Shown piece by piece: positions 1 through 64,000 of a stretch of 64,000 nt of DNA. The stretch comes from Pseudomonadota bacterium (lineage in GTDB: Bacteria > Pseudomonadota > Alphaproteobacteria > UBA1280 > RI-95), in assembly GCA_016125375.1 (NCBI GenBank), contig WGLU01000006.1, forward strand, positions 62,001 to 126,000, written 5' to 3'. A program made the position numbers and the translations under genes. Every line of letters starts with the position of its first letter. The first letter of the stretch is position 1. The notes beneath the pieces were generated by a model. It made no database searches. It was not told where the DNA came from and worked only from the letters and a program-made list of their open reading frames with translations.

Positions 1-97
1 TCAGCCCATGGGCACCAACGACGCGATGATGTTCCTGTTGGACAAAATGCGTCTGACGAAAAACAATGCAGAGTTTTTCCAGTCCATGAACGGTTAG
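1..97 (+). CDS. C-terminal fragment of an unknown protein
   Basis: Only the last 31 codons are inside the window, read from base 2 and ending at a TAG at 95-97. The tail contains MGTNDAMMFLLDKMRL and ends in FFQSMNG. It is methionine-rich and looks helical. Nothing in it identifies a family. A short hairpin follows directly, so this is probably the end of a transcription unit. Confidence 0.55.
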   Translation, partial: QPMGTNDAMMFLLDKMRLTKNNAEFFQSMNG

Positions 98-116
98 GCT
101 GGCAAAGCCAGCTTTG
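98..116 (+). terminator. Short terminator-like hairpin after the first gene
   Basis: GCTGGC-AAA-GCCAGC followed by TTT begins right after the stop codon. The stem is six GC-rich pairs but the T run is only three long, so termination may be weak. Confidence 0.45.
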
Positions 117-323
117 GGTGATTAATTCACTTCCCTGGGGGCTCGGGCGCTTACGTACGTTCATGTACGCTGCGCGCCTCGGGGGGGGGGGGAACAAACT
201 AAAACCTGCTCCCGCCGCCCTGCGCCCTTAAGGCCGTCGAACCAAAAAACAACTTTGTTTGCACCTGCGAACAAAACGGTGTATACAAGTCCCTTCGGAT
301 AAATAACGGAAGCTGTATTCCTG
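117..323. other. Intergenic region with a hairpin and a 12-G homopolymer
   Basis: This stretch has no gene. It holds an imperfect hairpin at about 147-178 (GGCGC..CGTAC-GTTCAT-GTACG..GCGC) followed by an uninterrupted run of 12 G at 181-192. A TGTATACA palindrome at 280-287 lies 37 bases before the next start codon. No convincing -35/-10 pair was found. Confidence 0.6.
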
Positions 324-824
324 ATGAGTTTTATCAACCCCGACCACGTGTCGGTTACGCTGTCACCCGTGTTCACCAGCAAAGGCCTGTGCGCTTTTAT
401 GCGAGCCACGCCGGTACAGCAAAACGCCGATACCACCACCTCGGTTGACGAGATTCTGTGCGCACAGCCCCACCTGGCTCCCCGCCTGACCGACCTGTAT
501 GTCGAGCAGCTGCTGGCCGACCACACGGGCGACAGCCTGCCTGTTGCTGTTCGCTTGCCCCAAATTGGTGAAGATGGCCAATGGACCAATCTGTTCACCC
601 GCCTGTCCGAGTCAGAAGCCCCCTTTGTTCTGGAGCTGGAAGGTACGCAATTGCTGACAAGCCCTGTCGAAGCCGCAGCCCTGATTGCGACGGCCCGCAG
701 TTTTGGCCTTTCCGTCTATGCCTGCGCCGGCTCCACAGCCGATATGCACGCCTATACACTGTTGGGTATCGCCGGCATAGTGGCCGGTGATGTGGTGTTT
801 ACGGCACGTCCCAAAATGATTTAA
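324..824 (+). CDS. Hypothetical cytoplasmic protein, 166 aa
   Basis: I do not recognise this protein. It has no signal peptide or membrane segment. The C-terminal half alternates short beta-like and helical stretches (FVLELEGTQLL, AALIATARSFGLSVYA, LLGIAGIVAGDVVF). That pattern loosely recalls the last part of an EAL-type barrel, but no EAL catalytic acidic residues are visible, so this is only a structural impression. It stands alone between hairpins and ends just before a perfect 12-bp inverted repeat. The start ATG at 324 has no strong Shine-Dalgarno sequence. Confidence 0.7.
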   Translation: MSFINPDHVSVTLSPVFTSKGLCAFMRATPVQQNADTTTSVDEILCAQPHLAPRLTDLYVEQLLADHTGDSLPVAVRLPQIGEDGQWTNLFTRLSESEAPFVLELEGTQLLTSPVEAAALIATARSFGLSVYACAGSTADMHAYTLLGIAGIVAGDVVFTARPKMI

Positions 825-852
825 CGGCTTTCGAGCTCGTGTTTTTGTGGTA

Positions 853-886
853 TAAAGCGGGAGATCATTCTCCCGCTTTACCTTTT
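853..886 (+). terminator. 12-bp perfect hairpin terminator
   Basis: TAAAGCGGGAGA-TCAT-TCTCCCGCTTTA is followed by CCTTTTC. The stem separates the 166-aa gene from the HAD hydrolase gene 20 bases downstream. Confidence 0.65.
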
Positions 887-906
887 CTGCATAAGGGGCT
901 CCCCTC

Positions 907-1590
907 ATGACAAAGCTTCCTTTTCGTGCCGTCCTGCTCGATTGCGACGGCGTTCTCTACGACGGCGCATTGACGCTCCTCAAGCAAATCGTGCCTGCCG
1001 TCAAGTCGACCGCGCTCGACATGGGTATTCCCGAATCCGTGTACGAGGCCACAGGCCGTCGCCTGCGCAGCCAGAACATCAAGGGGCTGTACAACCTCGT
1101 CCGTGTCCTGTGCGCGGAACACAACCTCTCCTACGCGCGCTTCTGCGCCAAGATTGTGGCCTGCCTGCAGCCGTTCTACAACCAGCTCACGCCGTGCCTG
1201 CGTACGGCCCAGCTGCTGGCGGCGCTGGCCGACCGGGTTGACCATCTGGTCATCTACACCAACAACCACTTCCTGCATGTGGCCGAGGTCATCGACCGCC
1301 GCGGTTTCGGTGCTGTTCTGCAGGACACGGTGGTGTTCGATGTGGGCGCCACGGCCGATGCCAACGGTGTGTTCCACCCCAAGCCGTTGCCGCAGGGGTA
1401 CCTGATGGTTCTGGCACAGCTGGGTGTACAACCCCACGAGGCTGTGATGGTCGACGACGCGCCCCACAACATCGCCGCTGCGCGGCATGTGGGTATGCAG
1501 ACCGTTCACATCAGCCCGGTGGCGGATGCCGCGGCCAACGCCCACGATACGGCGCCGTCCCTCGAGGCGTGGCTACTCGGGTTGCTGTAA
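907..1590 (+). CDS. HAD-superfamily hydrolase, pyrimidine 5'-nucleotidase-like
   Basis: The 227-aa protein carries all four HAD motifs in order. Motif I is LLDCDGVLYDG (nucleophile D12, acid D14), motif II is IYTNN, the motif III lysine is in HPKPLPQGY, and motif IV is MVDDAPHNIAAA. A helical cap lies between motifs I and II, as in the SDT1/PHM8 type of pyrimidine 5'-nucleotidases that remove phosphate from UMP or CMP. The substrate is inferred, because this fold also covers phosphoglycolate-type phosphatases. Codons end mostly in C or G, unlike the preceding gene. It is monocistronic, between two hairpin terminators. Confidence 0.85.
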   Translation: MTKLPFRAVLLDCDGVLYDGALTLLKQIVPAVKSTALDMGIPESVYEATGRRLRSQNIKGLYNLVRVLCAEHNLSYARFCAKIVACLQPFYNQLTPCLRTAQLLAALADRVDHLVIYTNNHFLHVAEVIDRRGFGAVLQDTVVFDVGATADANGVFHPKPLPQGYLMVLAQLGVQPHEAVMVDDAPHNIAAARHVGMQTVHISPVADAAANAHDTAPSLEAWLLGLL

Positions 1591-1610
1591 GTAACCCCTT
1601 ACATACGTAT

Positions 1611-1639
1611 AAAACCCCCGCATTTCTGCGGGGGTTTTT
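1611..1639. terminator. Intrinsic terminator between convergent genes
   Basis: ACCCCCGCA-TTTC-TGCGGGGGT followed by TTTTC on the plus strand, with AAAA on the other side. It can serve the HAD gene and, more weakly, the convergent gene ending at 1642. Confidence 0.85.
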
Positions 1640-1641
1640 CG

Positions 1642-2694
1642 TTATGGGCAGTGGAGGCCGATCCAGAAGTCGGCATCCGCCACGAAGAACTCGTATGGCC
1701 ATTCGGCATGGCGTTTGCGCTCGACGGGGCGTCCCAGTTTTTCGGCGAAGGCGATGCCCTTCTTCATGCCGCCGGAGACCTGACGGTCCTCGTGCACCAC
1801 AGTTTTGTGGCCCATGAAGGTTTCCGCAAGGCCGGCAGCAATGCCAAGTGTACGCTCGTGGGGAATGGTATCGTCCAGAATCCCCGTGTGCGTGTACTTG
1901 GTGTGAGAGGCATAGGCCAGCTCGCCGCGCATCAGATGGTAGTTGAGGGCAAAGCAACCGTAGTAGTGGTTGATCTTGGCCTCCATGTTGGTGATGGACT
2001 TGTTGCGATCCGTATTCGACGGCGCAAACGGGCTTTCCACCACCACATGCGTACCATCGCGGAAATAGGCCACCATGGCCCAGAGGTCCGCGGCGGTCAG
2101 GCTCTGCTTGGCCAGCTTGGCCGCAATCCGGGCCGTGCTGCGGCTCAGGATGCTCTTGGGCAGGGCCTTGATGCTCAGAATGGCCTGCTTGGCCTCGTCC
2201 ATCCGGTCCAGATAGTCCTTGCCACCCCAAAAGTCGGGCAGGCGCAGGACGCGCACCTCGACGGGCAATTTCAGGGTTTTGGCCAGTGCCAGCGCCTCGC
2301 GGATGTGGTTGTCGATGCCGAGGTCGGCGTAGACAACGGCCTTGCGGGCCTGCAACATCTCGGCAAAGAACGCCGCTTTGGCGAGCACGTTCTGGTGCAC
2401 CACGTTAGGCTGCAGCACCTCGGGGAGGTACTTGACGCCCTTGCACAGGGGCAGCTCGCCGTGGACCAGACTGTCGTTCACCGCCGCGCAGGCGAAGGAA
2501 AACGCCAGCTTGCTGCGCAGGATGGCCACCGCCCCGACGGGAATATCCGCCGAGAAGGGATCCGGTACCAGAACGGCCGTGCGCGGCCGCGCATGGTGCA
2601 GGTGGACGGCCAGATCGAGGATGTCCACCTCGGTCAGGGTCCGGTTGGTGATTTTGCCGTCAAGCTCGGCCTGACGATCGGGAGAGAGGTTCAT
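1642..2694 (-). CDS. Unknown soluble protein, 350 aa
   Basis: I do not recognise this protein. It has no signal peptide or membrane segment and is predicted cytosolic. The C-terminal part contains VVHEDRQVSGGMKKG followed by IAFAEKLGRPVE. An Asp before S/G-GM and a helix ending in A-x-x-L-G-x-P-V resembles nucleoside deoxyribosyltransferase or SLOG-type Rossmann proteins that bind nucleotides; this is a weak inference. A methionine-, histidine- and tyrosine-rich middle (NHYYGCFALNYHLMRG) is distinctive. Start ATG 2694 is preceded by a pyrimidine-rich leader and by TGTATACA at 2755. Codon use is C/G-ending. Monocistronic. Confidence 0.8.
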   Translation of the reverse strand: MNLSPDRQAELDGKITNRTLTEVDILDLAVHLHHARPRTAVLVPDPFSADIPVGAVAILRSKLAFSFACAAVNDSLVHGELPLCKGVKYLPEVLQPNVVHQNVLAKAAFFAEMLQARKAVVYADLGIDNHIREALALAKTLKLPVEVRVLRLPDFWGGKDYLDRMDEAKQAILSIKALPKSILSRSTARIAAKLAKQSLTAADLWAMVAYFRDGTHVVVESPFAPSNTDRNKSITNMEAKINHYYGCFALNYHLMRGELAYASHTKYTHTGILDDTIPHERTLGIAAGLAETFMGHKTVVHEDRQVSGGMKKGIAFAEKLGRPVERKRHAEWPYEFFVADADFWIGLHCP

Positions 2695-2782
2695 TGTTAG
2701 GTACCCCGCGAAAACGGGTGAAAAAAGGGAGATAGAAAAGCTCTCCCCCTAACTTGTATACAATGTTTGTGGGTGAGGCAAC

Positions 2783-2809
2783 AAAAAAAGCCGCCCCCGA
2801 AGGGGCGGC
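2783..2809 (-). terminator. Terminator of the first YccA/BI-1 gene
   Basis: On the minus strand GCCGCCCC-TTCG-GGGGCGGC is followed by seven T. It lies 14 bases after the stop codon. Confidence 0.9.
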
Positions 2810-2823
2810 AGGCGCTTGTCCTG

Positions 2824-3525
2824 TTACTTCCGCTGGCCGAACAGGCGCAGCAGGTGCAGGAACATGTTGATGAAGTCGAGGTACAGCGTCAGCGCACCCA
2901 GAACCGCCGCGCGGTGGGTGTTCTCGCTGTCGCCAGCGACATCGCTGTAGAGTTCCTTGATCTTCTGGGTGTCGTAGACCGTCAGGCCCGCGAAGATGAG
3001 CACCGCCGCGGCCGAGATGAGCAGCCCCAACATGGAGCTGGCCACGAAGATGTTGACCACCATCACGATGATGAGGCCGATCAGCGCCATGAACAGGAAC
3101 TTGCCCATGGCCGACAGGTCACGCTTGGTGACGAAGCCGTAGAAGCTGAGCGATGCGAACATGCCCGCCGTGACGAAGAACACGCCGGCCACGCTTTCCG
3201 TTGTGTACATGTACGTCAACGGTGCGATGGTCAGGCCGTTCAGGGCGCTGTAGACCATGAACATGGCGAAAGCAGCCATGCCGGACATGCGGGTGATGGT
3301 CAGGCTTAGGACGACGACCAGGCCCAGTTCGCCGATGAGCGCGACCCAGAACCAGATGCTGCCGGTGAAGGCGGCAAGGGTTTCCGGATTGCCCATCAAC
3401 CAGGCGGCGATGACGCCCGTCAGGCCCAGACCGGCGGTCATGTAGCCGTAAACGGTACGCATGTAGGCGGCAAGGCCGCCATCGGCGGCAGAGCGGCCGC
3501 CAAACGGAGCAGGGGAACCACGCAT
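2824..3525 (-). CDS. Bax inhibitor-1/YccA family membrane protein (copy A)
   Basis: The 233-aa protein has about seven hydrophobic segments and the BI-1 family signature near the end (FAGLTVYDTQKIKELY, then GALTLYLDFINMFLHLLRL). BI-1/YccA proteins sit in the inner membrane; E. coli YccA modulates the FtsH protease, and eukaryotic and Bacillus relatives leak calcium in a pH-dependent way. The reading frame extends upstream to 3609, but ATG 3525 is preferred because GGAGG lies about 8 bases before it and the longer N-terminus is not family-like. The 5' leader is pyrimidine-rich. A second paralogue follows at 3657 in its own transcription unit. Confidence 0.9.
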   Translation of the reverse strand: MRGSPAPFGGRSAADGGLAAYMRTVYGYMTAGLGLTGVIAAWLMGNPETLAAFTGSIWFWVALIGELGLVVVLSLTITRMSGMAAFAMFMVYSALNGLTIAPLTYMYTTESVAGVFFVTAGMFASLSFYGFVTKRDLSAMGKFLFMALIGLIIVMVVNIFVASSMLGLLISAAAVLIFAGLTVYDTQKIKELYSDVAGDSENTHRAAVLGALTLYLDFINMFLHLLRLFGQRK

Positions 3526-3606
3526 AGGAGGAACCTCCGAAACAGGTTGGATGGTGAAAAAAAGCAAGGAAGGTCGAAAACAGCGCTCAATATAAGGGAT
3601 TCGCTG

Positions 3607-3636
3607 CAAAAAGCAAGCCCCCGCGGGGCGGGGGCT
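3607..3636 (-). terminator. Terminator of the second YccA/BI-1 gene
   Basis: Minus strand AGCCCCCGC-CCC-GCGGGGGCT followed by TGCTTTTTG. It is 20 bases downstream of the stop codon at 3657. Confidence 0.8.
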
Positions 3637-3656
3637 GTGCAGCAGGTTATTCGGCC

Positions 3657-4382
3657 TTAGCGGCGCTCACCCATCAGGCGTAGCAGATGGATGAACAGGT
3701 TGATAAAATCCAGGTACAGGGTCAGTGCACCCATAACGGCCGCGCGGGCTGTATTGGCTTCATCACCGGCTACTTCGGCGTGGATGAGCTTGATTTTCTG
3801 GGTATCCCATGCAGTCAGGCCTGCAAACACAGGTACAGCCAGCAGGCTGATGACAAAGCTCATGGTATTCGCAGTTTCAGTGCCCATGCCAAAGAATGCG
3901 CTGCCGAGGGCCTGCACCAGCATGGCGGCAACCAGCCCCCACAGGCACATGTACAGGAACGACCCCATGGCAGACAGACTGCGCTTGGTGGTGTAGCCGT
4001 ACAGGCTCATGGCAGCAAACATACAGGCTGCGACGATGAACGCCTGTGCGATGCTCGCACCTGTGTATACAAAAGCCAGAGGCGCAAGCGTTATCCCGTT
4101 CAGAGCGCTATAACCTGCAAACAAGGCAAGAGCCGTTGCGGGCTGGAGCGACTGGATGCGAAAGCTGAGGAAGAACACAACACCCAATTCGGCGGCAATC
4201 AGCAGCCACATCACAGGGCTGGTCGCAATTTTCATGAGCAGTTGGGGCATAAAAGCATACAGATACCAGGCCACGGCTCCCGTTAGGGCCACGCCGCCGG
4301 TCATGTAGTTGAACACCTGACGCATATGCACGGCAACTGCGGACGGTGCGTCGGTGCGGGCAGACAGGGAATGTTGAATCAT
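3657..4382 (-). CDS. Bax inhibitor-1/YccA family membrane protein (copy B)
   Basis: This 241-aa paralogue of the neighbouring gene has the same segment order and signature (FAGLTAWDTQKIKLIH, then GALTLYLDFINLFIHLLRL). The two proteins are clearly related but diverged across the membrane helices. ATG 4382 is chosen over 4397 because GGAG lies nine bases before it, whereas the upstream ATG has no ribosome site. Codon use is more AT-tolerant than in copy A, and this gene lacks the pyrimidine leader, so the copies may be differently regulated. It is divergent from the alanine dehydrogenase gene across a 227-bp gap. Confidence 0.9.
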   Translation of the reverse strand: MIQHSLSARTDAPSAVAVHMRQVFNYMTGGVALTGAVAWYLYAFMPQLLMKIATSPVMWLLIAAELGVVFFLSFRIQSLQPATALALFAGYSALNGITLAPLAFVYTGASIAQAFIVAACMFAAMSLYGYTTKRSLSAMGSFLYMCLWGLVAAMLVQALGSAFFGMGTETANTMSFVISLLAVPVFAGLTAWDTQKIKLIHAEVAGDEANTARAAVMGALTLYLDFINLFIHLLRLMGERR

Positions 4383-4624
4383 TGTTACAAGCTCCATTTA
4401 CAATGGTTGTGCGGGTTACCACCCGCTCTTGAGTTTCATGTTATACGCTGGGGGGTCTAAATCAAGCAAAACCGGACAAGCGTTTGACCGATTTCCGTAC
4501 AGAAAATAAACCTTTTTCATGTCAGCGTGTGCGGCTGCGAAACGGCTTTTTTTATTTTCTACGTGGTGTAGGGGGATAGGTGTAGAATGCGTCAGTTTTT
4601 CACGCTTATCTGGAGGCTTGAGTT

Positions 4625-5665
4625 ATGCATATCGGTATCCCCAAGGAAACCAAAATTGCCGAGAAGCGCGTTGCGCTGACCCCGTCCGCCTGTGCCGAGC
4701 TGGTCAAGGCCGGTCACACTGTTCACATGGAAGCGACCGCCGGTATCGCTGCCGGCTTCCCGGATAGCGAATACACCAAAATCGGCGTCAAAATCGAAGC
4801 TGATGCTGCTGCGCTGTATAAATCCGCACAGATGATCGTCAAGGTGAAAGAGCCCCAGAAAGGCGACCTGCAGAACCTGACCAAGGATCACCTGCTGTTC
4901 TGTTACCTGCACCTTGCCGCCGAGCCAAACCTGACCGCCGAGCTGAAGAAAATCGGCCTGACAGCTGTTGCTTTCGAAACTGTTGAGAAAGATGGCAAAA
5001 CACCGTTGCTGGCCCCCATGTCCGCGGTTGCAGGCCGTTTGGCCATTCAACTGGGTACCTGGTTCCTGCATGCACCCCGCGGCGGCCGTGGCCTGCTGAT
5101 GGGTGGCATTGCCGGTCTGCAAGATGGCCGCGTAACCGTTATCGGTGGTGGCGTTTCCGGTACCGAAGCTGCACATCTGGCCTATCAAATGGGCGCCCAT
5201 GTAACCCTGCTGGATATTAACGAGAAGCGCCTTGCCGAACTCAAAGCCGAATACCCGCGCATGGAGCTGGTTAAGTCCACACCTGCGGCTATCAGCGACG
5301 CCCTGAAAAAAACCGACCTGCTGGTTGGCTCCGTTTACGTTGTTGGCAAACGTGCGCCGCATGTTGTGAGCGAAGAACAGGTCAAAATGATGCCGGAAGG
5401 CAGCGTGATTGTAGATATCTCCATCGACCAAGGCGGTTGCGTGGCCACGTCCCGTCCTTGCACGCACGAGATGCCTGTATACACACAGCACGGTGTGATT
5501 CACTCCGCCATTACCAACCTGCCGGGTGCTGTGCCGCGCACATCCTCCATTGCGCTGTCCAACGCCATTCTGCCGTATGTCCACAAGCTGGCCAAAGGCG
5601 AGTGGGACGACGCGCTGATGAAAGGCGTGAACGTACAAGGCGGCGAGCTGAAAATCGCCCTGTAA
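4625..5665 (+). CDS. ald: Alanine dehydrogenase
   Basis: NAD-dependent interconversion of L-alanine and pyruvate plus ammonia in the cytosol. The 346-aa protein opens with MHIGIPKETKIAEKRVALTP, the family N-terminus with substrate-binding Arg and Lys. It has the catalytic-region histidine in LHLAAEP and a Rossmann dinucleotide motif VIGGGVSGTEAAHLAYQMGA followed by the acidic LDIN end of beta-2. The C-terminal part has ITNLPGAVPRTSS, typical of Ald rather than PntA. TGGAGG lies upstream of ATG 4625. It is followed at once by a bidirectional terminator and appears monocistronic. Confidence 0.95.
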   Translation: MHIGIPKETKIAEKRVALTPSACAELVKAGHTVHMEATAGIAAGFPDSEYTKIGVKIEADAAALYKSAQMIVKVKEPQKGDLQNLTKDHLLFCYLHLAAEPNLTAELKKIGLTAVAFETVEKDGKTPLLAPMSAVAGRLAIQLGTWFLHAPRGGRGLLMGGIAGLQDGRVTVIGGGVSGTEAAHLAYQMGAHVTLLDINEKRLAELKAEYPRMELVKSTPAAISDALKKTDLLVGSVYVVGKRAPHVVSEEQVKMMPEGSVIVDISIDQGGCVATSRPCTHEMPVYTQHGVIHSAITNLPGAVPRTSSIALSNAILPYVHKLAKGEWDDALMKGVNVQGGELKIAL

Positions 5666-5684
5666 GCAACTGCTTACTGACATG

Positions 5685-5713
5685 AAAAAGCCCCGCATTT
5701 GCGGGGCTTTTTG
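5685..5713. terminator. Bidirectional terminator between ald and a convergent gene
   Basis: AAAGCCCCGC-ATTT-GCGGGGCTTT flanked by A and T runs, so it can act on both strands for the convergent genes ending at 5665 and 5714. Confidence 0.9.
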
Positions 5714-6628
5714 TTAACCTTTGTCCTTGTCGCCTTTCAAGCGTGGCGGCTCTACGTATAAACGGCCACCGGGGGCGATGCACTTGCGGGGGAAGCTGTT
5801 AATGAGCGGGTTTCCGGCCTCGAGGCATCTGTCGAAGGTATTAATCTTCTTGTCCTTCTCGGTCAGGATTTCGTTCGATTCTAGAAAAGTTGTCCCATCC
5901 GGAATGATGCACTGACGCGGGGCTGTTTCCACCAGTGTGTTGCCCAGTTTCAGGCAATCGCCAAAAGTATAGATTTCCAGCAGGTTGATGGTGCGCACAC
6001 GGGCATCGTAGTTGCGGGCGGTGCCGAAAATCCAGAACTCCAGGTCCCGGTCGTGGTCCTGCAAAAAGCGCGGCTTTCCGTCAATTTCCACGGCATTCTG
6101 GTAGATGTGAATCGGCCCGTAGCTGCGCCCCTTGGGGGAAAGCATGTGCAGGGTCACACCTGCATATCCACTCTCCGACGGGACGGTAGAAACCTTGCCG
6201 TAAACCTCTTTCTTCTCGGCCAGTTTACGCAGCAGAACCGGGATGTCCAGCGGCGAAAGGGTCCAGCTCATCGGATCCTGAGTCTTGTCCTCAATATCCA
6301 CGTCCACGGTTACTTGCGCTACTTTACTGTTGTCGGCGACGAGCTCGTCTACGTTGACGGCCTTAGGCGCTTTTTCAAGAAAGGCGGCACGGTTGTTCAG
6401 CTCTTCTTCGGACGGGGCGTTCTTGGCCAGTTCCTTCAACGCGTCGTCGCTCAGTCGGGTCAGGGGCTTTTCCGGGTCTGCTTTCGCGTTACCGTCCAGC
6501 ACAGGTTCGGCCGGCAAGTTACCCGGGTCGCCCACAAATGTATGCACGTAAGGGCGCGGCTGCTGGGCATACGCCGCAGGAACAAGGGCAGTTGCGGCCA
6601 GCAGGGCGATAAGGGGGAGGTTCTTCAT
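5714..6628 (-). CDS. Secreted protein with twin Cys repeats, 304 aa
   Basis: The N-terminus is a clear Sec signal peptide with an A-Y-A cleavage site near residue 21, so the protein is periplasmic or outer-surface. The middle is acidic and helical. The C-terminal third has two tandem repeats of about 29 residues, CLKLGNTLVETAPRQC and CLEAGNPLINSFPRKC, each followed by I-x-P-G/D-G and an aromatic-V/L-E. The C-x3-G-N-x-L/I-x4-PR-x-C unit probably forms a small disulfide loop. No enzyme family is recognised. The start overlaps the stop of gpsA by one base (TAATG), so it is the last gene of the GT2-tsaD-gpsA operon. Confidence 0.8.
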   Translation of the reverse strand: MKNLPLIALLAATALVPAAYAQQPRPYVHTFVGDPGNLPAEPVLDGNAKADPEKPLTRLSDDALKELAKNAPSEEELNNRAAFLEKAPKAVNVDELVADNSKVAQVTVDVDIEDKTQDPMSWTLSPLDIPVLLRKLAEKKEVYGKVSTVPSESGYAGVTLHMLSPKGRSYGPIHIYQNAVEIDGKPRFLQDHDRDLEFWIFGTARNYDARVRTINLLEIYTFGDCLKLGNTLVETAPRQCIIPDGTTFLESNEILTEKDKKINTFDRCLEAGNPLINSFPRKCIAPGGRLYVEPPRLKGDKDKG

Positions 6629-7632
6629 TATTCTTCAAACTCCTTTACGCGGGGACGGTTCAGCAGCAGGTTGATGGCTTCCTGCGGGGCAATGTCACCG
6701 CTGAGCACACCGTCGGTGCCCATGATAATCGGCAGGTCAATGCCACGGCCGGCAGCTTGTACGGTGACGATACGGGCAGCTTTAACGCCCTCGACCACCT
6801 TGCCGTCCATATTCAGGGCATCGGCAACGGGTACACCGCGGCCAACACGCTGGCCAAAGCGGAAGTTGCGGGACTGTTCGGATGTCGCTGTCAGGACCAC
6901 GTCGCCCAGTCCGGCCATGCCGGAGAGGGTCTCCGCCTTGCCGCCCAAGGCAACGCCGTAACGGGCCATTTCGGCAATCCCGCGGCTGATAAGGGCTGCA
7001 CGTACATTGTGGCCCAGCCCCAGTCCGTCGGCAATTCCGGCGGCAATAGCAACCACGTTTTTGACGGCACCGCCAATTTGGGCACCAATCATGTCGTCAC
7101 TGAAATACAGGCGCATGGTGGGTTTGCAGAAGAGAGAGTTAACTTTGTCGATGGCCTCCTGCCGGCGGCTTGCCAGCAAAAGGCAGGTAGGCTTGTTCGC
7201 AGCAACTTCCGCCGCAAAGGAGGGCCCGGTAAATACTGCAATATTTTTGAGGCTTGCAACAGTTTCGGTCCAGACATCGGTCAACAGGGCGCCATCGCTT
7301 TCGCGGAAGCCCTTGGAGCAGACGACCACCGTATGATCGGCGCTCATCAAAGGGTTGAGGCTGGCGGCAATCTGGGTGGTAAAAGTAGCCGGACAGACCG
7401 AAAAAATAACGTCCGCATGGGCGGGCAGGTCGTCCAGAGCGTGTGTGGCTTTAAGGTTTTCCGGTAGTTTGACGCCGGGCAGGAAGGTCTTGTTCTCATG
7501 GTTGCGGTTGATGGCGGACACAACGTCCTTCTCGTGCGCCCAAATCAGCACATTTTGGCCGCAGTCAGCCAGGGATTTGGCAATAGCCGTTCCCCATGCG
7601 CCGCCGCCGATGATGCTGACATTCCGAGCCAT
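6628..7632 (-). CDS. gpsA: NAD(P)-dependent glycerol-3-phosphate dehydrogenase
   Basis: Reduces dihydroxyacetone phosphate to sn-glycerol 3-phosphate for phospholipid synthesis. The 334-aa protein has the N-terminal Rossmann motif SIIGGGAWGTAIA, the family motifs CSKGF and FTGPSFAAEVA, the catalytic lysine in GGAVKNVVAIAAG, and GLGDVVLT in the C-terminal helical domain. Length and domains match the bacterial family. It lies four bases after tsaD and overlaps the following secreted-protein gene by one base, so it is transcribed within one operon. Confidence 0.96.
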   Translation of the reverse strand: MARNVSIIGGGAWGTAIAKSLADCGQNVLIWAHEKDVVSAINRNHENKTFLPGVKLPENLKATHALDDLPAHADVIFSVCPATFTTQIAASLNPLMSADHTVVVCSKGFRESDGALLTDVWTETVASLKNIAVFTGPSFAAEVAANKPTCLLLASRRQEAIDKVNSLFCKPTMRLYFSDDMIGAQIGGAVKNVVAIAAGIADGLGLGHNVRAALISRGIAEMARYGVALGGKAETLSGMAGLGDVVLTATSEQSRNFRFGQRVGRGVPVADALNMDGKVVEGVKAARIVTVQAAGRGIDLPIIMGTDGVLSGDIAPQEAINLLLNRPRVKEFEE

Positions 7633-7636
7633 GTGT

Positions 7637-8656
7637 CTATTTTTTCTTCAATTCTTCCAGCGGCCAACGGGCACGCGCATTACTTGCTAGATCGGGTTTT
7701 TCTCCGGCCAGCAGGCGGCGGGCACCAGCGTAGGCAATCATAACCGCATTGTCTGTACACAAGTTTACGGGCGGTGCGCAGAAAGTCACGCCCTTTTTAT
7801 GACACAAACCTTCCAACCGCCCCCGTAGCAAGGTGTTGGCGGCAACGCCCCCGGCAAGGACAAATGTTTTTACATGTGTCTGCGCAAGGGCACGCTCGGT
7901 TTTGATTTCCAGCAAGCGGGCGACGGTTTCCTGAAAGCTGGCCGCCATATCAGCCATGAGCTGGTCAGTTAAGGGACCGGCCTTTTCCAGCTGTGTGCGT
8001 ACGGCGGTTTTAAGGCCCGAGAACGAAAAATCCAGGCCCTCGTGCCGCAAAGGGAGCGGCAGGTTAAAGGCTTTGGGGTTGCCGTTTTCTGCGAGCCGCT
8101 GGATTTTGGGACCACCCGGATAGTTAAAGCCCATCAGTTTGGCCACCTTGTCAAACGCCTCGCCTACAGCATCGTCGATGGTGCCGCCAAGTGTTGTATA
8201 CACTCCAAGGCCCTCAACGAGGAGGAACTGGCAATGTCCGCCCGATACCAGCAAAAGCAGAAAAGGAAAGTCCACCCCGTTGGTCAGGCAGGCGGTCAGG
8301 GCATGACCTTCCAGATGGTTGACTGGCATGAAGGGCTTATCCAACGCCAGTGCCAGCGATTTACCGTACATGGTGCCGACCAGCACGCCACCCAGCAGGC
8401 CGGGGCCTGTGGTTGCGGCAACGGCATCGATACGCGGCCAGCCAAGGTTGGCCTCTTTTAGGCACCCGCGCACCATGGCAGGCATTTTTTCCAGATGGGC
8501 ACGTGCGGCAATCTCGGGGACGACACCACCATAGTCCAGATGCTCTTTCTGTGTATACACCTTACTGGCGAGGATGCGGCCACTGCCGTCAGCATCTAAC
8601 TCAACCAGCGCGGCAGCCGTTTCGTCACAGGAGGACTCGAGACCCAGAACAATCAT
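7637..8656 (-). CDS. tsaD: tRNA N6-threonylcarbamoyladenosine transferase TsaD
   Basis: Transfers the threonylcarbamoyl group to A37 of ANN-decoding tRNAs, acting with TsaB and TsaE. The 339-aa protein starts [18 protein letters not shown]. It carries the metal-binding HLEGHALT, the SGGHCQ loop and [10 protein letters not shown], all family markers. The genes for its partners are not in this window. It overlaps the upstream glycosyltransferase by four bases and is followed by gpsA; tsaD-gpsA adjacency is common in alphaproteobacteria. Confidence 0.97.
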
Positions 8657-9462
8657 GCAGCACCTCCATCAGCCTTCGGCGCTTTCTGGCGGCGGGCTCT
8701 GGCTTTGGGGTGGGCGGCGCTGCGGGCAAAGGTCAGGCTCATCTCGAACTGTTGGGTTGTATCCCACAGACCGTAGTACAACAGGGCATATATGCCGCGG
8801 AAGGTATCTTTCCAGCTGACTTTTTTGCCTTCATCCCAACTGCGGGGTGAGTATTTAACCGGTATCTCCACCAGTGTCGGGCGCGGATTGTTGTTAGCGA
8901 GCTTGACGGCAAGCTCGTAGGCAGAGCCAAAACCCTCTTCGCGGAAAACGTATTTACTGACGAGGTCGCGCCGGAAAGCCTTGCTGCTCGTCCCCACGTC
9001 GCTCAGGCGGTAGTTTGTGACCATGCTGGCGACCAGACTGAGGAACTTTTCTTCTGCCGTATGCCAAAAATCGCCCACGTGGCGAACAGGCTCCAGCTCG
9101 ATGAAGCGCGAACCGTATACAACATCGGCAATGCCGTCTGCAATCGGCTGAATAAGCCGTGGGTAAACAGACGGGTCGTACTCAAGGTCGGCATCCTGCA
9201 GAATGACCACATCGCCGGTGGCGGCTTCGAGCCCCGTATGTACGGCCGCGCCGCGACCGAGGTTGGTTTCGTGCTGGAGGACGGTAACACCTTCCATTTC
9301 AGCGTATTTACCAAAGGGTGTGCCGTCGGTCGAGCCGTCGTCCACCACAATAATCTCGCGCGGGTAGGGCAAGTTTACGGCACGTACCTGCTCAAGGACG
9401 CGGCCCAAGGTTGCGCGTTCGTTGTAGCAGGGGATGATGACGGAAACTTTTCTGATGTCCAT
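8653..9462 (-). CDS. Family 2 glycosyltransferase, polyprenyl/dolichol-phosphate mannose synthase type
   Basis: The 269-aa protein opens with [13 protein letters not shown] and [12 protein letters not shown] and has the metal-binding QDADLEYDP motif, all GT-A fold landmarks. Its spacing and VYGSRF segment fit the DPM1-like group, which loads a sugar onto a polyprenyl phosphate. There is no C-terminal membrane anchor; the tail is basic and low-complexity. The sugar and lipid acceptor cannot be read from sequence. It is first in the operon with tsaD (4-bp overlap), gpsA and the secreted repeat protein. Confidence 0.9.
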
Positions 9463-9647
9463 GTCTTTCGTTTTACACGGTTTGGGCGGGCAAAGTCCAG
9501 TGCAGGCGGGAAGAACTTGACAGGTAAGCCCGAAATGGCGGATTCTGGGAAGATAAGACCAAGTTTCAATTTATCTCGCGGCAGTGTGCCGCTTGCTTTT
9601 TCTCCACCTTTTACTCTGCCCTCTTTTTATCCGAAAAGGAGATTCCC

Positions 9648-11747
9648 ATGACGAAGCTGCTTAACACCCGCGCCAAGGCACCTGTTGCCACGACGGGGAC
9701 ACGACAGCTGACCCGCCACGGACGCACCCGTACGGATGCCTTCGCGTGGCTCAGAGACCCCAACTGGCAGGAGGTCCTCAAGGACCCGTCCAAGCTGGAC
9801 GCGGCCATCAAGGCCCATCTGGATGCCGAAAACGCCTATACCGACGCTGTTGCCGCGCCCACCAAGGCGCTCCAGCAGAAGCTCTTCGACGAGATGAAGG
9901 GCCGTCTGGACGAGGACGAGGCGTCGCCCCCTATGCAGGACGGCGACTGGCTCTATTACAAGCGCTTCGAGCAGGGTAAACAGTACCCGCTGTTCTGCCG
10001 GCGCTACAAAAGCCTGACCGCCACCGAGGAGGTGTTCTTCGACGTCAACAAGGCGGCGGAGGGCAAGTCCTTCTACAAGGCGGCGAGTGTCATCGTCAGC
10101 CCCGACCATACGTTGCTTGCTATCGCCGAGGATACCAATGGTGGAGAGATCTTCACCATGCGTATCCTCAGAATCTCTGACGGCAAGCAGATCTCCGGGC
10201 CGGTTACCGGCTGCGGCGGCGACCTGGTATGGGCCAACGACAACGCCACCGTTTTCTACACCGTGGTGGACGACAACCACCGTCCCTACGCGGTCATGCG
10301 CCACACCGTGGGCACCGACCCCAAGGCCGACGTGGAAGTCTATCGCGAGGTGGACAGCGGCATGTTCCTCGGCGTCGACAAGACCGCCGACGAAGCGTTC
10401 ATCGTTCTGAACGTGCATGACCACGCCACTTCCGAGATGCATACCATCCCGGCGGACAACCCGCATGCCGCTCCGGTATGCTTTGCCCCGCGCGAGGAAG
10501 GTGTGGAATACGCCATCGACCATGCCGGCAGCCAGTTCTTCATCCGCACCAATGTCGACGGTGCCGTGGACTTCAAGGTCTGCGTGTGCCCGACCCATGC
10601 GACGGACCGTGCCAACTGGCAGGATCTGGTGGCCTACAAGCCCGGTGTGATGATCGACAACCTGCATCTGGTAAAGGGCTACCTGCTCCGTACCGAGGTG
10701 GAGGACGCGTTGCCCCGGTTGGTCATCCATGACCTGTCGTCGGGTACCGAAGAGGTGGTTTCCTTCAGCGAGGAAGCCTACTCCATCGGTGCTGCGCACA
10801 GCCTGATGTTCGACACCACGGTCGTGCGGTTCAGCTACACGTCGCCGTCTACGCCGACGCAGGTGTTCGACTACGACCTGTCCACCCGCCGCCGTAAGCT
10901 GGTCAAGGAACAGCGCATTCCGAGCGGTCATAATCCGACCGACTATGTGGTGCGCCGTATCTACGCCACCAGCGAGGATGGCACCAAGGTGCCGGTGACG
11001 GTTTTCTATCACAAGGACACGCCGATCGACGGTACGGCGCCGCTGTGGCTGTATGGCTACGGTGCCTACGGGATTTCCATCCCGTCGTCGTTCTCGCCGC
11101 GTCGTCTGGTGCTGGTTAACCGCGGGTTTGTGTTCGCCATCGCCCACGTCCGTGGTGGTACCGACAAGGGCTACCGCTGGTACCTGGACGGCAAGATGGA
11201 GAACAAGACCAACACCTTCCACGACTACATCGCCGCTGCCGACTGCCTGATTGCCGAGAAGTTCACCTCGGCGGGCAACATCTACGCCGAAGGGCGCAGT
11301 GCCGGCGGTATGCTGATGGGTGCGGTCACCAACCTGCGCCCCGAGCTGTGGAAGCTGGTTCACCTCGGTGTGCCGTTCGTCGACGTGCTTAACACCATGT
11401 GCGACGACACGCTGCCGCTGACGCCGCCCGAATGGCCGGAGTGGGGTAACCCCATCACCGATACGGCCGCCTACGACCGGATTGCGGGCTATTGCCCGTA
11501 CACCAATCTGGCGCCGAAGGCGTACCCGCATACGCTGATCACCTCCAGCCTGACGGACTACCGGGTCACCTACTGGGAGCCCGCCAAGTACGCGGCCAAG
11601 ATGCGTTCGGTCAACACGGCCGACACGCTGACCATCATGAAGATGGAAATGGCCACCGGCCACGGCGGCGCCTCCGGGCGTTTCGACGCCCTCTGGGAGG
11701 ATGCGTTCGAGTACGCCATCGTGCTCGACCTGTTCGGCAAGGCCTGA
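9648..11747 (+). CDS. ptrB: Oligopeptidase B-type serine peptidase (S9A)
   Basis: Cytosolic prolyl-oligopeptidase-family enzyme that cuts short peptides after basic residues. In the 699-aa chain an N-terminal beta-propeller is followed by an alpha/beta hydrolase domain. The nucleophile is Ser551 in GRSAGG, the acid Asp637 in SLTDYRV and the base His672 in GHGGASGR. The VPFVDVLNTM and EWPEWGNP segments are typical of oligopeptidase B. No signal peptide. It is monocistronic, with AAAAGGAG before the ATG, a pyrimidine-rich leader, strongly C/G-ending codons and its own terminator. Confidence 0.92.
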   Translation: MTKLLNTRAKAPVATTGTRQLTRHGRTRTDAFAWLRDPNWQEVLKDPSKLDAAIKAHLDAENAYTDAVAAPTKALQQKLFDEMKGRLDEDEASPPMQDGDWLYYKRFEQGKQYPLFCRRYKSLTATEEVFFDVNKAAEGKSFYKAASVIVSPDHTLLAIAEDTNGGEIFTMRILRISDGKQISGPVTGCGGDLVWANDNATVFYTVVDDNHRPYAVMRHTVGTDPKADVEVYREVDSGMFLGVDKTADEAFIVLNVHDHATSEMHTIPADNPHAAPVCFAPREEGVEYAIDHAGSQFFIRTNVDGAVDFKVCVCPTHATDRANWQDLVAYKPGVMIDNLHLVKGYLLRTEVEDALPRLVIHDLSSGTEEVVSFSEEAYSIGAAHSLMFDTTVVRFSYTSPSTPTQVFDYDLSTRRRKLVKEQRIPSGHNPTDYVVRRIYATSEDGTKVPVTVFYHKDTPIDGTAPLWLYGYGAYGISIPSSFSPRRLVLVNRGFVFAIAHVRGGTDKGYRWYLDGKMENKTNTFHDYIAAADCLIAEKFTSAGNIYAEGRSAGGMLMGAVTNLRPELWKLVHLGVPFVDVLNTMCDDTLPLTPPEWPEWGNPITDTAAYDRIAGYCPYTNLAPKAYPHTLITSSLTDYRVTYWEPAKYAAKMRSVNTADTLTIMKMEMATGHGGASGRFDALWEDAFEYAIVLDLFGKA

Positions 11748-11757
11748 TCAACCGATA

Positions 11758-11790
11758 AACCCCCGCAGCATTGGCTGCGGGGGTTTTTTT
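11758..11790 (+). terminator. Terminator after oligopeptidase B
   Basis: AACCCCCGCAGC-ATTG-GCTGCGGGGGTT followed by five further T. It lies 10 bases after the stop codon. Confidence 0.93.
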
Positions 11791-11847
11791 GTGTATAACC
11801 TAAGGCAACTGACCTGTTTTTGACCGTTTGAACAAGGAACCCCACCC

Positions 11848-12420
11848 ATGACCCCGCTCACGGGTAAAATCATCCTCTTCGATACCGAGTTCACCGCATG
11901 GGAAGGCTCGTGGCAACGTAACTGGAGCGGACCCGGAGAACATCGGGAACTCATCCAGATTGGCGCCGTACTGGTCGATGCCGACCACGGCTTTGCCGAA
12001 CTGGCCCATTTCGACGTCTTCGTCAAGCCGACCATCAATCCGCACCTGTCGGCGTACATCACCGATTTGACGGGCATTACGCAGGATATGGTGGATACCC
12101 AGGGCTTCAGCGTTGCCGATGCACTGGCACAGTTTGCCGCGTTCTGCGGCGACCGTCCGGTCTATTCCTATGGGAATGACGCCGATGTGCTGGCAGAGAA
12201 CTGCACCCTGAACACCCTGACGCTGAGCGTACCTGCCGGAGGCTTTCATGACGTGCGTACGCCGCTCGAGGCTGCCGGCGTGAAAACATCCGACTATTCC
12301 AGCGGTACCGTGCACCGCGCGGTCGGGGCTAACATGGACGGTCATGTCCACAACGCCCTGTTCGATGTGCGCTCGATCGCAGCGGCACTACGCGCTTTAC
12401 GTGCCCACGGAAAACTTTAA
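11848..12420 (+). CDS. DEDDh-family 3'-5' exonuclease
   Basis: The 190-aa protein has the exonuclease I motif FDTEFTAWEG, a middle ELIQIGAVLVD segment, and the late HNALFDV (His-x4-Asp) motif of DEDDh nucleases such as RNase T and the DnaQ epsilon subunit. It is short and has no extra domain. A true dnaQ lies elsewhere in the window (53064), so this is a separate nuclease, acting on RNA or DNA ends; which one is not readable. ATG 11848 is preceded by AAGGAA. A terminator follows. Confidence 0.85.
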   Translation: MTPLTGKIILFDTEFTAWEGSWQRNWSGPGEHRELIQIGAVLVDADHGFAELAHFDVFVKPTINPHLSAYITDLTGITQDMVDTQGFSVADALAQFAAFCGDRPVYSYGNDADVLAENCTLNTLTLSVPAGGFHDVRTPLEAAGVKTSDYSSGTVHRAVGANMDGHVHNALFDVRSIAAALRALRAHGKL

Positions 12421-12422
12421 GC

Positions 12423-12452
12423 GTAACCCCGCCGTCAAGCGGGGTTTTTGCT
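12423..12452 (+). terminator. Terminator after the exonuclease gene
   Basis: AACCCCGC-CGTCAA-GCGGGGTT followed by TTTGCTTTT. Confidence 0.8.
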
Positions 12453-12502
12453 TTTGGCGCCTATTGCTGTAAACTGACAGGAAAACAAAGGACGACACCG
12501 GC

Positions 12503-13102
12503 ATGCGCAGATCACCTTTGAAGCTCCATACCCTGATCCAGCACCCGCCCAAACGGGAGCAGCTACTCAGGTTTATTATGCTGCTGGGCATCCTGGCCGC
12601 CTATACAGGATATGTATCGTGGAAGTATGAAGCAGCTACGGGCGGCCTGATTGCGGCACTTACCTGGTCTTTCTTCGTGTTGTGTACGCCCATTGCAGAC
12701 GGCGGATTTTTGATAGATTTTCCGGTCCGGCTGCTTTTTAACGTACGGATGTGGGTTGTTGAGATGTTTGTCTGGATTCTGGCCGGGGGCCTGAACTTCT
12801 TCACCCTCAGCTACGCACCGGACGTGTACGAAAAGACACTCCTGACCTCGCTGCTGAAAAAAATCGTGCTTACACCGTATCCCTACTGGGGCATTATCGC
12901 GCTTTGCTGCGCGGGGACGTTCATGTCCATCATCTTTGGTGACGAAATGCTGGATATTTTCCACCACCGGGACGCCAAAATCTGGCAACGGCACGGTTTC
13001 AAATATCGGGTGGTGGCTATGCTGGCAGGGTTTACCGTGGTCGTACTGGCGTATATTCACCTGTTGGAAAGTCTGCATATCAATACGGATATGGTGTTCT
13101 AG
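12503..13102 (+). CDS. Inner-membrane protein of unknown function, 199 aa
   Basis: Four to five hydrophobic helices are visible: residues ~23-40, 47-67, 80-102, 122-146 and 168-185. A basic N-terminal tail suggests an N-in topology. Aromatic-rich loops (YAPDVYEKTLL, LTPYPYWG) lie between helices. No family is recognised. It converges with mutM, whose stop codon lies two bases beyond this one, and no terminator separates them. It is probably monocistronic. Confidence 0.8.
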   Translation: MRRSPLKLHTLIQHPPKREQLLRFIMLLGILAAYTGYVSWKYEAATGGLIAALTWSFFVLCTPIADGGFLIDFPVRLLFNVRMWVVEMFVWILAGGLNFFTLSYAPDVYEKTLLTSLLKKIVLTPYPYWGIIALCCAGTFMSIIFGDEMLDIFHHRDAKIWQRHGFKYRVVAMLAGFTVVVLAYIHLLESLHINTDMVF

Positions 13103-13103
13103 G

Positions 13104-13919
13104 CTATTTCTGGCATACGGGGCAGAAGAAGGTGCTGCGCTGTCCAATAATAACTTTCCGGATGGATGTGCCGCAAACAGTGCACAGTTGACCATCGCGG
13201 CCGTAGACTCTGAACCTGTGGGCGAAGTAGCCCAGCGAACCGTCAGTCTGCACGTAGTCCTTCAGGCTGCTGCCGCCGGCAGCAATGGCTTCGGTCAGGA
13301 CGTCCTTGATGCAGCCAGCCAACTTATCGGTTTGCGCGCGGGTGAGCTTACCCGCAGCCCTGGCAGGTAAGATGCCTGCCCTGAACAGGCTCTCGCTGGC
13401 GTAAATATTCCCCACACCCACCACAACGGTGTTGTCCATAATTGCGGTTTTTATGGCTGACTTCTTGCCTTTTAATGATGTAAGTAAATATTTACCATCA
13501 AAAGCGTCTGTCAACGGTTCCGGCCCCAGCGCAGCCAGTGCGGGGACGGTGTGTTCCTGTACTGTCGGGTACATATCCGCTACGCCAAAGCGGCGGGCAT
13601 CGTTAAAGCGCACATCCTCGCCGTCAAAATGGAACAGTACATGGTCGTGTTTGGCGGGCGGTGTGGCGGCGTCGGCAAAAACCAGCCGCCCACTCATGCC
13701 CAAGTGGACCAGAACCGTTTGGCCGTTATCAAAATCCATCAGCAGGTATTTGGCGCGGCGACGTAGGGCGTTCAGGCGGGTATTTTGAAGATTGCCCAGA
13801 GCGGGCGGAATGGGAAAACGCAAATCGGGGCGTCGTAGGGTGACGCCCCGCAGGGTTGCGTGGAGAATCTTTTTTTCTAGGCCGCGTCGAACCGTCTCGA
13901 CTTCGGGGAGTTCGGGCAC
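13104..13919 (-). CDS. mutM: Formamidopyrimidine-DNA glycosylase
   Basis: Bifunctional base-excision repair enzyme removing 8-oxoguanine and formamidopyrimidines. The start is a GTG at 13919: the catalytic Pro2 and Glu3 of P-E-L-P-E-V-E must directly follow the initiator, and GGAG sits upstream, so the longer frame to 13976 is rejected. The 271-aa protein ends with a zinc finger (CTVCGTSIRK to FFCPVC). The lesion-recognition loop and helix-two-turn-helix lie between. Its start is buried 43 bases inside the upstream methyltransferase gene, implying coupled translation. Confidence 0.95.
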   Translation of the reverse strand: MPELPEVETVRRGLEKKILHATLRGVTLRRPDLRFPIPPALGNLQNTRLNALRRRAKYLLMDFDNGQTVLVHLGMSGRLVFADAATPPAKHDHVLFHFDGEDVRFNDARRFGVADMYPTVQEHTVPALAALGPEPLTDAFDGKYLLTSLKGKKSAIKTAIMDNTVVVGVGNIYASESLFRAGILPARAAGKLTRAQTDKLAGCIKDVLTEAIAAGGSSLKDYVQTDGSLGYFAHRFRVYGRDGQLCTVCGTSIRKVIIGQRSTFFCPVCQK

Positions 13920-14722
13920 GGGAGTTGCTCCTTTTCTTCCAGCAGATGCCGGGCATAACCGGGCACCTGTTTGCAAATCATGTGCAGTTCGCCAGTCAGG
14001 TTATGGTACTTATAGCCAAGGGACGCAGCCAGCGTCTTCAGGCTTGCCTCGGTATGAAAGCCTACATGGCCGTTTCGGGGGCAAATATACCACCAGTTCA
14101 TACCGTCCTGCGCAAAATCATCATTCTGCAGCAGGGTACTGAAAAACAGTACGCCCGTATCGCCGATATAACCCAGCATATCTTTGAACAGCTTTTTCTG
14201 GTCGGGTACGTGCTCCACAACCTCGAACGCCGTCACCAGATGGTAGCGCTTGCCTTTCTGGATGTTCGGATTGTCATGGAACGGGTCATAGCTTTTGGCG
14301 CAGAAACCCTTTCCTTTGAGCATTTTGGCCAGCAGACCGTTACCGCCGCCGTAATCCAGAACCGTCAGCACGTTGCGGGTGGCACCGAAAAGATGCGCCA
14401 GCATCTCCGCGTTGCCTTTGGGGCGGTCGTAGGTGAAGGGCGGGTCGGTTTTAATATACTCGTTGTTGTAAATGAGGTTTTTAAAGTCCTCATCCGACCA
14501 GCTGTCCATGGCGTTGGTAAACAGGTAGCTGCATGTATTGCATGTGTAATAGGGCACCTGAATGCCCGAGTCGGTAAACTGCCGCTCTCCGCAGAAATAG
14601 TCATTGCCGGTAATATTGAATTCTTTCGTGCCGAACAGGCTTGTTTTGCCGTTGCAGCACGGGCATGCGGGGGCGGGGGCCAGCCCATCAAAGGCGGCGT
14701 CCAGCTGATAGATGTTTGCCAT
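13877..14722 (-). CDS. Zinc-binding class I SAM methyltransferase
   Basis: The 281-aa protein has an N-terminal cysteine cluster (CPCC at ~20, then C and C-x2-C about 45 residues later) likely to bind zinc. A Rossmann methyltransferase core follows with LDYGGGNGLLAKML (motif I) and FEVVEHV. The layout matches the Methyltransf_23 group that modifies lipids, sugars or small molecules; the acceptor is unknown. ATG 14722 is chosen because GGAAGG precedes it, while an upstream TTG at 14788 has no site. It overlaps mutM by 43 bases and is divergent from mnmE. Confidence 0.85.
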   Translation of the reverse strand: MANIYQLDAAFDGLAPAPACPCCNGKTSLFGTKEFNITGNDYFCGERQFTDSGIQVPYYTCNTCSYLFTNAMDSWSDEDFKNLIYNNEYIKTDPPFTYDRPKGNAEMLAHLFGATRNVLTVLDYGGGNGLLAKMLKGKGFCAKSYDPFHDNPNIQKGKRYHLVTAFEVVEHVPDQKKLFKDMLGYIGDTGVLFFSTLLQNDDFAQDGMNWWYICPRNGHVGFHTEASLKTLAASLGYKYHNLTGELHMICKQVPGYARHLLEEKEQLPCPNSPKSRRFDAA

Positions 14723-14771
14723 ATCCAGTCTACCTTCCGTTTTTAGACACGTGAGGAAAGTTATTGGTGTG

Positions 14772-14801
14772 TTGACCCGCGGCTTCAATCCCCAGTAAAA
14801 G
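14772..14801 (+). promoter_or_regulatory. Candidate promoter of mnmE
   Basis: TTGACC and TAAAAG are separated by 18 bases, about 40 bases before the mnmE start codon. It is a plausible sigma70-type pair but rests on pattern alone. Confidence 0.35.
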
Positions 14802-14841
14802 ATTTTTGTGTTAACCGCCTGAACCTGCTAGAAAAGCCCCC

Positions 14842-16230
14842 ATGAACCGCTTTGTCAGTGCCGATACCATTGTTGCCCTTGCCACCGCGCCTTTGGCTGC
14901 GGGGGTTGCTGTGGTGCGCCTGAGTGGCCCGCAGGCCCTTGCCGCCGCTGGGGCTGTATGTCCAGCGCTGGGGCGCGATGCCAAGCCCCGCCAGATGGTT
15001 TACGGGCCGTTTGTTGCGTCCGATGGTGAGGCCATCGACCACGGGCTTGCCGTGTACTTTAAAGCGCCGAACAGTTTTACGGGCGAAGACGTGGTGGAGC
15101 TCCACGGCCACGGTGGCCGCGCAGTCGTGCAGGCCACGCTGGAGGCATTGCTGGCGCAACACGGCGTCCGCGCTGCCGAAGCGGGGGAGTTCAGCCGCCG
15201 CGCCTTCCTGAACGGCAAAATGGATCTGACCGCTGCCGAGGGCCTCGCCGACCTGATTGCTGCCGAGACCGATGCCCAGCGTAAGCAGGCGCTCCGCCAG
15301 CTAGACGGCGAGCTTGGGACTGTTTTCGAGGCATGGCGCACCCGCCTGTTGCATCTGGTTGCCCATGTGGAAGCTGCCATTGACTTCCCGGATGAGGAAC
15401 TGGACGTGCTGGAGGCCGCAGGCCTCAAAAACGGACTGGACGCCCTTGTGGCCGACATGCAAAGCGCACTCTCCAACCAGATGGGCCAACGTGTGCGGGA
15501 TGGCTTTCAGGTTGTGATTGTCGGCGTGCCCAATGCCGGAAAGTCAACGCTTACTAACTTGCTGACTGGCAAAGAAACCGCCATTGTTAGCCCCATTGCC
15601 GGGACAACCCGCGACGTGGTGGAGGCACATCTGACTCTTGGCGGTTATCCGGTCATTCTGGCCGATACGGCAGGTCTGCGCGAGACGTCCGACAGTATTG
15701 AAGCCGAAGGTGTTATCCGCGCCCGCAAACGGGTGGATGCCGCCGATCTGGTGATTGCTGTCACGCCTGCGCCCGACTGGCCGAGTGTTGACGCGGACGT
15801 GCGCGCCTCCCTCAAACCCGATGCGACGGTTGTTGTTGTGAGCAAGAGTGACTGCTTCCACCATGACCTGCCAATGGCTTTTGAAGATAAAGGACACGCC
15901 TATCCTGTTCTGGGTCTTAACCTGACCGACCCTACAAGTCTGGATGCGCTGCTGCCTGCCCTGACCCGCGTGATTGAAGGCACCTACGGCAGCACCCAGT
16001 CCGCCGCCCGTCTGACCCGCGACCGCCACCGCAGCGCCGTGCAAAAGGCCGTCGAGCATATGCAGCGCGCGCTGACCCTGTACGCCGCGCCAAACCCGGC
16101 CTACAGCCTGTCCGACCTGTTGGCGCAGGACCTGCGCGACGCGGCAGCGGCGCTCGGCACCGTGACAGGCCGTACAGATACAGAAGCTGTGTTGGATGTG
16201 GTTTTTTCCACATTCTGCATTGGTAAGTAA
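14842..16230 (+). CDS. mnmE: tRNA uridine-5-carboxymethylaminomethyl GTPase MnmE
   Basis: With MnmG it modifies the wobble uridine of tRNAs. The 462-aa protein has the N-terminal tetrahydrofolate-binding domain (DTIVALATAPLAAGVAVVRLSG), a GTPase inserted at about residues 225-380 with GVPNAGKSTL, GTTRDVVE and DTAGLRET, and the terminal catalytic C-I-G-K. All functional motifs are present. It leads a probable operon with the Hsp70-like gene ten bases downstream. Confidence 0.97.
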   Translation: MNRFVSADTIVALATAPLAAGVAVVRLSGPQALAAAGAVCPALGRDAKPRQMVYGPFVASDGEAIDHGLAVYFKAPNSFTGEDVVELHGHGGRAVVQATLEALLAQHGVRAAEAGEFSRRAFLNGKMDLTAAEGLADLIAAETDAQRKQALRQLDGELGTVFEAWRTRLLHLVAHVEAAIDFPDEELDVLEAAGLKNGLDALVADMQSALSNQMGQRVRDGFQVVIVGVPNAGKSTLTNLLTGKETAIVSPIAGTTRDVVEAHLTLGGYPVILADTAGLRETSDSIEAEGVIRARKRVDAADLVIAVTPAPDWPSVDADVRASLKPDATVVVVSKSDCFHHDLPMAFEDKGHAYPVLGLNLTDPTSLDALLPALTRVIEGTYGSTQSAARLTRDRHRSAVQKAVEHMQRALTLYAAPNPAYSLSDLLAQDLRDAAAALGTVTGRTDTEAVLDVVFSTFCIGK

Positions 16231-16240
16231 GGGGCTACCC

Positions 16241-17506
16241 ATGACTGTTGCTGGCATCGACTTTGGTACCACCAATTCCACCGCCGGATATCTGGGCACA
16301 GACGGTAAACCCGTGATGATTTCCCTCGGCCACGGCGGCGAGCTGCCCACGCCGACGGTTTTGTTCGCCGACACGCAGGACGGTCGTATTTATATGGGTG
16401 ATGTGGCCAAAAGCCGCCTGATTAACGGCGCAGAAGGGCGTTATATGCGCTCGCTGAAAAAGTATCTGGGCGAGCCCGACCTGCTCACCACCCGTATTAC
16501 CCGCTATACCTATACGCTGGAGGATCTGATTGCCCACTTCCTGCGTGGGGTAAAAGACGCGCTGGAGGCCGAAACAGGTAAGCCAGTGGATGCCGTCAAC
16601 CTCGGCCGTCCTGTACGTTTTAACGACGACGACCCCAAGCTGGACAAACAGGGCCAGCAACGGCTGGAAAATGCCGCCAAACTGGCGGGCTTCAAGCATG
16701 TGCGCTTCCAGTTCGAGCCGATTGCGGCCGCTCTGGGCTACGAAACAAAGCTGGATAAGGAAACCACCGTTCTGGTGGTTGACGTGGGCGGTGGAACGAC
16801 CGACTACTCCCTTGTGCGCCTTGGGCCCGACCGCGCCCACGCTGCCGACCGCAGTCAGGACATGCTGGGCTACCACGGCGTGTACGTGGGCGGGGACCTG
16901 TTCGATGCCGACATCATCACCCACGCTGTCACGCCGGAGCTGGGGCGTGATGCGACCTATCATCTAATGGGCAAGGACCTGCCGTGGCCGAAGTACATCT
17001 TCCAGAGCATCGCAAGCTGGGCGTTTTTCAACCGCCTTTACGACGGTACAACCCGCAAGGACATTACGGATATGCACGAGGCGTCCTCACAGCCTATCCG
17101 CACCGCACGTCTGAAGCAGCTTTTGGATGAATATTTGTACTTCGAGTTCTCAACCGCCGTTGAGAACACCAAAAAAGATCTCTCCAAGGCGCCGGATGTG
17201 ACGCTCTCCATGCCATTTTTCAAAAGCCCGCTGTCGCAAAACGTCAGCCGCAGCGCCTTCGATGACTGGACGGCGCACCTGCGCGCCCGTCTGGATGTGG
17301 CACTGGAGGAAACGCTGGCCCAAGCCAACCTGCCGCAAAACCGGATAGACAAGGTGTTCCTTACCGGCGGAACCACTCTCAATCCCGCCGTCCGCGCCCT
17401 GTTCGCCGCGCGTTTTGGCGCCGATAAGCTGGTCTGGACCGATGTGTTTACCAGCGTGGGCTACGGCTTGGTGGCCGATGCCAAACGGGTCGGGTATACT
17501 GCCTGA
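16241..17506 (+). CDS. YegD-like Hsp70 ATPase lacking a substrate-binding domain
   Basis: The 421-aa protein shows the actin/Hsp70 ATPase signatures in order: AGIDFGTTNST, VVDVGGGTTDYSLV and FLTGGTTLNPAVR. There is no beta-sandwich substrate domain or lid, so the length fits the YegD group rather than DnaK. Its function as a chaperone is unproven in this family. ATG 16241 has AAGGGG upstream; the frame extends into mnmE but that part is not family-like. It follows mnmE by ten bases, and the YifB gene comes 27 bases later. Confidence 0.9.
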   Translation: MTVAGIDFGTTNSTAGYLGTDGKPVMISLGHGGELPTPTVLFADTQDGRIYMGDVAKSRLINGAEGRYMRSLKKYLGEPDLLTTRITRYTYTLEDLIAHFLRGVKDALEAETGKPVDAVNLGRPVRFNDDDPKLDKQGQQRLENAAKLAGFKHVRFQFEPIAAALGYETKLDKETTVLVVDVGGGTTDYSLVRLGPDRAHAADRSQDMLGYHGVYVGGDLFDADIITHAVTPELGRDATYHLMGKDLPWPKYIFQSIASWAFFNRLYDGTTRKDITDMHEASSQPIRTARLKQLLDEYLYFEFSTAVENTKKDLSKAPDVTLSMPFFKSPLSQNVSRSAFDDWTAHLRARLDVALEETLAQANLPQNRIDKVFLTGGTTLNPAVRALFAARFGADKLVWTDVFTSVGYGLVADAKRVGYTA

Positions 17507-17533
17507 CGTTAGACAAACTTTGAGGAGAGGCTC

Positions 17534-19060
17534 ATGGTCGCCCACGTTGCCACCGTTGCGCTGGAGGGGATTACCGCCACGCCTGTGGACGTGCAGGTGC
17601 AGCTCCGTAGCGGCCTGACGGCTTTTCAGGTGGTTGGCCTGCCCGACGGCGCCGTGCGCGAAAGCCGCGAGCGCGTGCAGGCGGCGCTGCACAGTCTGGG
17701 TCTTTCTTTGCCTGCCAAGCGCATTACCGTGAATCTTTCCCCCGCTGATTTGAGCAAGGAAGGCAGCCATTACGACCTGCCCATCGCTGTTGGCCTGCTG
17801 ATAGGGCTGGGTATTTTGCCTGCCGACGCTGCCGAAGGCGCCCTGTTTATGGGTGAACTGAGCCTGGACGGTAAGCTCCGCCGTGTCGGTGGTGTGCTGC
17901 CTGCGGCCATGAGTGCCGTCGCCCAGCGGCTGGAACGTATTTTTGTACCCACAGCCAACGCTAAAGAAGCGGCTTGGGCGGGGGAAATCACCGTCTACGG
18001 GGCGGACTCCCTGGTGGATATCCTCAAGCACCTCAAAGGTGAGCAAACGCTTACTGACACCGTGGCAATGCCCGAAAAACAAGGTGCACTGGCCGGTATT
18101 CCGGACTTTAGGGACGTCCGCGGGCAAGAAGCCGCCAAGCGCGCTGCTGAAATCGCCGCCGCAGGCGGGCATAACCTGCTGATGGTGGGGCCTCCGGGCA
18201 GCGGTAAAAGCATGATTGCCCAGCGTCTGCCGGCCCTGCTGCCGCCCATGAGTGCAACCGAAGCGCTGGAAGTGAGCATGATTCACTCTGTCGGCGGCCA
18301 CCTGCCGGAGGCTGGCCTGTTGCTGGCGCGGCCTTTCCGCGACCCGCACCATAGTGCTTCTGCCGTGTCGCTGACGGGTGGCGGCCACAATGCCCAGCCG
18401 GGGGAGATGTCCCTCGCCCACCGCGGCGTGCTGTTTTTGGACGAACTGCCCGAGTTCCCCCGTAACGTGCTGGAAACCCTCCGCCAGCCGCTGGAAGCAG
18501 GCACTATTACCATCAGCCGTGCCCGTGCCCACGTGCGCTACCCGGCGCGCTTCCAGCTTGTTGCAGCCATGAACCCCTGCCCGTGCGGGTATCTGGGCCA
18601 CCCGCATACCAAGTGTACGGATACACCCCGTCAGGTACAGGCGTACCGTAACCGCCTGTCTGGCCCGCTATTGGACAGGATTGACCTGCATATCGAGGTC
18701 CCCGCCGTGCTGGCCACCGACCTCGCCCTGCCAGCCCCTAAGGAGGGAACGGCAGAAATGGCAGCCCGCGTGGCAAAAGCCCGCGCCATCCAACAGAAGC
18801 GTTATCAGGGTACAGCTGTGACCTGCAATGCGGAGCTGAGCGGTGATTTACTGACAGAATACACAAAACTGGATTCTGAAAGTCAGGAACTTCTCACAAG
18901 GGCCGCAACGGTATACAATTTGTCGGCGCGTGCTTACCACCGTGCGCTCCGGTTGGCGCGCACAATTGCAGACCTTTCGGGCACGGCCGATATCCAGCGT
19001 ACCCATGTGGCGGAGGCGCTGTCCTACCGTCCTCAGTCAGGTCTTGAACAAACGGCCTGA
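17534..19060 (+). CDS. comM: YifB/ComM-type AAA+ ATPase with Mg-chelatase domain
   Basis: The 508-aa protein has the N-terminal Lon-protease-like ChlI fold (GLPDGAVRESRERVQAAL, LSPADLSKEGSHYDLPIAVG). The AAA+ module carries Walker A GPPGSGKSM at ~215 and Walker B VLFLDELPEF, followed by a C-terminal Mg_chelatase_C helical domain. ComM is a hexameric helicase driving branch migration in natural transformation and homologous recombination; many non-competent bacteria also carry it. GAGGAGAGG precedes ATG 17534. Last member of the mnmE-led run. Confidence 0.93.
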   Translation: MVAHVATVALEGITATPVDVQVQLRSGLTAFQVVGLPDGAVRESRERVQAALHSLGLSLPAKRITVNLSPADLSKEGSHYDLPIAVGLLIGLGILPADAAEGALFMGELSLDGKLRRVGGVLPAAMSAVAQRLERIFVPTANAKEAAWAGEITVYGADSLVDILKHLKGEQTLTDTVAMPEKQGALAGIPDFRDVRGQEAAKRAAEIAAAGGHNLLMVGPPGSGKSMIAQRLPALLPPMSATEALEVSMIHSVGGHLPEAGLLLARPFRDPHHSASAVSLTGGGHNAQPGEMSLAHRGVLFLDELPEFPRNVLETLRQPLEAGTITISRARAHVRYPARFQLVAAMNPCPCGYLGHPHTKCTDTPRQVQAYRNRLSGPLLDRIDLHIEVPAVLATDLALPAPKEGTAEMAARVAKARAIQQKRYQGTAVTCNAELSGDLLTEYTKLDSESQELLTRAATVYNLSARAYHRALRLARTIADLSGTADIQRTHVAEALSYRPQSGLEQTA

Positions 19061-19116
19061 TTTTTTGCCCTTTGCGGGGGTTCCAAAACCGCAGTCAAAG
19101 GGGTACAGTAAAGCGC

Positions 19117-19587
19117 ATGAAAACAAAAATAACCCTTCTCATCACACTTTGTTTGGCCGTTGCACCAGCTGTGCTGCGGGCCGAGGATGCGCAGGAGTTC
19201 GCTGCTTTTTTCGGTAGCCTGCGGGATGACAAGGTGAACGTGCGTGCCGGCCCCGGTACCCAGTACCCCATTCTTTGGGTCTATAAAATGGATGGCTACC
19301 CTGTACGCGTCATTGCCAAGTATCAGAACTGGCTGAAAGTTCGCGATGTGGAAGGAGAGGAAGGCTGGGTCTACCGTAACTTTGTCAGCCGCCGCCAGAG
19401 TGCGATTGTTCAAAGCGACAGCCCGATTGCCCTGACCAAGGACCGCGAGGGCAGGAAAATCATTGCCCGCTTGGAAAATGGTGTGATTGCCCGGGTGGAC
19501 AAGTGCGAGGTCGGTCAGTGCCTGCTGGTTGTCAGCGGCATGAAGGGCTGGGCGGATAAAACCCGTTTGGCAATGGTAGGTAAATAA
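19117..19587 (+). CDS. Secreted bacterial SH3-domain protein, 156 aa
   Basis: A cleavable signal peptide (basic MKTK, hydrophobic core, cleavage after LRA) is followed by two SH3-like barrels. The first contains VNVRAGPGTQYPILWVY and GWVYRNFVS, the SH3_3 hallmarks; the second is around residues 90-150. Such domains bind peptidoglycan or extracellular protein partners. ATG 19117 is chosen as the natural signal-peptide start; the frame opens 45 bases earlier. It is convergent with the next gene, four bases apart, with no terminator between them. Confidence 0.87.
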   Translation: MKTKITLLITLCLAVAPAVLRAEDAQEFAAFFGSLRDDKVNVRAGPGTQYPILWVYKMDGYPVRVIAKYQNWLKVRDVEGEEGWVYRNFVSRRQSAIVQSDSPIALTKDREGRKIIARLENGVIARVDKCEVGQCLLVVSGMKGWADKTRLAMVGK

Positions 19588-19591
19588 AGGG

Positions 19592-20110
19592 CTATTGGCC
19601 TGTATTCACGCCGCCCTGAGGGGCTTCCTGATCAAGGTTCTCGTAAAGCGTCTTCAACAGTGCCAGGAACTGGTCTGTGGTGATGTCGCCGTTCTTTACA
19701 GCGTTGAGCATTTCTTCTTCTAGGTCGTGCATATCCTGCTTGTATTCGGCCTGATACTTACCGGTCAGCAAATACAGCAACTCGTCACGTACACTCCAGT
19801 CACCGCTTTGCAATTTGGCGGGAATATCCGACGCATAGTATTTGTCCATAAATGCCCGGGTATGGAACAACCACTGACGCTCGAAAGCGCTCACGGCACC
19901 CTCGCTCAGGTTATCTGCCTTGGAGTGGATAACACCGAGGTTCTTTTTGGTGTCTTTCCACAACTGTTGGACGTGGGGCTGGTTCCACAGTTTCATTACC
20001 TTCTGTCTTACCAGCTGTTCATCGCCGCTGGAGGATGCATACGCTGCCGTTGCCGTCAGAACAAAACAGGCCGCCGCAAAGGCGGTTGCAATCACGGATT
20101 TATTCATCAT
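19592..20110 (-). CDS. Secreted helical protein of unknown function, 172 aa
   Basis: A signal peptide with cleavage near AYA-SSS leads to a wholly helical, charged mature domain of about 145 residues without cysteines. It is probably periplasmic. The C-terminal part has acidic helices (HDLEEEMLNAVKNGD, LLKTLYENLDQE). No family recognised. It is transcribed away from maf and converges with the SH3 gene. Confidence 0.78.
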   Translation of the reverse strand: MMNKSVIATAFAAACFVLTATAAYASSSGDEQLVRQKVMKLWNQPHVQQLWKDTKKNLGVIHSKADNLSEGAVSAFERQWLFHTRAFMDKYYASDIPAKLQSGDWSVRDELLYLLTGKYQAEYKQDMHDLEEEMLNAVKNGDITTDQFLALLKTLYENLDQEAPQGGVNTGQ

Positions 20111-20282
20111 CGGCGCGTATCCCTCTCGTCCGCTAAAATATACTTAACATGTGGGCATCCACGGTGTGGATATCAACAAGTTTGCCGTAAGAGCGCGCGG
20201 CCTCAAAGGCTTTTTTGCCTGTTGTCAGCACGGGGGTAAATGCCGTAACGTGCAATCAGTTGCGCAAAAAATAAGGCAAACC

Positions 20283-20894
20283 ATGCTCAAGCACCGTATT
20301 ACCCACCTTGTTCCGCTCATTCTTGCCAGTACGTCAGAGGGCCGACGCGCCCAACTGACGCGTGCGGGCCTGACGTTTGATTGTATGCAACCGCTGACGG
20401 ATGAAGAAGACGTCAAACCCACCATTGCCCACCTGCCGCTCGACCAGCAGGCGCTGGCGCTGGCACGGGTCAAAGGCGAGGCCTTGAGCGCCGCCCACCC
20501 GGACAAGGTAGTCATTTCCGGCGACCAGATTTGTGCGCTGGGGGATGAGATCCTCCACAAACCCCTGACCAACGACCGCGCTGCCCAGCAGTTGGCGCAC
20601 ATGTCGGGCAAGACGCACCAGTTGTATACTGGTGGGTGCCTTTTCCGCGGCGGAAAGGTGATCTGGGAGGATGTCACCATCACCTCCCTCCACATGCGCG
20701 AGCTTTACCAGCAGGAAATTGACCGCTATGTCCTGCTCGAAGATGTACGTTTTTCAAGCGCCAGCTACAAAATCGAGGGGCTTGGCCTGCACCTGATGGA
20801 GCGGATTGATGGTGATACTAACGCCATTATGGGGCTGCCGCTGGTGGGCATCCTCAACGCTCTCCACAGCCATAAACTCATCAAGATAGGGTGA
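20283..20894 (+). CDS. maf: Maf-family nucleoside triphosphate pyrophosphatase
   Basis: Hydrolyses non-canonical or canonical NTPs to NMP and pyrophosphate. The 203-aa protein has the N-terminal LILASTSEGRRAQL (usual S-x-S-P-R-R, here S-T-S-E-G-R-R), the VISGDQ loop carrying the catalytic acid, and SSASYKIEGLG. AAGG lies seven bases before ATG 20283. The coaE start follows immediately, as often in alphaproteobacteria. Confidence 0.9.
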   Translation: MLKHRITHLVPLILASTSEGRRAQLTRAGLTFDCMQPLTDEEDVKPTIAHLPLDQQALALARVKGEALSAAHPDKVVISGDQICALGDEILHKPLTNDRAAQQLAHMSGKTHQLYTGGCLFRGGKVIWEDVTITSLHMRELYQQEIDRYVLLEDVRFSSASYKIEGLGLHLMERIDGDTNAIMGLPLVGILNALHSHKLIKIG

Positions 20895-20899
20895 GGCGC

Positions 20900-21532
20900 A
20901 TGTACATTCTGGGGCTGACAGGCGGAATTGCAGGCGGTAAGAGCACCGTCGCCAAGCTGTTTGCCGCCCACGGTGCGGCCATTGTGGATGCTGACGCCAT
21001 TACCCACCAGCTCCAAAAAGCCGGCACGCCGCAAACAGCCGCAATTGCCGCCAAGCTGGGGCAAAATGTGCTGGATGCCGAGGGCAATCTCGACCGCCGT
21101 GCCCTGTCGGCCGCCATCGCCGCGGATAAGGGTGTGCTGACGTTTTTGGAGCATATCCTCCACCCCGCCGTCCGGCAGGAAGAGAAGCGTCAGGTCGCCG
21201 CCGCTGCAAAAGCTGGTAAAACCCTCGTTATTCTCGACGTTCCCCTGATGTACGAGGCCGAAAGCCACCTGCTGTGCGATGCGGTAGCCGTGTGCGATGC
21301 GCCCGAGCACATCCGCAAGGTCCGCGCCTTCGAGCGGGGTCATATGACCGAAGAAAAATGGCAGACCATCAAAGCCCGGCGCCTGCCCGAGGCCGAGATG
21401 TTCGCCCGCGCCGACATCCTCATCCCCACCAGCAGCGATATTGCTACCACAGAAAGTTTTGTAAAAAGTCTGTATACAAGACTTTCCGGAATGACAGGTC
21501 AGACTTGGCCTAAAGAATGGTCAAATATATGA
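20900..21532 (+). CDS. coaE: Dephospho-CoA kinase
   Basis: Last step of coenzyme A synthesis: ATP-dependent phosphorylation of the ribose 3'-OH. The 210-aa P-loop kinase starts MYILGLTGGIAGGKSTVAKLF and has DADAITHQL, LDVPLMYE and the lid arginines. The upstream GTG at 20891 is less likely because GAGG lies just before ATG 20900. It is coupled to maf, six bases downstream. A TGTATACA at 21471 falls inside the C-terminal coding region. Confidence 0.95.
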   Translation: MYILGLTGGIAGGKSTVAKLFAAHGAAIVDADAITHQLQKAGTPQTAAIAAKLGQNVLDAEGNLDRRALSAAIAADKGVLTFLEHILHPAVRQEEKRQVAAAAKAGKTLVILDVPLMYEAESHLLCDAVAVCDAPEHIRKVRAFERGHMTEEKWQTIKARRLPEAEMFARADILIPTSSDIATTESFVKSLYTRLSGMTGQTWPKEWSNI

Positions 21533-21604
21533 TTTTGTTTGTTAATTTTAAATGTTTACCATAAGATACATAAAACAAAGAGAACAAATACAAAAGGTGA
21601 CGCT

Positions 21605-22450
21605 TTGAGTAAACCATTCAAGCTGTTCAGCGTACTTGTGACGCTGTTTTTTTTGTCCCATGCGCAAGGTACGCAAGCGCAGGACACCACAGGTTGGCGC
21701 CACTACGACAATAGTGCCCACGGATTCTAGTTTTCTTACCCGGAAGGGTGGTCGTTACAAGTGAATGCAGGTGAGGTGACACTTGTGGCTCCGTCAGACC
21801 CAAACGATATTGCTGGACTCGTCAACTGCAGCCTTTCCTCTTCTCCTTTGCCAATTGGTGATACAGATACCGAGCGGCAGGCGGCATTGGAAACCGCAAA
21901 AAACAGAAAACCTGCTGGCTATGAGCCCATAGAAAAAACGGACAACAGCGATTTGGATGGTCACCCGACATTCTTTCATATCGGTAAACTAACCATGAAA
22001 CCCGCTAACGATAGTGCACCACTTGTTTTTGGACTGTTCCAAAGGGCAGCAATTGTGCACACACAGCTTTATATGCTGACCTGCTCAGTTGGTGCTGACT
22101 ATATTGACAAACACAAACCAATCATCGAACAGGTTGCACACACGGTCAAAATTTCCCCCGATTTTCACGAAAGTGCTGCCTCGTTAGGCGTCAATATCAA
22201 GGCGCTGATTGTTGGGTTCTTGGTGTTGGGCGTGTTTGGTTTCGGCCCGGCTATTTTGTTGCGCTGGGTGGTTTACCGTAATCCGTTGAGCAAAAAAGCG
22301 GCCTTACTATGGACTCTCGGTTTGACGATTGCGGAAGCTCTGGCACTTGTACAGCTGACGGATACCCGTAAGTCTGTTTTGCCGGTCATTTTTGCGGTGG
22401 GTAGCTACATTATCCTAACGGTCGGGAAGGCTCGGAAAGAGGACGAATAA
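21605..22450 (+). pseudogene. Secreted/membrane PsbP-like protein interrupted by an in-frame TAG
   Basis: One continuous frame runs from a TTG start at 21605 (AAAGGTGA upstream) to the TAA at 22450, except for TAG at 21728-21730. Before it are a signal peptide and WRHYDNSAHGF; directly after come FSYPEGWSLQV and a further 230 codons. H-G-F-S-F-x-Y-P-x-G-W is a common pattern in such proteins, so TAG probably replaced a serine codon (TCG). The C-terminal half has two or three membrane helices and a cytosolic KARKEDE tail. Base composition is more AT-rich than the neighbours. It could be a recent pseudogene, an amber-readthrough gene or a sequencing error. Confidence 0.75.
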
Positions 22451-22468
22451 TCCGTGTTCGTTGAACAA

Positions 22469-22495
22469 AAAACGCCCCTTTTCAGGGGCGTTTTT
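22469..22495. terminator. Bidirectional terminator before gyrB end
   Basis: AACGCCCCT-TTTC-AGGGGCGTT with A and T runs on either side, between convergent genes ending at 22450 and 22510. Confidence 0.9.
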
Positions 22496-22509
22496 ATGCG
22501 GTTGTACGG

Positions 22510-24960
<2,451 letters not shown>

Positions 24961-25003
24961 TTAAAAAGCCCTTAACTGTACCATTTTTCGCGCTTTTTAG
25001 GCA

Positions 25004-25034
25004 CAAAAAAAGCCCGCCCCACGAGGGGGCGGGC
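25004..25034 (-). terminator. Terminator of the first HtrA-like gene
   Basis: Minus strand GCCCGCCCC-CTCGT-GGGGCGGGC followed by seven T, ten bases after the stop codon. Confidence 0.92.
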
Positions 25035-25044
25035 AGGTCGGTTG

Positions 25045-26229
25045 TTACTTGGCTTCCTTGCGCTTGAGCGCCTTGATGAACGGCATGTCGCTCATATGCT
25101 CGACGACGATGCCGAAGGCACCTTCGCCGAAGGTCTCGGCCGCTGCGTAGAAGCTATCCACGCTATCGACCGGGCACATGGCGCCGTCGTGCAGGTTCAT
25201 CACCGCGCGGATGAAATCGCCGCGTTCGACGTGAGCCTTTTCGGCGGGCGAGCCGGCTTCCACGCTCTGGACCATCAGGCCCATCTGCGGGTTGTCCAGC
25301 AGGACCAGGCCGAAGTTGTCGTAGACGACGCTCTTGCCGACACGGACCACCCGCGACGGGATGGTGATGCTGACCAGCTCTTCCTTGCCCGCACGCAGCA
25401 GGCGGAAGATGACTGCTTCACCGGCGTAGCGCTGAAGCGCGTAGTTGAACGCTTCGGCCTGCTTCATCCGGATATCGCCGATCTGGAGGATCAGGTCACC
25501 GAACAGCAGCTTGCCACCGAGCGCACTGCGCTCGTCCACCGTGTTGACCACGATGCCGCGGGTGTTGCGGCGGCCGTAGGCCTCGGCCAGAACCGGATCG
25601 ACGGCGCGGGCCATGAGCGAGATGTCCGTCGGCATGACGCTGCCGCCGTGGGTCAGGATCTGGTCGACAACGCGCATGAAGTCGTTGATCTTGATCGAGA
25701 ACCCCAGATTCACTTGGCCACCGCCGACGATGACCGCCGCCGAGTTGATGCCGATGAGCTCGCCGCTGTTGTTGAACAGGCCGCCGCCGGAGTTACCGGG
25801 GCTGATGGCTGCGTCCGTCTGGAAGCACGGCAGGCTGGGCAGGCTGAACTGGTCACGCTGGCTGATGATGCCGCCCGTGATCGTGAACTTGAGGCCGGCG
25901 TCGAGGGGCGAACCCACGGCGAAGACCTGGTCACGAACGTCGACCTTGTCCGAGTCGCCGATGATGGCGGTCGGCATGTTGGCCGGGGCGTCCTTCAACT
26001 CCAGCACAGCCACATCCGAAGCCGGGCACATGCCGATGAGCTTGGCATCGTAGTGCTCGTCCTCGAAAGTCTCCACGGTCAGGGACTTGAAGGTCCCCAC
26101 GCAGTGGGCATTGGTGATGACCAGCGTGCGGTCGCCGCGCGTGACGAGCACGCCGGAGCCGAGGCTGGCGCTTTCGTGCGAACGACGGAACAGGAAGACA
26201 GAAGTTGCCTGGATGTTGTCGGTTTTCAT
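25045..26229 (-). CDS. HtrA-like trypsin-fold serine protease with C-terminal PDZ-like domains (A)
   Basis: The 394-aa protein has the catalytic triad His42 (TNAHCVG), Asp72 (ASDVAVLE) and Ser147 (GNSGGG). Two PDZ-like regions follow, one around FGDLILQIGDIRM and a second around GDFIRAVMN. It has no signal peptide or membrane anchor, so unlike DegP/DegS it is predicted cytosolic. ATG 26229 is preferred to the open frame to 26280 because GGAG lies upstream. The leader is pyrimidine-rich, codons end in C/G and it has its own terminator. First of three similar genes in a row. Confidence 0.9.
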   Translation of the reverse strand: MKTDNIQATSVFLFRRSHESASLGSGVLVTRGDRTLVITNAHCVGTFKSLTVETFEDEHYDAKLIGMCPASDVAVLELKDAPANMPTAIIGDSDKVDVRDQVFAVGSPLDAGLKFTITGGIISQRDQFSLPSLPCFQTDAAISPGNSGGGLFNNSGELIGINSAAVIVGGGQVNLGFSIKINDFMRVVDQILTHGGSVMPTDISLMARAVDPVLAEAYGRRNTRGIVVNTVDERSALGGKLLFGDLILQIGDIRMKQAEAFNYALQRYAGEAVIFRLLRAGKEELVSITIPSRVVRVGKSVVYDNFGLVLLDNPQMGLMVQSVEAGSPAEKAHVERGDFIRAVMNLHDGAMCPVDSVDSFYAAAETFGEGAFGIVVEHMSDMPFIKALKRKEAK

Positions 26230-26342
26230 GATGTTTTTTCTCCAGCCGGAAACGGCAAAAAGAGAGGAAAAAGAAAGCAAGATGTGTAGCGGACTACCGA
26301 TAGCATTTCTTCCCTCGTGGGGGGTATTTCAAGGGCTTAGCA

Positions 26343-26376
26343 TAAAAAAAACGCCCCCCGCGAGGGAGGGCGTTTC
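26343..26376 (-). terminator. Terminator of the second HtrA-like gene
   Basis: Minus strand CGCCCTCC-CTCGC-GGGGGGCG, with one G-T pair, followed by eight T. Confidence 0.88.
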
Positions 26377-26390
26377 GTTTGATGGCGGAT

Positions 26391-27539
26391 TTACGCGCTT
26401 TTGCGCTTGAGGCCGCGGAGCGTTTCCTGCCCCTTTTCCTCGACCTTGACGAGGAAGGCCTTCTTGCCAAAGCTGCGCGTACGCTTGTTGAAGGCGCCGA
26501 TGGTCTTGACCTCTTCCCAGCCGTCTGCCGTGGGCAGGGCCAGAATGATGTCACCCGGTTCGAAGTCGGCACGCTCGGCGGGCGAACCCGCTTCCACACC
26601 GACAACCACCAGACCCATCTGGCGCTCGTTCTTGAGCGCGAGGCCGTAGGCATTGTAGTTCAGCTTGTGGCTGGACCCCATCTGCACGGCCGGAATCGGC
26701 AGTTGCACCTGCATCTCGCGGCCATCACGCAGCAGCGTGACGGCAACCTCGTACCCGGCGAACTTCTGCAGGGCATAGGTCAGGCTGTCGCTCGTGCGGA
26801 TGCGCACATCGCCCACATGGAGGATGACGTCGCCGAACTTCAGCACCGTGCTCGAAACGCAGCGCTTTTCGATGACGTCGACCACCACGCCACGGGTGTG
26901 GCGCAGGCCCAGTGCCTCGGACAGAATGGGATCGAGCCCCTTACCGCCGAAGTACACACCCGGCACAACCGCACCGCCAAAGGCGAGGATCTGGCCGGCA
27001 ATGCGCAGCACATCGTTGATTTTCAGGGCAAAGGCGATGCCCGAGTTCTCGATGCCCGAGGAGTTGATGCCGATGAGCTCGCCCGCCTCGTTGAACAGGC
27101 CACCGCCGGAGTTACCGGAGTTGATGGCCGCGTCCACCTGGAAGCAGGGGATAATCGACAGCGAGAAATTTTCCTCGAGGCTGATGATGCCCCGGGTGAT
27201 GGTGAACTTCAGGCTGGAGTCGAGCGGCGAGCCGACGGCGTCCACGGTATCGCGGGCGCGCACCAGATCGGAGTTGCCGATCCTCAGGGGCTTGAGGCCG
27301 GTCGTGTCGTCCAGCACCAGCACAGCAACGTCCGACGCCTCGTCGGCGCCGACAATCCGTGCCTTGCGGAAGTCGTTGGTCCACGTCTCGATGGTCAGGT
27401 CGCGCACGTGCTCGACGCAGTGGGCGTTGGTCAGGATGTAGATGGCGTCGTTGATCTCCACAATCACGCCGGAGCCAAGGCTGGCGCCTTCGGCCGAGCG
27501 GTTGTAGATGACAACGGTCCCCTGTTGAATGGGATGCAT
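26391..27539 (-). CDS. HtrA-like trypsin-fold serine protease with C-terminal PDZ-like domains (B)
   Basis: This 382-aa paralogue of the preceding protease has His40 (TNAHCVEH), Asp70 (ASDVAVLV) and Ser144 (GNSGGG). PDZ-like segments occur at FGDVILHVGDVRI and in AGSPAERADFEPGDIILAL. ATG 27539 is chosen because GGAGG is eight bases upstream; the frame opens at 27662 but the added stretch reads as a shadow. No signal peptide. It has its own pyrimidine-rich leader and terminator, so the tandem arrangement is three single-gene units rather than one operon. Confidence 0.9.
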   Translation of the reverse strand: MHPIQQGTVVIYNRSAEGASLGSGVIVEINDAIYILTNAHCVEHVRDLTIETWTNDFRKARIVGADEASDVAVLVLDDTTGLKPLRIGNSDLVRARDTVDAVGSPLDSSLKFTITRGIISLEENFSLSIIPCFQVDAAINSGNSGGGLFNEAGELIGINSSGIENSGIAFALKINDVLRIAGQILAFGGAVVPGVYFGGKGLDPILSEALGLRHTRGVVVDVIEKRCVSSTVLKFGDVILHVGDVRIRTSDSLTYALQKFAGYEVAVTLLRDGREMQVQLPIPAVQMGSSHKLNYNAYGLALKNERQMGLVVVGVEAGSPAERADFEPGDIILALPTADGWEEVKTIGAFNKRTRSFGKKAFLVKVEEKGQETLRGLKRKSA

Positions 27540-27650
27540 AGGGCACCTCCGCGGTTGGGGGAAGCATGCAAAAGGGCATATGAGAGAAAAGAAAGAGGTA
27601 ACCTTGTATACACAGCAGATTAGACGATACCGGTGCAACAGGCAACAAAA

Positions 27651-27677
27651 GAAAAAGGCCACCCAAAGGTGGCCTTT
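27651..27677 (-). terminator. Terminator of the short HtrA-like gene
   Basis: Minus strand AGGCCACC-TTTG-GGTGGCCT followed by a T-rich run, directly after the stop codon. Confidence 0.85.
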
Positions 27678-27679
27678 CG

Positions 27680-28321
27680 TTAGATGTCGTCGCAGCAGTC
27701 GTTCGGCTTCTGACAGGAGCCGATGATCTTGCGAGCTTCGCAGAGCGCCTGATTCGCCTTGATGGCGAAACCGATGCCGTGGGAGGCGCCGGTCGGGCTC
27801 TTGATGAACGTGTTGATGCCGATCAGCTCGCCGTCCATGTTGAACAGGCCGCCACCGGAGTTACCCGGGTTGATGGCGGTGTCGGTCTGGAACAGGTCCA
27901 GACGGTTCACGTCCGGCTTCTTGCGCGCGCTGTGGCTGATGATGCCTTGGCTGACCGAGAAGGTCTCGCCCATGGGGCCGCCGATGGCGAAAACGCCCTT
28001 ACCGGCCTTGATGGCGCGGCAGTCACCCTTGGTCACCGGCTTGATGCCCGGGAACGGAGTGATTTTGATCACGGCAACGTCGGCCTTCTTGTCCAGACCC
28101 ACCAGCTTGGCCGGGAAGGTCTGACCGTCGAAGGTTTCCACCTCGATGGTGCCGCCGCCGCCCGCAACGTGGGCGTTGGTCAGGATGTGACCGTCGGTGT
28201 CGATGATGACGCCGGAGCCGTGCCCCGCCATCTGCTTGACGCCACCGAAAGTGCTGAAGATGTTGATCGCCACGCAGGAGGGCATGGCCTTGTCAACGGC
28301 TTTGGAAATGTCGTGGGACAT
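27680..28321 (-). CDS. Short HtrA-like serine protease, protease domain only (C)
   Basis: The 213-aa protein contains only the trypsin-like domain: His51 (TNAHVAG), Asp81 (KADVAVIK), Ser155 (GNSGGG). No PDZ domain and no signal peptide are present. A glycine-rich stretch follows the His. The C-terminus has a cysteine cluster (GSCQKPNDCC). GAGGGGAGA precedes ATG 28321. It shares the C/G-ending codon use and pyrimidine-rich leader of its two tandem relatives. Substrate delivery without PDZ is unexplained; a regulator or dedicated partner is possible. Confidence 0.88.
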   Translation of the reverse strand: MSHDISKAVDKAMPSCVAINIFSTFGGVKQMAGHGSGVIIDTDGHILTNAHVAGGGGTIEVETFDGQTFPAKLVGLDKKADVAVIKITPFPGIKPVTKGDCRAIKAGKGVFAIGGPMGETFSVSQGIISHSARKKPDVNRLDLFQTDTAINPGNSGGGLFNMDGELIGINTFIKSPTGASHGIGFAIKANQALCEARKIIGSCQKPNDCCDDI

Positions 28322-28513
28322 GTGATATCTCCCCTCATACCTGAGGGCTGGAAAGAAAGAGGAAAACCCGCTAGAGGGAACGCCAAAAGGGAAAAAAGAT
28401 CACCGTAACAAACAGAAAGTCTAGCAGCCGCCGCGCCTGAAACAAACGTTTATCTGAAATCCGGGGGTGCGACTGCGAACGGTGGAGATGTTGGATAAGT
28501 GTATACAGCGTTC
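28322..28513. other. 192-bp gap between the protease cluster and recF
   Basis: The gap holds the pyrimidine-rich leader of the short protease (minus strand, about 28325-28380) and a TGTATACA palindrome at 28500-28507, just after the recF stop codon. No terminator hairpin is obvious for recF. Confidence 0.5.
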
Positions 28514-29581
28514 TTACGCCCAAGTAAAGTGGCCTTTTTCTGTACGCAAAAAACTAACCTTTTCAAGGCCTTCAAACATGTTTTCTTCTGTCCCGGTCAG
28601 CCAAAGCTGGCTGCCCAGAGACTGGATTTGGTTGAATAATCTGGCACGGTTTGTCTGGTCCAGATGGGCTGTCGCCTCGTCCAACAGCAGGCAAGGAGCC
28701 TGTCCGGTACGGTCCTTGATCAGGCGGCAGTGGGCAATGATGATATGCATGAGTGCGCGTTTATGCTGTCCCATAGAGGCCTCGGTCAGGGAGATGGCAG
28801 CGTCCGTGTCGGTCAGCGCACCTGTTACTTCCGTCCGGTGGGGGCCGTAATGGGTGCTGTTGAAGCGTTTGTCACGGCTGCGGTTGTCCAATAAAGCGGT
28901 GGTAAAGGTTGCCTCATCGGGCAAGGATTCGCCCTTTTCAGCGCTACCATGCAGGGAAAGGCTGACGTCAGCCAGCAAGGGAGACAGGGCTGCAAGATAC
29001 GTCTGGCGGGCGGCCAGTACCTGTACACCCCAACGGGCAGCCTGTTTTTCCTCTATGGCTATCCAATCAGCATCCCCACTGTCCTTGAGCAGACGCGCAC
29101 GGTTCTGGATGTGATGGGTGTAGCGGGTCAGGTGTTCTGCGTGGTCTGGCAAAAGCCCGAAGACCAGCCGGTCAAAAAAGCGTCTGCGCGGGGCTGGGCC
29201 GTCAAAGAACAGGCGATCCATCTCCGGCGTAAACCAGACAACCGAGCCAAGGGCAGCCAAAGGTGCCGCACTGGTCAGCGGCTGGCCATCCAGTTTGATT
29301 TGGCGTTTTTTGCGATCAAACTGCATGCCGAGCGTATGGTCCTCGCCTCCGGAGCGGATGCGGGCAAACACGCCCCAGCTGGGTTGGTTGTGGCGGGTGA
29401 TTTCCTCAAGTTTAGCACGGTGGAGTCCGCGTCCTGGTGTCAGCATGGACAGGGCTTCCAGCAGCGATGTTTTACCGGCACCGTTTGGTCCCACAACCGC
29501 ATAGGCACCGCCGGCCGGCACCTCAACGGTGGCTGCCTCTATGTTACGGAATTGCTGGATTTTGAGCGTCTTTATCCACAT
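28514..29581 (-). CDS. recF: DNA replication and repair protein RecF
   Basis: SMC-like ATPase of the RecFOR pathway, loading RecA on gapped DNA. The 355-aa protein has Walker A GPNGAGKTSL at about residue 31, the signature-like SLTEASMGQHKR and Walker B LLLDEATAHLD. The start codon overlaps a perfect DnaA box (29572-29580). It belongs to the dnaA-dnaN-recF-gyrB order, although an RNA/small-ORF unit lies between it and dnaN and three proteases between it and gyrB. Confidence 0.95.
   Translation of the reverse strand: MWIKTLKIQQFRNIEAATVEVPAGGAYAVVGPNGAGKTSLLEALSMLTPGRGLHRAKLEEITRHNQPSWGVFARIRSGGEDHTLGMQFDRKKRQIKLDGQPLTSAAPLAALGSVVWFTPEMDRLFFDGPAPRRRFFDRLVFGLLPDHAEHLTRYTHHIQNRARLLKDSGDADWIAIEEKQAARWGVQVLAARQTYLAALSPLLADVSLSLHGSAEKGESLPDEATFTTALLDNRSRDKRFNSTHYGPHRTEVTGALTDTDAAISLTEASMGQHKRALMHIIIAHCRLIKDRTGQAPCLLLDEATAHLDQTNRARLFNQIQSLGSQLWLTGTEENMFEGLEKVSFLRTEKGHFTWA
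29572..29580 (+). promoter_or_regulatory. DnaA box at the recF start
   Basis: TTATCCACA matches the 9-mer consensus exactly and covers the recF initiation codon. A single box is likely a regulatory site rather than an origin. Confidence 0.5.
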
Positions 29582-29707
29582 ACACTTTTATACCACTATC
29601 GTTGTGCTGCTACCACTCTGCTGTGGGAAAGGGCCGCTGCTACCGATACAGGGCGTAGACAGGCGAAACAAGCTACCGCACACCTATGTCCAACGTTTCT
29701 TTTTCCC

Positions 29708-29736
29708 TTGCCCGCTCAATGCTTTCCCCCTACTTT
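29708..29736 (+). promoter_or_regulatory. Candidate promoter of the structured RNA
   Basis: TTGCCC and TACTTT are 17 bases apart, placing a start at about 29742, where the long helix of the RNA begins. The -10 hexamer matches the consensus only partly. Confidence 0.3.
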
Positions 29737-29740
29737 CAAT

Positions 29741-29937
29741 GGTAGAGCGGGTGTTCCGCTCTGGGGCGTCAGAACCTCATATTCCTACGCGACCTCAGGC
29801 ATTGGTCGTTAAACAACATGCCGCCAACCCGCTATGTCGGGGAGGCGGTGAATACAATACGGTGTAAGCTGGAATAAGCCGCGCCGTTCGTAGGACGGTT
29901 CTGAACTCCCCGGCACCCATTGGGTGCCGCTTTGTTT
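29741..29937 (+). ncRNA. Structured RNA, about 195 nt, ending in a terminator (leader RNA or 6S-like)
   Basis: Distant segments pair to close the molecule: GGGGCGT-CAGAACC (29763-29776) with GGTTCTG-A-ACTCCCC (29897-29911), then TCCTACG (29783-29789) with CGTAGGA (29889-29895). Inside are hairpins CGACC/GGTCG (29790-29808), CCGCC..CCCG-CTATGT-CGGG..GGCGG (29821-29848) and CGG..GCT-GGAATA-AGC..CCG. A terminator hairpin closes the 3' end. Length and long closing helix recall 6S RNA, but the branched interior does not fit it well. A 39-aa reading frame starts 24 bases later, so it may be a regulatory leader. It does not match any riboswitch I can recognise. Confidence 0.5.
29911..29937 (+). terminator. 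Terminator or attenuator hairpin in the RNA leader
   Basis: CGGCACCC-ATT-GGGTGCCG followed by CTTTGTTT. Its 3' arm (CCG) is also needed by the next hairpin (CCGC-TTTGT-TTA-ACAAA-GGCGG, 29927-29948), which runs into the ribosome site of the small gene, so the two are mutually exclusive. Confidence 0.65.
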
Positions 29938-29960
29938 AACAAAGGCGGGAGGGTAAGCGG

Positions 29961-30080
29961 GTGAAAAAGCCATCAGCTCAACTATGGTTATTGGTTGCAT
30001 GTGTGGTTTTGCTCGGCGCAATGATTGCCTTGCCTGTGCTTGTGTGCTCTGTTGCACCGTGCACCCTGCCCACGCCGTAA
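29961..30080 (+). CDS. Small hydrophobic membrane peptide, 39 aa
   Basis: A GTG start is preceded by GGGAGGG seven bases upstream. The peptide has a basic N-terminus (MKKPSAQ), one hydrophobic helix of about 22 residues (LWLLVACVVLLGAMIALPVLV) and a short C-terminal tail with two cysteines and prolines (CSVAPCTLPTP). A bidirectional terminator follows the TAA. The strong ribosome site, terminator and structured leader support a real gene. The size and shape fit small stress peptides and type I toxins of the Hok/TisB kind; no homology was recognised. Function unknown. Confidence 0.6.
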   Translation: MKKPSAQLWLLVACVVLLGAMIALPVLVCSVAPCTLPTP

Positions 30081-30081
30081 A

Positions 30082-30110
30082 AAAGCCCGCATTGCTGCGG
30101 GCTTTGTTTT
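30082..30110. terminator. Bidirectional terminator between small ORF and dnaN
   Basis: AAAGCCCGCA-TTGC-TGCGGGCTTT with A run on the left and TGTTTT on the right. It ends the small ORF and, on the minus strand, dnaN. Confidence 0.9.
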
Positions 30111-30124
30111 GTATGAACACTAGG

Positions 30125-31228
30125 TCAAATGCGCATTGGCATCAGGACGAACAGGGTGTCCATGTCGTTCGGGTCCTTCAGCAGAACGGGCGAATTACCG
30201 TCCTTCAGGTAGAACTTCACATCTTCACCGTCCATCAGTTGGCCGATTTCGGAAACATATTTGGCGTTAAAGCCAACATCCATGTTCTGGGCATCGTAGC
30301 TGATGGCCAGATCTTCGATGGCGTTTTCCTGATCAGGGTTGTTGGCGCTGATGGTCAGGTGGTTCGGCGCAATGCTGAACTTAACCGATTTGGACTTCTC
30401 GTGCGAGAGGATGGATACGCGGTCCACGGCTTGCAGCAGGGACTGGCGGGAAACATCCATCTCCAGCTTGTTATCGTAGGGGATAACACGCTCGTAGTCC
30501 GGGAAGGTACCGTCGATGACTTTGGAGGTCAGCACAACTTCGGATGTCTCGAACTGGATTTTCTTGTCGGTCACATGCAGGGTGACGTTTTTGGCTTCCT
30601 CAGCCAGTTTACGCAGCTCGCCAACAGTTTTGCGCGGAATAATCACGCTCGGCATATCGGCAGCGCCTTCCGGCAGCGGGTATTCGGCACGGGCCAGACG
30701 GTGACCGTCGGTCGCAACAAAGCGCAGCTTGTCGCCTTGCACGTGCATGTACACACCGTTGAGGTATTGGCGGGTATCGTCAACCGATGCTGCAAACTGG
30801 GCCTTGGTCAGCAGGCGGCGCAGCAGGTCGCCGGAAAGTTCGAACGTGACGCCGTCTTCGACCGTGGTCATGTCGGGGAAGGCATTTGCATCGAGGCAGG
30901 CCAGCGAGAACTTGGCTTTACCGCCGGAAACACTCAGGCGGCTGCCGTCAGCCGACAACTCGGCGCTGATCATCACGCCGTCCGGCAGCTTGCGCACGAT
31001 TTCGTAAAGTTTGTGGGCATTCACAGTGGTTACGCCTGCGCCTTCCACAAAGGCATCTGCGGTACCTTGTACGGCAATGTCGTTGTCGGTTGCGGTTGTG
31101 ACCAGTTTGTTGTCCTTCGCTTCCAGGCGAACGTTCGACAAAATGGCAATGCTGCTGCGCTTTTCAACCACAGACTGGGTGTGCGACAGGTTCTTCAGCA
31201 ACACGTCACGGGTAATGGAAAACTTCAT
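30125..31228 (-). CDS. dnaN: DNA polymerase III beta sliding clamp
   Basis: The 367-aa protein shows the three-domain clamp architecture: MKFSITRDVLLKNL at the N-terminus, a central FPDYERVIP, and a C-terminus ending in LFVLMPMRI, all typical of bacterial clamps. It encircles DNA and tethers polymerases and repair factors. It sits directly downstream of dnaA on the minus strand, separated by about 110 bp. Confidence 0.97.
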   Translation of the reverse strand: MKFSITRDVLLKNLSHTQSVVEKRSSIAILSNVRLEAKDNKLVTTATDNDIAVQGTADAFVEGAGVTTVNAHKLYEIVRKLPDGVMISAELSADGSRLSVSGGKAKFSLACLDANAFPDMTTVEDGVTFELSGDLLRRLLTKAQFAASVDDTRQYLNGVYMHVQGDKLRFVATDGHRLARAEYPLPEGAADMPSVIIPRKTVGELRKLAEEAKNVTLHVTDKKIQFETSEVVLTSKVIDGTFPDYERVIPYDNKLEMDVSRQSLLQAVDRVSILSHEKSKSVKFSIAPNHLTISANNPDQENAIEDLAISYDAQNMDVGFNAKYVSEIGQLMDGEDVKFYLKDGNSPVLLKDPNDMDTLFVLMPMRI

Positions 31229-31338
31229 CTGACCACCTAATGCTCTAAGTACAGTGTTACGGGCGTTTGGCGCCTATTTTACGGGTACGGAGCAATTTAG
31301 CATAAAAAAAAGTGCAACCCAAGCGCGGAAAACGCACT

Positions 31339-32745
31339 CTAAGCGTTGGTGGTGAGCATGTTTTCGAGGATTTTGACGTCCTCTTTCAGCGACGGGTCGC
31401 TGTCACGCAGTCCTTCGATGTGTTTGACCGCATGCATCACGGTCGTATGGTCGCGGCCGCCAAAGGCCTTGCCGATTTCCGGATAGGACTTGCTGGTCAG
31501 GGTTTTGGCCAGATACATAGCGATCTGACGGGGGCGTGCCACATCGCGGCTGCGGCGGCTGGAGTGCATCTCGTGCAGCTTGATGCGGTAGAACTCGGCC
31601 ACTTTCATCTGAATCTCGTCAATGGTAACGGCGCGGTTATAAACGCGGAACAGGTCTTTGAGCAGCTCCTGTGTCGTCGCCAGCGTAATAGGCTGGTGCA
31701 CAAGGGTGGTGTGGGCGACCAGGCGGTTCAGGGCACCTTCAAGCTCGCGTACGTTGCTGGCAATTTTATCCGCGAGGAACAGGGCCACATCACGCGGCAG
31801 GTCGATTTTCATATTCTGGGCCTTGCTTTCCAGAATGGCGACGCGTGTTTCCAGATCAGGGCGGTGAACTTCTGTCGTCAGACCCCAGCCGAGGCGCGAG
31901 CGCAGCCGGTCTTCAAAGCCGTCCAGTTCCAGCGGAGATTTATCCGCCGTCACAATCACCTGTTTGCGTTGGTCGAACAGGGCGTTCAGGGTGTTGAAAA
32001 ACTCCTCCTGCGAGGCGTCTTTACCGGCAATGAACTGGATGTCGTCAATCATCAGCACGTCAACGGAGCGGAAAGCGTCCTTGAAGTCGATGGTTTTCTT
32101 GTCTTTCAGGGCGCGGACAAACTGGTAAACGAACTTCTCGGAAGATGTATACATGACGCGGCGCTTGGGCGTCTGGGCGTGGATCTGCCACGCAATGGCG
32201 TGCATCAGGTGGGTTTTGCCAAGGCCAACACCGCCGTGGAGGAAAAAGGGGTTGTAGGCAATATCGTCCGACTCGGCAATCCGTTTGGCGGCGTGGTAGG
32301 CAAACTCGTTGGATTTACCGGTGACGAAGTTATCGAATGTATAGCGGGGGTCCAGAATATTACCGCCTTCAAGAACAGGGGAGCTGACCGGCGCCTTCTC
32401 TGCTTTTTTGGTGGTGACTTTGGGGGCGGTTTCGGCTTTTGCGGCTGCTTTGGCAGCGGGAGTTGCCGCTTGTGCCGATGCGGCAGCTGGCGGCGTCACG
32501 ATATAGTCGACAGTCATATCCAGCCCAGTTACGTCGACAATTGCTTTGCGCAGGACGTCTGTATAATGGCGGATGACCCAGTCCCGCATGAAGCGGGTTG
32601 GCACCTTAACGGCGACGGTGGTATTGCCTTCGGGTTGTTCGTCCGCCAGTTTCAGGGGCAGCAACCAGCTCTCGAAACAGGAATCACCCACCTCGGCCTT
32701 GAGGTGTTCGTGAATTGCATTCCAGTGTTCCGTGGTCAGGCGCAT
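31339..32745 (-). CDS. dnaA: Chromosomal replication initiator DnaA
   Basis: The 468-aa protein has an N-terminal domain I, a low-complexity alanine- and lysine-rich linker (about residues 80-130), the AAA+ module with GGVGLGKTHL and MIDDIQFI, and a domain IV helix-turn-helix with the signature FGGRDHTTVMHAVKHI. ATG 32745 is preferred to a TTG 12 bases upstream. It binds TTATNCACA boxes, several of which lie upstream of rpsT. A TGTATACA at 32146 is inside the gene. Confidence 0.97.
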   Translation of the reverse strand: MRLTTEHWNAIHEHLKAEVGDSCFESWLLPLKLADEQPEGNTTVAVKVPTRFMRDWVIRHYTDVLRKAIVDVTGLDMTVDYIVTPPAAASAQAATPAAKAAAKAETAPKVTTKKAEKAPVSSPVLEGGNILDPRYTFDNFVTGKSNEFAYHAAKRIAESDDIAYNPFFLHGGVGLGKTHLMHAIAWQIHAQTPKRRVMYTSSEKFVYQFVRALKDKKTIDFKDAFRSVDVLMIDDIQFIAGKDASQEEFFNTLNALFDQRKQVIVTADKSPLELDGFEDRLRSRLGWGLTTEVHRPDLETRVAILESKAQNMKIDLPRDVALFLADKIASNVRELEGALNRLVAHTTLVHQPITLATTQELLKDLFRVYNRAVTIDEIQMKVAEFYRIKLHEMHSSRRSRDVARPRQIAMYLAKTLTSKSYPEIGKAFGGRDHTTVMHAVKHIEGLRDSDPSLKEDVKILENMLTTNA

Positions 32746-32790
32746 GGTGGTCCCCAAATGTCGGTCAAACGTGTGTTTCGGGCATAAACA

Positions 32791-32822
32791 AAGGCCGCCG
32801 CTCGCTGGCGAACAGCGGCCTT
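32791..32822 (-). terminator. Terminator between rpsT and dnaA
   Basis: Minus strand AAGGCCGC..GCGGCCTT hairpin followed by TGTTT. Confidence 0.65.
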
Positions 32823-32880
32823 ATGCTTACTCTCAGGCGTCTTGTAACTTCTGCCGGTGCGTGGGCAGAAGGGAAAGCCC

Positions 32881-33147
32881 TTAGGCTTGCAGGCTGCGGA
32901 TACGGGCAGCCATCCGCGAAATGGTGCGGTTGGCGGTGCCTTGTTTCATCACGCCCTTGCTGACACCGCGGTGCAGTTCGGACATGGCAGCGGTGAACGC
33001 AGTACCGATGACGGCTTTGTCACCACCGGTTACGGCAGTTTCGAAAGCTTTAACAGCCGTGCGAAGGCGGCTGCGACGAGCGCGGTTTTCTTCGCGCTGG
33101 GCGGTGTTTTGGCGGGCGCGTTTGGCGGCCTGTTTGGTGTTAGCCAT
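32881..33147 (-). CDS. rpsT: 30S ribosomal protein S20
   Basis: The 88-aa basic protein begins MANTKQAAKRARQN and ends IRSLQA, the standard S20 pattern. It binds 16S rRNA early in small-subunit assembly. ATG 33147 is chosen because the mature N-terminus is MANTKQA; the frame opens five codons earlier. rpsT directly upstream of dnaA is a common alphaproteobacterial arrangement. Confidence 0.96.
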   Translation of the reverse strand: MANTKQAAKRARQNTAQREENRARRSRLRTAVKAFETAVTGGDKAVIGTAFTAAMSELHRGVSKGVMKQGTANRTISRMAARIRSLQA

Positions 33148-33162
33148 AGTCATATACTCCAA

Positions 33163-33341
33163 GTAGAGGGTTTAGAATGATATTCAGACGTCAGTGTCCA
33201 AACCTCAGGATGAGCAAAATAGCCTGTGGATAACTCACCGTCAAGGCCAAAAATGTGGGTTAAATGAGGTTTATCCACAGGGCTACAACATGTAGTGGTT
33301 TACCGGTTCGTAAACCCGCGACCGGAGTATTGTATACAACC
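33163..33341. promoter_or_regulatory. DnaA-box region upstream of rpsT-dnaA (oriC candidate)
   Basis: Two perfect DnaA boxes lie in opposite orientations (TGTGGATAA at 33225-33233 and TTATCCACA at 33271-33279), with a looser TGTGGGTTA between them at 33254. The stretch is relatively AT-rich and contains TGTATACA at 33331. This could be the origin or only the dnaA autoregulatory region; a long AT-rich unwinding element was not clearly seen. Confidence 0.45.
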
Positions 33342-34841
33342 CTAGGCGGAGGCGCCCAGAATCTGCGCAACGTCTTTAAAATCGCCTTTTTCCAGCAGAT
33401 GTAAGGCGTCCGCCACATAGGCGGGTGTGCGCAGGCCGCTGACAACACAGGTCACCCCGGGAGTGCTGGCAACCGTGTTCAGGGCCAGATGTTGGAGCGG
33501 TGCGTCCTGCCAGTCTTCGGGCAGCCGTTCAGTTAAGGCGCGCGTGAGGGGGGTGGTTTTTTCGGCCTCCATCTCCAGTGCCCAGGCTTTCAGAGCACTT
33601 TCAAAGTGTTTGTAAGCGCTCGCATACATTGAGTAGAGCTTTGGATTATCAAGCTTTTCTGTAATCCAGTCGGCAACTTGAACGGCTTGTGGTTCCAGAT
33701 AGTTCTGGCACACCTGCTCAGTGTGCACAGCACCGTTAAGCTGGTTGGTAATATCCTGCCAGTGATACCCGATTGTAGCCAATTCCTGCGGCCAATCACC
33801 ATCAGCAGCCTGAATCAGGGCGTGTTCCACTTCGGTCAGTTCTTCTGCGGCAGCAGGCAGGCGTATACCGGCTTCGCTGTGTGGACTTGCCAGACGAACC
33901 ATCTGCCCGTTCGGCATCAATGCATTGAGCGGCCGGTTGGCCATAACAGCCATATGACGGATGCTGGCCAGTTCCAGCGTGGTACAGGGCTTGTCCCCCT
34001 CAAAAGTTTTCTGGCTGGTGTTTTCCTCCCGCAGGGCGCCGAGCTCCAACAGGTTGAAGGGGAGCTGCAACACACGGAACATGCTGCGTTTCCGGCGGCC
34101 CCAAGCGGCTTGGGCAGCGGTGTCTGCGCAGGCAGACAGCCGGGCAAGGTCGACAAAATCATCAAAGTCCGCGGGCATACCCAGGGTATTGGAGGATACA
34201 CCGTAACGGCTGATGCGCCCGTCTTTACAGGCTTGCTCCAAAAAGGTGAAGGCTTCGGTTATCTGGTCGTAGAACCGCTCCCGCGCCGCCTCAAGCGGTG
34301 TACCGTTCTGCACAAGGTACTGCAGTTGGTATTCAGGATTGTGCAGCAGGAAAACATCCAGCGTATCGACCCCAAGGCGCTTTTGTGATGCTGTCAGCTG
34401 TCGTTCCAAAAACTCAGTATGTATACAATGCCAGAGGTGGTCGTTGAACATGGCCGTCTCCGGTGGCGGGCTGGTGCGCAGCTCGTGAAGGGTTTCACCC
34501 TGTACATAACCCGCTTTGGTAACCAGAACGACCTCTTCACGGCTCAGTCGTTTGGCAAAAAACAGCTCTTTCAGAATGAGCCCCAGCCAGCGTTCGGCAT
34601 TGCCGCCCATATAGTTGGCAGCGGTATCAATCAGGTTCAGTCCGTGTGTGAGAGCGTAAACCAGCGCGGCAGTCTGATCATCCTGACCGGCCATGCGGTA
34701 GGTTCCTGTACCGACCTTGGCAACAGTCAGGCCGTCAAAAATCCGCCACCCGTCGGGGGAGAGGTGCGGGTTCTCCGCCCACATACGGTCGGCATAGGCC
34801 TTAGTGCCTTCGACCGTCGCGCAGCCCGGAATCTGTGTCAT
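33342..34841 (-). CDS. Aldo/keto reductase with long C-terminal extension, 499 aa
   Basis: The N-terminal 330 residues carry the AKR landmarks: catalytic Asp and Tyr in LIDTAANYMGGNAE, Lys in VLVTKAGY and His in LLHNPE, plus VSSNTLG. NADPH-dependent carbonyl reduction is the family activity. About 150 extra helical residues follow, containing QLNGAVHTEQVCQ, before the late TCVVSGLRTPAYVADAL segment, so the length far exceeds the usual 320. ATG 34841 is chosen with AAAGG upstream. It is divergent from apbE, with 77 bases between starts. Confidence 0.85.
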   Translation of the reverse strand: MTQIPGCATVEGTKAYADRMWAENPHLSPDGWRIFDGLTVAKVGTGTYRMAGQDDQTAALVYALTHGLNLIDTAANYMGGNAERWLGLILKELFFAKRLSREEVVLVTKAGYVQGETLHELRTSPPPETAMFNDHLWHCIHTEFLERQLTASQKRLGVDTLDVFLLHNPEYQLQYLVQNGTPLEAARERFYDQITEAFTFLEQACKDGRISRYGVSSNTLGMPADFDDFVDLARLSACADTAAQAAWGRRKRSMFRVLQLPFNLLELGALREENTSQKTFEGDKPCTTLELASIRHMAVMANRPLNALMPNGQMVRLASPHSEAGIRLPAAAEELTEVEHALIQAADGDWPQELATIGYHWQDITNQLNGAVHTEQVCQNYLEPQAVQVADWITEKLDNPKLYSMYASAYKHFESALKAWALEMEAEKTTPLTRALTERLPEDWQDAPLQHLALNTVASTPGVTCVVSGLRTPAYVADALHLLEKGDFKDVAQILGASA

Positions 34842-34918
34842 GAGGTAACCTTTCGTCTTGCTCCGACGGGGGTGTTGCATAACAATAGACCAAAACTTTA
34901 ACGGCAAATACACCTTTT

Positions 34919-35899
34919 ATGAAGATATACCGCGCCCTTACCCTGACCTTGACCACGCTGGCTGCTACAGTTTTGAGTGCCTGCGGCGGCCCTGAAGAGC
35001 ATGAACTGCTAACCTACGGCATGGGCACATCGGTCATTATCAAGGTTTATGCCGACGATTTCCCTGCCGCCGATAAGGATGCGCTCATCAAGGAACTCCG
35101 CTATCAGGAGGCCGTTTTCAAGAAAAACGATCCGGCAGACAGCACCATCAACTACCTGCTGCGGGATGCACTCCGGTACCAAAAGGCTACAAAGGGTGCG
35201 TTTTCGCCATACCTTGGTGCACTCATCGACCTGTGGGGCTTTGACAGCGAGGATGCTGCCGTGTCCCGAAAACCGCCGTCAGATGACCAAATCCGTCAGG
35301 CGTTGACGCAACAGAAGCTGAACCTGTACGCCCTTGCCAAAGGATACACGGTAGACACGCTGGCCCGCAAACTTGAGCGTATGGGCTATAAAAACTACAT
35401 CGTCAACGCGGGCGGTGACCTTATCGCCAAAGGTAAAAAGGGCAATCAGCCCTGGCGCGTGGATGTGCGCCATCCGCGCTTTGTCCATCGTACTGTAGGG
35501 CAGCTGAAAGTTGACGGGAAACTGGCAGTGGCGACCAGCGGCGACTACCAGAACTATTTTGTATACGAAAACGAGTGGTACCACCACCTGCTTGACGGCC
35601 GTACCGGCAAGCCGGCCCGCAAATACCAGGCTGTAACGGTTATTGCAGACAGTGTGATGGAGGCCGATGCCATGGCTACGGCGATTTTCGTCAGCAACGG
35701 CGTTATTGACCTTACGGACAAGCGTGACCCCGCCTTTATGGTGACCACGCAGGACTACCACCAGACGATGACGCCCGCATTCCAGAAACGTTTTATCAGT
35801 AATTGCCCGCCCAATGACCCTTGTGTATCGCGTGACGACTACGCCAAATACGCCGAAGAACGGGACGCGAAAATGAACGGCACCAATGACAAGAAGTGA
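34919..35899 (+). CDS. apbE: FAD:protein FMN transferase (ApbE), lipoprotein
   Basis: Attaches FMN to a Thr or Ser of flavoprotein subunits such as RnfG/NqrC in the periplasm. The 326-aa protein has a lipoprotein signal with the lipobox L-S-A-C (Cys22), then MGTSVIIKVYA, VNAGGDLIAKGKKG, and the metal/FAD-binding TSGDYQNYF and DAMATAIFV motifs. It overlaps the next gene by 14 bases. No Rnf or Nqr flavoprotein gene is adjacent. Confidence 0.92.
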   Translation: MKIYRALTLTLTTLAATVLSACGGPEEHELLTYGMGTSVIIKVYADDFPAADKDALIKELRYQEAVFKKNDPADSTINYLLRDALRYQKATKGAFSPYLGALIDLWGFDSEDAAVSRKPPSDDQIRQALTQQKLNLYALAKGYTVDTLARKLERMGYKNYIVNAGGDLIAKGKKGNQPWRVDVRHPRFVHRTVGQLKVDGKLAVATSGDYQNYFVYENEWYHHLLDGRTGKPARKYQAVTVIADSVMEADAMATAIFVSNGVIDLTDKRDPAFMVTTQDYHQTMTPAFQKRFISNCPPNDPCVSRDDYAKYAEERDAKMNGTNDKK

Positions 35900-36242
35900 C
35901 TTTTTGCTGCTTGGTCTGCTGGGGGGGCTCACAGCAGGGTTCGGCCGGCTGGCTCGCGGCAGCGAAGGGACACATGCCGAAGTATTTGTCGGTAACGAGC
36001 GTGTTGCCCTGCTGGATTTAAGTCGCCCCCATACCTACACCATTAAGGGGTATATCGGTGCTGCTACAGTTGTTGTGGACGCGGGCAAAGCCCGGGTAAC
36101 GCAGGCGCCGTGCAGCGGCAAGCGGTGTATACACGTGGGGTGGCTGTCCCGTACGGGTGATGCCAGTCTGTGCGTCCCCAACCGGTTGATGGTCAAGATT
36201 GCCGGCGTGGCCGAAAACAGCGCCGATGCAATCGTCGGCTGA
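35886..36242 (+). CDS. NusG domain II-like exported protein, 118 aa
   Basis: An N-terminal hydrophobic segment (LLLGLLGGLTAGFG) anchors or exports a small beta-rich domain. The core APCSGKRCIHVGWLSRTGDASLCVPNRL, with three Cys and P-N-x-L, matches the DUF1312/NusG-II proteins often found beside apbE and Rnf genes. Their role is thought to be in flavoprotein assembly, inferred from context. Translational coupling to apbE is likely because of the 14-base overlap. Confidence 0.82.
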   Translation: MTRSDFLLLGLLGGLTAGFGRLARGSEGTHAEVFVGNERVALLDLSRPHTYTIKGYIGAATVVVDAGKARVTQAPCSGKRCIHVGWLSRTGDASLCVPNRLMVKIAGVAENSADAIVG

Positions 36243-36322
36243 GGATGTTGCGCGGGCGCAGCGCCTGTGCCAACATAAAGTCCGGCACTGATTTAACGAT
36301 ATAAAATAGGAAAAACAAAACT

Positions 36323-37075
36323 GTGCGCGCTTTTGTCACTTCTTTTATTCTGGGTTCCGCTCTGGCTTTGGGGGCAACGTCTGCCAAAGCAGCCGACATG
36401 ACAGACGATCATGTAAACGAGCTGATTGAAGCCTATATCAAAGCCCACCCGCATGTGATTTTTAACGCCGTTTCCGACTATCTGGTGAAAGAAGAGCAAA
36501 AATCCGCAGCCAAGGCGGTCGAGGATGCCTTTAACAACCCGGTGCCGTTTACACTGTCGGACCACACGCCGGTTCTGGGTGACAAAGACGCACCGGTAAC
36601 CATTATCCAGTTCGCCGAGTTCGAGTGCCCGTTCTGTGCCACAGCGCATGAAACCCTGACCGAGGTGATGCGCCGCTACAAATCCAAAGTGCGTCTGGCC
36701 TTTGTGCACATGCCGTTGTCCTTCCACAAACATGCGATTCCGGCAGCCAAGGCAGCCATTGCCGCTCAGCGTCAGGGCAAGTTCTGGGAGTACCACGACG
36801 CCCTGTTTGCCAATCAGGACAAGTTGGGTGAAAAGCTGTTCATCCAGACCGCCAAAGAGCTGGGACTGGACATGGCCAAATTCGATAAAGACCGCAATGA
36901 CCCGGCGCTGGACGACCTGATCCAGACCGACAGCAAGAGCGGTGCGGCCATTGGGGCGCGTGGCACGCCATACTTCCTGATCAACGGTGTTGCTGTTAAC
37001 GGTGCCCAGCCGATTGAGGCCTTTGAAGCTGTGATTGAGCGTCATCTGGCTAACTTGGATAAGAAGGGCAAGTAA
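36323..37075 (+). CDS. Periplasmic DsbA-family thiol oxidoreductase
   Basis: The 250-aa protein starts with GTG and a signal peptide (cleavage after AKA). The thioredoxin fold has the active site C-P-F-C in FECPFCATAHE, an inserted helical domain and the cis-proline region GTPYFLINGVAV. The layout fits the DsbA/BdbD-like group that introduces disulfides into exported proteins. A second related gene follows at 37079. Confidence 0.9.
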   Translation: MRAFVTSFILGSALALGATSAKAADMTDDHVNELIEAYIKAHPHVIFNAVSDYLVKEEQKSAAKAVEDAFNNPVPFTLSDHTPVLGDKDAPVTIIQFAEFECPFCATAHETLTEVMRRYKSKVRLAFVHMPLSFHKHAIPAAKAAIAAQRQGKFWEYHDALFANQDKLGEKLFIQTAKELGLDMAKFDKDRNDPALDDLIQTDSKSGAAIGARGTPYFLINGVAVNGAQPIEAFEAVIERHLANLDKKGK

Positions 37076-37078
37076 CCC

Positions 37079-37870
37079 TTGGCCACCAAAACCAAAAAAG
37101 CAGCCCCGACGGAAGGCGCATCCCGCCGCCAGCCGATGGGGCTGTTCTGGCTTGGTTTTGTGTTTATAGCCGCAGCTTTTGTCCTTATGGGGGTGCGGAA
37201 CTACTACAGTTACATTGACTGGAAAGCCCTCCAGAAGGTTGTAGATGCGCCGGAAGTCTTCCGCACGCTGCACGAAAAGTTCCCGAATCTCATCCCGCCG
37301 CAGGAGCCGCCACTCGTCCGCTCGGACATCCCTGTCCATAAGGGTGATGCAATGATTGGCGACGTGGACGCTGCCGTGCAGGTTGTGGTCTTCAGCGATC
37401 CCGGGTGCCCGGCTTGCATGAGTGTGGGCCGTAAACTGCTGGAGTTGCGCAAGCTCCATGGCGATGACGTGCGCATTGTATACAAGTTTCTGCCGGCTGA
37501 TAAGGGCAACAACAGTATGGAAGCAGCCATTTTTAGTCAAATTGCCAACAGTAAGGGGCTGTTCTGGATTTTTCACGACCGTTTGGTCGAAGCTGGTAAG
37601 GCTGATACCGAAGCCTATGCCAAACTGCTTGAGAAACTGGGTATCAGTCTGGACCAGCAGCGCGATATCCTGAAAAAGCAAAGCGAATTTCTGGTCCGAA
37701 ATGTCGACCGCAATGTGGCCGAAGCCAAAAAATTGGGGCTGGAGAAACCGCCGGTTATTTTTGTTAACGCCTATCGCCTCGGACAGGATAAGCTGCCGGT
37801 GGAAGGCTTTATGACGTATGTTCAGCGCCTGCTGGACGGGCAGCCAATCGTGCAACCAAAAGAGGGTTAA
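37079..37870 (+). CDS. Membrane-anchored DsbA-like thioredoxin-fold protein
   Basis: The start is a TTG at 37079, three bases after the preceding stop. The 263-aa protein has a single hydrophobic anchor near residues 20-40, then a periplasmic thioredoxin domain with active-site C-P-A-C in DPGCPACMSVG and the cis-proline region EKPPVIFVNAY. It probably acts with the preceding DsbA-like enzyme, for instance as its partner or for other substrates. TGTATACA at 37477 is inside the gene. Confidence 0.85.
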   Translation: MATKTKKAAPTEGASRRQPMGLFWLGFVFIAAAFVLMGVRNYYSYIDWKALQKVVDAPEVFRTLHEKFPNLIPPQEPPLVRSDIPVHKGDAMIGDVDAAVQVVVFSDPGCPACMSVGRKLLELRKLHGDDVRIVYKFLPADKGNNSMEAAIFSQIANSKGLFWIFHDRLVEAGKADTEAYAKLLEKLGISLDQQRDILKKQSEFLVRNVDRNVAEAKKLGLEKPPVIFVNAYRLGQDKLPVEGFMTYVQRLLDGQPIVQPKEG

Positions 37871-37874
37871 GCCA

Positions 37875-38468
37875 GTGCGCGCTTTCCTTTCAACCATTAA
37901 AAACCAGTCAGGTCAGGTCGGACGGGGCACGGTTGCCGTGATGCTGGTCATGGCAACGCTGGTACTGTTGATCCTGTACTCTCTGGGTTTCGAGTTTATT
38001 GTAACGACCGAAGGCACCAAGATGATGGCGTTTATGCGCCAGATTGAAGGGGCCAATCAGGAGTTCCGTGCCAGCGTGGGTGTATGGCCCCATGTGGCCG
38101 TTGCCCAACAAACACCGGTCGATAACCTGATGGCGCTGGTTGACCCCAGCTACCTGCAAAGCAAATACCAGGACAAAAGCAAAAATTACCTGACCGAAGC
38201 CGAGGTGGTAGACGGTGTTGTGCGGCACCCCTTTGGCAAAGGTGGCACCATTATGCAGATGCCGGTAGAAGAACAGGGCCGTGCCTACATGCTGATTATC
38301 ATGACTGATGTACCGGTCAATACGTATGAAGATGCTGACCGTCGCGAGGACGGCAGCGTGAGCTGGACGGAAGGTCGCTTGCAAACGGATGAGGATCCGG
38401 GCAAGAACAGCACCGTTACAGTGACCTATCTGGCGAACCAGATGGATGCGGCCGTAGCCCCCCGTTGA
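37875..38468 (+). CDS. Single-pass membrane protein, 197 aa, unknown function
   Basis: GTG 37875 with AGAGGG eight bases upstream is preferred to the longer open frame. One hydrophobic helix (about residues 18-37) follows a basic N-terminus (RAFLSTIKNQSGQVGRG). The outer domain is beta-rich and acidic. The organisation recalls pseudopilins, but the G-F/x-x-x-x-E prepilin-peptidase motif is not evident. It is four bases after the DsbA-like gene, so it may be a client of that disulfide system. Confidence 0.72.
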   Translation: MRAFLSTIKNQSGQVGRGTVAVMLVMATLVLLILYSLGFEFIVTTEGTKMMAFMRQIEGANQEFRASVGVWPHVAVAQQTPVDNLMALVDPSYLQSKYQDKSKNYLTEAEVVDGVVRHPFGKGGTIMQMPVEEQGRAYMLIIMTDVPVNTYEDADRREDGSVSWTEGRLQTDEDPGKNSTVTVTYLANQMDAAVAPR

Positions 38469-38480
38469 CCGCAACAAACA

Positions 38481-38509
38481 AAAAGCCCCGCAATCGCGGG
38501 GCTTTTTTT
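38481..38509 (+). terminator. Terminator of the dsbA-like operon
   Basis: AAAAGCCCCGC-AATC-GCGGGGCTTTTTTT, 12 bases after the stop codon; also usable by the convergent zinc-finger gene. Confidence 0.92.
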
Positions 38510-38518
38510 ATTGGGCGC

Positions 38519-38746
38519 CTAGGCCTGTGCGTCGTAAATAAAGGTTCGGCTGCAATAGGGGCAGACCACGCTGCCGGCATTACCCATTTCAAGGTAAATA
38601 CGCGGGTGGCCGCTGAAGGACGGGCCATCGCAGGCAACACGGTGTTTGGCTGTGCGGACTTCTTCCTGTCCTGCGGGCGTGGCAAACGGGGCCTGGGGTA
38701 CGGCTTGCAGCGGGGCTTTTTTGTTTTTCTGGAACAGCTTCAGCAT
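38519..38746 (-). CDS. Zinc-finger domain protein, NDUFS6/zf-CHCC-like
   Basis: The 75-aa protein has a basic, flexible N-terminus. The C-terminal block contains ACDG, then GHPRIYLEMG and VVCPYCSRTF. Cys-x(n)-His-x(n)-Cys-x2-Cys is the signature of the small zinc-binding accessory subunit of complex I (human NDUFS6). The bacterial homologues are widespread in alphaproteobacteria. A Sec-independent, cytosolic location is expected. Confidence 0.88.
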   Translation of the reverse strand: MLKLFQKNKKAPLQAVPQAPFATPAGQEEVRTAKHRVACDGPSFSGHPRIYLEMGNAGSVVCPYCSRTFIYDAQA

Positions 38747-38785
38747 AGGTGTTTTCTCGCGCCTGTTGCGTTGTTCTTGCCGTGC

Positions 38786-38861
<76 letters not shown>

Positions 38862-39084
38862 ATATCAAGCACCGTTCCCGCCATTATATGACGTAAACAA
38901 CGTCTGAATGCAACATCCTCTTGAAACACGTAACCATCGGAAACACATGTAATGATGTAGGTTATTAAAACCGACACATCTTCCGTTCCCTTTGCATGCA
39001 TGGACCGCAAGGTCCGTCATATACGTCTTTTCCGTCGTGCATAGGGCATGGAATCCTTCTTTGCTCAAACCCAAGAGGTCTATC
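38862..39084. other. Gap upstream of the ClpX-like gene
   Basis: No gene is seen. The stretch includes a small hairpin GGACC-GCAA-GGTCC near 39002-39015 and a pyrimidine-rich tract ending about 20 bases before the ribosome site. It probably contains the promoter and a leader. Confidence 0.45.
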
Positions 39085-40350
39085 ATGACGCTTTCTCACT
39101 CCAACAGCTGCATCTTCTGCCGCCGTACCCCCGAAGTGCTTGAGGCCGGAGGCCACAAGCTCTATCAGGGCATCGCAGGGGTTTTCCTCTGCACGCTCTG
39201 CGTGGACGACATTCAGGAAGCCCGTTTGCGCGATGTGGTGTTGCGTGCTAGCACCACGTCGGGCAAACTGCCGACCCCGCCGGAAATCTCGGCCCGTATG
39301 AGCGACTACATTGTCGGTCAGGACGCGGCCAAGAAGACTCTGGCGGTTGCCGTCTACGAACACTACATCCGGACCCACGTCGACATGCGTGGCTTCGGTG
39401 ACGGTCTGGCGCTCGAGAAGAGCAACATTCTGCTGGTCGGCCCCACGGGCACCGGCAAGACGCACTTCGCCCGCCAGCTCGCCAAGATCCTCGGCGTGCC
39501 GTTCCACAAGGCCGATGCGACCAGCCTCACCGAGGCCGGTTACGTCGGCGACGATGTCGAAAGCATCCTCTCCGGCCTGCTGGCCGCTGCGGATGGCGAC
39601 ATCGAGAAGGCGCAGAAGGGCATCGTGTTCATCGACGAGGTGGACAAGATCCGCAAGTCCGGCGAGAACCTCTCCACCACCCGCGATGTGGGCGGTGAGG
39701 GGGTCCAGCAGGCGTTGCTGAAGATGCTCGAAGGCACCAAGGTGCGCGTGCAGCCCCAGGGCGGCCGTCGTCACCCGAGCGCGGACTTCGTGGAACTCGA
39801 TACCACGAATGTCCTGTTCGTCTGTGGTGGCTCCTTCGCCGGCATCGAGGCGCTGATCGCGGATCGCAAGGCCAAGGCCGATGCGAGCACCAGCGGCCCG
39901 AAAGCGGGCTTCGGTGCGATCATCAAGCCCGTCGAAGAGCGCGATGTTGTGGAGAAGAACATTCTTCACAGTGTCACCCGTGCCGACCTGACCAAGTTCG
40001 GGATGATCCCCGAGCTGCTGGGCCGTCTGCCGGTGCTGGTTACCCTCGACGAGGTGGATGAGGACCTGCTGGTCCGCATTCTCACCGAGCCGAAGGACGC
40101 CATCGTCAAGCAGGTGGAGCGGCTGTTCCTGGTCCAGAACGTGAAGCTGACCTTCACGGAGGACGCCTACCACGTCATCGCCCGTCTGGCGCTGGCGGAA
40201 GGTACGGGGTCCCGCGGCCTGCGGACCATCATCGAACGTGCACTGCTCGACATCCGCTACTCCATGGCGGCTGACGGCGTGCGCGAAGTCAACGTGTCGG
40301 CCAAGGGCGATGAGCTCGTGGTTCGTCCCGTGACCCGCATGGCGGCGTAA
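39085..40350 (+). CDS. clpX: ClpX-like AAA+ unfoldase with altered ClpP-docking loop
   Basis: The 421-aa protein has an N-terminal zinc finger (CIFC..LCTLC), Walker [10 protein letters not shown], pore loop GYVGDDVES, Walker B VFIDEVDK and RRH pore loop. The ClpP-docking tripeptide, usually I/L/V-G-F, reads A-G-F in KAGFGA, which would weaken ClpP binding. No clpP or lon gene is adjacent. ATG 39085 has AGAGG upstream. Codons end in C/G and a terminator follows. Standard ClpX unfolds tagged substrates for ClpP; here a ClpP-independent role is possible. Confidence 0.9.
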
Positions 40351-40365
40351 CTCACCAAGCGTATG

Positions 40366-40395
40366 GCGGCCCCCCTCGTGGGGGCCGCTTTTTTT
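40366..40395 (+). terminator. Terminator after the ClpX-like gene
   Basis: GCGGCCCCC-CTCGT-GGGGGCCGC followed by eight T. Confidence 0.92.
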
Positions 40396-40492
40396 GTTGA
40401 AATTGCCGCGCGCGCATCCCATAACCGCAGGGACGAATTTCTTCGTTCCCGTTTTGCATTGTTTTCTTCACCCACGACCTAGCGAGGCTATC

Positions 40493-41515
40493 GTGATCAA
40501 ACTTTCCCAACTCCTGCGTACGGGGCTGGTGGCACTGATGCTGGCGATGGCACCCTTGGGTGTCATCCACGCACAGGACGTCAACCCGCCTGCGGTAACC
40601 GAAACCGTGCCCGGCGATGCGGACACCGGCAGCCATGCCGTGACCCCTCCGGCTGACCAGGACCAGGCCATGACTCCGGCCGAGGACCACCTGTCCAACT
40701 TCAAGACGAAGTGGGGCGAACTGGTGACCTGGGCGTCCGAATCGTGGAACAAGCTCGGCAAGCTGACCAAGGGTCTGCTGGTCGCCATCGGCATCTGGCC
40801 GGTGCTGATGCTGCTCTGGGTGCCCCTGTGGACCCTGATCAGCGTCATGTTCTCGTATCTGGGCGTGGCCTACCTCGTCAAAGTGGTGGCCAACAGCTCC
40901 ATCTACGGCGCGCTGCGCGGCTGGTTCGAAGCCTGGGCGTCCAAGCGTTCCGACCGCCACAGCCGGGAACTGCCCCAGCGGGACCTCAAGTTCCCGCCGA
41001 CGGTCAAGAACTTCGGCACGATGCGACTGGAAGAGAGCGAGCGCAGCACCGCCTTCGTGGCGTTGCTGGCCGACCTCAACCCGGAAAAACAGCCCGAGCT
41101 GGCACAGTTGTTTGCCAAGTTCGCCACCGTGCTGGCCGATCGCAGCAGTCTGCTTGCCTCCATCAACGGGGCGTTCGACAGCTACGAGACGGAGCAGCTG
41201 AATGCCGAGGAAGCCTACAACGGTCTGCGTGACCGCAAGGGCTTCGTGGGCCGCTTCGTGCTGACCTACCGCTTCAAGCGGCAGCAGAAGAAGCGCGAGA
41301 AGCTGTTCTCCAAGGCTCAGAAGCCGGACATCGAGCGCTACCACGAGCTCGAGGCCCAGCTGGTGGTGCTGCACGACAAGCTCCATGCCCGTGTGCAGTC
41401 CCTGCGGACGGCGTCGGCAGCCAAGTGCTTCCTGGACAAGATGCCCAAGCCCGCTCCGGCGGAAGCTGTGCCAGCAGCGCCTGCGGCACCGGTCACGGAA
41501 CGCACACCGGACTGA
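40493..41515 (+). CDS. Exported membrane protein, paralogue of the next gene (A), 340 aa
   Basis: GTG 40493, with GAGG seven bases upstream, starts a signal peptide cleaved near IHAQD. A Pro/Ala/Glu-rich linker follows, then one long hydrophobic stretch (about residues 95-130), then a soluble charged-helical domain of about 180 residues. The domain contains FPPTVKNFGTMRLEESERSTA, matching the next protein. Both ends are low-complexity (APAEAVPAAPAAPV). No family recognised. Strong C/G codons and its own terminator. Confidence 0.78.
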   Translation: MIKLSQLLRTGLVALMLAMAPLGVIHAQDVNPPAVTETVPGDADTGSHAVTPPADQDQAMTPAEDHLSNFKTKWGELVTWASESWNKLGKLTKGLLVAIGIWPVLMLLWVPLWTLISVMFSYLGVAYLVKVVANSSIYGALRGWFEAWASKRSDRHSRELPQRDLKFPPTVKNFGTMRLEESERSTAFVALLADLNPEKQPELAQLFAKFATVLADRSSLLASINGAFDSYETEQLNAEEAYNGLRDRKGFVGRFVLTYRFKRQQKKREKLFSKAQKPDIERYHELEAQLVVLHDKLHARVQSLRTASAAKCFLDKMPKPAPAEAVPAAPAAPVTERTPD

Positions 41516-41533
41516 GCATCCGACAAGCGATGA

Positions 41534-41562
41534 AACCCCCCGCGTTAGCGGGGGGTTTTTTT
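41534..41562 (+). terminator. Terminator after paralogue A
   Basis: AACCCCCCGC-GTTA-GCGGGGGGTT followed by five more T. Confidence 0.93.
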
Positions 41563-41696
41563 ATGCCGGAAAGAGCGAAAAAGAAGCTTGAAGTCTTTTC
41601 CCTCCGTGCGCATATTCCGTTCTGACTTTAAACGTCGACTTTTGTTCCTTTTCTCAACGTTTCTTCCTGGAACCTCCAACCGAATGAGGCCCAAAC

Positions 41697-42962
41697 ATGC
41701 GTGGTCTTCAGTCCCTGATGCAGGGGTTTTCCTCTGCTGCGACCCTCTGCAAGCGGACGGCCGGCATCCTGCTGGTGGTCTGCATGCTCGCTTCGGCGGG
41801 TGCGGTGGCGCACAGCGCCTACGCGCAGACCGTCGATAACGGCCCCACCGTCAGCGCCCCCGTCGAAAACGGTACGGGTACGCCGCCGGCGAATGCCGAG
41901 CCCGAAAAAGACAAGTCCGGCCCGATCATCATCGCCGGCATCGACCTGACCAAGCTCGACCTTGAGCGCCTGCTCAAGTTCGACGGCGAGTACATCGCCG
42001 AGCTCATCGACCAGATCGACCTCACGCAGGTCACCTACGATCAGGTCATGACGGCGCTCAAGACCTCGGTCAAGACGCTGCTGGTGCTGCTGGTTTCGGT
42101 CGGCGGTATCGTCATCTCCATCCTCGGCTTCGTGCTCTTCCAGCTCGTGCGTGTGGCGATCTACTTCATGATCAGCATGCTGGCCCAGCGCCATGCAACG
42201 CAGAACCGCCGCACACTGCCGCTGGCAGGCATGAACCTCGCGCCGACGGTGAAGAATTTCGACACCTACGCACTGGAACGTGCCGAGCGCGGCAACGCCT
42301 ACCGTGACCTGCTGACGGACATCAAGCGCCGTCTGGGCCACCTCAAGGAGAAGCTGCAGCAACAGGAAGGCAAGTGGGCCACGGTCCACGGCCTGTACGA
42401 AACCTCGCCGCGCTTCCAGCAGGTCCGCAAGGATCTGGACGAGCTGGTCGGCCTGCGTGACCATGTCCGTAACGAGATCAGCCAGCTGATTCACGCCCGC
42501 AAGGCGCGGCTGGGCATCATCGATGCGAACATGGAACTGATGCGGCACTACGCCGATAGCCAGGGCTTCTTCCACGGCTTCTGGCGCAAGCGGGTGATGG
42601 GCTTCAAGCGGATCCGCTTCCACGGCTTCAAGCTGTGGATGCTGCCGCGCTTCACCACCCTCGGCGGCGACCGCCGTATCACCAAGCGTATCTCGCAGTT
42701 CAACGTGCTCGAGAACGAATGCGTGCGGCTGTACAACATCCTGGTCGAGGAGTTTTCGTCCTTCGCCGACACCCTCAAGGTGCGGATGGGCATCAACCTC
42801 TCGATGGAACTGCCGCAGCCGATGTACGTCGTCTCCGGCGAAAGCCTGGTCAGCGCCGAAGTGGCCGACCCGTTCGACGCGCCCAAGGCGGCGCCGAAGA
42901 CGGTGGTCGACGCGCCGGCCCCGGCACCGGATACCAGCGGTGGCGGTACGCCCAACACCTAA
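41697..42962 (+). CDS. Exported membrane protein, paralogue of the previous gene (B), 421 aa
   Basis: The protein has a signal peptide ending near SAYAQ, an acidic Pro-rich linker and a membrane helix (about residues 125-160). A long charged-helical domain with coiled-coil-like DIKRRLGHLKEKLQQQEGK and a Pro/Ala-rich tail follow. The segment LAPTVKNFDTYALERAERGNA aligns with the equivalent segment in the preceding protein. ATG 41697 follows TGAGG. Unknown function; probably forms a membrane-associated structure with its partner. Confidence 0.78.
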   Translation: MRGLQSLMQGFSSAATLCKRTAGILLVVCMLASAGAVAHSAYAQTVDNGPTVSAPVENGTGTPPANAEPEKDKSGPIIIAGIDLTKLDLERLLKFDGEYIAELIDQIDLTQVTYDQVMTALKTSVKTLLVLLVSVGGIVISILGFVLFQLVRVAIYFMISMLAQRHATQNRRTLPLAGMNLAPTVKNFDTYALERAERGNAYRDLLTDIKRRLGHLKEKLQQQEGKWATVHGLYETSPRFQQVRKDLDELVGLRDHVRNEISQLIHARKARLGIIDANMELMRHYADSQGFFHGFWRKRVMGFKRIRFHGFKLWMLPRFTTLGGDRRITKRISQFNVLENECVRLYNILVEEFSSFADTLKVRMGINLSMELPQPMYVVSGESLVSAEVADPFDAPKAAPKTVVDAPAPAPDTSGGGTPNT

Positions 42963-42969
42963 GCGAACG

Positions 42970-43000
42970 AAAGGGACAGCCGCATGGCTGTCCCTTTTTT
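42970..43000 (+). terminator. Terminator after paralogue B
   Basis: AAAGGGACAGC-CGCATG-GCTGTCCCTTT followed by TTT. Confidence 0.9.
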
Positions 43001-43066
43001 CGTGGCCATACCCGCCGCGGCCTTGGTAAACTGCCGACCATGCATGTTAAAAACAAGGAGCCTGCC

Positions 43067-44047
43067 ATGCGGACTTTTTACCCCCAGATAGAGGCCTACG
43101 ATAGCGGTACGCTGTCCGTTAGTCCTCTGCATACCTTGTATTACGAACAAGCAGGCAACCCGAACGGCAAACCGGTTGTTTTTCTGCACGGGGGGCCGGG
43201 TGGCGGCGTCAGTCCTGATTACCGCCGGTTTTTTAACCCGGACAAATACCGGATTATCCTTTTTGACCAGCGTGGCTGCGGCAAAAGCACGCCCCATGCG
43301 GAGCTGGAAGAAAACACTACGTGGCACCTTGTGGCCGATATCGAGCGTTTGCGCGTGCATCTGGATATTGACCAGTGGCAGGTTTTTGGCGGCAGCTGGG
43401 GGAGCACGCTGGCACTGGCCTATGCCCAGACACACCCCGAAGCGGTGACCGAGCTGGTCCTGCGCGGCATCTTCCTGTGCCGTCAGTCCGAGCTGAACTG
43501 GTACTATCAAGACGGTGCCAGCCATATTTACCCCGACCGGTTCGAGCCGTATCGGGACCACATTCCGGCAGCAGAGCAGGGCGACCTGATGGCCGCCTAC
43601 CACAAACGCCTGACCAGCAAGGACGAGGCGACACGCCTTGCCGCCGCAGCCCATTGGACGCACTGGGAAATGACAACCTCCAAGCTGATTACCCCCGAAG
43701 AGGAAATCCAGAAAGAAGAGGATCCCAAGTTCGCGTTGGCCTTTGCCCGGATTGAAAATCACTACTTTACGAACAAGATTTTTATGGAAGACGGCGCGCT
43801 CCTGAAACCGGAGAACATTGCAAAAATCCGCCATATCCCGTGTGTTATCGTGCATGGGCGGTACGATGTGGTCTGTCCGGTCAAAAGTGCTTGGGAGCTG
43901 CATAAGGCGTGGCCCGAATCGGTCCTGAAAATCATTCCGGACGCCGGCCATGCCTCCACGCAGCCGGGGATTCTGGATGCGCTGATTCAGGCAACGGATG
44001 CGTTCGCGGGCGGCGGTTATGTGAAGGCCGTTGCTGGGGCCAGATAA
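43067..44047 (+). CDS. pip: Proline iminopeptidase
   Basis: Releases N-terminal proline from peptides. The 326-aa alpha/beta hydrolase has the oxyanion motif HGGPGGG, DQRGCGKS, the nucleophile elbow GGSWGS, catalytic Asp in HGRYDVVCP and His in DAGHAS, exactly the PIP arrangement. ATG 43067 is preceded by AAGGAG. It appears monocistronic. Confidence 0.94.
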   Translation: MRTFYPQIEAYDSGTLSVSPLHTLYYEQAGNPNGKPVVFLHGGPGGGVSPDYRRFFNPDKYRIILFDQRGCGKSTPHAELEENTTWHLVADIERLRVHLDIDQWQVFGGSWGSTLALAYAQTHPEAVTELVLRGIFLCRQSELNWYYQDGASHIYPDRFEPYRDHIPAAEQGDLMAAYHKRLTSKDEATRLAAAAHWTHWEMTTSKLITPEEEIQKEEDPKFALAFARIENHYFTNKIFMEDGALLKPENIAKIRHIPCVIVHGRYDVVCPVKSAWELHKAWPESVLKIIPDAGHASTQPGILDALIQATDAFAGGGYVKAVAGAR

Positions 44048-44106
44048 ATGGCGTATATTGGCCAAACCTAGGCCTCTATTGATGGTTAAGCAAAGGTAGT
44101 AGAAAA

Positions 44107-44565
44107 ATGGCTGAAGAAGCACTGAATCTTGAGAATACAAAACTCCCCGGTGAAGGGGTGGACTACCCGGTTGGCTATGTGCCTAACGAAAAAGAAGAGT
44201 ACATGGGCAAGCAACAGCTGGCCTATTTCCGCGATGTTCTGCTGGCTTGGCGCTCCCAGCTGGAGCAGGAAAGCATGGAAACCGTGAAGGAGCTGCAAGA
44301 GAACAGCGCCATCATGTCTGACCTGAACGATCAGGCTTCCATTGAGTACGAACAAACCGTGGAACTGCGCACCCGTGACCGTGAACGCAAGCTCATCCAG
44401 AAAATCGACGAAGCACTGGAGCGTATCGACACGGGCGAGTTCGGTTATTGCGAAGAAACCGGCGACCCGATTGGTATTCCACGTCTGATGGCGCGTCCGA
44501 TTGCCACCCTGTGCATCGAAGCCAAGCGCATTCAAGAGAAGAAAGAAAACCAGTATGCCGGCTAA
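44107..44565 (+). CDS. dksA: RNA polymerase-binding transcription factor DksA
   Basis: The 152-aa protein has a helical coiled-coil arm and a C-terminal finger [20 protein letters not shown], then [13 protein letters not shown]. Only two of the four usual cysteines are present (C..C spaced by one turn pair), the short-finger form common in alphaproteobacteria. DksA enters the polymerase secondary channel and, with ppGpp, adjusts rRNA and amino-acid promoters. Overlaps the next gene by 11 bases. Confidence 0.95.
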
Positions 44566-44749
44566 AACAGGCGTAGACCCGAAGCTGCTTGAGCTTCTGG
44601 TTTGTCCCCTGACCAAAACCACGCTGGAATATGATGCGGAAAAAGGCGAGCTTATCAGCCGTGCTGCCAAGCTCGCCTATCCCATCCGGGACGGTATCCC
44701 CGTTATGCTGCCGGAAGAAGCCCGTCCCCTGGACGACAGCAACAAGTAA
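44555..44749 (+). CDS. Trm112-family protein
   Basis: The 64-aa protein contains [17 protein letters not shown] and ends in [16 protein letters not shown], the hallmark of Trm112/YcaR. ATG 44555 is inside dksA and the two overlap by 11 bases, implying coupled translation. These small proteins bind and activate methyltransferases in eukaryotes and archaea; the bacterial partner is unknown. Confidence 0.9.
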
Positions 44750-44760
44750 CAGCATCCTAC

Positions 44761-45129
44761 ATGCACCCTGACCCTGCCATCGTTCCGCAAGAACTCAGAC
44801 TGAACAAAGACAAAACCACCCTGACGGTGGTCTTCCCGACCGCAAGCTACGACCTGAGTGCGGAGCTGCTGCGTGTGGAGTCCCCTTCTGCCGAAGTCAA
44901 AGGCCATGGCGGCCCTAAAAAGCTGATTGCCGGAAAAAAGGGCATTACCATCAAAGCAGTTGAGCCGGTCGGTCACTATGCCGTACAGCTGACGTTCAGC
45001 GACGGCCACCGGACAGGTATTTACACATGGGCCTATCTGGCCGAACTGGGCGCGGGTAAGGATGCCATTTGGGGCACCTACCTTGCAGCGCTGATTGATA
45101 ACGGATTGACGAGGGAACCCCATGCATAA
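44761..45129 (+). CDS. DUF971 / gamma-butyrobetaine hydroxylase N-terminal domain-like protein
   Basis: The 122-aa protein has LRVESPSAEVKGHG, VEPVGHYAVQLTFSDGHRTGIYTW and YLAEL, which define DUF971. The domain is found with iron-sulfur cluster assembly genes and at the start of gamma-butyrobetaine hydroxylases. ATG 44761 follows the Trm112 gene by 11 bases. It overlaps the copper-chaperone gene by eight bases. Confidence 0.88.
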   Translation: MHPDPAIVPQELRLNKDKTTLTVVFPTASYDLSAELLRVESPSAEVKGHGGPKKLIAGKKGITIKAVEPVGHYAVQLTFSDGHRTGIYTWAYLAELGAGKDAIWGTYLAALIDNGLTREPHA

Positions 45130-45649
45130 CGACCTGCGGATACTGTTTAAGGCGGCTTTGATAGGTCTGGGGCTGATGGCAGGCTTTTTTGCGGCTTTCC
45201 CCGTTGCACAGGGGCGGGACTATAAACCCCTTGAGGAACTTGGCGGCAAACTGGTCCATGTGGCGGACGCATGGGCGCGCGAAGCGACGGAAGCCGACCG
45301 CAGTACCGCTGTTTTTATGACTCTGACCAACGATACCGGGCAGGATGATGCCCTGGTGGGTGTTAGCACGCCGTTTGCTGAAAAGGCCACCCTGCACAAT
45401 ACTTTTAAGAACGATTTGGGTGTTTTGCTGATGGCTGAGGTAGAAGAGATTCCGCTTGCTGCAGGCCAGACGGTCACCTTTAAACCGGGCGGCATGCACA
45501 TTTTCCTTTCCGGCGTCAGACAGCCGATCAATCTGGGGATGGAAATCCCCCTGACGCTGGTTTTTGCCAGCTCACGCAAGCAAAACATCCGCGTGCGTGT
45601 GCTGAGCAAGACCGACGACGATATTTATCCGGCGCATAGCCTGCGCTAG
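45122..45649 (+). CDS. PCu(A)C-like periplasmic copper chaperone
   Basis: A signal anchor at the N-terminus leads to a cupredoxin-like domain with KATLHNTF, LLMAEV and GGMHIFL. The usual H(M)-x10-M-x21-H-x-M copper site is present in a variant form (the second motif is M-H-I-F instead of H-x-M). It delivers copper to cytochrome oxidase in homologues. Translationally coupled to the DUF971 gene by an eight-base overlap. Confidence 0.82.
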   Translation: MHNDLRILFKAALIGLGLMAGFFAAFPVAQGRDYKPLEELGGKLVHVADAWAREATEADRSTAVFMTLTNDTGQDDALVGVSTPFAEKATLHNTFKNDLGVLLMAEVEEIPLAAGQTVTFKPGGMHIFLSGVRQPINLGMEIPLTLVFASSRKQNIRVRVLSKTDDDIYPAHSLR

Positions 45650-45671
45650 ACCCTAAAGCAGGAGAAGAAAC

Positions 45672-47063
45672 ATGGCGATTACCTTCGGCACGTCCGGTTG
45701 GCGTGGCATTATTGCCGACGATTTTACCTTTGCCAATGTACGCCTGTGCGCGCAGGCACTGGCCGACCGCCTCAAAGCCATTGGTAAGACCAACGGCAAG
45801 GTTTTCATCGGGTACGACACCCGTTTTCTGGGCCGTGAATTTGCCGATGCGGCCGCTGCAGTTTTGACGGCTAATGGGTTTGACGTTTTTGCGGCGGATG
45901 CACCGGTGCCGACGCCGGCAGTCGATGCTGCCGTGCTCCACCACAAGGCTGTGGCAGGCATCAATTTTACAGCAAGTCATAACCCGCCCAGCTATAACGG
46001 CTTTAAATACATTGCTTCGTGGGGCGGTATTGCCCGCAATGACGAAACCGATGACCTGACAAAACGGGTGGCTGCCCTGAGTGCAAATAAAGTATTCTCG
46101 GTCGGCACACCGGTTGACCGGTACGACTTCCGCACGCCGTACCTGGCGCAGTTGCTCCGTTTGGTCGGACCTTCCTCCCGTAGCCTGAAAATTCTGGTCA
46201 ACCCCATGTACGGCACTTCGGCAGATTACCTGCCCGAGCTTTTGACGAAAATGGGCCATAAGGTCGAAGTCATGAATGCGGCCCACGACCCGTATTTCGG
46301 CGGCATCCAGCCTGACCCGGCGGAAGCCAACCTCAAAGACATGGCGGCCCGTATGGCTGCCGGCAGCTATGATCTGGGTCTGTGCACCGACGCTGACGGG
46401 GACCGTTTTGGCGTTGTGGATGTGGATGGTACCTATCTTGCGCCCAACGATGTGCTGGCCCTGCTGATTGACTACTGGGCTGAGAAAACAAAGGGCCCTC
46501 GCGCCATGGCCATGTCGCTTGTGGCAGGGACCATTGTCGAGCGTGCCGGCCGCTCCCGCGGTTTGGAAGTGTTCAAAACACCCGTCGGCTTCAAATACCC
46601 GGGTAAGATGATGGCCGAAGGCAAGGTCATTCTGGCGTGCGAGGAAAGCTCCGGCTTTGCGTGGACGCCCCACCTGCCGGACAAGGACGGCATTTTGGCT
46701 TGCGCCATGATTGCCAATCAGGTTGCTGATGCGGGTACAACAATCGGTACCCTTAAACGTGCGCTGTACGACCGTCTGGGTCATCGCAGCTCCCGCCGTC
46801 TTGATCTGCGGATTGTCGAAACCCAGAAGCAGAACCTGCTCGCCAAGCTGCGGAACACTCCGCCTAAAGCCTTTGCAGGTCTGGATGTTGCCCGCGTTGA
46901 CCAGAGCGATGGCGTGCGTCTTGACCTGACGGGAGATAACTGGGTTGCCTTCCGCGCATCGGGCACAGAGCCGCTGGTGCGTGTTTATATGGATGCTGAA
47001 GATGAAAAGGGACTCAATACCCTCCAAAAAGAGGTAGAAAAATACATCGCTTTGTGTAACTGA
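45672..47063 (+). CDS. Phosphohexomutase (phosphoglucomutase/phosphomannomutase family)
   Basis: The 463-aa protein has the active-site loop TASHNPPSYNG with the phosphoserine, the metal loop DADGDRFG, the sugar loop EESSGF and the phosphate-binding RASGTEPLVR. It interconverts hexose 1- and 6-phosphates for envelope sugar precursors. Substrate preference cannot be told from motifs. GGAGAAG lies upstream of ATG 45672. Confidence 0.92.
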   Translation: MAITFGTSGWRGIIADDFTFANVRLCAQALADRLKAIGKTNGKVFIGYDTRFLGREFADAAAAVLTANGFDVFAADAPVPTPAVDAAVLHHKAVAGINFTASHNPPSYNGFKYIASWGGIARNDETDDLTKRVAALSANKVFSVGTPVDRYDFRTPYLAQLLRLVGPSSRSLKILVNPMYGTSADYLPELLTKMGHKVEVMNAAHDPYFGGIQPDPAEANLKDMAARMAAGSYDLGLCTDADGDRFGVVDVDGTYLAPNDVLALLIDYWAEKTKGPRAMAMSLVAGTIVERAGRSRGLEVFKTPVGFKYPGKMMAEGKVILACEESSGFAWTPHLPDKDGILACAMIANQVADAGTTIGTLKRALYDRLGHRSSRRLDLRIVETQKQNLLAKLRNTPPKAFAGLDVARVDQSDGVRLDLTGDNWVAFRASGTEPLVRVYMDAEDEKGLNTLQKEVEKYIALCN

Positions 47064-47101
47064 GCCATCCATTACATTTAATACATTAATCATATGACAT
47101 A

Positions 47102-47127
47102 AACCCCCTTGCCATAGGGGGTTTTTT
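47102..47127 (+). terminator. Terminator after the phosphohexomutase gene
   Basis: AACCCCCT-TGCCAT-AGGGGGTT followed by TTTT. Confidence 0.9.
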
Positions 47128-47173
47128 GCGTTACAAGGTTTCGGGCGCTCGTTATGTAAATTGGAGTGGGTAC

Positions 47174-47791
47174 ATGGGTCAAACACTCGCTACTTCTATG
47201 GCCAATCGCCGTCGCGACATACTAGACGCGGGGACACGGGTCTTTCTGGATACCGGCTATAACGCTGCCAGCATCGATATGGTTGCTGCCGCCGCAAATA
47301 TCTCCAAGCCAACGATTTATAAATACTTTTCCAGCAAAGAAGAGCTTTTTTCCGCCATCATCAAATCCCTGAGCGAGGGAATAGAGGCAGAGCTGGAAAG
47401 GTTGTGCCTGAAAAAGCTTGAGCCGAAGGAAGCACTCACCACCTACGGCCGCGGTATCCTTAATGTGCTGGTGTCACCGGACTGTGTATCTTTGTACCGG
47501 TTGATTATCTCCGAAGGCGGTCGTTCTTCGGAGCTGGCCAACCAGTTTCACAATTGTGGCTGTGGCCCGGTACGCCACCTGCTGGAAAAATATCTGGCGC
47601 ACCAGACGGCGGAAGGTACCATGCGCGTACCGGACCCCGAGCTTGCCACCTGGCAGTTTGTCGGCATGCTGGAACTGCCCCTGTTCTGGCGTAATGTCAT
47701 GCGTCTGCGCGATGACCTGCCGGGAGCAAAGGAAGTCGAGGACACCCTTGCTGCTGCTGTGGATATGATGCTGCGCACCTACGCTGTCTAA
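47174..47791 (+). CDS. TetR-family transcriptional regulator
   Basis: The 205-aa protein has an N-terminal helix-turn-helix (ASIDMVAAAANISKPTIYKYFSSK) typical of TetR, and an unrelated C-terminal helical ligand domain containing LIISEGGRSSEL. GGAGTGGG lies before ATG 47174. It is directly upstream of, and codirectional with, an ABC exporter, so it probably represses that operon in response to a ligand. Confidence 0.9.
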   Translation: MGQTLATSMANRRRDILDAGTRVFLDTGYNAASIDMVAAAANISKPTIYKYFSSKEELFSAIIKSLSEGIEAELERLCLKKLEPKEALTTYGRGILNVLVSPDCVSLYRLIISEGGRSSELANQFHNCGCGPVRHLLEKYLAHQTAEGTMRVPDPELATWQFVGMLELPLFWRNVMRLRDDLPGAKEVEDTLAAAVDMMLRTYAV

Positions 47792-47875
47792 CCAGCCTAT
47801 CACTAGGCTTTACCCCGTCCCCCAAACAGGGTACCTTTGGGCATTCCTGTATTTATTTCTGGTGGGAGAAGAGCC

Positions 47876-48775
47876 ATGCAGCAAACTGTCATCCACGCGG
47901 ACGGCCTGCGCCGTTCCTTTGGCGCGTTCGAAGCGGTCAAGGGCGTGTCGTTTCAGGTGTCGGAAGGGCAGTTCATCGGCCTGCTGGGGCCTAACGGTGC
48001 CGGCAAAACCACAACCATGCGTATGATTATGGGGATGACCAAACCCTCCGGTGGTACGCTGGATGTATTCGGTGTGCCCAGCCATACCATCGGCCGCGGC
48101 GAAAAAGCCCGCATCGGGCTGGTTCCGCAGGAGGATAATCTGGACCCGGACCTGTCCGTCCGCCAGAACCTTGAGGTTTATGGCACCTACTTCGGCTTGC
48201 CCCATGACGTGATTCAGGAGCGTGTGGATACTCTGCTGCGCTTCATGGAGCTGAGCGAGAAGAAAGAGAATGACGTCCGCGCCCTTTCCGGCGGAATGAA
48301 ACGCCGCCTGATTATCGCCCGCGCGCTGATTGCCGACCCTGATCTGGTGATTCTGGACGAGCCGACCACCGGCCTTGACCCGCAAGCACGTGTACTTATC
48401 TGGCAACGTCTTCTTGCTCTCAAGAGCCAAGGGAAAACCATTCTGTTGACGACCCACTACATGGATGAGGCCCAACGTCTTTGCGACCGGATTATCGTCA
48501 TTGACGGCGGCCGCGTGCTCGACGAGGGTTCCCCGAAGGAACTTATTGCCCGCCACGTGGAAGAACACGTGTTCGAACTGCAGAAACCCCTGCCCAAAGG
48601 CATAGAAAAGCTGGATATCCGCAGCGAGGATATTGGCGATACGGCACTGTTCTACACGGACGATGCCGCCCGCCTACGTAACTTCCTGAAGGCGGACATG
48701 GTGTACCTGCACCGCCCCGCCAACCTAGAGGATGTGTTCCTCAAGCTCACAGGCCGTAAACTGCGGGAGGTTTAA
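47876..48775 (+). CDS. ABC exporter ATP-binding protein, NodI/DrrA type
   Basis: Walker A GPNGAGKTTT, signature LSGGMKRRL, Walker B LVILDEPTTGLDP and the H-loop TTHYMDEA are all present in a 299-aa chain. The NodI/DrrA class drives two-permease exporters of drugs or lipo-oligosaccharides. ATG 47876 follows GGGAGAAG. It is followed by two permease genes with tight spacing. Confidence 0.95.
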   Translation: MQQTVIHADGLRRSFGAFEAVKGVSFQVSEGQFIGLLGPNGAGKTTTMRMIMGMTKPSGGTLDVFGVPSHTIGRGEKARIGLVPQEDNLDPDLSVRQNLEVYGTYFGLPHDVIQERVDTLLRFMELSEKKENDVRALSGGMKRRLIIARALIADPDLVILDEPTTGLDPQARVLIWQRLLALKSQGKTILLTTHYMDEAQRLCDRIIVIDGGRVLDEGSPKELIARHVEEHVFELQKPLPKGIEKLDIRSEDIGDTALFYTDDAARLRNFLKADMVYLHRPANLEDVFLKLTGRKLREV

Positions 48776-48776
48776 C

Positions 48777-49616
48777 ATGTCCGCCGAACTCAAGCCTACC
48801 GTCACCGTATCCCCGTCGGCCCGCCCGCAGGCGGCCTTGCCGACATTGGGTATGGTCCGGGGCATTTACGCCTTCTGGCGCCGGAACGCACTGGTCTGGC
48901 GCAGCAACTGGATTGCAGCCTGCTTTGCTTTTGTGTTGGACCCCGCTGTGTTCCTGTTTGCCTTTGGCTACGGCCTTGGCGCTGCCTTTACCACCATGAG
49001 CGGGATGCCCTACTTTGCGTTCGTCGTGCCGGGCATGATGGGGCTGGGCCTGCTGTACACCAGCTTTATCGAGTGCAGTTACGCCGCCTTCTTCCGTATG
49101 GAAGCACAGCGCACGTACCATGCCATTCTGGCAACGCCGATGGCGCTGGGGCACATCGTTGCAGGGGAAATCCTCTGGGCGGGTACTAAAGCGACCCTGA
49201 GCTCTTCTTTTATCCTGCTGGTCGGCGCCTGTTTTGGTGGTGTCCTGACCGGTTGGCACAGTCTGCTGGCCATCCCCGTGGCAACCCTTACGGCTATGGC
49301 TGTTGGGGCCATGGCGCTGCTCTTGACCTCTGTCAGCCGCCGGATTGACGACTTTAACTACGCGTGGCCGCTGCTGGTCACGCCGATGCTGATGTTCAGC
49401 GGCACGTTTATCGAACTGGCCCGTTTTCCGGTCTGGGTGCAGATGGTTGGTAAATGCTTACCTCTCTACCACGGGGTGGAAGTGATGCGCATGCTGACCT
49501 CCGGCCATAATCTGGTGTTGGAGACTGTCTGGGCACATATCGCTTACCTTGTGGCCATTATCATCGTGTTTGGCGCGCTGGCGCTGGCACGTCTGAACGG
49601 GCGGATTTTTAAATGA
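48777..49616 (+). CDS. ABC-2 type permease (NodJ-like), first copy
   Basis: The 279-aa protein has six predicted membrane helices and the ABC2 motif region with MEAQRTYHAILATP, the coupling helix of the NodJ/DrrB class. GGGAGG lies before ATG 48777. It overlaps the second permease by four bases (ATGA). Confidence 0.92.
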   Translation: MSAELKPTVTVSPSARPQAALPTLGMVRGIYAFWRRNALVWRSNWIAACFAFVLDPAVFLFAFGYGLGAAFTTMSGMPYFAFVVPGMMGLGLLYTSFIECSYAAFFRMEAQRTYHAILATPMALGHIVAGEILWAGTKATLSSSFILLVGACFGGVLTGWHSLLAIPVATLTAMAVGAMALLLTSVSRRIDDFNYAWPLLVTPMLMFSGTFIELARFPVWVQMVGKCLPLYHGVEVMRMLTSGHNLVLETVWAHIAYLVAIIIVFGALALARLNGRIFK

Positions 49617-50410
49617 GCACGACGCCGGAACGCGGCCGCCAGACCATGCTGGGCGGCATTGCCGCCATCTGGATGCGCCATTACCGCGTTTGGCTGCGGA
49701 TTTTCTGGCCATCTGTCGTCAGCGGTATCCTCAACCCTATTTTGTTCTTGTTTGCGTTCGGTTTCGGCCTCGGTGCCGTGGTCAAACAGGTCGGGGACAT
49801 CAGCTATCTGCACTTTGTCGTCCCGGGGATGATTGCCAACGCGGCGCTGTTCCAAAGCTCGTTCGAGGCATCTATTCCGTCTTACACGCGCTTCCGCATC
49901 CAGCGCACGTACGAGGCGATGCTCGCCGCGCCGCTTTTCTTCCGCGAGGTTGTGTATGGCGAAATCCTGTGGGCGGCCAGCAAGGGCGTCCTGTCGGCCC
50001 TTTGCCTGTACCTCGTGGCATGGGCGGTGGACGGGCTGGGCTCATTGTCCGGCGCGCTCATCAGCTTCCCGCTTGTGGCGCTGAGCTGCGCTTCCTTCGC
50101 CTCGCTGGGGCTTGTTTGTACGGCCTATGCCCGCACTTACGAGTATTTCAGCTTCTTCTTTGTGTTCTGGATTACGCCGTCCCTGTTGTTCTGCGGTGTT
50201 TTTGTTGATCCGGCTGCCTATCCGCAGTGGTTGCAATGGGCGACGTGGTTCTTCCCTGTCAAGCACCTGATAGAGGTCATCCGCCCCCTGTGTGCCGGCC
50301 TGAGCGTGGACTGGACCATGGTAGCCCTGCATATGGCCTACATCATGGCGTTCATGTTCATCTGCGCGGCAATGGCTGCCCGCCGGATGGCCAAAAAGCT
50401 CTTCGACTAG
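49613..50410 (+). CDS. ABC-2 type permease (NodJ-like), second copy
   Basis: The 265-aa protein has six helices and the paralogous coupling segment RIQRTYEAMLAAP. The two permeases probably form a heterodimer with one ATPase. The substrate is not deducible; the TetR neighbour suggests efflux of a toxic or signalling compound. Confidence 0.92.
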   Translation: MSTTPERGRQTMLGGIAAIWMRHYRVWLRIFWPSVVSGILNPILFLFAFGFGLGAVVKQVGDISYLHFVVPGMIANAALFQSSFEASIPSYTRFRIQRTYEAMLAAPLFFREVVYGEILWAASKGVLSALCLYLVAWAVDGLGSLSGALISFPLVALSCASFASLGLVCTAYARTYEYFSFFFVFWITPSLLFCGVFVDPAAYPQWLQWATWFFPVKHLIEVIRPLCAGLSVDWTMVALHMAYIMAFMFICAAMAARRMAKKLFD

Positions 50411-50418
50411 GCCTGCCC

Positions 50419-51024
50419 ATGTGGAAAGAAGGTCTGTGGCATAACAATGTTGCACTGGTGCAGCTGCTGGGTTTGTGCCCGCTGCTTGCGGTCACCGTGA
50501 ACGCCGCCAACGGGCTACTGATGGGCGTTGCCACCCTTGCCGTGCTGGTTGCCAGCAATGTGTGCGTGTCGCTAGTGCGGGGGATTGTGCCCAAAGAGGT
50601 GCGTCTGCCTGTCTTTATTCTCGTCATCGCCGGTTTTGTCACCCTCGTAGATATGCTGATGGCGGCCTATATGCCCGGGATGCATCGGGTACTGGGTTTG
50701 TATGTACCGCTTATCGTCGTGAATTGCGCCATTCTGGGCCGGACCGAGGTCTTTGCCAGCAAGAACCCCGTGCGCGAGGCAGCGCTGGACGGGCTTTTCT
50801 GTGGTGCCGGCTTTGCTGTCGTCCTCGGGGTTATTGGAACACTGCGGGAGTTTCTGGGGCAGGGGATGGTTTTTGGCCACCCGCTGACCGCAGGGGGCAT
50901 GGTGGTGTTTGTACTACCGCCGGGAGCATTTTTCGTGCTGGGCTTTTTGGTAGCCGCACGGCAATATTATGTGCAACGTTTGCAGCAACCTGCTGCCGGC
51001 GTAACCGCACAAGAAGGAGCCTGA
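50419..51024 (+). CDS. rnfE: RnfE/NqrD-like electron-transport complex subunit, isolated
   Basis: The 201-aa, six-helix protein carries NNVALVQLLGLCPLLAVT, YVPLIVVNCAILGR and the late FVLPPGAFF, strong RnfE landmarks. In known systems RnfE is one of six or more subunits of a membrane ferredoxin:NAD or quinone oxidoreductase; here the other subunits are absent from the neighbourhood. It starts eight bases after the second permease. An apbE gene lies 15 kb away. Confidence 0.9.
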   Translation: MWKEGLWHNNVALVQLLGLCPLLAVTVNAANGLLMGVATLAVLVASNVCVSLVRGIVPKEVRLPVFILVIAGFVTLVDMLMAAYMPGMHRVLGLYVPLIVVNCAILGRTEVFASKNPVREAALDGLFCGAGFAVVLGVIGTLREFLGQGMVFGHPLTAGGMVVFVLPPGAFFVLGFLVAARQYYVQRLQQPAAGVTAQEGA

Positions 51025-51027
51025 TAG

Positions 51028-52023
51028 ATGGAACGTGGCCTGCTGATGGCCTTTACCGCCGTGATGTTCTGGGGCTTGCTGGATGCCAGCAGCCGTTACG
51101 CCGTAGTGGCCATGAATGCCGACCCGATGGTGTTTTCATGCCTGAACCTGATGTTCGGTGCCATTGTTCTGCTGGCCATTGCCGGACCCGGCGTTGGCGG
51201 GCTGGAGACCATGCGCCGCGGCCACACGTGGATGTTCGGCTTCTTCCGTGTTTTGATGACGTTGTTTCTGGTCTTTGCTTTTACCGCCCTGTCCGCGTCG
51301 GAAGTGAACTTTATGCTCCGCGTCAACGTATTGCTGGGTCTGGTGGCGGCCTGGCTGCTGTTTGACCGCAAACCTGCGGTAACAGACATTCCGGGTATTG
51401 CCCTGCTGACCGGGGGCTTTATCACGCTTGTCGCCCGTCAGGATGACGGGTTCCTCAACTGGGCCGTGGGTCTGGTTGTTCTGGCCGCCGTGTGTGACAC
51501 GATTCTGACCGTTATTGCCGAGCGTCACCCGGTGTCCAAAAAAGCCACAGGTCTTAAAGCCCGTTGCCGCTATACAGGGTTTGTGCTGTTTGTGACCAGC
51601 CTGTTTTTTATGCTGGTCGCCTTCCTGATTGCTATGGCCAAAATATGGCTGGGGGACGATATCGGGCACCTGCCAATGGCCGTACAGGAAGTACTGATGC
51701 GCGCCCCGACGCTGGGCCACTTTACCCACCACGGTACATTGATATCGGCCTTTGTTATTGGCGTGGTGCTGCGGGCACCGTCCATGTACCTGTACCTGTA
51801 TGCCGCACGGCTGCTCAAATCGGAAAACCTGATGATGGCTGCAACGCTGGCACCATTTGCTACTCTTTCGGCGGAGAGCTTCTTTGTCGCCATGGGCTGG
51901 CTGGAAGCCGCCACGCTGGACATGTGGGATGTTTTCTCTGGCATATGCATGACAACGGGTGCCCTGTCCATGGTGGTGCTGCGTGCTGCCGCCAAAAGGC
52001 GTGACGAAAGCTCGACCCTGTAA
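51028..52023 (+). CDS. EamA/DMT-family transporter (A)
   Basis: The 331-aa protein has about ten hydrophobic helices with two EamA-like halves, for example MAFTAVMFWGLLDASSRY and FMLRVNVLLGLVAAWLLF. Substrates of the drug/metabolite family include amino acids and nucleotide sugars. It overlaps the second copy by one base (TAATG) and follows rnfE by three bases. Confidence 0.88.
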   Translation: MERGLLMAFTAVMFWGLLDASSRYAVVAMNADPMVFSCLNLMFGAIVLLAIAGPGVGGLETMRRGHTWMFGFFRVLMTLFLVFAFTALSASEVNFMLRVNVLLGLVAAWLLFDRKPAVTDIPGIALLTGGFITLVARQDDGFLNWAVGLVVLAAVCDTILTVIAERHPVSKKATGLKARCRYTGFVLFVTSLFFMLVAFLIAMAKIWLGDDIGHLPMAVQEVLMRAPTLGHFTHHGTLISAFVIGVVLRAPSMYLYLYAARLLKSENLMMAATLAPFATLSAESFFVAMGWLEAATLDMWDVFSGICMTTGALSMVVLRAAAKRRDESSTL

Positions 52024-53060
52024 TGGCACTTTCCAACTTTGTTCTGGAACGTGGGGGCGTGATGGCGCTGGGCACGTTGGTGCTGTGGGCGTTTCTCGAC
52101 GTTTTCAGCCGCTATGGTGTTCTGGAGCTACGCCTCCACCCGTGGAGCTTTGCCAGCCTGCAAATGGTTGTGGCTGGTATCGGCCTGCTGCTCATGGGGG
52201 GCCGTGGCAGTACCAGTAGCTGGCGGACGCTACGTCACCCGCTGACGTGGGCCATTGGTGTGCTGCGGGTAACAAAAGACGTGTTGTTCATCCTGTCCCT
52301 GACCATGATTACGGCGACCGAGGCGACGTTCCTTGAAAGCCTGGACCTCATCTTCGCGTTGCTGCTGGTATGGGTGTTCCTTGGCCGCAAACTGAACATC
52401 CGTGACCTGCCGGGCACGGCGCTGGTCTGTGCGGCGCTTACCTACCTGATTTTACAGACCGACGGCGGGTTCATGAACCCCGCCATCTGGCTGATGTCAG
52501 CCGCGGCGGTATGCTTGGCGCTGATGACCCTGCTGACAGAGATTCACGACGAAAACCACAAGGCCGTGAGTCTGCGGGCCCGCTGCCGCGTAACGGGGGT
52601 AGTCAGCCTTGTTACGGGCCTGCTGTTCGTGGCGATGATGTTTGTTGTCGATGGCCTTACCCTTATCTGGCCGTCCCTCACGCAGGGGGACCATATTTTC
52701 AATGCGATTGTGCGCGAGGTGTTGCCCCCGTCAGCCCTGCTCCATAGTGCCACCATGATAACGGCTATCGTTGTGGGTCTGCTCCTGCGTGCACCGGTGA
52801 TGTACCTGACGTTCAGCTCTATCCGCCTCATCAAGACCGAAGCCTACCTGATGATTATGACTCTGCTGCCGTTTGCGACCATGACAGTGGAGACTGTGGC
52901 GGGCAGCTTTGGCCTGCTGGATACCTCTACGCTTGCGCTGGATGATGTTCTGGCCGGTATGGTGATTGTTGCCGGCTCGGCGCTGACAGTCTTCTTGCGC
53001 CGGGAGGAGGATGGCCCTACCATAGCGCCAGTTTATCAGGAACCGCCAACGGACAGATAA
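52023..53060 (+). CDS. EamA/DMT-family transporter (B)
   Basis: The 345-aa paralogue of the preceding gene has ten helices and shares the segment organisation (LGTLVLWAFLDVFSRYGVLELR, TEATFLESLDLIFALLLVW). Both proteins carry a lengthened loop between halves with an L-R/K-A-R-C-R motif. They may form a heterodimer. Followed three bases later by dnaQ, so all are probably in the ABC/rnfE operon. Confidence 0.88.
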   Translation: MALSNFVLERGGVMALGTLVLWAFLDVFSRYGVLELRLHPWSFASLQMVVAGIGLLLMGGRGSTSSWRTLRHPLTWAIGVLRVTKDVLFILSLTMITATEATFLESLDLIFALLLVWVFLGRKLNIRDLPGTALVCAALTYLILQTDGGFMNPAIWLMSAAAVCLALMTLLTEIHDENHKAVSLRARCRVTGVVSLVTGLLFVAMMFVVDGLTLIWPSLTQGDHIFNAIVREVLPPSALLHSATMITAIVVGLLLRAPVMYLTFSSIRLIKTEAYLMIMTLLPFATMTVETVAGSFGLLDTSTLALDDVLAGMVIVAGSALTVFLRREEDGPTIAPVYQEPPTDR

Positions 53061-53063
53061 CCC

Positions 53064-53750
53064 ATGCGCGAGCTTGTACTGGATACCGAAACCACCGGCC
53101 TTGACCCCAAGGAGGGGCACCGTATTGTGGAAATCGGCGCCGTGGAGGTTATCAACCGCGTCCCGACTGGGCGCACGTTCCACCACTACATCAACCCCGA
53201 GCGCGATATCGATGCCGAGTCCACCCGCATCCACGGCATCACCAACGAAAAAGTGCGCGGTATGCCCACCTTTGCCCAGATAGCCGACGACTTTCTGGCT
53301 TTTGCCGACGGCGCCGGACTGGTCATTCACAATGCACCGTTCGATATGGGGTTCCTCAACTACGAACTGGACAGAATTGGTAAGCCGCCGCTGGAGAACG
53401 AGGTTGTTGATACCATTCCCATGGCGCGCAAACGCTTCCCGGGTGCACAGGTTAACCTCGATGCGCTGTGCCGCCGGTTCGAGGTTGATCTCTCTGCCCG
53501 TATCTACCACGGGGCGCTGCTTGACGCCCAGTTGCTGGCCGAGGTCTATCTGGAGCTCACGGGTGGCCGTCAACCGGGCCTGTCGTTCGATGCTGCTCCC
53601 GGTGCCGATGGTACCTCTGCTGCCAAGTACCGTAAGACCGTCGCCCAACCTGCCCGCAGCTTTGCTCTGCCTGCCGAAGAGCTAGCCGCGCACGAGGCGT
53701 TTGTCGCCAAAATGGGCAATAGCCTGTGGCTGAAAGATAAGGCCGAATAA
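53064..53750 (+). CDS. dnaQ: DNA polymerase III epsilon subunit (proofreading exonuclease)
   Basis: The 228-aa protein has [10 protein letters not shown] (acids D7 and E9), [10 protein letters not shown] and the final [20 protein letters not shown] with the His-x4-Asp of DEDDh exonucleases. The C-terminal tail that binds the alpha subunit follows. Its start is three bases after the second EamA transporter. Confidence 0.95.
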
Positions 53751-53776
53751 CCACCTCCCCCTTGCAAAAACCAACT

Positions 53777-53803
53777 TTAGCACTCAGTTTATCAGAGTGC
53801 TAA
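53777..53803 (+). promoter_or_regulatory. CIRCE operator 1 (perfect)
   Basis: TTAGCACTC-N9-GAGTGCTAA matches the HrcA operator consensus at every position. Confidence 0.97.
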
Positions 53804-53809
53804 AAAGTG

Positions 53810-53836
53810 TTGGCACTGGATGAAAGAGAGTGCTAA
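53810..53836 (+). promoter_or_regulatory. CIRCE operator 2 (imperfect)
   Basis: TTGGCACTG-N9-GAGTGCTAA retains the spacing and the perfect right arm. The two boxes are separated by six bases and are in tandem. Confidence 0.75.
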
Positions 53837-53839
53837 TAT
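53810..53839 (+). promoter_or_regulatory. hrcA promoter embedded in CIRCE 2
   Basis: TTGGCA (53810-53815) and TAATAT (53834-53839) are 18 bases apart. The left arm of the second CIRCE overlaps the -35 and the right arm overlaps the -10, so HrcA bound there would exclude polymerase. Confidence 0.65.
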
Positions 53840-53865
53840 CCACAGCATAAAGAAAGGAGCAAGGC

Positions 53866-54882
53866 GTGGAGCTGACCGAACGTTCCGCACAGGTGTTGCG
53901 AGAAATCGTCGACATGTACACCCGCACGGGCCAGCCCGTGGGGTCGAAAAGCCTTGCGGAAACCCTGCCCATGTCCCTTTCTCCGGCGAGCATCCGTAAC
54001 GTGATGGCCGAACTGGAAGCCCAGGGTCTGCTGATGAGCCCGCACACCAGCGCTGGCCGCATCCCGACCGAACAGGGCTTCCGTTTCTATGCCCGCGGTC
54101 TGGTAGAAGTTGGCGAGCTGAATGGCCGCCTCAAGGCCGAGCTGGAGCAGCGCATTGCCCGTGCGCCCACGTTCGACGCTGCGATGCAGGAAGTCAGCCG
54201 CACGCTGGCGCACCTGTCGTCCTGTGCCGGTCTGGTGCTGGCGCCCCGCTACGACGATGCCCGCCTGCAACAAATGGAGTTTATCCGCCTCGGGCCCGAT
54301 AAAGCGCTGGCGGTATTGGTTGCCGATAACGGCAAGCTGGAAAACCGCATGATTGCCGTGCCGCCTTCCTTAAGCGATAGCGAATTGCGTGCTGCGGCAG
54401 ATGATTTAAACCGCGTGGTGCGGGGTAAAACCCTTGCCGAGGCGCGCGAACATGTTGTGGCGGCGCTCCGTCAGCAAAAGCTGGCACTGGACAGTCTGAT
54501 GGACAAGTTCCTGATGGCGCCGGACGCAACAGACACAGCTTTGATGGTCGGCGGCAGCCAGAACCTGTTCGGCTACCCCGAGCTGGTGCGCGAGCGCCTG
54601 CAAAGCCTGTTCGAGGTGTTTGAGGAAAAACGCCTGCTGATTGGCCTGCTGGACCGTGTCCGTCAAAGCGACGGCATACAGGTTTTCATCGGTGCGGAAT
54701 GCCCGTTGGAAGCTGCACGCGACTGCGCCATGATTACTGCCACCTACGGCACGGCCGATAAAAAGGTGGTGGGCACGCTTGGGGTGATTGGCCCCATGCG
54801 CATGAACTACCGCCAGTCGATTGCACTGGTGGATTACACCGCGCGGCTGTTGGGCCGTGTGCTGGATGAGCGACTGTCATAG
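53866..54882 (+). CDS. hrcA: Heat-inducible transcription repressor HrcA
   Basis: The 338-aa protein starts with GTG and contains the winged-helix DNA-binding domain (VLREIVDMYTRTGQPVGSKSLAE, SPASIRNVMAELEAQGLL), followed by the GAF-like dimer domain and the insert typical of HrcA. It represses by binding CIRCE and is kept active by GroEL in known systems. First gene of the chaperone operon. Confidence 0.96.
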   Translation: MELTERSAQVLREIVDMYTRTGQPVGSKSLAETLPMSLSPASIRNVMAELEAQGLLMSPHTSAGRIPTEQGFRFYARGLVEVGELNGRLKAELEQRIARAPTFDAAMQEVSRTLAHLSSCAGLVLAPRYDDARLQQMEFIRLGPDKALAVLVADNGKLENRMIAVPPSLSDSELRAAADDLNRVVRGKTLAEAREHVVAALRQQKLALDSLMDKFLMAPDATDTALMVGGSQNLFGYPELVRERLQSLFEVFEEKRLLIGLLDRVRQSDGIQVFIGAECPLEAARDCAMITATYGTADKKVVGTLGVIGPMRMNYRQSIALVDYTARLLGRVLDERLS

Positions 54883-54895
54883 GAGAAGGACCCGC

Positions 54896-55495
54896 ATGAC
54901 CGAAGACACCAAAAACACAGCAGGCGAGCAGGAACACCCGCATCAGGCCCAGGTGGACGAGGCGGAAGCCTCTACTGCCGCCGACGCACCTGCCGTACAG
55001 GACGAGGCCGCCGTCTGGAAAGACAAGTACCTCCGCCTGATGGCCGATATGGAAAACCTGCGCAAACGCACTACCCGCGAGGTGGAGGATGCCCGCAAGT
55101 ACGCCGTTGCCAGCTTTGCCCGCGAACTGCTGAATGTGCAGGACAATATGGAACGCGCACTGAGCACCATGAAAGCGGAAGCCGCGGACCCTGCAACCAC
55201 CCTGAAAGCGGTGATAGAAGGGGTGAGCATGGTTGCCCAGCAGCTCACCAGCGCTTTTGACAAGGCGCAGATTAAAAAGATGGAAAGCCCGGTCGGCCAG
55301 AAGGTAGACCCCGAGCGCCATCAGGCCATGTTCGAGGTGCCGACCGACGACCATGACCACGGCACCATCGTGCAGGAAATGCAGGCCGGCTACATGATTG
55401 GCGACCGTTTGTTGCGCCCCGCGCTGGTGGGTACGGCAAAACGTACGTCGTCGGACAAGAGCAACCCCCCGCCGCAAGACGGTACAAACGGTTAA
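54896..55495 (+). CDS. grpE: GrpE nucleotide-exchange factor for DnaK
   Basis: The 199-aa protein has an acidic disordered N-terminus, a long dimer helix (DKYLRLMADMENLRKRT) and the C-terminal beta-domain with MGTIVQE-type residues (HDHGTIVQEMQAGYMIGDRLLRPALV). ATG 54896 with AGGAGAAGG upstream, 13 bases after hrcA. Confidence 0.95.
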   Translation: MTEDTKNTAGEQEHPHQAQVDEAEASTAADAPAVQDEAAVWKDKYLRLMADMENLRKRTTREVEDARKYAVASFARELLNVQDNMERALSTMKAEAADPATTLKAVIEGVSMVAQQLTSAFDKAQIKKMESPVGQKVDPERHQAMFEVPTDDHDHGTIVQEMQAGYMIGDRLLRPALVGTAKRTSSDKSNPPPQDGTNG

Positions 55496-55537
55496 CACAC
55501 TAAGTTTTTAGAGTTATAGAGTTAAGGAGAGTAGAAA

Positions 55538-57469
55538 ATGGCTAAAATCATTGGTATCGACCTCGGGACCACCAACTCCTGTGTTGCCCTCATGGAGGGT
55601 GGCCAACCCAAAGTTATCGAAAACAGCGAGGGTATGCGCACAACCCCGTCCATCGTCGCTTTTGCCGAAGGTGGCGAGCGTCTGGTCGGTATGCCGGCCA
55701 AACGTCAGGCTGTGACCAACCCCGAGCGCACCTTGTTTGCCATCAAGCGCCTCATCGGCCGTCGTTACGACGACAAGATGGTCAGCAAAGACAAGGAAAT
55801 GGTGCCTTACAAAATCGTTAAAGCCGACAATGGCGACGCGTGGGTAGAAGTTGACGGCAAAAAACACGCGCCGTCCGAAATCTCTGCCGTGGTGCTGCAA
55901 AAAATGAAGAAAACCGCCGAAGACTACCTCGGCGAGGAAGTCAAGGACGCGGTAATCACCGTGCCTGCCTACTTTAACGATGCCCAGCGCCAGGCCACCA
56001 AAGACGCCGGTAAAATCGCCGGCCTGAACGTACTGCGCCTGGTGAACGAGCCAACAGCCGCTGCGCTGGCCTACGGCCTGTCCGAAGACGCAAAAGAGCC
56101 CCAAACCGTCATCGTGTACGACTTGGGCGGCGGTACGTTCGACGTGTCCGTGCTGGAAATCGGCGACGGCGTGGTCGAGGTTAAAGCCACCAACGGTGAT
56201 ACTTTCCTGGGCGGTGAAGACTTTGACCTGCGCATTATCGAGTTTTTGGCTGCCGAGTTCCAAAAGGAAAACGGTATTGACCTGCGCAAGGACAAGCTGG
56301 CCCTGCAACGTCTGAAAGACGAGGCTGAGAAAGCCAAGAAAGAGCTGTCCTCCGCCACCCAGACCGAGGTCAACCTGCCGTTTATCACGGCCGACGCCTC
56401 CGGTCCCAAGCACTTGCAGGTCAAGCTGACCCGCGCCAAGCTGGAATCGCTGGTAGACGATCTGGTTGAACGCACGCTTGAGCCCTGCAAAAAAGCGCTT
56501 AAAGACGCTGGCATTACCACGAAGGAAATCGACGAGGTCATCCTCGTCGGTGGCCAGACCCGTATGCCTAAGGTGCAGGAAGTGGTTGAGAAGTTCTTTG
56601 GTAAAGAGCCTCACCGCGGCGTGAACCCGGACGAGGTTGTGGCCATTGGCGCCGCAATTCAGGGCGGTGTGTTGCAGGGCGACGTTAAAGACGTGCTGCT
56701 GCTGGACGTTACCCCGTTGAGTCTGGGTATCGAAACGCTGGGCGGCGTGTTCACCCGCCTGATCGGCCGCAATACCACTATCCCGACCAAAAAGTCGCAG
56801 ATTTTCTCGACCGCTGAGGATAACCAGTCGGCCGTGACCATCCGTGTCTTCCAGGGGGAGCGTGATATGGCTGCCGACAACAAACTGCTGGCCCAGTTCG
56901 ACCTGACCGACATTCCACCTGCCCGCCGCGGCGAGCCGAAAATCGAAGTGACCTTCGATATCGACGCCAACGGCATCGTGCACGTGTCGGCTAAAGATCA
57001 GGGTACCGGCAAAGAGCAGAGCATCCAGATCCAGGCCTCTGGCGGTCTGTCCGACGCCGATGTTGACCGCATGGTCAAAGAGGCCGAAGCCAATGCCGAG
57101 TCCGACAAAAAACGCCGCGAGACCGTGGAAGCCCGCAACCATGCGGAATCCTTGGTGCATTCGGTCGCCAAGAGCCTGAAGGAGCACGGCGACAAGGTAT
57201 CGGCTGACGATAAAAAAGCTATCGAGACGGCTATGTCCGACCTCGAAGAGCTGCTGAAAGACGGCAATGCCGACGGTGAAGCCATCAAGGCCAAAACCGA
57301 TGCACTGATGGAATCCTCCATGAAACTGGGCGAAGCCGTGTACAAATCCCAGCAGGCCGAAGGCGGTGACGCAGCCGCCGACGCGCAGGCTGGCGGCAAT
57401 CCCGACGCCGACGTGGTCGATGCCGACTTTGAGGAAGTCAAAGACGACAAAGACCAGAAAACCGCCTAA
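55538..57469 (+). CDS. dnaK: Chaperone DnaK (Hsp70)
   Basis: The 643-aa protein begins [18 protein letters not shown] and has the ATPase signatures [16 protein letters not shown] and [14 protein letters not shown], the substrate-binding domain with [17 protein letters not shown], and a helical lid ending in [13 protein letters not shown]. It acts with DnaJ and GrpE. AAGGAGAG precedes ATG 55538. Confidence 0.98.
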
Positions 57470-57485
57470 AACCCCACCCTGTGGG

Positions 57486-57508
57486 CGGGCCGCCCCCGGC
57501 GGCCCGTT
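57486..57508 (+). other. Strong hairpin between dnaK and dnaJ
   Basis: CGGGCCGCC-CCC-GGCGGCCCG has nine GC pairs but no T run. It can slow polymerase or protect the dnaK 3' end, giving less DnaJ than DnaK. Confidence 0.6.
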
Positions 57509-57593
57509 CTGCAGGTGGATTACCCTTTTTGCAGGTGGTGCTTTCTGCTATAAAAGCGCTGCCCCCTAAAAGAAGAACTGAGGCAATAACGCA

Positions 57594-58751
57594 ATGTCGA
57601 AACGGGATTACTACGACGTACTGGGTGTTGACCGTGGCGCATCGGAAGGCGACCTGAAAAAGGCGTACCGCAAGCTGGCCATGCAGTACCACCCGGACCG
57701 CAACGCCGACAATCCGGACGCCGAGAAAAAGTTCAAAGAGATTAACGAGGCTTACGAGATCCTCCGCGACAACCAAAAGCGCGCGGCCTACGACCGTATG
57801 GGCCATGCCGCGTTTGACGGTTTTGGAGCTGGTGGTGCCAATGGTGCCGGTGGCTTTGGTGGTTTCGGCGGCATGGGCGGGGGTGACTTCTCCGACATGT
57901 TTGAAGACCTGTTCGGGGATATTTTTGGCGCTGCTGCTGGCGGCGGTGCCCGCACATCGGGCCTGCGCGGTGCGGACCTGCGCTATAACCTGAGCATTAA
58001 TCTGGAAGATGCCTACCACGGCAAAAACGTCAAAGTGCGCATTCCCAGTTCGGTGGTGTGCGAGACCTGTGACGGCTCAGGTGCTAAAAAAGGCACCAGC
58101 CCCAAAACCTGCGACAGCTGTAGTGGCGCAGGCCAGGTGCGTGTTCAACAGGGCTTTTTCAGCATTTCCCGTACCTGCCCCACCTGCGGCGGTACCGGTA
58201 AGGTTATTCCGGAAAAATGCACCGACTGCAAAGGCTCCGGCCGCAAGCACAAGGACAAGACGATTTCCGTCAACATTCCTCAGGGCGTGGAAGACGGTAC
58301 CCGCATCCGCCTGACGGGCGAGGGCGAGGCTGGCCGCAACGGTGGCGAGGCCGGTGACCTGTATATTTTTATCGCGCTGAAAAAACACAGCCTGTTCCGC
58401 CGCGAAGGCCGCGATTTGTATGTGGATTTCCCCATTAATATGGTCGATGCGATTATCGGTGGTGCAATGGAAGTGCCTACCATTGACGGCGGGCGTGCCA
58501 AAATCACCCTGCCTGAAGGCACCCAGCCCGGCCAGCAGTTCCGTCTGCGCGGCAAGGGCATGCCCAGCCTCAACGGTGCGATTTACGGGGACATGTACGT
58601 GATTGCCGACGTGGAAGTGCCCAAGAACATCTCCCGCAAGCAGAAGGAACTGCTGGAGGAGTTTAAAAAGGCCGGCGGGGACAAACAAAGCGAATCCCAG
58701 GAGAGCTTTTTCGACAAGGTTGCCAAGTTCTGGAGTGGCAGCGCAGAATAG
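57594..58751 (+). CDS. dnaJ: Chaperone DnaJ (Hsp40)
   Basis: The 385-aa type I protein has the J domain with HPD (YHPDRN), the G/F-rich region, four zinc-finger CxxCxGxG repeats (the first is CETCDGSG) and the C-terminal client-binding domains. It stimulates DnaK ATPase. It ends the hrcA-grpE-dnaK-dnaJ run; two TGTATACA boxes follow the stop codon. Confidence 0.97.
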
Positions 58752-58793
58752 CTTTTTATGTATACATGTTGTGTATACAGCGCAAGGCATGGT

Positions 58794-58823
58794 AAAAAGG
58801 CAGGTATCGAATCCTGCCTTTTT
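58794..58823 (+). terminator. Terminator after dnaJ
   Basis: AAAAAGGCAGG-loop-CCTGCCTTTTT. The two TGTATACA boxes at 58759 and 58772 lie between the stop codon and this hairpin. Confidence 0.88.
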
Positions 58824-58859
58824 CTTTCCCAACCCCTATCTTTGTGAAGGAAAGCACCC

Positions 58860-59606
58860 ATGACGGCTCCCGACGGGCGCTATGTCGCCTATCTGGACGA
58901 CTGGGGTGACCTGACTGTTCTTCTGCCCCAGAATCCGGACTTGCTGGCCGAGTTGGCCACACGGGCATCTGCCCACGCGCGCGAAACGCAGGCCATCGGC
59001 TCAGGCACACGTATTCTGCTCCGGCAGGATATCCACCTGATGGCCCTGAAGCGCTTTTTGAACGACAATGGCGGTTGCGTGGATGTGACGCGCAAAACCC
59101 TGCACACCACGCCTACCAAACTGGACAGCTATCCGCAGGCCTTTGTACAGGCTTTGCGTGACGGCGGTTTGCTGCCGTCCACTGTGGACGAGCGCAAAAC
59201 CCTGCTGCCCCACGTGCTGATGCGGTATGCGCGCAGCGAGGATGGCGAGCTGTCGCATATCTTCCCGGACGGTGAGGTAACTCACATGGCCGAGCTGATC
59301 CCGCCCCATACGCCGTTGCCGCCCTTGGCGTTGTTCGACAAACGTACGCCCGACAGTGTGCGGACCGACCTCTACAACGCGTGGCGGACAGAGTTCTATG
59401 TTGCGGCCTTGCCGAAAGCGGAGGAGGTTGCCCTGAAGGGTGACATTCTGTGCCTGACGGTGACGGAGAACGCTGCACTGGAGCGCCTTGCCACGATGTT
59501 CGAGTGCGGTGACAAGTGGACCGAAGCCACCGATGCGGACCTTTGCACTGGTGCTGGCCTGCCCGCCAAAACCCGTACCTTCCTGCGCCGTAACGGCTTC
59601 ATCTAA
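58860..59606 (+). CDS. Unknown cytosolic protein with an LFD-x2-TPD-x-VRT motif, 248 aa
   Basis: No known domain was recognised. There are no signal peptide or membrane segments. The middle contains LALFDKRTPDSVRTDLYNAW, very similar to ALFDRQTPDEVRTELFNAV in the 143-aa protein on the other side of dxs. The C-terminal FLRRNGFI is basic. It has a pyrimidine-rich leader, AAGGAAAG before ATG, and its own terminator. Confidence 0.75.
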   Translation: MTAPDGRYVAYLDDWGDLTVLLPQNPDLLAELATRASAHARETQAIGSGTRILLRQDIHLMALKRFLNDNGGCVDVTRKTLHTTPTKLDSYPQAFVQALRDGGLLPSTVDERKTLLPHVLMRYARSEDGELSHIFPDGEVTHMAELIPPHTPLPPLALFDKRTPDSVRTDLYNAWRTEFYVAALPKAEEVALKGDILCLTVTENAALERLATMFECGDKWTEATDADLCTGAGLPAKTRTFLRRNGFI

Positions 59607-59611
59607 CGACA

Positions 59612-59642
59612 GCGCCCCTACCTTGAGTAGGGGCGTTTTTTT
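59612..59642 (+). terminator. Terminator after the LFD-motif protein
   Basis: CGCCCCTAC-CTTGA-GTAGGGGCG followed by seven T. Confidence 0.92.
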
Positions 59643-59686
59643 ATGGGGTATTTGTATACTTGCCTTTACAGGTATTTACCGACACA

Positions 59687-61516
59687 ATGCCGCCTATGTT
59701 TTTTGAACCCGGCCACCCCGATTTGCTGGGCGGGCATACGCCAACGCTGGACCGTGTGACCGACCCTGCCGCCCTCCGCCGCCTCCGGGCGGCTGATTTG
59801 CCTGCGCTCGCTACCGAGCTCAGGGCCGAGGTGCTGCGCAGTGTCGCTAAAACAGGCGGACATCTGGGAGCAGGGCTGGGTGTTGTGGAGCTGACCATTG
59901 CGCTGCATTACCTGCTGGATACGCCCCATGACCGTCTGGTCTGGGACGTGGGGCATCAGGTCTATCCGCATAAAATCCTGACCGGGCGGCGCGACCGCAT
60001 GCATACACTGCGGCAGGACGGTGGTCTGTCCGGCTTTACCCTGCGCAGCGAGAGTGAGTACGACCCCTTTGGTGCGGGCCATAGTTCCACATCTCTTTCT
60101 GCGGCGCTCGGTATGGCAACGGCTGCGGGGGGTGCACGTAAGGTTGTGGCTGTCATCGGCGATGGCGCCCTGACCGCCGGTATGGCTTACGAAGCCTTGA
60201 ACCATTTGGGTGCCACCAAAGCACCGTTACTGGTGATTTTGAACGACAACGGTATGTCCATTGCCCCCAACGTCGGGGCTTTGGCCGACCCACTGGCCGA
60301 CAAGAAGACCTTTTTTGAAGCCCTGGGGCTGACTTACAGTGGTCCTGTAGACGGCCATGATTTTGCAGCTCTACTGCCCGCACTAACAAGCGCTCTGGCA
60401 GCGGCTGCCAATGGCCCTGTCGTTCTGCATATCAAGACCGAGAAAGGTGCAGGCTGGTTGCCCGCCCGCGATACGTTGGAGAAAGGTCACGCCAGTGGCC
60501 CGTTCGATCTGGCTACAGGCAAGTCGGCTAAGGCGCCGGAAGCCCCTCCCAGCTACACGAACGTTTTTGCGCGCACGTTTATCGCACAGGCCAGCCGTGA
60601 CGAAAAAATGATTGCCATTACTGCTGGCATGCCATCGGGGACGGGGGTGGACAAGGTTGCCGCCGTGCTGCCCCGTCAGGCTGTGGATGTCGGCATTGCC
60701 GAGCAACATGCCGTGACTTACGCAGCCGGCCTTGCGTGCGAGGGCTATAAACCGTTTGTCTGCATTTATTCCACCTTTTTACAGCGTGGCTACGACCAGC
60801 TGATTCACGATGTCGCCCTCCAGAACCTGCCGGTTCGCTTTATCCTCGACCGCGCGGGCCTGGTTGGGGCGGACGGCGCGACCCATAACGGTGCTTTTGA
60901 CGTGGCATACCTCTGCGCCATTCCGAATATGGTTGTTATGGCACCGTCAGATGAGTCCGAACTTGCGTGTATGGTTGCGACGGCTTCCACATACGACAGT
61001 GGCCCTGTCGCCATCCGCTTCCCCCGTGGCAATGGCACGGGCGTACCTCTGCCCGAAGCACCGCACGCATTGGAAATCGGTAAAGGCCGTGTACTCCGTC
61101 AGGGGCAGGATGTAGCGTTGGTCGCGCTGGGCACCCGTGTAACCGCCGCCCTTGCTGCCGCCCAGCAGCTGGCCCGTGAAGGGGTTTCCGTCACCGTTGT
61201 GGACGCACGGTTTGCCAAACCGCTCGATAGTGCGCTGCTGAGCCAGCTGGCCCAAACCCACCCGGTGCTGATAACGGTGGAAGAAGGGAGCAGCGGCGGT
61301 TTTGGTGCCGCTGTGCTGACCTGCCTGAACACACAGGGCCTGCTGGCCACAACACAGGTGACAACCTTACACCTGCCCGATGTTTTTGTAGAGCACGGCA
61401 AGCCGGAAGATGCCTATGCCCGTTATGGTCTGGACGCAGCAGGGATTGCCTCTGTTGCCCGTGCCCAGTACGCTATGCACGGCGCCGCCGCCCGCCGCAC
61501 TTTTGCTTTGTCATAA
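59687..61516 (+). CDS. dxs: 1-deoxy-D-xylulose-5-phosphate synthase
   Basis: Condenses pyruvate and glyceraldehyde 3-phosphate to start the MEP isoprenoid pathway; thiamine-diphosphate dependent. The 609-aa protein has [16 protein letters not shown], the ThDP motif [15 protein letters not shown], the [12 protein letters not shown] acid region and the late transketolase domain. ATG 59687 is chosen; 59696 and a TTG at 59660 are alternatives because no strong ribosome site decides it. TGTATACT lies just upstream. Confidence 0.95.
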
Positions 61517-61620
61517 AGCCATATTTTGTGGTTAACTGACCGCCTGTTTATCGTTTATCGCTTTTTTCCGTTTCCTGTCTTTTCACCCGTTTCCCTCTTC
61601 TCCCATTAAGGAGACCGCCC

Positions 61621-62052
61621 ATGCATGGCCGTCGCCTCGACCAAACTCCGAAGGCGTTCTTCACCTTCATGGCTGCCGATGGTGAGCGTGTTGCGCTCGT
61701 CGTCCGGAACAGCCTGTCCGACCTGCCGTTCTGGTTCTGCCACAACGGTGCCCTATTCGACCGCCAGACGCCCGACGAAGTGCGTACCGAGCTGTTCAAT
61801 GCCGTTCTGGACGCCAACGACAAGGACCGCCCCGCCGGCAGCATCTATGCCGAGAAGGTCCGTCTGCGTAAAGGCTACAAGGGCAAGGAATACTTCCATA
61901 TCCATCTGACGGCCGTCGGTGAGGCGCTGGTGCGCAGCACGGCGACCAGCACCAGCGTGCGGGAATTCCGTACCAGCGGTTCGGTGGATGCCTCGGTCAT
62001 GCGTCAGCTGACCGACGACATGCGCTTTGCCCTGCGTGATATGGGGTACTGA
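61621..62052 (+). CDS. Unknown cytosolic protein with an LFD-x2-TPD-x-VRT motif, 143 aa
   Basis: The motif ALFDRQTPDEVRTELFNAV aligns with that of the 248-aa protein at 58860. The rest is not recognisable, with a basic middle (KVRLRKGYKGKEYFHIH) and no membrane segment. AAGGAG lies before ATG 61621 and the leader is a pyrimidine-rich tract more than 50 bases long. Codons end in C/G and a terminator follows. Confidence 0.75.
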   Translation: MHGRRLDQTPKAFFTFMAADGERVALVVRNSLSDLPFWFCHNGALFDRQTPDEVRTELFNAVLDANDKDRPAGSIYAEKVRLRKGYKGKEYFHIHLTAVGEALVRSTATSTSVREFRTSGSVDASVMRQLTDDMRFALRDMGY

Positions 62053-62067
62053 CCCTCTGTAACGACA

Positions 62068-62096
62068 AACCCCCTGCTATAAGCAGGGGGTTTTTG
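62068..62096 (+). terminator. Terminator after the 143-aa gene
   Basis: AACCCCCTGCT-ATA-AGCAGGGGGTT followed by TTT; also reachable by the convergent gene ending at 62101. Confidence 0.92.
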
Positions 62097-62100
62097 TTTT

Positions 62101-62748
62101 TCAACCACGTCCCACTTCTAGTGGCGGTACCTCGATATCGTGGAAAACTTCCTTGTCTTTCTGGCGCTGGTGTTCCTGCCAGATGGCGGCTGTAACTGCA
62201 GGAGAACGCTCTTCGGTCGAACCGACGAACTTGTAACCTTCGGATACCTTCTGCTGAATGTGACGCGTCACATCGTCCCAGCTGCCGCGGTATTCGGCAC
62301 TGGTGACCATTTCGCCTTTATCGTTCATGCGTGCTGTACGGAAGATACCAGCCTCGTTGTGACGTTTTTGATGGTGAGCACCCAATACCTGGTTGCCGCG
62401 CACATCAGTGTTGGGGTTTACCTGAAGGGGCTCCCAATCGAAATACGTCACCCCTTGCTGGAACGGGTAATCTACCTGTGGCGGGCTCAGGTGGCGCAGA
62501 CCTGCCGGGCCGTTGTTTACAAAGCCCTGCTTTTCTGCCAGTTCCTCAAACTTTTTCACACGTGACGGGTGTACGGCCTGAATGCGCATGGCATCCTGCC
62601 TGTCCTGGCCGACATAGCCGTAGGCAATCAGCACCGTATTGTCACGGTGGGGGCCGAACTGGTCAATGTGGGGCCGTCCTTCGCGGCTGGCGTGGGCCGG
62701 CAGTTCCGGCTCTATGACGTGGTAAACACCGACAGGTTGGTCAGGCAT
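62101..62748 (-). CDS. Unknown soluble protein, 215 aa
   Basis: No family or motif is recognised. The sequence is hydrophilic, histidine-, proline- and glutamine-rich with no signal or membrane segment. It contains FQQGVTYFDWEP and a charged C-terminus. Start ATG 62748 has AAAACCATG only and no strong ribosome site. It is codirectional with nth upstream, 46 bases away. Confidence 0.7.
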   Translation of the reverse strand: MPDQPVGVYHVIEPELPAHASREGRPHIDQFGPHRDNTVLIAYGYVGQDRQDAMRIQAVHPSRVKKFEELAEKQGFVNNGPAGLRHLSPPQVDYPFQQGVTYFDWEPLQVNPNTDVRGNQVLGAHHQKRHNEAGIFRTARMNDKGEMVTSAEYRGSWDDVTRHIQQKVSEGYKFVGSTEERSPAVTAAIWQEHQRQKDKEVFHDIEVPPLEVGRG

Positions 62749-62794
62749 GGTTTTCCCGTCCTTCTAGTTTCTCTGAAAGCTTATGGAGCGGGCG

Positions 62795-63445
62795 TCAAGT
62801 TGTTACCTGACGCGGCTTCTTTTCTTTCCATCCGCACTGATCGTAGATAGGGCAAATATCGCATTTGGGGTTGCGTGCCGTGCATATATAGCGACCGTGA
62901 AGAATAAGCCAGTGGTGGGCGTGCCGCAGGAATTCTTTCGGGATTTTCTTCTGCAACTTCAGCTCCACATCCAATGGTGTTTTGCCTTTGGCCATGCCAG
63001 TCCGGTTGCCGACGCGGAACAGGTGGGTATCCACCGCAATGGTCGGCTCGCCAAAGTAAATGTTACGGACAACATTCGCTGTTTTACGGCCGACACCGGG
63101 CAAGGCTTCAAGTGCCTTCTGGTCATTGGGGACGGCACTGCCATGCAGGTCAATCAACTGTTGCGACAGGCCAATCACGTTCCTGGCTTTGGTTTTATAC
63201 AGCCCGATGGTACGGATGAGTTCGCGTACTTTTTCCTCCCCCAGCGCCACCATTTTCTCCGGCGTATCCGCCAATGCAAAGAGCTTGCGGGTTGCCTTGT
63301 TAACGCCGGCATCCGTTGCCTGGGCAGACAGCACAACGGCAACAAGAAGTGTGTAAACATTCACATACTCCAGCTCCCCTTGAGGCTCTGGGTTCAGACG
63401 GTGGAAAATCTCGAAGACAGTGCGGATATCGTGGGCGTTCATCAC
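62795..63445 (-). CDS. nth: Endonuclease III (DNA glycosylase/AP lyase)
   Basis: Removes oxidised pyrimidines in base-excision repair. The 216-aa protein has the helix-hairpin-helix LPGVGRKTANVV with the catalytic Lys, the catalytic Asp in VDTHLFRV and the C-terminal 4Fe-4S cluster Cys-x6-Cys-x2-Cys-x5-Cys. It is followed by the 215-aa gene and preceded seven bases earlier by the membrane gene. Confidence 0.97.
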   Translation of the reverse strand: MMNAHDIRTVFEIFHRLNPEPQGELEYVNVYTLLVAVVLSAQATDAGVNKATRKLFALADTPEKMVALGEEKVRELIRTIGLYKTKARNVIGLSQQLIDLHGSAVPNDQKALEALPGVGRKTANVVRNIYFGEPTIAVDTHLFRVGNRTGMAKGKTPLDVELKLQKKIPKEFLRHAHHWLILHGRYICTARNPKCDICPIYDQCGWKEKKPRQVTT

Positions 63446-63452
63446 GAACCGG

Positions 63453-64000
63453 TTAGAGCAGCTGAACGAGCTGCAAGCCCTTGTACATCAGCCACAAGCC
63501 GCCAAAAGCCATGGCAAGCTCCGCACCCAGCCATACAGGGCCCATGGCCTGTGCCAGCGGATTGGTGACGGTCTTGATGAGCCATTCAGCGGCAGGGACG
63601 GCAAACCATAGTACGCCAAGACCTGCCAGCAGGAACCAGTGCTCGGCCAGCGGCAAACCAAAGTAGGCGCCCATACCAACGCACAGCACAAACATACCGC
63701 CAACGTCCAGCGGCAGGCGCAGGTAGGCAGGGACAGGTAGGCGCAAGGCCATCAGCAGGAAGGAAAGGGACAGGAGGCCGCCACCAACAGCCGCCAGCGG
63801 GCGGTAGGCTTCCATATGGGCGGCGCCGTAAGTGACGGCAAATCCGGCTAGTGCCAGCATTGTACCCAACGCGAGCACGAAAGCACCTGCAACGGTCTGT
63901 TGTAAAATGGCACCGGTCTTTGCAGGTTCAGGTACTTTATCCACCACTTGCAGGAACACAGGCGGTTCCGGCTCGCCGCCATGACGGTGGGCGGTATCAT
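63453..64000 (-). CDS. Membrane protein, N-terminus beyond window
   Basis: The open frame continues to the window end, so the start is not seen; the visible GTG at 63959 is only internal. Four to five membrane helices are present, the last near the C-terminus. A Pro-Glu-Pro stretch is seen near the visible N-terminus. No family recognised. Confidence 0.7.
   Translation of the reverse strand, partial: DTAHRHGGEPEPPVFLQVVDKVPEPAKTGAILQQTVAGAFVLALGTMLALAGFAVTYGAAHMEAYRPLAAVGGGLLSLSFLLMALRLPVPAYLRLPLDVGGMFVLCVGMGAYFGLPLAEHWFLLAGLGVLWFAVPAAEWLIKTVTNPLAQAMGPVWLGAELAMAFGGLWLMYKGLQLVQLL

Follow-up and report, generated by a model that had tools for sequence, protein, structure and literature searches.

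Phages P1 and P7 carry the C4 antisense RNA (RF01695, with c4-a1b1 as RF03163; Rfam clan CL00128). In the annotated immI region of phage P1, the segments a1 and b1 come first, followed by the 77-nt C4 RNA and then by a2 and b2 before icd. On the Rfam structure of this RNA, the P3 loop contains b', the junction of P3 with P1 contains a', and a1 sits in a small hairpin. According to one account (PMC5320573), RNase P cuts C4 at stem P1, b' covers the ribosome site and a' serves specificity. In the Salmonella prophage Gifsy-1, IsrK is the leader of an antirepressor operon, whose short terminated form targets, in trans, the read-through form of the same RNA (PMC4825925). The same source presents the CI RNA of satellite phage P4 as a processed antisense RNA with complements upstream and downstream, which acts on transcription termination (PMC4825925).

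RF02221, or sRNA-Xcc1, belongs to no Rfam clan. It is said in one paper to be integron-borne. In Xanthomonas campestris it was isolated as a discrete 88-nt RNA (PMC2996969), and in Xanthomonas integrons it stands upstream of symE in cassettes, by a mechanism that was left open (PMC12444791). For Xylella fastidiosa Temecula1, five homologues of sRNA-Xcc1 have been tabulated at 1313466–1315082, at intervals of about 383 bp (PMC12189769); this spacing would be in keeping with tandemly arrayed units, each an RNA with a small gene, of the size described below. In the open-access papers that we searched, we found neither a link between RF02221 and C4 nor a description of upstream or downstream complements, or of a terminator variant, for sRNA-Xcc1.

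Here we analysed a unit on the + strand of a 64,000-nucleotide stretch of DNA (the window) from an alphaproteobacterial genome of 2 Mb in 9 contigs. The reading that we favour, with some reserve, is that of an RF02221-family leader with a C4-type antisense RNA, a chromosomal variant that would work as an attenuator and control a 39-aa membrane peptide (Table 1). An earlier note, made from the sequence, had placed a structured RNA and a small gene inside the dnaN-recF interval, and the gene coordinates bear this out, with dnaN at 30125–31228 and recF at 28514–29581, both on the − strand. The nearest named relative by DnaN is the alphaproteobacterial MAG OFTM141 (69% identity), which has no such unit beside dnaN; the dnaN-adjacent stretch there (L104, 5265–6972) holds genes that look ankyrin-repeat-like by eye only. 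Likewise by eye only, three adjoining serine-protease-like (HtrA-type) genes occupy 25045–28321 of the window on the − strand, between gyrB and recF. A DNA similarity search of 60 relatives found little besides the terminator palindrome at 30082–30105, and no promoter passed a sigma-70-type scan of the region.

Table 1. Features of the leader RNA and the peptide gene in the window.
Feature	Position	Strand	Evidence
5' hairpin of leader (GAGCGGG..CCGCTCT)	29744..29762	+	fold
a1-like target TCAGAACC	29769..29776	+	exact complement of 29897–29904 (junction a')
b1-like target TCCTACG	29783..29789	+	exact complement of 29889–29895 (P3 loop b')
C4-type core RNA, full-length RF02221 (sRNA-Xcc1) match	29836..29922	+	51.7 bits, E 3.2e-8; covariation
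Closing stem P1, 5' arm GTCGGGGAG; expected 5' end of mature RNA	29836..29844	+	pairs with 29906–29914
P2 hairpin with conserved internal loop GAATACAATAC / GGAATAA	29845..29882	+	alignment, covariation
P3 hairpin; loop and 3' side hold b' (CGTAGGA, 29889–29895)	29884..29898	+	covariation, complementarity
a' (GGTTCTGA), P3-P1 junction	29897..29904	+	complementarity to 29769–29776
Closing stem P1, 3' arm CTCCCCGGC, overlaps terminator	29906..29914	+	terminator scan, folds
Intrinsic terminator, stem 29911–29929 (CGGCACCC-ATT-GGGTGCCG) and T-rich tail CTTTGTTT; excludes stem P1	29911..29937	+	same place in 31/99 loci
SD-adjacent hairpin on read-through (CGCTTTG..CAAAGGCG)	about 29927..29948	+	folds
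Shine-Dalgarno (SD) GGGAGGG	29947..29953	+	sequence, 7 nt before GTG
ORF, 39 aa, GTG start, single hydrophobic helix, two Cys	29961..30080	+	no family match
Terminator of peptide gene, tail GTTTTGT	30082..30105	+	terminator scan, sequence

The leader is strongly structured. The minimum free energy of 29741–29945 is −96.8 kcal/mol, against −68.8 ± 4.7 kcal/mol for dinucleotide shuffles (z −6.0), and none of 200 shuffles was as good, in agreement with the closed multi-hairpin RNA of about 195 nt that had been noted from the sequence. A sensitive Rfam scan returned one strong match within this RNA, to RF02221, which spans model positions 1–87 of 87 and is significant, lying 1.3 bits under the curated cut-off of 53. 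The covariance analysis that the note had called for was run on the window and 67 relatives: stems P1, P2 and P3 strongly covary in these 68 sequences, with 92% of the cells paired and double changes at 18 of the 20 pairs, and the covariation score is 0.593, compared with 0.173 after shuffling and at most 0.146 for slid versions. Further weak Rfam matches at 30030–30163 (Leu_leader, Trp_leader, RyhB and others) fall on a plain terminator palindrome, far below the cut-offs, and were discarded.

These matches bear on two other identities proposed for the RNA. A diverged 6S RNA next to an unrelated small gene had been suggested by the long closed hairpin of about 195 nt, and the idea gains something from the genomes of the window's order, which have no RF00013 match to fill that place. 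For practical purposes it is refuted: the genome has no RF00013 match at E 10, and the RNA instead matches RF02221 significantly and carries a bipartite guide. We searched for 6S RNA in the genome and 40 relatives and found none in the window's order; RF00013 had no match in six genomes of this order (G000–G005), and most other sampled alphaproteobacteria have one. A ligand-binding riboswitch, in which the conserved internal loop of P2 (GAATACAATAC/GGAATAA) would be the aptamer, could account for the conservation of that loop and for the competition between terminator and closing stem. We nevertheless hold it to be very improbable. No Rfam riboswitch family is among the matches, the guide segments in the core pair with RNA on its flanks at the same locus, as an aptamer would not, the genes behind such RNAs share no ligand or pathway theme, and sRNA-Xcc1 itself was recovered as a discrete RNA (PMC2996969).

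RNAs of this type are widespread. A class-wide search found RF02221-like RNAs in 56 of 385 genomes, with up to 11 per genome. We also built a covariance model, R2, which has the window in its training set, so that the window's 81 bits prove nothing; with it, 52 of 349 Pseudomonadota genomes proved to have RNAs of this kind, and the genome of the window a second copy, one outside the training set (50.8 bits). By a strict pattern, RF02221 RNAs are abundant in the viral contigs of IMG/VR. The RNA of Vibrio phage VPBES is already annotated as sRNA-Xcc1, and an RF02221-type RNA stands in front of ant in E. coli phage Rac-SA53. For comparison we assembled 99 genome loci and 62 viral loci. The genes behind these RNAs include antirepressors with Bro-N, Rha, KilA-N and P22_AR_N domains, as well as SymE and YdaS-like toxins. 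At the genome loci the RNA usually lies some 20–60 nt upstream of a start codon that has a good SD, the starts having been picked by a simple SD rule, and the small gene in the window is thus probably not unrelated to the RNA, contrary to what the earlier note had allowed. The same RNA type is present across proteobacteria and their phages, where it had been filed as an unexplained 'sRNA-Xcc1'.

Copies within one genome differ little in stems P1 and P2, but each has its own version of the P3 loop and of the P3-P1 junction. We examined these variable segments by a two-block test, in which exact complements of the loop and the junction had to occur in the right order and spacing within the locus's own upstream 130 nt; it replaced an earlier best-ungapped-score test, which discriminated poorly, since every control finds a match through the constant GGTT/AACC part. 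Complements corresponding to a1/b1 are present in the own leader of 60 of 70 loci; the counts were 63 of 1500 when loci were paired across genomes and 12 of 194 when they were paired with another copy in their genome. Since the pattern had first been noticed in this 70-locus set, it was tested in two sets unused for discovery: a1/b1 were found at 22 of 28 held-out genome loci (controls, 54/754) and at 46 of 62 viral loci (controls, 170/3782). With other loci as controls, an upstream complement thus appears in only 4–7%. The pairing is specific for the own locus, and the window has both pairs (Table 1). A small stem around a1, here formed by GGGG/CCTC flanking TCAGAACC, is only mildly enriched (108/135 loci versus 44% of controls), as is an anti-P1 hairpin upstream of stem P1 (80/99 loci versus 44%), and we place no weight on either. 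The hairpin loop near 29808 matches 29934–29942 over 9 nt; by eye this match is not kept in relatives, and it was set aside.

Many loci have a second pair of complements, a2/b2, at the ribosome site of the gene that follows the RNA (15/28 held-out loci versus 33/754 controls; 44/62 viral loci versus 219/3782). By the two-block test this pair is absent in the window, where the guide pairs with a1/b1 of the leader and not with the ribosome site of the peptide gene; nor does the genome hold a second bipartite target of this guide elsewhere, save on the opposite strand of the RNA itself. At a locus of another genome (L123 1260–1600, genome G554), an RF02221-type RNA is followed by a SymE-like gene with a2/b2 at its ribosome site, which we take to be the SymE homologue among the downstream genes; two more RF02221-type RNAs lie within about 10 kb of it. 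The second copy in the genome of the window (contig 7, 263114–263204; locus L111, 1501–1591) has an a1/b1 code of its own, CCTAGTGT and GGTTATCAA, together with a late terminator and the same layout as the window, and the gene behind it looks like that of a TM2-domain membrane protein. Two small alphaproteobacterial genomes have ten or more copies each (L067–L074 in G098, L075–L081 in G293), in which the cores are nearly constant and the guides copy-specific, and several of these copies stand before paralogous small proteins of unknown function.

The layout of the terminators sets the window apart from the phage-type loci. A terminator scan of the region found two terminator-like hairpins, with 0.9 expected. 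The first, whose tail is weak, takes the 3' arm of stem P1 into its own 5' arm, so that stem P1 and the terminator exclude each other. The earlier note had named a different competition, between the 3' arm of the terminator and a second hairpin reaching the ribosome site. Folds confirm that hairpin, which takes up the end of the terminator's 3' arm and extends into the SD, but the overlap with stem P1 is the weightier of the two. A late terminator over the 3' arm of stem P1 is found at 31 of 99 genome loci, compared with 34 of 779 controls, and these 31 loci, the window and the second copy in its genome among them, hardly overlap with those that have a2/b2. At loci not of this late-terminator type, an early terminator often lies downstream of a1/b1 and upstream of the core (32 of 68 genome loci and 22 of 62 viral loci); it occurs at 1 of 29 loci of the late-terminator group (controls, 13/471). 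The downstream products differ as well: their median length is 75 aa in the late-terminator group and 155 aa in the others, and membrane-type products, called by a simple hydropathy rule at loci that are not all independent, make up 15 of 31 versus 9 of 55 (p 0.0024).

The product in the window is of this kind. The GTG-start peptide with one membrane helix and two cysteines is encoded as it had been described, with one very hydrophobic stretch in its hydropathy profile, and the gene ends at a terminator-like hairpin of its own, a palindrome that can also serve dnaN on the opposite strand. Its SD, its transmembrane helix, the flanking terminators and its position suggest that the ORF is a gene. 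The peptide is an orphan among 142 alphaproteobacterial genomes (best other E 0.036), and there is no close relative with which it could be compared. This orphan status would agree with a C4-type RNA that acts on its own, in trans on phage or other mRNAs as in superinfection immunity, the peptide being incidental or a leaderless remnant; so would the service of C4 in phage immunity and the abundance of RF02221 RNAs in viral contigs. We consider such a role quite unlikely, given that the genome offers no second bipartite target, that a well-placed gene follows the RNA in the sister copy and in most relatives, and that a late terminator over stem P1 is sensible only if something downstream is controlled.

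We therefore return to the attenuator that we favour. The RNA family, its structure, the own-locus pairing of a1/b1 and the overlap between stem P1 and the terminator are established by the present analysis; beyond these, the unit may work as follows. The guide complement a1/b1 would form the 5' end of the same transcript as the core. In the nascent leader, a1/b1 would grip a'/b' in cis and keep stem P1 open, whereupon the 3' arm of P1 would join the intrinsic terminator and the peptide would be off. Were a1/b1 occupied, for example by mature core RNA in trans, stem P1 could close before the terminator is complete, and RNA polymerase would read through into the peptide gene. The closed core might then be excised as a stable RNA, a step that RNase P performs in the case of C4; the mature RNA would begin at stem P1, as C4 does (PMC5320573). 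The G at the start of stem P1 and the ACC after it are compatible with predicted RNase P processing in the window, although an RCC after stem P1, which is useful for RNase P, is not general, being present in only 28 of the 68 core sequences as aligned. In folds of the growing transcript, the locked form is the better one by 15–21 kcal/mol up to the terminator; taken as far as the terminator's end, and counting the terminator once it is out, the lock between a1/b1 and a'/b' beats the P1-closed form by 15–23 kcal/mol, a gap that shrinks to 9.5 kcal/mol at the full end at 29963; in folds without a1/b1, stem P1 closes before the terminator is out. By these energies a1/b1 looks like a latch, but they ignore pseudoknots and timing, and the direction of control is therefore the least certain step. 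IsrK offers a precedent for a short form that acts in trans on its own long form, and P4 CI for antisense control of termination (PMC4825925).

The opposite sign of control would make the core the RNA antitoxin of a type I toxin-antitoxin-like unit, which pairs with a1/b1 on newly made transcripts, promotes their termination as P4 CI does and silences a toxic peptide. A short single-helix peptide behind an antisense-type RNA, the SymE and YdaS-like toxins behind other family members and the separate pairing code of each copy all fit this arrangement, as does P4 CI, which pairs with an upstream complement and causes termination (PMC4825925). Most genes behind RNAs of the family, however, are not toxins, the peptide has no relative among known toxins, and in the predicted folds it is the cis lock that favours termination and trans pairing that would undo it; we judge an antitoxin to be unlikely here. 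The suggestion of an attenuator or a type I toxin-like unit came close; the C4-type antisense family and, in the window's subgroup, the competition of the terminator with the closing stem have to be added.

Comparison across the 99 genome loci and 62 viral loci shows that RF02221 RNAs are laid out like C4 of phages P1 and P7. Both have stems P1, P2 and P3; the P3 loop holds b', the junction from P3 to P1 holds a', and a1/b1 stand 60–100 nt upstream. Phage P1 even has, in its sequence, a hairpin before a1 at the same place as the 5' hairpin of the window. The P2 of RF02221 is longer than that of C4 and has the conserved internal loop. RF01695 has no match in the window at E 10 and none in 20 relatives at E 0.05, and model R2 did not find the C4 of phage P1; because the two models do not see each other, we claim the same plan and not proven descent. 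The orphan family sRNA-Xcc1 hereby gains a candidate mechanism and, in C4, a relative in kind, and the guide complement at the symE ribosome site of a related locus suggests why sRNA-Xcc1 precedes symE in integron cassettes. Chromosomes would then have adopted the design of a phage immunity RNA for attenuation, with a pairing code particular to each locus. More broadly, and more tentatively than for the window itself, a phage-immunity-type RNA may now be a widespread chromosomal cassette, in which late-terminator units with orthogonal codes, several copies of them between alphaproteobacterial housekeeping genes, switch small and often membrane-bound products by attenuation in cis and trans.

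Compared with the described systems, the window core shares sequence and structure with sRNA-Xcc1 over the full model length, at about 88 nt, and stem P1, the P2 internal loop and P3 are conserved between it and its 67 relatives; sRNA-Xcc1 was described as a trans-acting sRNA (PMC2996969). Type I toxin-antitoxin systems such as SymE/SymR likewise put a small product under the control of an antisense-type RNA, and one relative appears to control a SymE homologue; in those systems the RNA lies opposite the gene, while in the window it lies in the leader on the same strand, and the product is of membrane type. P4 CI, likened to the window from the account of its RNA in PMC4825925, has a downstream complement, which the window lacks. 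In the case of IsrK, an isrK-like match covers a1/b1 and the early terminator of phage P1; its terminator stands before the C4-like part, whereas that of the window's group stands behind it; IsrK also controls translation, unlike the attenuation proposed here. C4 has a2/b2 at the ribosome site, as do the phage-type RF02221 loci before antirepressor or SymE genes, and an antirepressor operon downstream, where the window has a late terminator instead and a 39-aa membrane peptide that matches no family. Finally, the antisense RNA of phage P1 represses, while in the direction proposed for the window the RNA acting in trans would activate.
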